Of a stretch of DNA of 15,070 nucleotides, positions 1 through 15,070 are shown piece after piece. The first letter of the stretch is position 1; every line of letters begins with the position of its first letter. The stretch comes from a bacterium (GTDB taxonomy: Bacteria; Cyanobacteriota; Vampirovibrionia; Gastranaerophilales; UBA9971): positions 1 through 15,070 of the forward strand of contig JBAWVS010000057.1 in NCBI GenBank assembly GCA_037147175.1, read 5' to 3'. The notes under the pieces are model-generated. The model searched no databases. It worked only from the letters and a program-made list of their open reading frames with translations, and had not been told where the DNA came from. A program made the position numbers and the translations under genes.

Positions 1-1484
1 GTTTAACTGCAAACGGCACATATTTTGCCAGAAAGATTGATTCAAACTATTTTTCGCTTCACCCGACATTAGTTGATGCCAATAATAATACAAATAAAAT
101 AGATTTGGCCTCAGTCGGAGCAGGGACACATCTTTTTGCGAGATATTCAGACCTCACGCCGTTTATTACTTGGGACGGAACAACCGGTTTCACTGCAGCA
201 GCAGGCTCAAGAACTTTGACATTTAATCCGCCCGATGATTGGTTTGCCTCAAACATCTTGCCTTATTCAGGTAACAGCACATTTTGGTTGAGATACAGAC
301 TTACTGATGTAACCGGAATAACTGAAGGCGGAGCAAATATAACGACTGTTGTTAGGGGCGGAACTTATGCCTACAGAATATCAGGTTATTCAAGTGCGAC
401 CCCTGCAGCATTATATGATATTTACACACAGGATCAAACTGACGGCAGAAACTTAATAACGAGATATAACAGCGGAATTATCTATATGATGAGCTGTAAT
501 CTTGAAGTCGGAGATTCCGTCACAGACAGTTATTTTAGCGATGCCAATAAAACTTTGATTATAGAAGGACATATTTATTTAAACCAAAGAGCATACGTGA
601 CACTGGGAACTAAAACCGCAAACAACGCAGTAAACGGACATTTTAATCTTATCCCGAAAGTTTTTAAAACCACAAAAACAGCTCGAAGCTTTGCTGTCAA
701 TAATTTATACGGCGGTGCAGGGTCAAGCATAAAACTATATGGGCTTAATGTTCAGGGTGGATCATATTTTCAAATAAGTTCATTAAACTCCGGTCTGCCG
801 GGAGAAATTATCGGCTGTAATTTTGTAAACACAGCATTGATGCTGGGCGGTTATCAAATTATCGAAAGAGTCTTTATCGGCGGGAATTCTGACGGTTTTA
901 GATTTTTAAGCGGTATGCTCGGAGGCTACACTCCTAATGATGTCTGCGTTCATACAGGAACAGGAATCAGCATCAACTGGATAAGCTCTTCCGTTAATGT
1001 CCGAAATGCAGTTTTGAAAGACTGCTCTTCGTACAACCATAATTGGCAAGGCTCAGGAACTGTAACGGGACAAATTCTCGGAGTTTATGATGCGACAGGA
1101 TTTGATATTTCTAAAATAACTTATTCTGCTACAAGAACTTATGTTAATTGCTTCTGCAGGGAATTTTATTCTCTTAATTATAATGTTCTGGATAAACAAA
1201 ACAAGCCGATTCAAGGAGCAACAGTAACTGCAACAAATGGATTCGGGACTTTTACAGGAACGACCGATTTTAACGGAAATGTTTCTTTAGACGTAAAAGT
1301 CAAAGAGATGGATATTTCAACAAGGGTTGTTACAAATTTTTCAACGGTATCAATAACTTTATCTGCACCGGGTTTTGAAACTATAAAAGATACGCAGGTT
1401 TTGAACAAAAAAATGGTTGATGTTTGCTGTTTACAGCATTCACCGTTTAGTTCTGCTGATGAAATGGGTTCGTTATGGGTTTAA
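1..1484 (+). CDS. Phage tail-fibre-like structural protein, 5' end outside the window
   Basis: The frame is open from base 3 to the TAA at 1482-1484, so at least 493 residues are encoded and the true start lies left of the window. The start of the visible part, with TYFARKIDSNYFSLHPT and then DLASVGAGTHLFAR, resembles the small repeated domain seen in many phage tail and fibre proteins. The middle is rich in Gly, Ser, Asn and Thr and in aromatic residues, as in beta-structured fibre proteins. The last ~100 residues (about from LNYNVLDKQNKPIQGATVTA) look like a carboxypeptidase-regulatory-like beta-sandwich, a fold often found at receptor-binding tips. No membrane segment or signal peptide is visible. 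The two downstream cell-wall hydrolase genes on the same strand support a tail-to-lysis gene order. The structural role is inferred; the exact position in the virion is unknown. Confidence 0.65.
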   Translation, partial: LTANGTYFARKIDSNYFSLHPTLVDANNNTNKIDLASVGAGTHLFARYSDLTPFITWDGTTGFTAAAGSRTLTFNPPDDWFASNILPYSGNSTFWLRYRLTDVTGITEGGANITTVVRGGTYAYRISGYSSATPAALYDIYTQDQTDGRNLITRYNSGIIYMMSCNLEVGDSVTDSYFSDANKTLIIEGHIYLNQRAYVTLGTKTANNAVNGHFNLIPKVFKTTKTARSFAVNNLYGGAGSSIKLYGLNVQGGSYFQISSLNSGLPGEIIGCNFVNTALMLGGYQIIERVFIGGNSDGFRFLSGMLGGYTPNDVCVHTGTGISINWISSSVNVRNAVLKDCSSYNHNWQGSGTVTGQILGVYDATGFDISKITYSATRTYVNCFCREFYSLNYNVLDKQNKPIQGATVTATNGFGTFTGTTDFNGNVSLDVKVKEMDISTRVVTNFSTVSITLSAPGFETIKDTQVLNKKMVDVCCLQHSPFSSADEMGSLWV

Positions 1485-1504
1485 TAAGTGAAAAAGGAGA
1501 TTGT

Positions 1505-2104
1505 ATGTCAACAGCAAATGAGTTGAGAACAGGCGACATGATTGCCTTCAAGAAAGGAAAAAGTATTGTTGCAGCCGTTATTCATCTTTTTACAAATTCT
1601 GATGTCAATCATGTCGGTATTATCGTGAAACTTTACAACAAGATTGGCAACGATTTCCCTTTTATGATCGAAGCAAACCCGGATGATGTCGAATACAGTT
1701 TTTTGCCGAGAAAAATAAAAGCTGAAAAAGATGAAATCTATGTTTACAGATTAACAGATGAAAACTACAAAAAACTTGATGATAATTTGAATTCTTTTTA
1801 TCAGTTTATGAACGAGCAAATCGGCAAGGCTTATGATTATCCGCAAGCAATAGAAACAGTTGTCGACAAGATTTTTGATAAAACAATATCAAAAGATTCT
1901 TACTCCAAATTTTTCTGTTCAAAATTAGTCGGAGCAATATATTTGCAGGCAGAAATTATTACACCTGAAATGCTCGCAAAATCGGGGTTCAAATGCGTTT
2001 CAGAATTGACTCCGGCTGATTGCTGCAGTTTACCGATATTTAAAGACAATATAAAACTTACAAATTCAGAAACGGAGGCAAAAAATGTTGCAAGCAAAAA
2101 TTGA
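1505..2104 (+). CDS. Permuted NlpC/P60 (papain-like, YiiX type) cysteine hydrolase
   Basis: This 199-residue protein has the layout of permuted NlpC/P60 enzymes. A GD motif near the start (LRTGDMIAF) is followed by NHVGI with His36, then FMIEA with Glu56, and a late FFCSKLVGAIY with Cys138, together a plausible His-Glu-Cys site. The family includes amidases and endopeptidases acting on peptidoglycan or lipid-linked substrates. ATG 1505 is chosen because AAGGAGA (1494-1500) lies four bases upstream; an in-frame ATG at 1475 has no such site and would overlap the preceding gene. The 3' end overlaps the next gene, an M15 peptidase, by 20 bases, so the two are probably translationally coupled and may form a lysis or wall-penetration pair. 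The tail is rich in Asn, Glu and Lys. The actual substrate cannot be read from the sequence. Confidence 0.75.
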   Translation: MSTANELRTGDMIAFKKGKSIVAAVIHLFTNSDVNHVGIIVKLYNKIGNDFPFMIEANPDDVEYSFLPRKIKAEKDEIYVYRLTDENYKKLDDNLNSFYQFMNEQIGKAYDYPQAIETVVDKIFDKTISKDSYSKFFCSKLVGAIYLQAEIITPEMLAKSGFKCVSELTPADCCSLPIFKDNIKLTNSETEAKNVASKN

Positions 2105-2498
2105 GAATTTCACAGAGACAGAAATCGGTTGTAAATGTTGCGGCAAAGTTAATGTCAGCGACAAGGGAATTATCAGCCTGCAGGCGTTTAGGTATTACTT
2201 GAATAATAGGTTCAAAAAGAATATCAGACTTAATATTGAATCCGCCTGCAGATGCATTAAGCATAACAGCAGTAAAGAAGTAGGCGGAGAAAAAAATTCC
2301 CGCCATGAATGCGACACTAAAAAATCTGACGCTTTTGATTTAACAAGTCTGGATATTGACTACAATACAATTTATCAGTGTGCTGTAGACTCAAAACTTT
2401 TCTCCACGATAATCCGGTACGACATAAAACATTTTGTACACGCTGATACTCGTCCACGAGCAAATTACGGCATAGAAGCTTGGGCATGGAATAAATAA
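2085..2498 (+). CDS. M15 zinc peptidase, probable phage endolysin
   Basis: The 137 residues match the small phage peptidase M15 family (D-Ala-D-Ala carboxypeptidase or L-Ala-D-Glu endopeptidase fold). It begins FTETEIGCKCCGK, has the family segment ESACRCIKHNSSKEVGG, then SRH (His74), SDAFD (Asp85) and KHFVHADTR (His119). His74, Asp85 and His119 are the likely zinc ligands. The spacing between the first His and the Asp is 11 residues, where the usual SxHxxGxAxD motif has 7, so the loop appears about four residues longer. No signal peptide is seen, so release would need a holin that is not identified in this window. GGAGG (2074-2078) precedes ATG 2085, and the gene overlaps the end of the NlpC/P60-like gene. 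The length is normal for a single-domain endolysin. Confidence 0.8.
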   Translation: MLQAKIENFTETEIGCKCCGKVNVSDKGIISLQAFRYYLNNRFKKNIRLNIESACRCIKHNSSKEVGGEKNSRHECDTKKSDAFDLTSLDIDYNTIYQCAVDSKLFSTIIRYDIKHFVHADTRPRANYGIEAWAWNK

Positions 2499-2524
2499 TC
2501 GTGTCTGAATGATACGAAACAGCT

Positions 2525-2537
2525 TTCACTTCCGACT
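2525..2537 (+). promoter_or_regulatory. TTCACTTCCGACT motif upstream of small phage genes
   Basis: The sequence TTCACTTCCGACT lies 59 bases before the start of the DUF6900-like gene. A near copy, TCAACTTCCGACT, lies before the gene at 3496, and TTCACTTCCG recurs on the minus strand before the Mor-like gene. Downstream of the two plus-strand copies comes a second shared block, GAGTTA-5-TCAATG (2550-2566 and 3454-3470). This may be a phage promoter or activator site, but ten-base repeats arise by chance in 15 kb, so position is the main support. Confidence 0.3.
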
Positions 2538-2595
2538 GTTTAGGCTATTCAGAGTTAATATATCAATGTTAGCAACTGATACAAAGGATTCAAAC

Positions 2596-2754
2596 ATGAA
2601 CGAGCAACTTTTAAAAATAGCTAAAACGATTTTAGATTTAGAAACATTGGAAACAAGAAAGAGCGATAGCCTTGATTTTAAAGAGCAGGCAATCTGGAAC
2701 ATAAAAGAAGCCTTGGAGCAAGCCTATAAAGCAGGTCAACAATCAGTAAAATAA
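2596..2754 (+). CDS. Small DUF6900-like protein
   Basis: This 52-residue protein contains LETLETRKSDSLDFKEQAIW followed by a helical segment ending in ALEQAYKAGQQ. I recognise this as the short DUF6900 domain found in phages and conjugative elements of gut bacteria; its function is unknown. The start is placed at ATG 2596 because AAAGGA (2583-2588) lies seven bases before it. An upstream ATG at 2509 would add 29 residues of unlike composition that run through the candidate promoter motif. It opens the run of small plus-strand prophage genes after the endolysin. No membrane segment or metal motif is visible. Confidence 0.65.
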   Translation: MNEQLLKIAKTILDLETLETRKSDSLDFKEQAIWNIKEALEQAYKAGQQSVK

Positions 2755-2771
2755 CCAAAGGAGCAAAAAAG

Positions 2772-3032
2772 ATGGATATAGCATTCGGTACAAAGATTTA
2801 CGATTATAAAAGAAAAAATATCGGAGTCCTGATAAAAACTTACAACCTCGCCTATGTTGATGCACCGGATGCGATGGGAGCCAAAGTAATCGATTCTAAA
2901 GGCAGAACATACGCAACAAACCTTGATAACCTTAAAACCATTGAAGATATAAAAACAGCTCGGCTTTATAACGAAATATCCGAGCAGGATTTTAAAGCAC
3001 TTAATATCCCTGAATGTTTTTTAATCGACTAA
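2772..3032 (+). CDS. Small phage protein of unknown function
   Basis: I do not recognise this 86-residue protein. A good ribosome site, AAAGGAG (2757-2763), precedes ATG 2772. The first half looks like a compact beta-barrel: FGTKIYDY, then a GVLIKTYNLAYVDA strand pair, then GAKVIDSKGRTYATNLDNL, where the pattern resembles small SH3-like or Hfq-like folds. The C-terminal third is acidic and helical (EISEQDFKALNIPE). There is no signal peptide. It lies 17 bases after the DUF6900-like gene and seven bases before the next, so it is probably part of one transcript with them. Confidence 0.6.
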   Translation: MDIAFGTKIYDYKRKNIGVLIKTYNLAYVDAPDAMGAKVIDSKGRTYATNLDNLKTIEDIKTARLYNEISEQDFKALNIPECFLID

Positions 3033-3045
3033 GAAAGGAATGATA

Positions 3046-3381
3046 ATGTCTAAAACTAAACTAAAAGAGGAAACAATAGAAAAAATCTGCTACCAATCAA
3101 GCGGGCAATCAATTTCCTACAGAGAAATCTATAAACTGAATGATAAAAAAATTAAGCTGGCAATAAAATCTGATTCTTACACAAGTCAATGTTACGCAAA
3201 AGCTTTTATTCTCAAAAATGACGAGTGGACAGATATTTACTCGATTCCTTACAGCCTGATGAAGACTCCTGAAGGATTGGCATATAGAAATGAGTGTAAA
3301 AACAATCGGACAAATCCTGAAGGAATTTTCAAAGACGATATTCTAAAACTGAAAACCAATATAGAAAAAATCATATTTTAG
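3046..3381 (+). CDS. Small phage protein of unknown function
   Basis: This 111-residue lysine-rich protein is not recognised. ATG 3046 is preferred over ATG 3040 because AAAGGA (3034-3039) abuts the first ATG but is six bases from the second. The middle has alternating beta-like stretches (KKIKLAIKSDSY, QCYAKAFILKNDEW), followed by a helical region containing SLMKTPEGLAYRN and a C-terminal helix. The KTPEGLAYR segment is the best search handle. It follows the preceding gene closely, so it is likely co-transcribed. About 115 bases without a gene follow, containing the second copy of the ACTTCCGACT motif. Confidence 0.6.
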   Translation: MSKTKLKEETIEKICYQSSGQSISYREIYKLNDKKIKLAIKSDSYTSQCYAKAFILKNDEWTDIYSIPYSLMKTPEGLAYRNECKNNRTNPEGIFKDDILKLKTNIEKIIF

Positions 3382-3406
3382 TAATTTTTCATTATGTCTG
3401 ATTGTT

Positions 3407-3419
3407 TCAACTTCCGACT
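3407..3419 (+). promoter_or_regulatory. Second ACTTCCGACT motif, upstream of the gene at 3496
   Basis: The sequence TCAACTTCCGACT lies 76 bases upstream of the start at 3496 and matches the motif at 2525-2537. Both are preceded by TGTCTGA and followed by GAGTTA-5-TCAATG. The shared order of three blocks in two otherwise different spacers suggests a common regulatory element, or copies of one ancestral promoter region. No convincing -35/-10 pair could be picked. Confidence 0.3.
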
Positions 3420-3495
3420 ATATCAAGTAAAATGACTCGCTTTTCCTGCAATGAGAGTTACAGTGTCAATGCAGACGAAATTAAAGGAGAAAAGA

Positions 3496-3705
3496 ATGAC
3501 AAGTTTAACAGAAAAAGAAATCAGAAGCTTTAAAAGATTCAGAAACGAATTAACAAAATTATCACTAAAATACGGTGTCGCCGTAAAATCAATCGGCGGA
3601 GTTATGATAGGCGAAATTCATGACATAGAATACAGCGATGATGAAACCAGCGGCGACTTATACCCGGAGATATTAAGATGGGCTGAAGATGCGGAGGAGA
3701 TGTAA
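3496..3705 (+). CDS. Small phage protein of unknown function
   Basis: This 69-residue protein begins with a basic helix (KEIRSFKRFRNELTKLSLKYG), then VAVKSIGGVMIGE and an acidic stretch IEYSDDETSGDLYPEILRW. This pattern looks familiar from unnamed phage and plasmid proteins, but no function is known to me. ATG 3496 is chosen because AAAGGAG (3483-3489) sits six bases before it; the upstream ATG at 3451 lacks a site. The last codons (GCGGAGGAGATGTAA) supply the ribosome site for the next gene, whose ATG at 3707 follows the stop by one base. The same arrangement recurs at 5067-5082, so this linkage has been duplicated. Confidence 0.6.
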   Translation: MTSLTEKEIRSFKRFRNELTKLSLKYGVAVKSIGGVMIGEIHDIEYSDDETSGDLYPEILRWAEDAEEM

Positions 3706-3763
3706 AATGACAAACTACAAATTAACTGACACTTGAGATATTTCTAGTGATTGTTAAGAAAAA

Positions 3764-4708
3764 TTAAGAGTTTAATATATTAAAAACAATCCTAACCAGC
3801 TGCCTTGCAAGGCATTTACGGGCGTGACGTTTTGTTTTTCCCTCAGAGAGTTTTTTTTCAAAATAGGCTTTACCTTTTTCATCATAAATTGATTGAAGAA
3901 TACTTAATCTGTAAAAAATGGAATTTAATTTTCGGTTTCCTGCTTTGTTATTCCTATGTCTAACAGTCTTGCCACTTGATTTATCAACTGGTGCAATCCC
4001 TGCATAACTAGCTAATGCTTCAGGTGAAATAAGCTTCCCTTTTGTCTCTGTATAAATAATTGCTGCCGATAAATCTGCAATACCTGTTAATTGTTTCAAT
4101 TTTTTGACTTTTTCGGGTAAATTCTTTTCAATTTCTTTTTCAAGTTCATTAATTGCTTGAGTAAAATCCCTCAAAGCTTTTCCATAATGCTTAATTATTA
4201 AATCATCGTGTTCTGACAGCCATTTTCCTGCTTTTAATGTCGTTAAATCTTTTAAAGGTAGATTTTCACCTCTTGCTGAAAAAAGCATTTTGACTGCATT
4301 TATGGCTCTTGTTCTGTCTTTTACAAAATGATCTCTCGCTGTAATTTTTTCTTTTAATTGAATAGTCTCAAATGAAATTTTTTGAAGATTGGCCTTGTCA
4401 GCAAATAATGAGATAACCTTAGCATCACCGAAATCGTTTTTAGCATTGCTGATAGCAATTGTCCTACGCCAGCTTGAAGTTAAAAGAGGATTAACTTCAT
4501 AAACTTCGCAACCGTTTCTGATCAAATGTGCGGTAAAAGGTTTACCAAAACAATAAGCCCCTTCAATTGCCCATATAGAGTCATTTCCTGCCCATACCAT
4601 TGCAGCATCGAAGCCTTTTTGATTTGTTTTAAATTCTTTGAACTTGCCGTCTTTGTAACAAGCTAAAGTTTCTTTGTGAGTGTCTACGCCAACCCAATTT
4701 GTGTTCAT
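3764..4708 (-). CDS. IS110-family DEDD recombinase/transposase
   Basis: This 314-residue protein has the two IS110 domains. The N-terminal RuvC-like domain shows WVGVDTHK (Asp9), IWAIEGAY (Glu49) and NDFGDAKV (Asp92 and Asp95), the DEDD set. A helical linker follows at about 110-200. The C-terminal transposase domain shows LTGIADLSAAIIYTE, ASYAGIAPVDKSSGK (candidate nucleophile Ser244 or Ser245) and KAGNRKLNSIFYRL. All key residues are present and the length is normal, so it is probably active. The start is set at 4708, where GAGGA lies about seven bases upstream; the longer frame to 4753 would add 15 residues running into the RNA region. The enzyme would work with the RNA encoded just upstream to choose donor and target DNA. 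Confidence 0.92.
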   Translation of the reverse strand: MNTNWVGVDTHKETLACYKDGKFKEFKTNQKGFDAAMVWAGNDSIWAIEGAYCFGKPFTAHLIRNGCEVYEVNPLLTSSWRRTIAISNAKNDFGDAKVISLFADKANLQKISFETIQLKEKITARDHFVKDRTRAINAVKMLFSARGENLPLKDLTTLKAGKWLSEHDDLIIKHYGKALRDFTQAINELEKEIEKNLPEKVKKLKQLTGIADLSAAIIYTETKGKLISPEALASYAGIAPVDKSSGKTVRHRNNKAGNRKLNSIFYRLSILQSIYDEKGKAYFEKKLSEGKTKRHARKCLARQLVRIVFNILNS

Positions 4709-4734
4709 AACAATATCCTCATACATTAAATAAA

Positions 4735-4862
4735 AAAATGTTTTAACGGACAATCCTGCTTCAAGAAGAATTCGAGTATTTCTTAAGTCTCGTTAAAACG
4801 AGGAAGGGAAGGACAATCTCATGTTAAGTCGTAAAGACTGGAACTAGATGAGTCTCAACCCT
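4735..4862 (-). ncRNA. Candidate IS110 bridge RNA
   Basis: This non-coding end of the element reads, on the minus strand, as two nested stem-loop regions. The first has AGACT/AGTCT closing an 11-base loop CATCTAGTTCC (4840-4850). The second has a perfect nine-base-pair stem GTTTTAACG/CGTTAAAAC (arms 4791-4799 and 4738-4746) enclosing an internal hairpin CTTAAGAA/TTCTTGAAG. Nine bases of the first loop (GGAACTAGA on the plus strand, 4840-4848) recur in the flanking target gene at 4898-4906. The second region carries AAATACT, which also occurs at the element end (4886-4892). Two loops carrying target-like and donor-like sequence are what a bridge RNA should show. The RNA ends are estimated, and the target match starts about five bases beyond the core, which is not the published IS621 geometry. 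Confidence 0.6.
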
Positions 4863-5079
4863 TCTTTTTTATTACATCACAAAAAAAATACTAAGCAGGA
4901 ACTAGAACCTGATTATACCCGTACAGAGGCTGAATTATTAAAACTTGCTTATGACTTATATTGCAACAGTTATAGTGATGAAGAAATGAAAAAAGCCAAA
5001 GAAAAATTTGACAGTGATATTCCAAAAACCATTGCCTACATAGAAAAAGAGTGTGGTTGGAAAGCTGAGGAGATATAAA

Positions 5080-5295
5080 ATGCAAAACTACAAAATGACT
5101 GATACTTGGCAGGAGGAAGATTCCTACACAACAACAGAGCCGGAACTATTTCTTCTGGCATATGAACTTTTTTGCGGCAGACCTGTCGGCGAAGACTTAA
5201 AACAGGCTAAAAAAGAATTTGGCAAAGATATTGAAAATACCATTGGCTACATTGAGCAAGAATGCGGTTGGCACGCAGAAGCCTTAACAGCTTAA
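5080..5295 (+). CDS. Small phage protein, intact paralogue of the IS-split gene
   Basis: This 71-residue acidic protein is of unknown function. It has a short variable N-terminus (MQNYKMTDTW), then TEPELFLLAYELFCG, a charged helix EDLKQAKKEFGKD and NTIGYIEQECGWHAE. The pattern of three helices and conserved Trp/Cys is shared with the interrupted gene just upstream, so the pair arose by tandem duplication. GAGGAGA (5067-5073), inside the end of the upstream remnant, is its ribosome site, and ATG 5080 follows that stop codon by one base. It is the last plus-strand prophage gene before the convergent terminator. Only this copy remains intact in the window. Confidence 0.6.
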   Translation: MQNYKMTDTWQEEDSYTTTEPELFLLAYELFCGRPVGEDLKQAKKEFGKDIENTIGYIEQECGWHAEALTA

Positions 5296-5345
5296 CTAAA
5301 CGTAATTATTGAAGGCGAAATTTAAATCTAAAATTAACACAGCAA

Positions 5346-5370
5346 AACGGCGGATATGATTTCCGCCGTT
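5346..5370. terminator. Bidirectional terminator between converging units
   Basis: AACGGCGGA and TCCGCCGTT form a perfect nine-base-pair GC-rich stem with a seven-base loop (TATGATT). TGTTTT follows on the plus strand, and TTTT follows on the minus strand. It sits between the last plus-strand gene (ending 5295) and the end of the minus-strand Mor-like gene (5398), so it can stop transcription from both sides. Confidence 0.8.
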
Positions 5371-5397
5371 TGTTTTATGAAAAAATATATTTTATTA

Positions 5398-5688
5398 TCA
5401 CGCAGCTTTATATTTTGTCCTGTTTGTTGAAACCAGTTGTTTGATATAACCTTCTGTAAGGTCAAACTCAAAAGCCAATTTGGTTCTGCTGATTTTAGAG
5501 CCGTCATATTTTTTACAGATATATTGATTTCTGATTTTTATCAGCCCTTTTTTGGGAACATTTATTAAAACTCCTGAGAAATCCTGCATCAACTTAACGG
5601 CAAATTCTATACCGTATAATTCTGCAAGGTGTTGAATCTCCTCATTAGGCATCTCAATATTTGACAAATCCTCAAGCCACGCTTTCAT
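5398..5688 (-). CDS. Mor-family transcription activator
   Basis: This 96-residue protein matches the Mor/C family of Mu-like phages, which activates middle or late phage promoters. It has the N-terminal dimerisation segment (AWLEDLSNIEMPNEEIQHLAELYG, with FAVKLMQDFSG), the short beta strand LINVPKKGL, then KIRNQYICKKYDGS and a C-terminal helix-turn-helix at about residues 64-90 (SRTKLAFEFDLTEGYIKQLV). Length and order match the family. GGAGG lies nine bases before ATG 5688. It is transcribed in the same direction as the transposase operon but is separated by a 400-base control region, so it may have its own promoter. In Mu, mor is the last early gene and faces into the lysis genes; here it faces the ends of the late genes. 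Confidence 0.8.
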   Translation of the reverse strand: MKAWLEDLSNIEMPNEEIQHLAELYGIEFAVKLMQDFSGVLINVPKKGLIKIRNQYICKKYDGSKISRTKLAFEFDLTEGYIKQLVSTNRTKYKAA

Positions 5689-5809
5689 TTTACGAAGCCT
5701 CCATGTTTATAAAATTGTAAATATATATAAAAATGGACACCTGAATTGCCGGAAGTGAATTCAAGCTTCCTGATTTTTGTAAAAGGGCAAAACAATAACT
5801 GCTTGGAGA

Positions 5810-5840
5810 AAAGATAAATTGTAATTAATACTTTATCTTT
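5810..5840. terminator. AT-rich inverted repeat: weak terminator or operator
   Basis: AAAGATAAA and TTTATCTTT form a perfect nine-base-pair stem around a 13-base loop. It lies about 250 bases past the end of the recombinase gene in the direction of transcription. The stem is all A/T except one pair, so it is a weak terminator at best; a regulator-binding palindrome is equally likely. Confidence 0.3.
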
Positions 5841-5998
5841 TCAGAAGAAATTTAGTTTAAACTTATCAACTGGGCTGTTAATTAAGTTTCTTTTTTCATA
5901 TTACTATTGTAATACAATTCCAAATAAAAAACATTGATCCAGAGGTTAAGATAATAACGTTTTTTCTTATTATAACTAGAGAAAACGGCATTATAAAT

Positions 5999-6052
5999 GG
6001 TACATTATACAATTAATCAAGTTATTAGCGTATTATGTACCCTTATTGTCAA
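5999..6052 (-). promoter_or_regulatory. Candidate promoter with overlapping 12-bp dyad, before the Mor-like gene
   Basis: On the minus strand a perfect TTGACA (6052-6047) is followed after 17 bases by GCTAAT (6029-6024), a usable -35/-10 pair pointing to the Mor-like gene. The region is framed by an inverted repeat, GGTACATTATAC (5999-6010) and GTATTATGTACC (6030-6041), matching at 11 of 12 positions, with a TATAAT inside one arm. A dyad covering the -10 region is typical of a repressor or activator operator. The start would lie over 300 bases before the Mor-like ATG, so a long leader is implied. Confidence 0.4.
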
Positions 6053-6089
6053 ATAAATTAAGGCATAAAATGTGGCATTTATGATTAAA

Positions 6090-7181
6090 TTAATTTTTGA
6101 TAAAATCACCGTACTTGTCCATAGTTGCCTGTAATAAATAATCCCCCAGTTGCTTATGAAGAGAATCTACAGACATTCCGTCTTGAAGAGCACTGTATGC
6201 GTAAGTATGCCTGAGTTCATTAAATGTTATCCTCGGGAATTTAAGCTGTTTTACAAGCATTGCAAATTCAATTCTGATTCGTTTATCCTGAGTAAACCAA
6301 CTTAAACTTGTATCATAAAAAACAAAATCATCTTGCTGTTTATTTTTTATAACTTGATAAAGTTTCAATACTAAGTTTTCAGGAATATTAACCTGCCTGA
6401 TGACTGTTCTGACTTTAGGAAACAGCAGTCCTTTTTCACATAGAGTTTTATTAATATTAATTTTTCTGTTTGTTAAATCTATATCTTCTTTTTTCAGGGC
6501 TAACAGTTCTGCTTTTCTTATACCCGTTGATAATATCATTAAGGCAGGCAAATAAAGATAAGGATAAGAGGTTTTAGCTGTTTTTAAAAAAGTTTGAACT
6601 TCTGATACGTTTAATATTTGAATACTGCATTTTTTTTCAAATTTTACATTAATAATTCCGTTATAAGGACTTTCTGATACGAATCCCCATTCTTTAAATT
6701 TATTAAACATATTTCCGAAGAGGGTTACATGGCTGTTCAATCGTTTATTTGTCATCCCTTGTTTTGATTTAAGCTCGATAAATTCCTTAAGATTATATTG
6801 AGTAATATTTTTAAGTTCCATTTTCCAAAAGAACGGAATCAAATTACTGTTAATCAAGCTTCTGTATGTTTTATAAGTTGACGGAGTAAGATTTTCTTGT
6901 GCATAGTTTGTTAAAAAGTATTCTGCCGCTTGTCTGAAAGTAATATTATTATCTTTAACTAATTGTATTTTTTGTTTTTCAACAAGTCTAAAAGTTAAAC
7001 TTTTTTGAGCCGGTTGATATTTAAATTTGTTTTTATCAATGGGAATAATTTTTTCTTCTTTGATAAATTCTGCGAGTATTTCATCCGCTTCAATTTCATC
7101 AACGTCAGCCATAATGATAATATCATCCTGCGAGAATGTGTTTAATCCCTTCATTATTTTTAAAATTCTGTCTTGAATCAT
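6090..7181 (-). CDS. Tyrosine recombinase with extra N-terminal domain
   Basis: This 363-residue protein has three parts. Residues 1-60 look like a small helical, winged-helix-like domain. Residues ~80-170 are an integrase SAM-like core-binding domain (ITFRQAAEYFLTNYAQENLTP). Residues ~185-363 are the catalytic domain. Arg222 (STGIRKAELLALKKEDIDL), a possible Lys256, Arg324 (NELRHTYA) and Tyr357 (TMDKYGDF) are in place. The two usual catalytic histidines appear replaced: Asn321 stands where HxxR has His, and Asp347 (QLGDYLL) where LGH has His. Its start lies inside the end of the MuB-like gene with a 59-base overlap, so the two are coupled. AAGGAG lies ten bases upstream. It may act as a resolvase or integrase for the phage, or only bind DNA. 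Confidence 0.82.
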   Translation of the reverse strand: MIQDRILKIMKGLNTFSQDDIIIMADVDEIEADEILAEFIKEEKIIPIDKNKFKYQPAQKSLTFRLVEKQKIQLVKDNNITFRQAAEYFLTNYAQENLTPSTYKTYRSLINSNLIPFFWKMELKNITQYNLKEFIELKSKQGMTNKRLNSHVTLFGNMFNKFKEWGFVSESPYNGIINVKFEKKCSIQILNVSEVQTFLKTAKTSYPYLYLPALMILSTGIRKAELLALKKEDIDLTNRKININKTLCEKGLLFPKVRTVIRQVNIPENLVLKLYQVIKNKQQDDFVFYDTSLSWFTQDKRIRIEFAMLVKQLKFPRITFNELRHTYAYSALQDGMSVDSLHKQLGDYLLQATMDKYGDFIKN

Positions 7182-7863
7182 TCTTTAGTATCTCCTTCAT
7201 TATATTTTCATCTATTACTTGAATGTTATTAGTCTTGGCGACTGCTTCTACCTTATTTATTACTCTGACAATTTGTCTGAATCTGTTTGCCTGTGAATGA
7301 ATTGCTGTTGTAGCAGATTCAGTTATCTCGACTTCGGAAAGTTGAGTGACAATATCTTTCACATCACCGGCAGAGAATGATTTGAACTGAATAATTTCTG
7401 ATAACCTGTCATAGAGGTGTCTATACTTCTGAAGTTTTTTCTCCACGAGAGTCATTCCTACAAAAATAATAGGGACATTCGTTTTATCATGAATGTCCCT
7501 TATCGTTTCTATTGTCTTTTGATCCCCTGCTAGATAGTCAATCTCGTCAATTATTATCATCTGCGGTTTTTCAATCAGCTTGTTCACTGCCTGTTTGAAT
7601 AAATCCGAAGTCCAGTATCGAGGAATATCATCAAGCTGCTCGACAAGTTCTTCTAAAAACCATCTGCCTGTCATAAGATTTGTACTTCGTATGTAAATTG
7701 CATCATTTTGAGCTGCAAGCCAAAGTGCTGTGCGTGATTTTCCAAGTCCCGGCTCTCCATAAACCAGAGCCATCTTTGAAACTCCGTCAGGTTTTTCCTT
7801 TAGTGAATTAATCAAAGAGATAAATGCTTTTACATTCTGCGTTTTAACAAAAACTTTTTTCAT
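7123..7863 (-). CDS. MuB-like AAA+ ATPase, transposition target-selection protein
   Basis: This 246-residue protein is a single AAA+ module. Walker A is GEPGLGKS (residues 36-43) and Walker B is MIIIDEID (102-109), followed by a sensor-1-like region (VPIIFVGMTL) and an arginine-rich segment YRHLYDRLSEII. The C-terminal ~60 residues form a helical domain (FRQIVRVINKVEAVAKTNN) as in MuB and related ATPases. In Mu this protein coats target DNA and stimulates the transposase. It lacks an obvious separate N-terminal helix-turn-helix domain like that of Mu B, so it is shorter than Mu B. AAGGA lies seven bases before ATG 7863. It begins 11 bases after the transposase stop codon, which supports a joint operon. 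TnsC/TniB-type ATPases are the main alternative. Confidence 0.85.
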   Translation of the reverse strand: MKKVFVKTQNVKAFISLINSLKEKPDGVSKMALVYGEPGLGKSRTALWLAAQNDAIYIRSTNLMTGRWFLEELVEQLDDIPRYWTSDLFKQAVNKLIEKPQMIIIDEIDYLAGDQKTIETIRDIHDKTNVPIIFVGMTLVEKKLQKYRHLYDRLSEIIQFKSFSAGDVKDIVTQLSEVEITESATTAIHSQANRFRQIVRVINKVEAVAKTNNIQVIDENIMKEILKNDSRQNFKNNEGIKHILAG

Positions 7864-7874
7864 AATTTTTCCTT

Positions 7875-9938
7875 TTACTCTTCATCTGCGTAAATTAATT
7901 TGTACTCGTCACTGTTTTTGTAATTCTGCAACCACTTTCTTTCGTCAACCGAGGTGCATCCGTATTTCATGAGCCATTCGTACTGCTCGTAGTTGTTCAT
8001 GAATACAGGTTTTAATCTGTCCTGCAATATAATCGGCTCTTTTTTAACTTCAATAACCGGAATATTCTGCTGGGAGATATTTTCCTCTGCTATTTGAGTC
8101 TCTAAAAACTTGATATCTTCTTTCGGAAGGTATTTTTTGATTGTTTTTAATGTCCGATTAACAAGTTTTTTCTTTTTTTGTATTTTATGTTTGAAATCTT
8201 GCATGTCTTTAATGTCTCCCATGTGATAAGCCATCGGATGTGTTGCTGTAACTCGTTTTGCTGTGCATAGAAATTCTCCTGCGGTTGTGTAAACTTTGAT
8301 TTTTGTCAGGTCAAATAAGCTGTAGCGAATCATGACCCTGTCTCGTAAACCGTAGAGGACATCTGAATTGTAATCAGTATTTAAGAACCTTATTCCGTTT
8401 CGGTTTATTGTCTTAATTTCATGTGCCATCATAAGTTCATCAAGTTTATTTACATCGATGTTTTGTTTTTCTCTGGATTCAAAAACTTCTTTTATGCTGC
8501 GGGTTCTGTCATTAGGACATGGTTGAGAATGTCTGTACTCCAGCCAAGTATTTATCAGCCTGATTGTTTCTTCTATCGTTGGAGTGTATCCTTGATTAAC
8601 TTTGTCATATAGTTCTTTATGAAACTTTTCGTTGCGTTTCAGGTGAGCAGGTTTATTTTTTATTGATGAGCCGATGTAAGTCGGGAGAAGTTTTTCAAAT
8701 TCTTCTTGGAATTCTTTAAAAAATCTTTCGATAACTTTTGCTTTTGCATTATATGGTTTTGCGTACACAGGTTTGATTCCGAGGCTTGTGTATATCCCGC
8801 TGAACCCTGCTTCACTGAAGTCACTGCATTTAGAAAAGTATTTTGCTTTAAAGGCTTTGCCGTTGTCCTGATAAACTATTTCAGGAATCATATCCAAGTT
8901 TATAATTGACATTCGAAGAGCTGAAGCAATTGCTTGCGTGTTTTCTTCGAGTAAAATTTCATATCCTGTAAAGTAACCGCTTTTCCAATCGAGGAATCCG
9001 ACTATAACTGCCCTGCATGGTTTCCCCGTGAAAGGATTTATCACTAAAAAATTCAGTACATGTCCGTCTGCGACTAAAATTTGACCGGGAGCAATTTTTG
9101 AAATATCTCTTTTAATGTAGGGAATCACTTTGTCCTGAAGCGATTTTTCACCTTCACGCATCAAAATCCATTTATCGTAATTTTTTCTTTTAAACCAATC
9201 TGCGTATCTTCTGAATGTGACATCCTGCGGGAGCAAAATATCTTCACCGTTTTCAATTTTTCTTTTTTCAAGAATATGTTTTGTGAGTTTTATTGCTTTG
9301 CCTATGCAGAACTGATTCGGGTGCAGCAGAAGTTTTAAAAAGATTCCGATTTCTTCTTCAGTCAGGATAGTTCTATATTCATTAAAACTTGAATATTTAT
9401 ACTGCGGGACAAGGACTTCCCAGCTTTCATACTCTGTATAAGTTTTGTACCAGCGTTGCAAGCTGCCTCGTGAAGTTTTTCCTATTATTTGAAAAATATT
9501 TTTTAAATATTCACCGCTGTTATACAGGTCAACAAATAGTTTATCGCCTTTTTGTCTTGGCTTTTGTTTGTTTCTGAACTTTTGCCAATCGCAAACTAAA
9601 TCAACTCGTGCAAGTGCAATTGTTTTTGCTGTCTCAGGAATAAATCCTGATTCAGTTTGCACAGATTTTTCAATCTTAAAGATTGGTTCTTGATTAACAG
9701 TTTCAATAATTTCTTTGTAGTAAGTATTTTTGTAAATGTCCTGTGTTTTTTCATCAAGGGATGACAGTAAAATCTCATAACTTTTACCGCCCTGCCCCAT
9801 AGTCTCTCTGAAAACATATTTCCCTTTCGGAAGTGCGAGTCGGATTCCTCTTGACGTTACGTTTTTAATTTCTGCGAGTGTTTTTATGTCGATCCATATT
9901 TCTGAATTTAAATTTGCTACGACACTTTTTTCGTTCAT
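7875..9938 (-). CDS. MuA-like DDE transposase
   Basis: This 687-residue protein has the Mu A order of domains. The N-terminal winged-helix DNA-binding domain is at about 10-60 (IWIDIKTLAEIKNVTSRGI, then GQGGKSYEILLSSL). A helical site-binding region follows, then the RNase-H-like core with Asp291 (LVADGH), Asp358 (YQDNGKAF) and Glu404 (KVIERFF). A C-terminal beta-barrel and a Lys-rich tail complete it. The Asp-Asp distance of 67 equals that in Mu A. The tail after about residue 580 is where Mu A binds its ATPase and ClpX. ATG 9938 is chosen because AGGAG lies eight bases upstream; earlier starts (ATG 9944, TTG 9977) are too near to or beyond that site. All catalytic residues are present, so it may be active. 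Confidence 0.93.
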   Translation of the reverse strand: MNEKSVVANLNSEIWIDIKTLAEIKNVTSRGIRLALPKGKYVFRETMGQGGKSYEILLSSLDEKTQDIYKNTYYKEIIETVNQEPIFKIEKSVQTESGFIPETAKTIALARVDLVCDWQKFRNKQKPRQKGDKLFVDLYNSGEYLKNIFQIIGKTSRGSLQRWYKTYTEYESWEVLVPQYKYSSFNEYRTILTEEEIGIFLKLLLHPNQFCIGKAIKLTKHILEKRKIENGEDILLPQDVTFRRYADWFKRKNYDKWILMREGEKSLQDKVIPYIKRDISKIAPGQILVADGHVLNFLVINPFTGKPCRAVIVGFLDWKSGYFTGYEILLEENTQAIASALRMSIINLDMIPEIVYQDNGKAFKAKYFSKCSDFSEAGFSGIYTSLGIKPVYAKPYNAKAKVIERFFKEFQEEFEKLLPTYIGSSIKNKPAHLKRNEKFHKELYDKVNQGYTPTIEETIRLINTWLEYRHSQPCPNDRTRSIKEVFESREKQNIDVNKLDELMMAHEIKTINRNGIRFLNTDYNSDVLYGLRDRVMIRYSLFDLTKIKVYTTAGEFLCTAKRVTATHPMAYHMGDIKDMQDFKHKIQKKKKLVNRTLKTIKKYLPKEDIKFLETQIAEENISQQNIPVIEVKKEPIILQDRLKPVFMNNYEQYEWLMKYGCTSVDERKWLQNYKNSDEYKLIYADEE

Positions 9939-10067
9939 ATACATTGCTCCTGATGTTTTTCTACACCGTAGTAGCAATGATAAATCGGAATGCGGAAATT
10001 GGAACTCTTGTTCCGTCAGTTGTGTCGCAATTGCATCAATAAATATTTACTGCGTGTAAAAATTTAT

Positions 10068-10295
10068 GCGAGCAAACTTTCCGATTAATATTTTTTACAA
10101 TTTAAATGACCCGCAGCAAAATTATTGTGCCGTAGCAAAAATGAAAATATATTTGCATGTGTAAATAATTCTCCTGCGCAACAAATTTCATGTAATTTTA
10201 CGCAAATAACTTGAAATTAAAGTTTCCCAGCAAAAATACAGTTGCATTTTCAATGAAAAAAATTTTGCTACGGGTCGGAAATCTTTGCTAGCAAA
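10068..10295. repeat. Cluster of seven SSYAGCAAA-type sites, probable transposase-binding sites
   Basis: AGCAAA occurs on the plus strand at 10071, 10115, 10134, 10229 and 10290, and on the minus strand at 10264-10269 and 10284-10289. The bases before it are GCG, CGC, CGT, CCC, GCT, CGT and GCT, giving a loose consensus SSYAGCAAA. A degenerate copy (CGCAACAAA) lies near 10178. The last two sites form a perfect 12-base palindrome, TTTGCTAGCAAA (10284-10295). A given six-base word is expected well under once in this length. Clustered direct and inverted sites at the end next to the transposase gene suit MuA-type binding; repressor operators are the alternative. Confidence 0.6.
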
Positions 10296-10398
10296 CTCGA
10301 TGATACCTAAATTTCTTCCGGGTTTCCTTCCATGTGCTTCCGACTTCCCCTGTTTTTGGCATATTTATTTGATTTCTGCCACTTTTTACCGTCCCGAT

Positions 10399-10422
10399 GA
10401 AACCCCAATTTTAGGGGGTTTC
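10399..10422. terminator. GC-rich hairpin, possible terminator or operator
   Basis: GAAACCCC and GGGGTTTC form an eight-base-pair perfect stem with an eight-base loop (AATTTTAG), and flanking CCG/CGG can extend it after a small bulge. No long T-run follows on either strand. It may insulate the phage early promoter from outside transcription, or act as an operator. Confidence 0.4.
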
Positions 10423-10444
10423 GGCTATATTAATTAAAAATATG

Positions 10445-10467
10445 CGGAAATTAAGTTGTAATTTCCG
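10445..10467. repeat. Perfect nine-base inverted repeat in the prophage end
   Basis: CGGAAATTA and TAATTTCCG flank the five-base spacer AGTTG. The GCGGAAATT core also occurs at 9992-10000, just upstream of the transposase gene. It could be a regulator-binding palindrome. No T-run follows, so a terminator is less likely. Confidence 0.4.
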
Positions 10468-10601
10468 GTAGAAATACGGTAAAAATTACCCATTTTTGCC
10501 CAATACTAAAACACGGCTTATAGGTGCAGTATATTTGCATTACAGCGGTTTTATTTTACTGCAAACTACCGCTAAAAAAACAGCGAATGTCCGCAAAAAT
10601 T

Positions 10602-10630
10602 AAGTCCACTACCGTAATGATAGTGGACTT
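10602..10630 (-). terminator. Terminator of the tRNA operon
   Basis: AAGTCCACTA and TAGTGGACTT form a perfect ten-base-pair stem with a nine-base loop. Read on the minus strand it is followed by AATTTTTG. It begins two bases past the CCA end of tRNA-Ala, so it ends the two-tRNA transcript. It also marks the edge of ordinary chromosome next to the prophage. Confidence 0.8.
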
Positions 10631-10632
10631 AA

Positions 10633-10708
10633 TGGTGGAGGTGAGGAGACTCGAACTCCTGGCATCATGCGTGCAAGGCAAGCGCTCTACCAACTGAGCT
10701 ACACCCCC
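10633..10708 (-). tRNA. tRNA-Ala (anticodon TGC)
   Basis: The 76-base cloverleaf starts GGGGGTGTAGCTCAGTTGGT, has the anticodon loop CTTGCAC (TGC), the T arm AGGAG-TTCGAGT-CTCCT, and ends CACCTCC-A-CCA. The CCA is encoded. The acceptor stem pairs fully with one G-U. The anticodon stem CTTGC/GCATG has one T-T mismatch at 28-42. The translated ORF across this gene, with the AQLVERLPCTH-like string, is the familiar false protein produced by tRNA genes. Confidence 0.95.
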
Positions 10709-10756
10709 ATAATTGAGCTTTAAATAATTATAACTCAAAAAGGTTTATTTTGTAAA

Positions 10757-10830
<74 letters not shown>

Positions 10831-11361
10831 CAATTGACATTACTATATTTATCATAGAAATTTTTCACACGCAAGTACTTTATTACACATTCATTGTTTT
10901 GAAAATCTCTTTACAGGGATTAGAAAGCCTATTCGTTAAATTTTATTAAGAAAAAATGGTCTACTTTTTGTCAAAAACATAAAATCCCTATATTTAGTGT
11001 TTTATTGGAATAGATACTTAGTTTTATACTGGGCTTAATAATTTTGAGATTTCATTTACTTACATGCTTTTGTTTTCGGAAAATATTGGATTTACTTGGA
11101 TGTTAAGACACAATTTGGCATGGCAGAAGAAAAATTTTCAGCTTACAGCCTAATGAAATTAAAAAAATATAACTCGTACTAGATATAGTGCACTGATTTT
11201 ACTAAACTTGAGCATTTCTATTCAACTTTAACTCTTTAATTACCCACATGGCTAAGAAAAAATTCTCGTTTATGAGCATTTTAATGAGATTATTTGAAAA
11301 GAGTATTGCGTTAATGCCAAAATTCAGTATAATTATGATGTTATAAAAAAGGAGATTCGTT
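10831..11361. other. AT-rich intergenic region before HU
   Basis: No gene is convincing. It must hold the divergent promoters of the tRNA pair (near 10831-10870) and of HU (near 11306). Two tiny plus-strand frames, 11120-11182 (20 codons) and 11248-11346 (32 codons), both begin Met-Ala and have a KFS-then-Met/Leu-rich pattern, but neither has a good ribosome site and the second overlaps the HU promoter. I do not call them genes. Confidence 0.5.
11306..11333 (+). promoter_or_regulatory. HU promoter
   Basis: TTGCGT (11306-11311) and TATAAT (11328-11333) are separated by 16 bases, giving a good housekeeping-type promoter 28 bases before the HU start codon. AAAGGAG at 11348-11354 is the ribosome site. 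Confidence 0.65.
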
Positions 11362-11637
11362 ATGAACAAAGAAGAATTAGTAAAAGAAATAGCTAAAAAA
11401 ACAAGATTAGCTCAAAAACAAGTTGCTGAAATTTTAAGCTTAACCGTTGAAACAATTGAAAAAACAGTTTCAAAAGGCAAAAAAGTTACCTTAGTTGGTT
11501 TCGGTACATTTGAAGCACGCAAAAGAGCAGCTAGAACCGGTAGAAACCCTCAAACCGGTGCAGAAATTAAAATTCCTGCAAAAACAGTTCCAGCTTTCTC
11601 CGCAGGCAAAAAATTCAAAGAAGTTGTTGCTAAGTAG
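11362..11637 (+). CDS. hup: HU-family DNA-binding protein
   Basis: This 91-residue protein matches the HU/IHF family in full length. The helical dimerisation part is MNKEELVKEIAKKTRLAQKQ to about 45. VTLVGFGTFEARKRAARTGRNP leads into the beta arm, with the diagnostic GRNPQTGAEIKIPA containing the DNA-intercalating proline, and the C-terminal helix is VPAFSAGKKFKEVV. It is a nucleoid protein that bends DNA non-specifically. It has its own promoter and a strong terminator, so it is a single-gene unit. Mu transposition in E. coli needs HU, so a nearby Mu-like element could use it, but the closeness is probably chance. Confidence 0.96.
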   Translation: MNKEELVKEIAKKTRLAQKQVAEILSLTVETIEKTVSKGKKVTLVGFGTFEARKRAARTGRNPQTGAEIKIPAKTVPAFSAGKKFKEVVAK

Positions 11638-11659
11638 TCAACAAAACAATTTGATTTAG

Positions 11660-11695
11660 AAAAGCGGTCTGCAAGTGCAGACCGCTTTTCTTTTT
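11660..11695 (+). terminator. Terminator of the HU gene
   Basis: AAAAGCGGTCTGCA and TGCAGACCGCTTTT are perfect 14-base inverted repeats with a very short loop, followed by CTTTTTG. This is a strong intrinsic terminator 22 bases after the HU stop codon. The A-rich start would also let it work on the other strand. Confidence 0.92.
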
Positions 11696-11750
11696 GTTTA
11701 TATTCTCCCAAAAATCTTTCCTTAATATATATTAACTTTTTGATAGAAAA

Positions 11751-11779
11751 ATGACTTTTTTGATTTAAATAAGTATAAT
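11751..11779 (+). promoter_or_regulatory. Candidate promoter of the exported protein-trpC unit
   Basis: TATAAT (11774-11779) is a perfect -10. ATGACT (11751-11756) at a spacing of 17 is a moderate -35. It lies 32 bases before the start at 11812 and downstream of the HU terminator, so a new transcript should begin here. Confidence 0.45.
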
Positions 11780-11811
11780 AAATAAAAAATACAAACGATG
11801 AGAGGGGCTAA

Positions 11812-12228
11812 ATGAAAAAAGGTAATTTGGGTAAATTTAAAATATTTATTTTATTAGGGTTGATTTTATCTCTTAACATGCCTGCCGGAGCATTTATCAG
11901 CCTGAAAAATCTAAATGTTGATGCAGAAAACCTCATTCAGCTTGTGAATTATACAAGCAAACATGTAAAAATAACAGGAACTGTTTGCAGCAGCAAAATT
12001 TCAGATAATTCTAAAGTAATATTTTTGAATTTCGGTAAAAATTTTAATACCTCTTTAAGCGCTGTAATATACGATTTTGATATCCATTCTTTTATTGATG
12101 CAGGTATAGATAACCCTCTTGCTTATTTTGAAAACAAAAAAGTCACACTGGAAGGTATCGTTAGAGTTGCCAACGGAAAACCGGAAATTGTTATAAATTC
12201 TCCAAAACAAATAAAAATTATTGAATAA
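11812..12228 (+). CDS. Small exported protein with OB-fold-like domain
   Basis: This 138-residue protein starts with a signal peptide: basic MKKGNLGKFK, hydrophobic IFILLGLILSL, and a likely signal peptidase I site after PAGA. The mature part resembles a bacterial OB fold: HVKITGTVCSSKISDNSKVIFLNF, then a region ending KKVTLEGIVRVANGKPEIVI with NSPKQIKII. Such domains occur in periplasmic nucleic-acid- or sugar-binding proteins, but the ligand is unknown. GAGAGGGG (11800-11807) is the ribosome site. It ends ten bases before trpC, so the two are probably co-transcribed, although no functional link with tryptophan synthesis is evident. A membrane anchor cannot be excluded if the signal is not cleaved. 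Confidence 0.7.
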   Translation: MKKGNLGKFKIFILLGLILSLNMPAGAFISLKNLNVDAENLIQLVNYTSKHVKITGTVCSSKISDNSKVIFLNFGKNFNTSLSAVIYDFDIHSFIDAGIDNPLAYFENKKVTLEGIVRVANGKPEIVINSPKQIKIIE

Positions 12229-12238
12229 GTTATTATAA

Positions 12239-13027
12239 ATGACTATTTTAGACACTATATTAGCGTACAAAAAATCAGAAGTTGAAAAACAGAAAAACCT
12301 TTGCAATATTAATGAATTGATTAATAATTGCAAAAAATCAACAGAAACAAAAAGTTTCTTAGATATTCTCAAAAAAAATAAAGCAGATCACAAAATTTCC
12401 TTAATTGCGGAAGTTAAAAAAGCTTCGCCGTCAAAAGGAGTTATAAAAGAAAATTTTAATCCTGTTGAAATTGCCGAAATTTATCAAAAAGCCGGTGCAT
12501 CAGCTATTTCTGTCTTAACTGACGAAAAATTTTTTCAAGGTTCAATTAAATATTTGAAAGATATTAAAAAAATCGCAAAAATTCCTGTTTTAAGAAAAGA
12601 TTTTATTATAGACGAATATCAAATTTATCAGACCAGAGAAATGGGCGCTGATATTATTTTGCTGATAGCTGCAGCACTTGAAAAAAAACAGTTAAAAGAT
12701 TTTTTTAACATGTCAAAAGAACTCGGGCTTGATGTGCTTCTTGAAGTGCATGACAAAGAAGAATTTGATTTTGCACTGGAAATAAATGCAGAGATTATAG
12801 GAATAAATAACAGAAATTTGAAAACTTTTGAAATCAGTTTAAACCATACAGTCAATTTAATTAAGGATATAAAACTTAATAATAAATATATAATTAGTGA
12901 ATCAGGTATTGAAAATTCTGAAAATGTAACTTTCTTAAAGAATTACGGTGTAGATGGAATATTAGTCGGAGAATCACTTATAAAATCAAATCATATTGAA
13001 AAAGCTGTTATAAATTTGTTAAAATAA
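12239..13027 (+). CDS. trpC: Indole-3-glycerol phosphate synthase
   Basis: The 262-residue protein converts 1-(o-carboxyphenylamino)-1-deoxyribulose 5-phosphate to indole-3-glycerol phosphate, with loss of CO2 and water, in tryptophan synthesis. It is a single TIM barrel of normal length. It carries IAEVKKASPSKG (Glu58, Lys60), ISVLTDEKFFQGS, PVLRKDFIIDEYQIY (catalytic Lys120), LLEVHD, IGINNRNLKTF, ISESGI and the phosphate-binding GILVGESL. It is not fused to trpF. No Shine-Dalgarno is visible before ATG 12239; the start is fixed by homology of TILDTILAYKKSEVE and by closeness to the upstream stop, suggesting coupled translation. No other trp gene is in the window, so the pathway genes are probably scattered. 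Confidence 0.96.
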   Translation: MTILDTILAYKKSEVEKQKNLCNINELINNCKKSTETKSFLDILKKNKADHKISLIAEVKKASPSKGVIKENFNPVEIAEIYQKAGASAISVLTDEKFFQGSIKYLKDIKKIAKIPVLRKDFIIDEYQIYQTREMGADIILLIAAALEKKQLKDFFNMSKELGLDVLLEVHDKEEFDFALEINAEIIGINNRNLKTFEISLNHTVNLIKDIKLNNKYIISESGIENSENVTFLKNYGVDGILVGESLIKSNHIEKAVINLLK

Positions 13028-13057
13028 ATGTGTACTTAATTTGAAAGAATCAAAAAC

Positions 13058-13504
13058 ATGTCAGGGCTTAATTTTTTATCCGTTAAAAATATTAATATAG
13101 ACTTATTTAAATCTTTTAGCGTAACACCTGAAGAAGTACTGGCTAACGCACTTAAAGAAGCAGGTATATTAACGAATGAAACATCTATTAATGATATTGA
13201 GGCAGTTAAGCTATGCAATTCTTTTCTTGCCAAAAAAGGGAATTTAAAGCAATCTACCCAGCTTGGAAACTTGCTGGTTAAAAAGAAAATAATAACTTTG
13301 CAGCAATTAAAAGATGCTCTGTCAGAGCAACAGCAAAATCCTGCTTTAAAACTTGGAAATATTTTAGTTTCAATGGAAGCTTGCACAAAATTTGATATAG
13401 AAAAATGCATAAGGTCTCAAAATCAAATAAGAGAAGACTTAGAGGCTCTTGATTCTTATCAGGATAAAATTAGCAATATACGCAACAGATTAAGCAATCA
13501 TTAA
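13058..13504 (+). CDS. Small protein with GspE/MshE N-terminal-like repeat
   Basis: This 148-residue soluble protein has two helical repeats. LGNLLVKKKIITLQQLKDAL is followed by LGNILVSMEACTKFDIEKCI and RSQ. This LG-x-I/L-L pattern is that of the N-terminal domain of type II secretion and type IV pilus assembly ATPases (GspE/MshEN), which in MshE binds cyclic di-GMP. Here no ATPase domain follows. Residues 1-60 hold VTPEEVLANALKEAG, and the C-terminus is a short charged helix (DSYQDKISNIRNRL). The ribosome site is weak (GAAAGAA). It follows trpC by 30 bases and may share its transcript. A role in pilus, secretion or second-messenger control is possible but only inferred. Confidence 0.65.
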   Translation: MSGLNFLSVKNINIDLFKSFSVTPEEVLANALKEAGILTNETSINDIEAVKLCNSFLAKKGNLKQSTQLGNLLVKKKIITLQQLKDALSEQQQNPALKLGNILVSMEACTKFDIEKCIRSQNQIREDLEALDSYQDKISNIRNRLSNH

Positions 13505-13512
13505 TAAAAAAT

Positions 13513-13536
13513 AAAACTTTTAGGTCAAAAAGTTTT
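13513..13536 (+). terminator. Weak AT-rich terminator before hydG
   Basis: AAAACTTTT and AAAAGTTTT form a nine-base-pair stem with the six-base loop AGGTCA, extended into a run of five T. It lies eight bases after the preceding stop. The stem has one G-C pair, so termination may be leaky and hydG may partly be reached from upstream. Confidence 0.45.
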
Positions 13537-13598
13537 TACGGGTTTATACTGAAAATAGAGTTTTATTTTTAGTATAAATATGAGGTAGAAAATTTAAG

Positions 13599-14984
13599 AT
13601 GTCTAAACTTTCGGAACAAATTATCCCTGAAAATCAAATCAATGATTTAATGAATTTACAGCCAACGGAAAGCAAAATAGATCAAATTTTGAACAATGCT
13701 CTTGAGCTTAAAGGGCTTACCCTTGAAGAAACGGCTTATTTGCTTAACATAGATGACAATGAAGCCCTTGACAAACTCTTTAAAACAGCAAAAATTGTTA
13801 AAGAAAAAATTTACGGCAAGCGCATAGTTTTGTTTTCTCCTCTTTATATAAGCAATTATTGTACAAATAACTGCCTATATTGCGGATTTCGCTTTGATAA
13901 CAAGGAAATAAAAAGAAGAAAATTAAGCGTAGACGAAGTCATAAAAGAAGCTCAAGCCATTATAAATATGGGACACAAAAGAATTCTTCTTGTGGCAGGA
14001 GAAGACAAAAACACCGTTAACCTCGATTATATTGAGGAAATTATCCAAAAAATGTACGAATTAAAGATAATGAACGGCGAAGTCAGAAGAATCAATATAA
14101 ATATCGCTCCGCTTAGTGTCGAAGAATTTAAACGCTTAAAATCTTTTAATATAGGAACATTCCAGTCCTTTCAGGAAACATATCATGAAGAAACCTACAA
14201 CAAAATGCACCTGTCAGGTTTAAAAGCTAACTATGACTATCGTGTCGGAACGATGGACAGGGCTTTAGAAGCAGGGCTAAATGATGTCGGAGTGGGCGCT
14301 CTTTTCGGGTTAACAGATCATAGATTCGAAGTTCTTGCTTTGCTTGCTCATGCACAGCATTTGGAGAAAAAATACGGCACAGGTCCGCATACTATTTCCG
14401 TTCCGAGAATTGAACCTGCAAGCGGCTCAGATGTTTCTGAACACCCTCCTTTTGCCATTGACGACATAACTTTCAAGAAAATAATTTCAATATTAAGAAT
14501 CTCTGTTCCTTATACAGGACTTATTCTTACCACAAGAGAAAAAGCCGAATTCAGAAAAGAAGCTCTTAATTTGGGTGTTTCTCAAGTGAGTGCAGGTTCT
14601 AAAACAAATCCTGGAGGCTATTCCGAAGACAAATCTACAGCACAATTCACTGTTGGAGACCACAGAACCCTTGATGAAGTTATAAAAGAACTTGCTGAAA
14701 CAGGATTCTTGCCAAGTTTTTGCACAAGCTGCTACAGAGTAGGCAGAGTCGGCAAAGATTTTATGGATTTAGCAAAACCTGGTTTGATACAAAAATTTTG
14801 CCAGCCAAATGCTATGGTAACTTTCAGAGAATATCTTGAAGATTATGCAACTCCTGAAACAAAACAAGCAGGTTTAAATGCAATAAACAGCCATTTAGCA
14901 GAAATTAAAGATGAAAAAATTCTGGCAAAAGCCAAATCTTTAATCGCAAGAATTGAAAACGGCGAAAGAGATTTATACAGCTAA
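13599..14984 (+). CDS. hydG: [FeFe]-hydrogenase maturase HydG (radical SAM tyrosine lyase)
   Basis: The 461-residue protein cleaves tyrosine with S-adenosylmethionine and makes the Fe(CO)(CN) unit for the H-cluster of [FeFe] hydrogenase. The radical SAM cluster motif is CTNNCLYC (Cys88, 92, 95). The barrel carries HKRILLVAGED, NINIAPLS and TFQSFQETYHEETY. The C-terminal auxiliary-cluster motif CTSC (Cys375, 378) is followed after 22 residues by Cys401, the CX2CX22C signature that separates HydG from the tyrosine lyase ThiH. Length is normal. GAGGT (13582-13586) is a rather distant ribosome site. AT-rich TATACT (13545) and TATAAA (13573) are possible -10 elements. No hydE, hydF or hydA is in the window, so the cell's other hydrogenase genes lie elsewhere. 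It implies an anaerobic host. Confidence 0.97.
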   Translation: MSKLSEQIIPENQINDLMNLQPTESKIDQILNNALELKGLTLEETAYLLNIDDNEALDKLFKTAKIVKEKIYGKRIVLFSPLYISNYCTNNCLYCGFRFDNKEIKRRKLSVDEVIKEAQAIINMGHKRILLVAGEDKNTVNLDYIEEIIQKMYELKIMNGEVRRININIAPLSVEEFKRLKSFNIGTFQSFQETYHEETYNKMHLSGLKANYDYRVGTMDRALEAGLNDVGVGALFGLTDHRFEVLALLAHAQHLEKKYGTGPHTISVPRIEPASGSDVSEHPPFAIDDITFKKIISILRISVPYTGLILTTREKAEFRKEALNLGVSQVSAGSKTNPGGYSEDKSTAQFTVGDHRTLDEVIKELAETGFLPSFCTSCYRVGRVGKDFMDLAKPGLIQKFCQPNAMVTFREYLEDYATPETKQAGLNAINSHLAEIKDEKILAKAKSLIARIENGERDLYS

Positions 14985-15070
14985 TAATTCTGTTTGTCTT
15001 TTCAAACTTTTAAAGAGTATATCATGCCCCGATGTCCAGTCAGAATTTTTTTAAGTTACTATCCTATGCA

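What the first reader, a model, noticed from the sequence alone, without database searches (positions are those of the whole stretch)
4735..4906. IS110 bridge RNA candidate whose loop matches the interrupted gene
The 184-base non-coding end before the IS110 recombinase folds, on the minus strand, into two stem-loop regions. The 11-base loop of the first contains nine bases, GGAACTAGA on the plus strand (4840-4848), that recur only 6 to 14 bases outside the element (4898-4906). In the element's own orientation the RNA has the same sequence as the top strand of the left target, the sense a left target guide should have. The second region carries AAATACT, found at the element end. A nine-base match within so small a search space is unlikely by chance, but not excluded. 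The match begins about five bases from the presumed core, so the guide geometry would differ from IS621 or the core is misplaced.
Basis: partly seen in the sequence, partly recalled or inferred. Interest (0 to 1): 0.75.

Follow-up and report, generated by a model that had tools for sequence, protein, structure and literature searches.

The report
IS110 bridge RNA naming its insertion site
A small jumping gene in a gut-type bacterium carries a guide RNA whose loops spell out both the gene it jumped into and its own two ends, so it belongs to the recently discovered RNA-guided "bridge recombinase" elements, with the twist that the two-letter crossover sequence differs between target and donor.

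Summary
The candidate holds up. Window 3736-4897 (minus strand) is a 1,162-bp IS110-group element. Its left non-coding end encodes a two-loop bridge RNA, about 4740-4864. The 9-nt loop match is exact and is the left target guide. A covariance model built from relatives found 32 homologous RNAs in 17 of 383 genomes of the order. Their stems covary (11 of 21 pairs change on both sides; 0 of 500 shuffles match). Across 18 guides, each guide fits its own flank (5.2 of 7 variable bases, against 2.4 after permutation; p ≤ 1e-5; also without the window).

Uninterrupted copies of two relatives' target sites (10 of 10), and restoration of the interrupted reading frame, put the insertion point directly next to the guide match. 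Geometry is therefore IS621-like. The second loop matches the element's own two ends.

The unexpected part: target sites carry CC at the core, while the element's right end carries CT. The RNA's left guides encode their own core and its right guides the partner's, as expected for pairing after strand exchange. IS621 uses CT on both sides. The unequal cores rest on sequence from several genomes. The mechanistic reading is inferred; no RNA or recombination was measured.

The parts
3736..4897 (-). IS110-group insertion element, 1,162 bp; begins TGCTTAG (4897 downwards), ends AGAAATATCT (3736)
   Evidence: Ends conserved in relatives. Ungapped flank joins in relatives. Reading frame of the host gene restored when the flanks are joined.
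3764..4708 (-). IS110 recombinase, 314 aa; DEDD residues D9, E49, D92, D95 and serine S245 align with IS621 D11, E60, D102, D105, S241
   Evidence: Pfam PF01548 and PF02371; IS621 and ISCro4 chains; residues invariant in relatives.
4871..4879 (-). conserved extended -10-like promoter element TGATGTAAT, probable start of bridge RNA transcription
   Evidence: Present in nearly all copies of the main clade, absent from the TTGCTTA subclade. Inferred, not measured.
4740..4864 (-). predicted bridge RNA, about 125 nt: target-binding loop, then donor-binding loop
   Evidence: Covarying structure; model R1 finds 32 homologues.
4803..4864 (-). target-binding stem-loop
   Evidence: Helices 1-3.
4840..4848 (-). 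left target guide TCTAGTTCC (7 variable bases plus CC core)
   Evidence: Identical to 4898-4906; guide/flank permutation.
4816..4824 (-). right target guide ACATG, then AG (core complement) and AT (handshake bases)
   Evidence: 4 of 5 match to the right flank. AG and AT invariant in 27 of 27. Family-wide p = 0.024 over 7 copies.
4740..4799 (-). donor-binding stem-loop
   Evidence: Helix 4, 8 pairs, 3 with change on both sides.
4775..4783 (-). left donor guide AGAAATA, followed by CT
   Evidence: Matches the right end AGAAATATCT.
4755..4761 (-). right donor guide AAGCA followed by GG
   Evidence: Reverse complement of CC-TGCTT at the left junction. In relatives TGCATA ends go with ATGCA guides.
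4898..4906 (-). left target, TCTAGTTCC in element orientation (core CC at 4898-4899)
3736..3745 (-). right end / left donor AGAAATATCT (core CT at 3736-3737)
   Evidence: Conserved in relatives.
3707..3735 (+). first part of the interrupted host gene (MTNYKLTDTW...)
   Evidence: Joined flanks read through in frame. Homologue in G021 (L056) and paralogue at 5080-5295.
4898..5078 (+). second part of the interrupted host gene (...ELEPDYTRTEAELL...)

Best explanation
The left end of this IS110-group element encodes a bridge RNA that binds the element's DEDD recombinase. [quoted passage not shown] Its second loop pairs with the joined ends of the circular element: AGAAATA with the right end, AAGCA with the left end. 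The recombinase cuts after a two-base core and exchanges strands, joining ...TCTAGTTCC to TGCTTAG... and ...AGAAATATCT to CAAGTG.... This placed the element precisely in a small phage-like gene. Shown by sequence: the matches, their covariation in relatives, the boundaries and the conserved fold. Inferred: expression, binding and cleavage.
For: IS110 recombinase with the IS621 catalytic residues. Covarying two-loop RNA: 98.3% of cells paired, 11 of 21 pairs with two-sided change, 0 of 500 shuffles, slid controls collapse. 32 homologous RNAs in 17 of 383 genomes. Guides fit their own flanks: 5.23 of 7 against 2.38, p <= 1e-5, and 0 of 200,000 permutations without the window. In G250 a different guide AACCGTT meets a matching flank AACCGTT. 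Right target guide p = 0.024. Donor guide covaries with the left end, AAGCA/TGCTT and ATGCA/TGCAT. Empty sites fit the join ungapped in 10 of 10. Host reading frame restored.
Against: No RNA or recombination data. Only one copy in this genome, so its guide has no second natural target here. Several relatives show 1-3 mismatches, and elements of G150 lack a right-guide match. No 5' stem-loop like that of IS621 was identified. Rfam has no matching family.
Confidence: 0.95

Rival explanations
1. The 9-base match is chance; the RNA is real but its loop has nothing to do with this insertion site.
Against: Same loop position and same register match flanks across 18 different guides. The window guide matches at most 3 of 7 bases in 25 other flanks.
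Confidence: 0.02
2. The structured leader is mainly a regulator of recombinase translation or a terminator, and the guide matches are by-products.
For: It lies directly upstream of the recombinase start and is stably folded.
Against: Loop bases vary freely between relatives while stems are kept, and loops follow the insertion site and element ends. A regulator would not track flanks.
Confidence: 0.02
3. Core is CT on both sides, with the element starting CTGCTTAG, as a repeat-based boundary call would give; the apparent CC/CT difference is a misreading.
For: CT is present at both ends, and IS621 uses CT in both molecules.
Against: Joining on that assumption leaves one base too many against empty sites, seen as a one-base gap at the junction, and breaks the window gene's frame. 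The CC | join fits 10 of 10 sites and restores the frame.
Confidence: 0.1

Closest known systems
IS621 and its bridge RNA (Durrant 2024, PMC11208160; Hiraizumi 2024, PMC11208158)
   Same: RNA in the long left end; target loop then donor loop; left guide of about 9 nt ending at the core with bottom-strand pairing; shorter right guide with top-strand pairing; handshake bases after the right guide; palindromic target sites in part of the family.
   Different: Target core CC instead of CT while the donor core stays CT; right guides encode the partner's core; probable transcript about 125 nt without an evident 5' stem-loop; recombinase only distantly related in sequence (phmmer E 4.6e-10).
seekRNA of IS110/IS1111 elements (Siddiquee 2024, PMC11187229)
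   Same: Upstream non-coding RNA with short stretches matching both target strands, natural retargeting among relatives, no added bases at insertion.
   Different: Those authors studied other elements (ISEc11, ISEc21); no sequence relation was tested here.
ISCro4 bridge recombinase (PDB 9t56)
   Same: Recombinase aligns over almost its full length, residues 4-314.
   Different: Its RNA was not available for comparison.

Membership tests
IS110 family, IS110 group | DEDD RuvC-type recombinase with C-terminal Transposase_20 domain and catalytic serine | tested here: met
   PF01548 and PF02371 over cut-off; D9/E49/D92/D95/S245 aligned with IS621.
IS110 family, IS110 group | long non-coding end upstream of the recombinase (left), short right end | tested here: met
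   189 nt left (4709-4897) against 28 nt right (3736-3763).
bridge RNA | conserved structure with two internal loops | tested here: met
bridge RNA | first loop covaries with target flanks | tested here: met
   Left guide p <= 1e-5; right guide p = 0.024.
bridge RNA | second loop matches or covaries with the element's own ends | tested here: met
   AAGCA/TGCTT and ATGCA/TGCAT; AGAAATA with the right end.
bridge RNA (IS621 type) | same CT core dinucleotide in target and donor | tested here: not met
   Target CC (27 of 27 left junctions, 9 of 10 empty sites), donor end CT.
bridge RNA (IS621 type) | 5' stem-loop before the target loop | tested here: inconclusive
   None apparent between the presumed promoter and the target loop; transcript start unknown.
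bridge RNA | promoter reconstituted at the circular RE-LE junction | tested here: inconclusive
   Conserved extended -10 inside the left end; no clear -35 was assigned.
bridge RNA | RNA binds recombinase and directs recombination | not testable with these tools
   Needs biochemistry.

The most novel reading that the evidence does not exclude
This lineage recombines molecules with unequal cores (CC in the target, CT in the donor). Its bridge RNA encodes them crosswise: each left guide carries its own molecule's core, each right guide the partner's core, so the right guides are complementary to the product after top-strand exchange. This would extend handshake pairing into the core and allow directional use of two different cores. 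Boundary methods that look for a repeated core would shift such elements by one base.
Probability: 0.5. Interest if true: 0.6.

Novelty: new variant of a known kind. Interest (0 to 1): 0.47.

Why it matters
It adds a natural, reprogrammed set of bridge RNAs from the order of gut-associated Gastranaerophilales-like bacteria; a text search of the main bridge RNA paper found no mention of this group. It also indicates that the two-base core need not be identical in target and donor. If confirmed, that would relax a stated constraint on bridge recombinases and give a direct test of when right-guide pairing acts (before or after strand exchange).

Tried and rejected
My first reading, core CT on both sides with the element at 3736-4898, was rejected. 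It left one extra base against empty sites and a frame-shifted host gene. A boundary drawn from the downstream paralogue (TGGCAGG) was also rejected; the GCAG similarity there is coincidental, because GCA belongs to the element end. Viral contig scans found no relatives. Plasmid records gave only relatives of about 30% identity. Further searches of three genera added no new copies. Rfam has no family for it. No empty site for the window itself was found in its two congeners: no match to the flanking gene there.

Full report
WHAT IS THERE. The window is one whole contig of a 2.66-Mb genome. Its relatives include a Candidatus Gastranaerophilales genome. On the minus strand lies a single-copy IS110-group element. 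The recombinase (3764-4708) matches PF01548 and PF02371 and, by sequence, the solved IS621 and ISCro4 recombinases. The catalytic D9, E49, D92, D95 and S245 align with IS621 D11, E60, D102, D105 and S241 and are invariant in relatives.

THE OBSERVATION. GGAACTAGA is present only at 4840-4848 and 4898-4906. In element orientation both read TCTAGTTCC. One lies in the first loop of the folded left end and the other in the flank. Alone this is a roughly 1% coincidence when the whole flank is searched, so relatives were needed.

RELATIVES AND STRUCTURE. Recombinases of roughly 47-58% identity were found in other genomes of the order, each with a similar left end. On six of these, window included, a structure with target-loop stems, an inner hairpin and a donor-loop stem has 98.3% of cells paired and 11 of 21 pairs changed on both sides. 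No shuffle of 500 reached this, and sliding the partner by one to three bases destroys it. A covariance model from them found 32 RNAs in 17 of 383 genomes, without any use of flanks.

GUIDES FOLLOW TARGETS. For 18 distinct guides the seven variable bases before CC were compared with the seven bases before CC in the flanks. Own flanks match 5.23 of 7, permuted ones 2.38; none of 100,000 permutations reached the observed value, nor of 200,000 when the window was left out. The window and G250 match 7 of 7 with quite different sequences (TCTAGTT, AACCGTT). The register was set by one rule for all (last CC of the guide). The right target guide is weaker: 17 of 28 against 10.7, p = 0.024, seven copies, with none of four bases matching in the two G150 elements. 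The donor loop follows the element ends: TGCTTA ends go with AAGCA guides, TGCATA ends with ATGCA guides. AGAAATA equals the conserved right end.

BOUNDARIES. At first I took CT as a repeated core. Uninterrupted homologous copies of two relatives' target sites were then found. All those aligned showed one base less than that reading predicts. Joining the flanks directly (left flank ending CC, right flank starting after ATATCT) fits 10 of 10 sites without a gap and better than neighbouring alternatives. In the window the same join (...CTAGTTCC | CAAGTG...) restores an open frame, MTNYKLTDTWELEPDYTRTEAELL.... It aligns with a homologue in G021 (MSKYRMFDTWECEEPYTATEKELF) and a paralogue downstream. 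For the window the nucleotide comparison with G021 alone is not discriminating; the frame is. Nothing was duplicated or lost. The left target guide therefore ends exactly at the cut, as positions 1-9 do in IS621 (PMC11208158).

UNEQUAL CORES. In IS621 CT is the core in both molecules, and matching it is strongly preferred (PMC11208160). Here every left junction carries CC (27 of 27; visible without any pattern filter) and nine of ten empty sites carry CC. Right ends end in CT, with one CC exception in a decayed copy, L047. In the RNA the left target guide ends CC, the right target guide is followed by AG in 27 of 27 and then AT in 27 of 27. The right donor guide is followed by GG and the left donor guide mostly by CT. 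AG-AT is the complement of the right end's AT-CT. GG is the complement of the target's CC. So the right guides fit the exchanged product, which agrees with the published statement that the right guides pair with the incoming core after exchange and with the handshake bases. This crossed coding is my inference. It rests mostly on invariant positions, so it is consistent rather than proven by covariation. The published boundary method sought repeated, concordant cores, so elements of this sort could be shifted or dropped there.

EXPRESSION. A conserved TGN-TTTAAT-like extended -10 lies just before the target loop in the main clade. The RNA probably starts near 4864, which leaves no room for an IS621-like 5' stem-loop. 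This is inference only.

VERDICT. A genuine bridge RNA, a member of a known kind by all features tested except the identical CT core, which was tested and not met. It is filed as a variant.

Noticed in passing
L034, L042, L018, L029, L031, L039 (left flanks): Six of 27 insertion sites in this family end a palindrome such as GGTGGGC..GCCCACC or GGCGGGAT..ATCCCGCC (expected 0.16 by shuffling), reminiscent of IS621 targeting REP palindromes.
   Followed up: partly
window 6090-9977 (minus): A Mu/Tni-like transposase (PF09299), a TniB-like AAA ATPase and an overlapping tyrosine recombinase stand together, near amidase and M15 peptidase genes at 1475-2498: a possible transposable phage or Tn7/Tni-like unit with two recombinases.
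   Followed up: no
L003 4001-5098 / L008 / L012: The G236 recombinase is split by a roughly 150-base insert with a long palindrome (CGCACCCATACCAGC..GGTATGGGTGCG), itself perhaps a small mobile repeat.
   Followed up: no
L004 4572 and 5179 (L010 1993 and 2600): Two right ends AGAAATATCT in tandem about 607 bp apart, both followed by CTGCCCT, beside one truncated left end.
   Followed up: no
L023, L037, L029, L031, L039: A subclade with left end CC-TTGCTTA and, where readable, right donor guide AAGCAA-GG or AAACAA-GG, one base longer on both sides: a matching insertion in guide and donor. It lacks the conserved extended -10.
   Followed up: partly
L040, L044, L033, L034, L042, L025, L038, L026, L035, L027, L043, L036: Many copies stop at contig ends inside the RNA, so multi-copy elements break these assemblies and their right flanks are missing.
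   Followed up: partly
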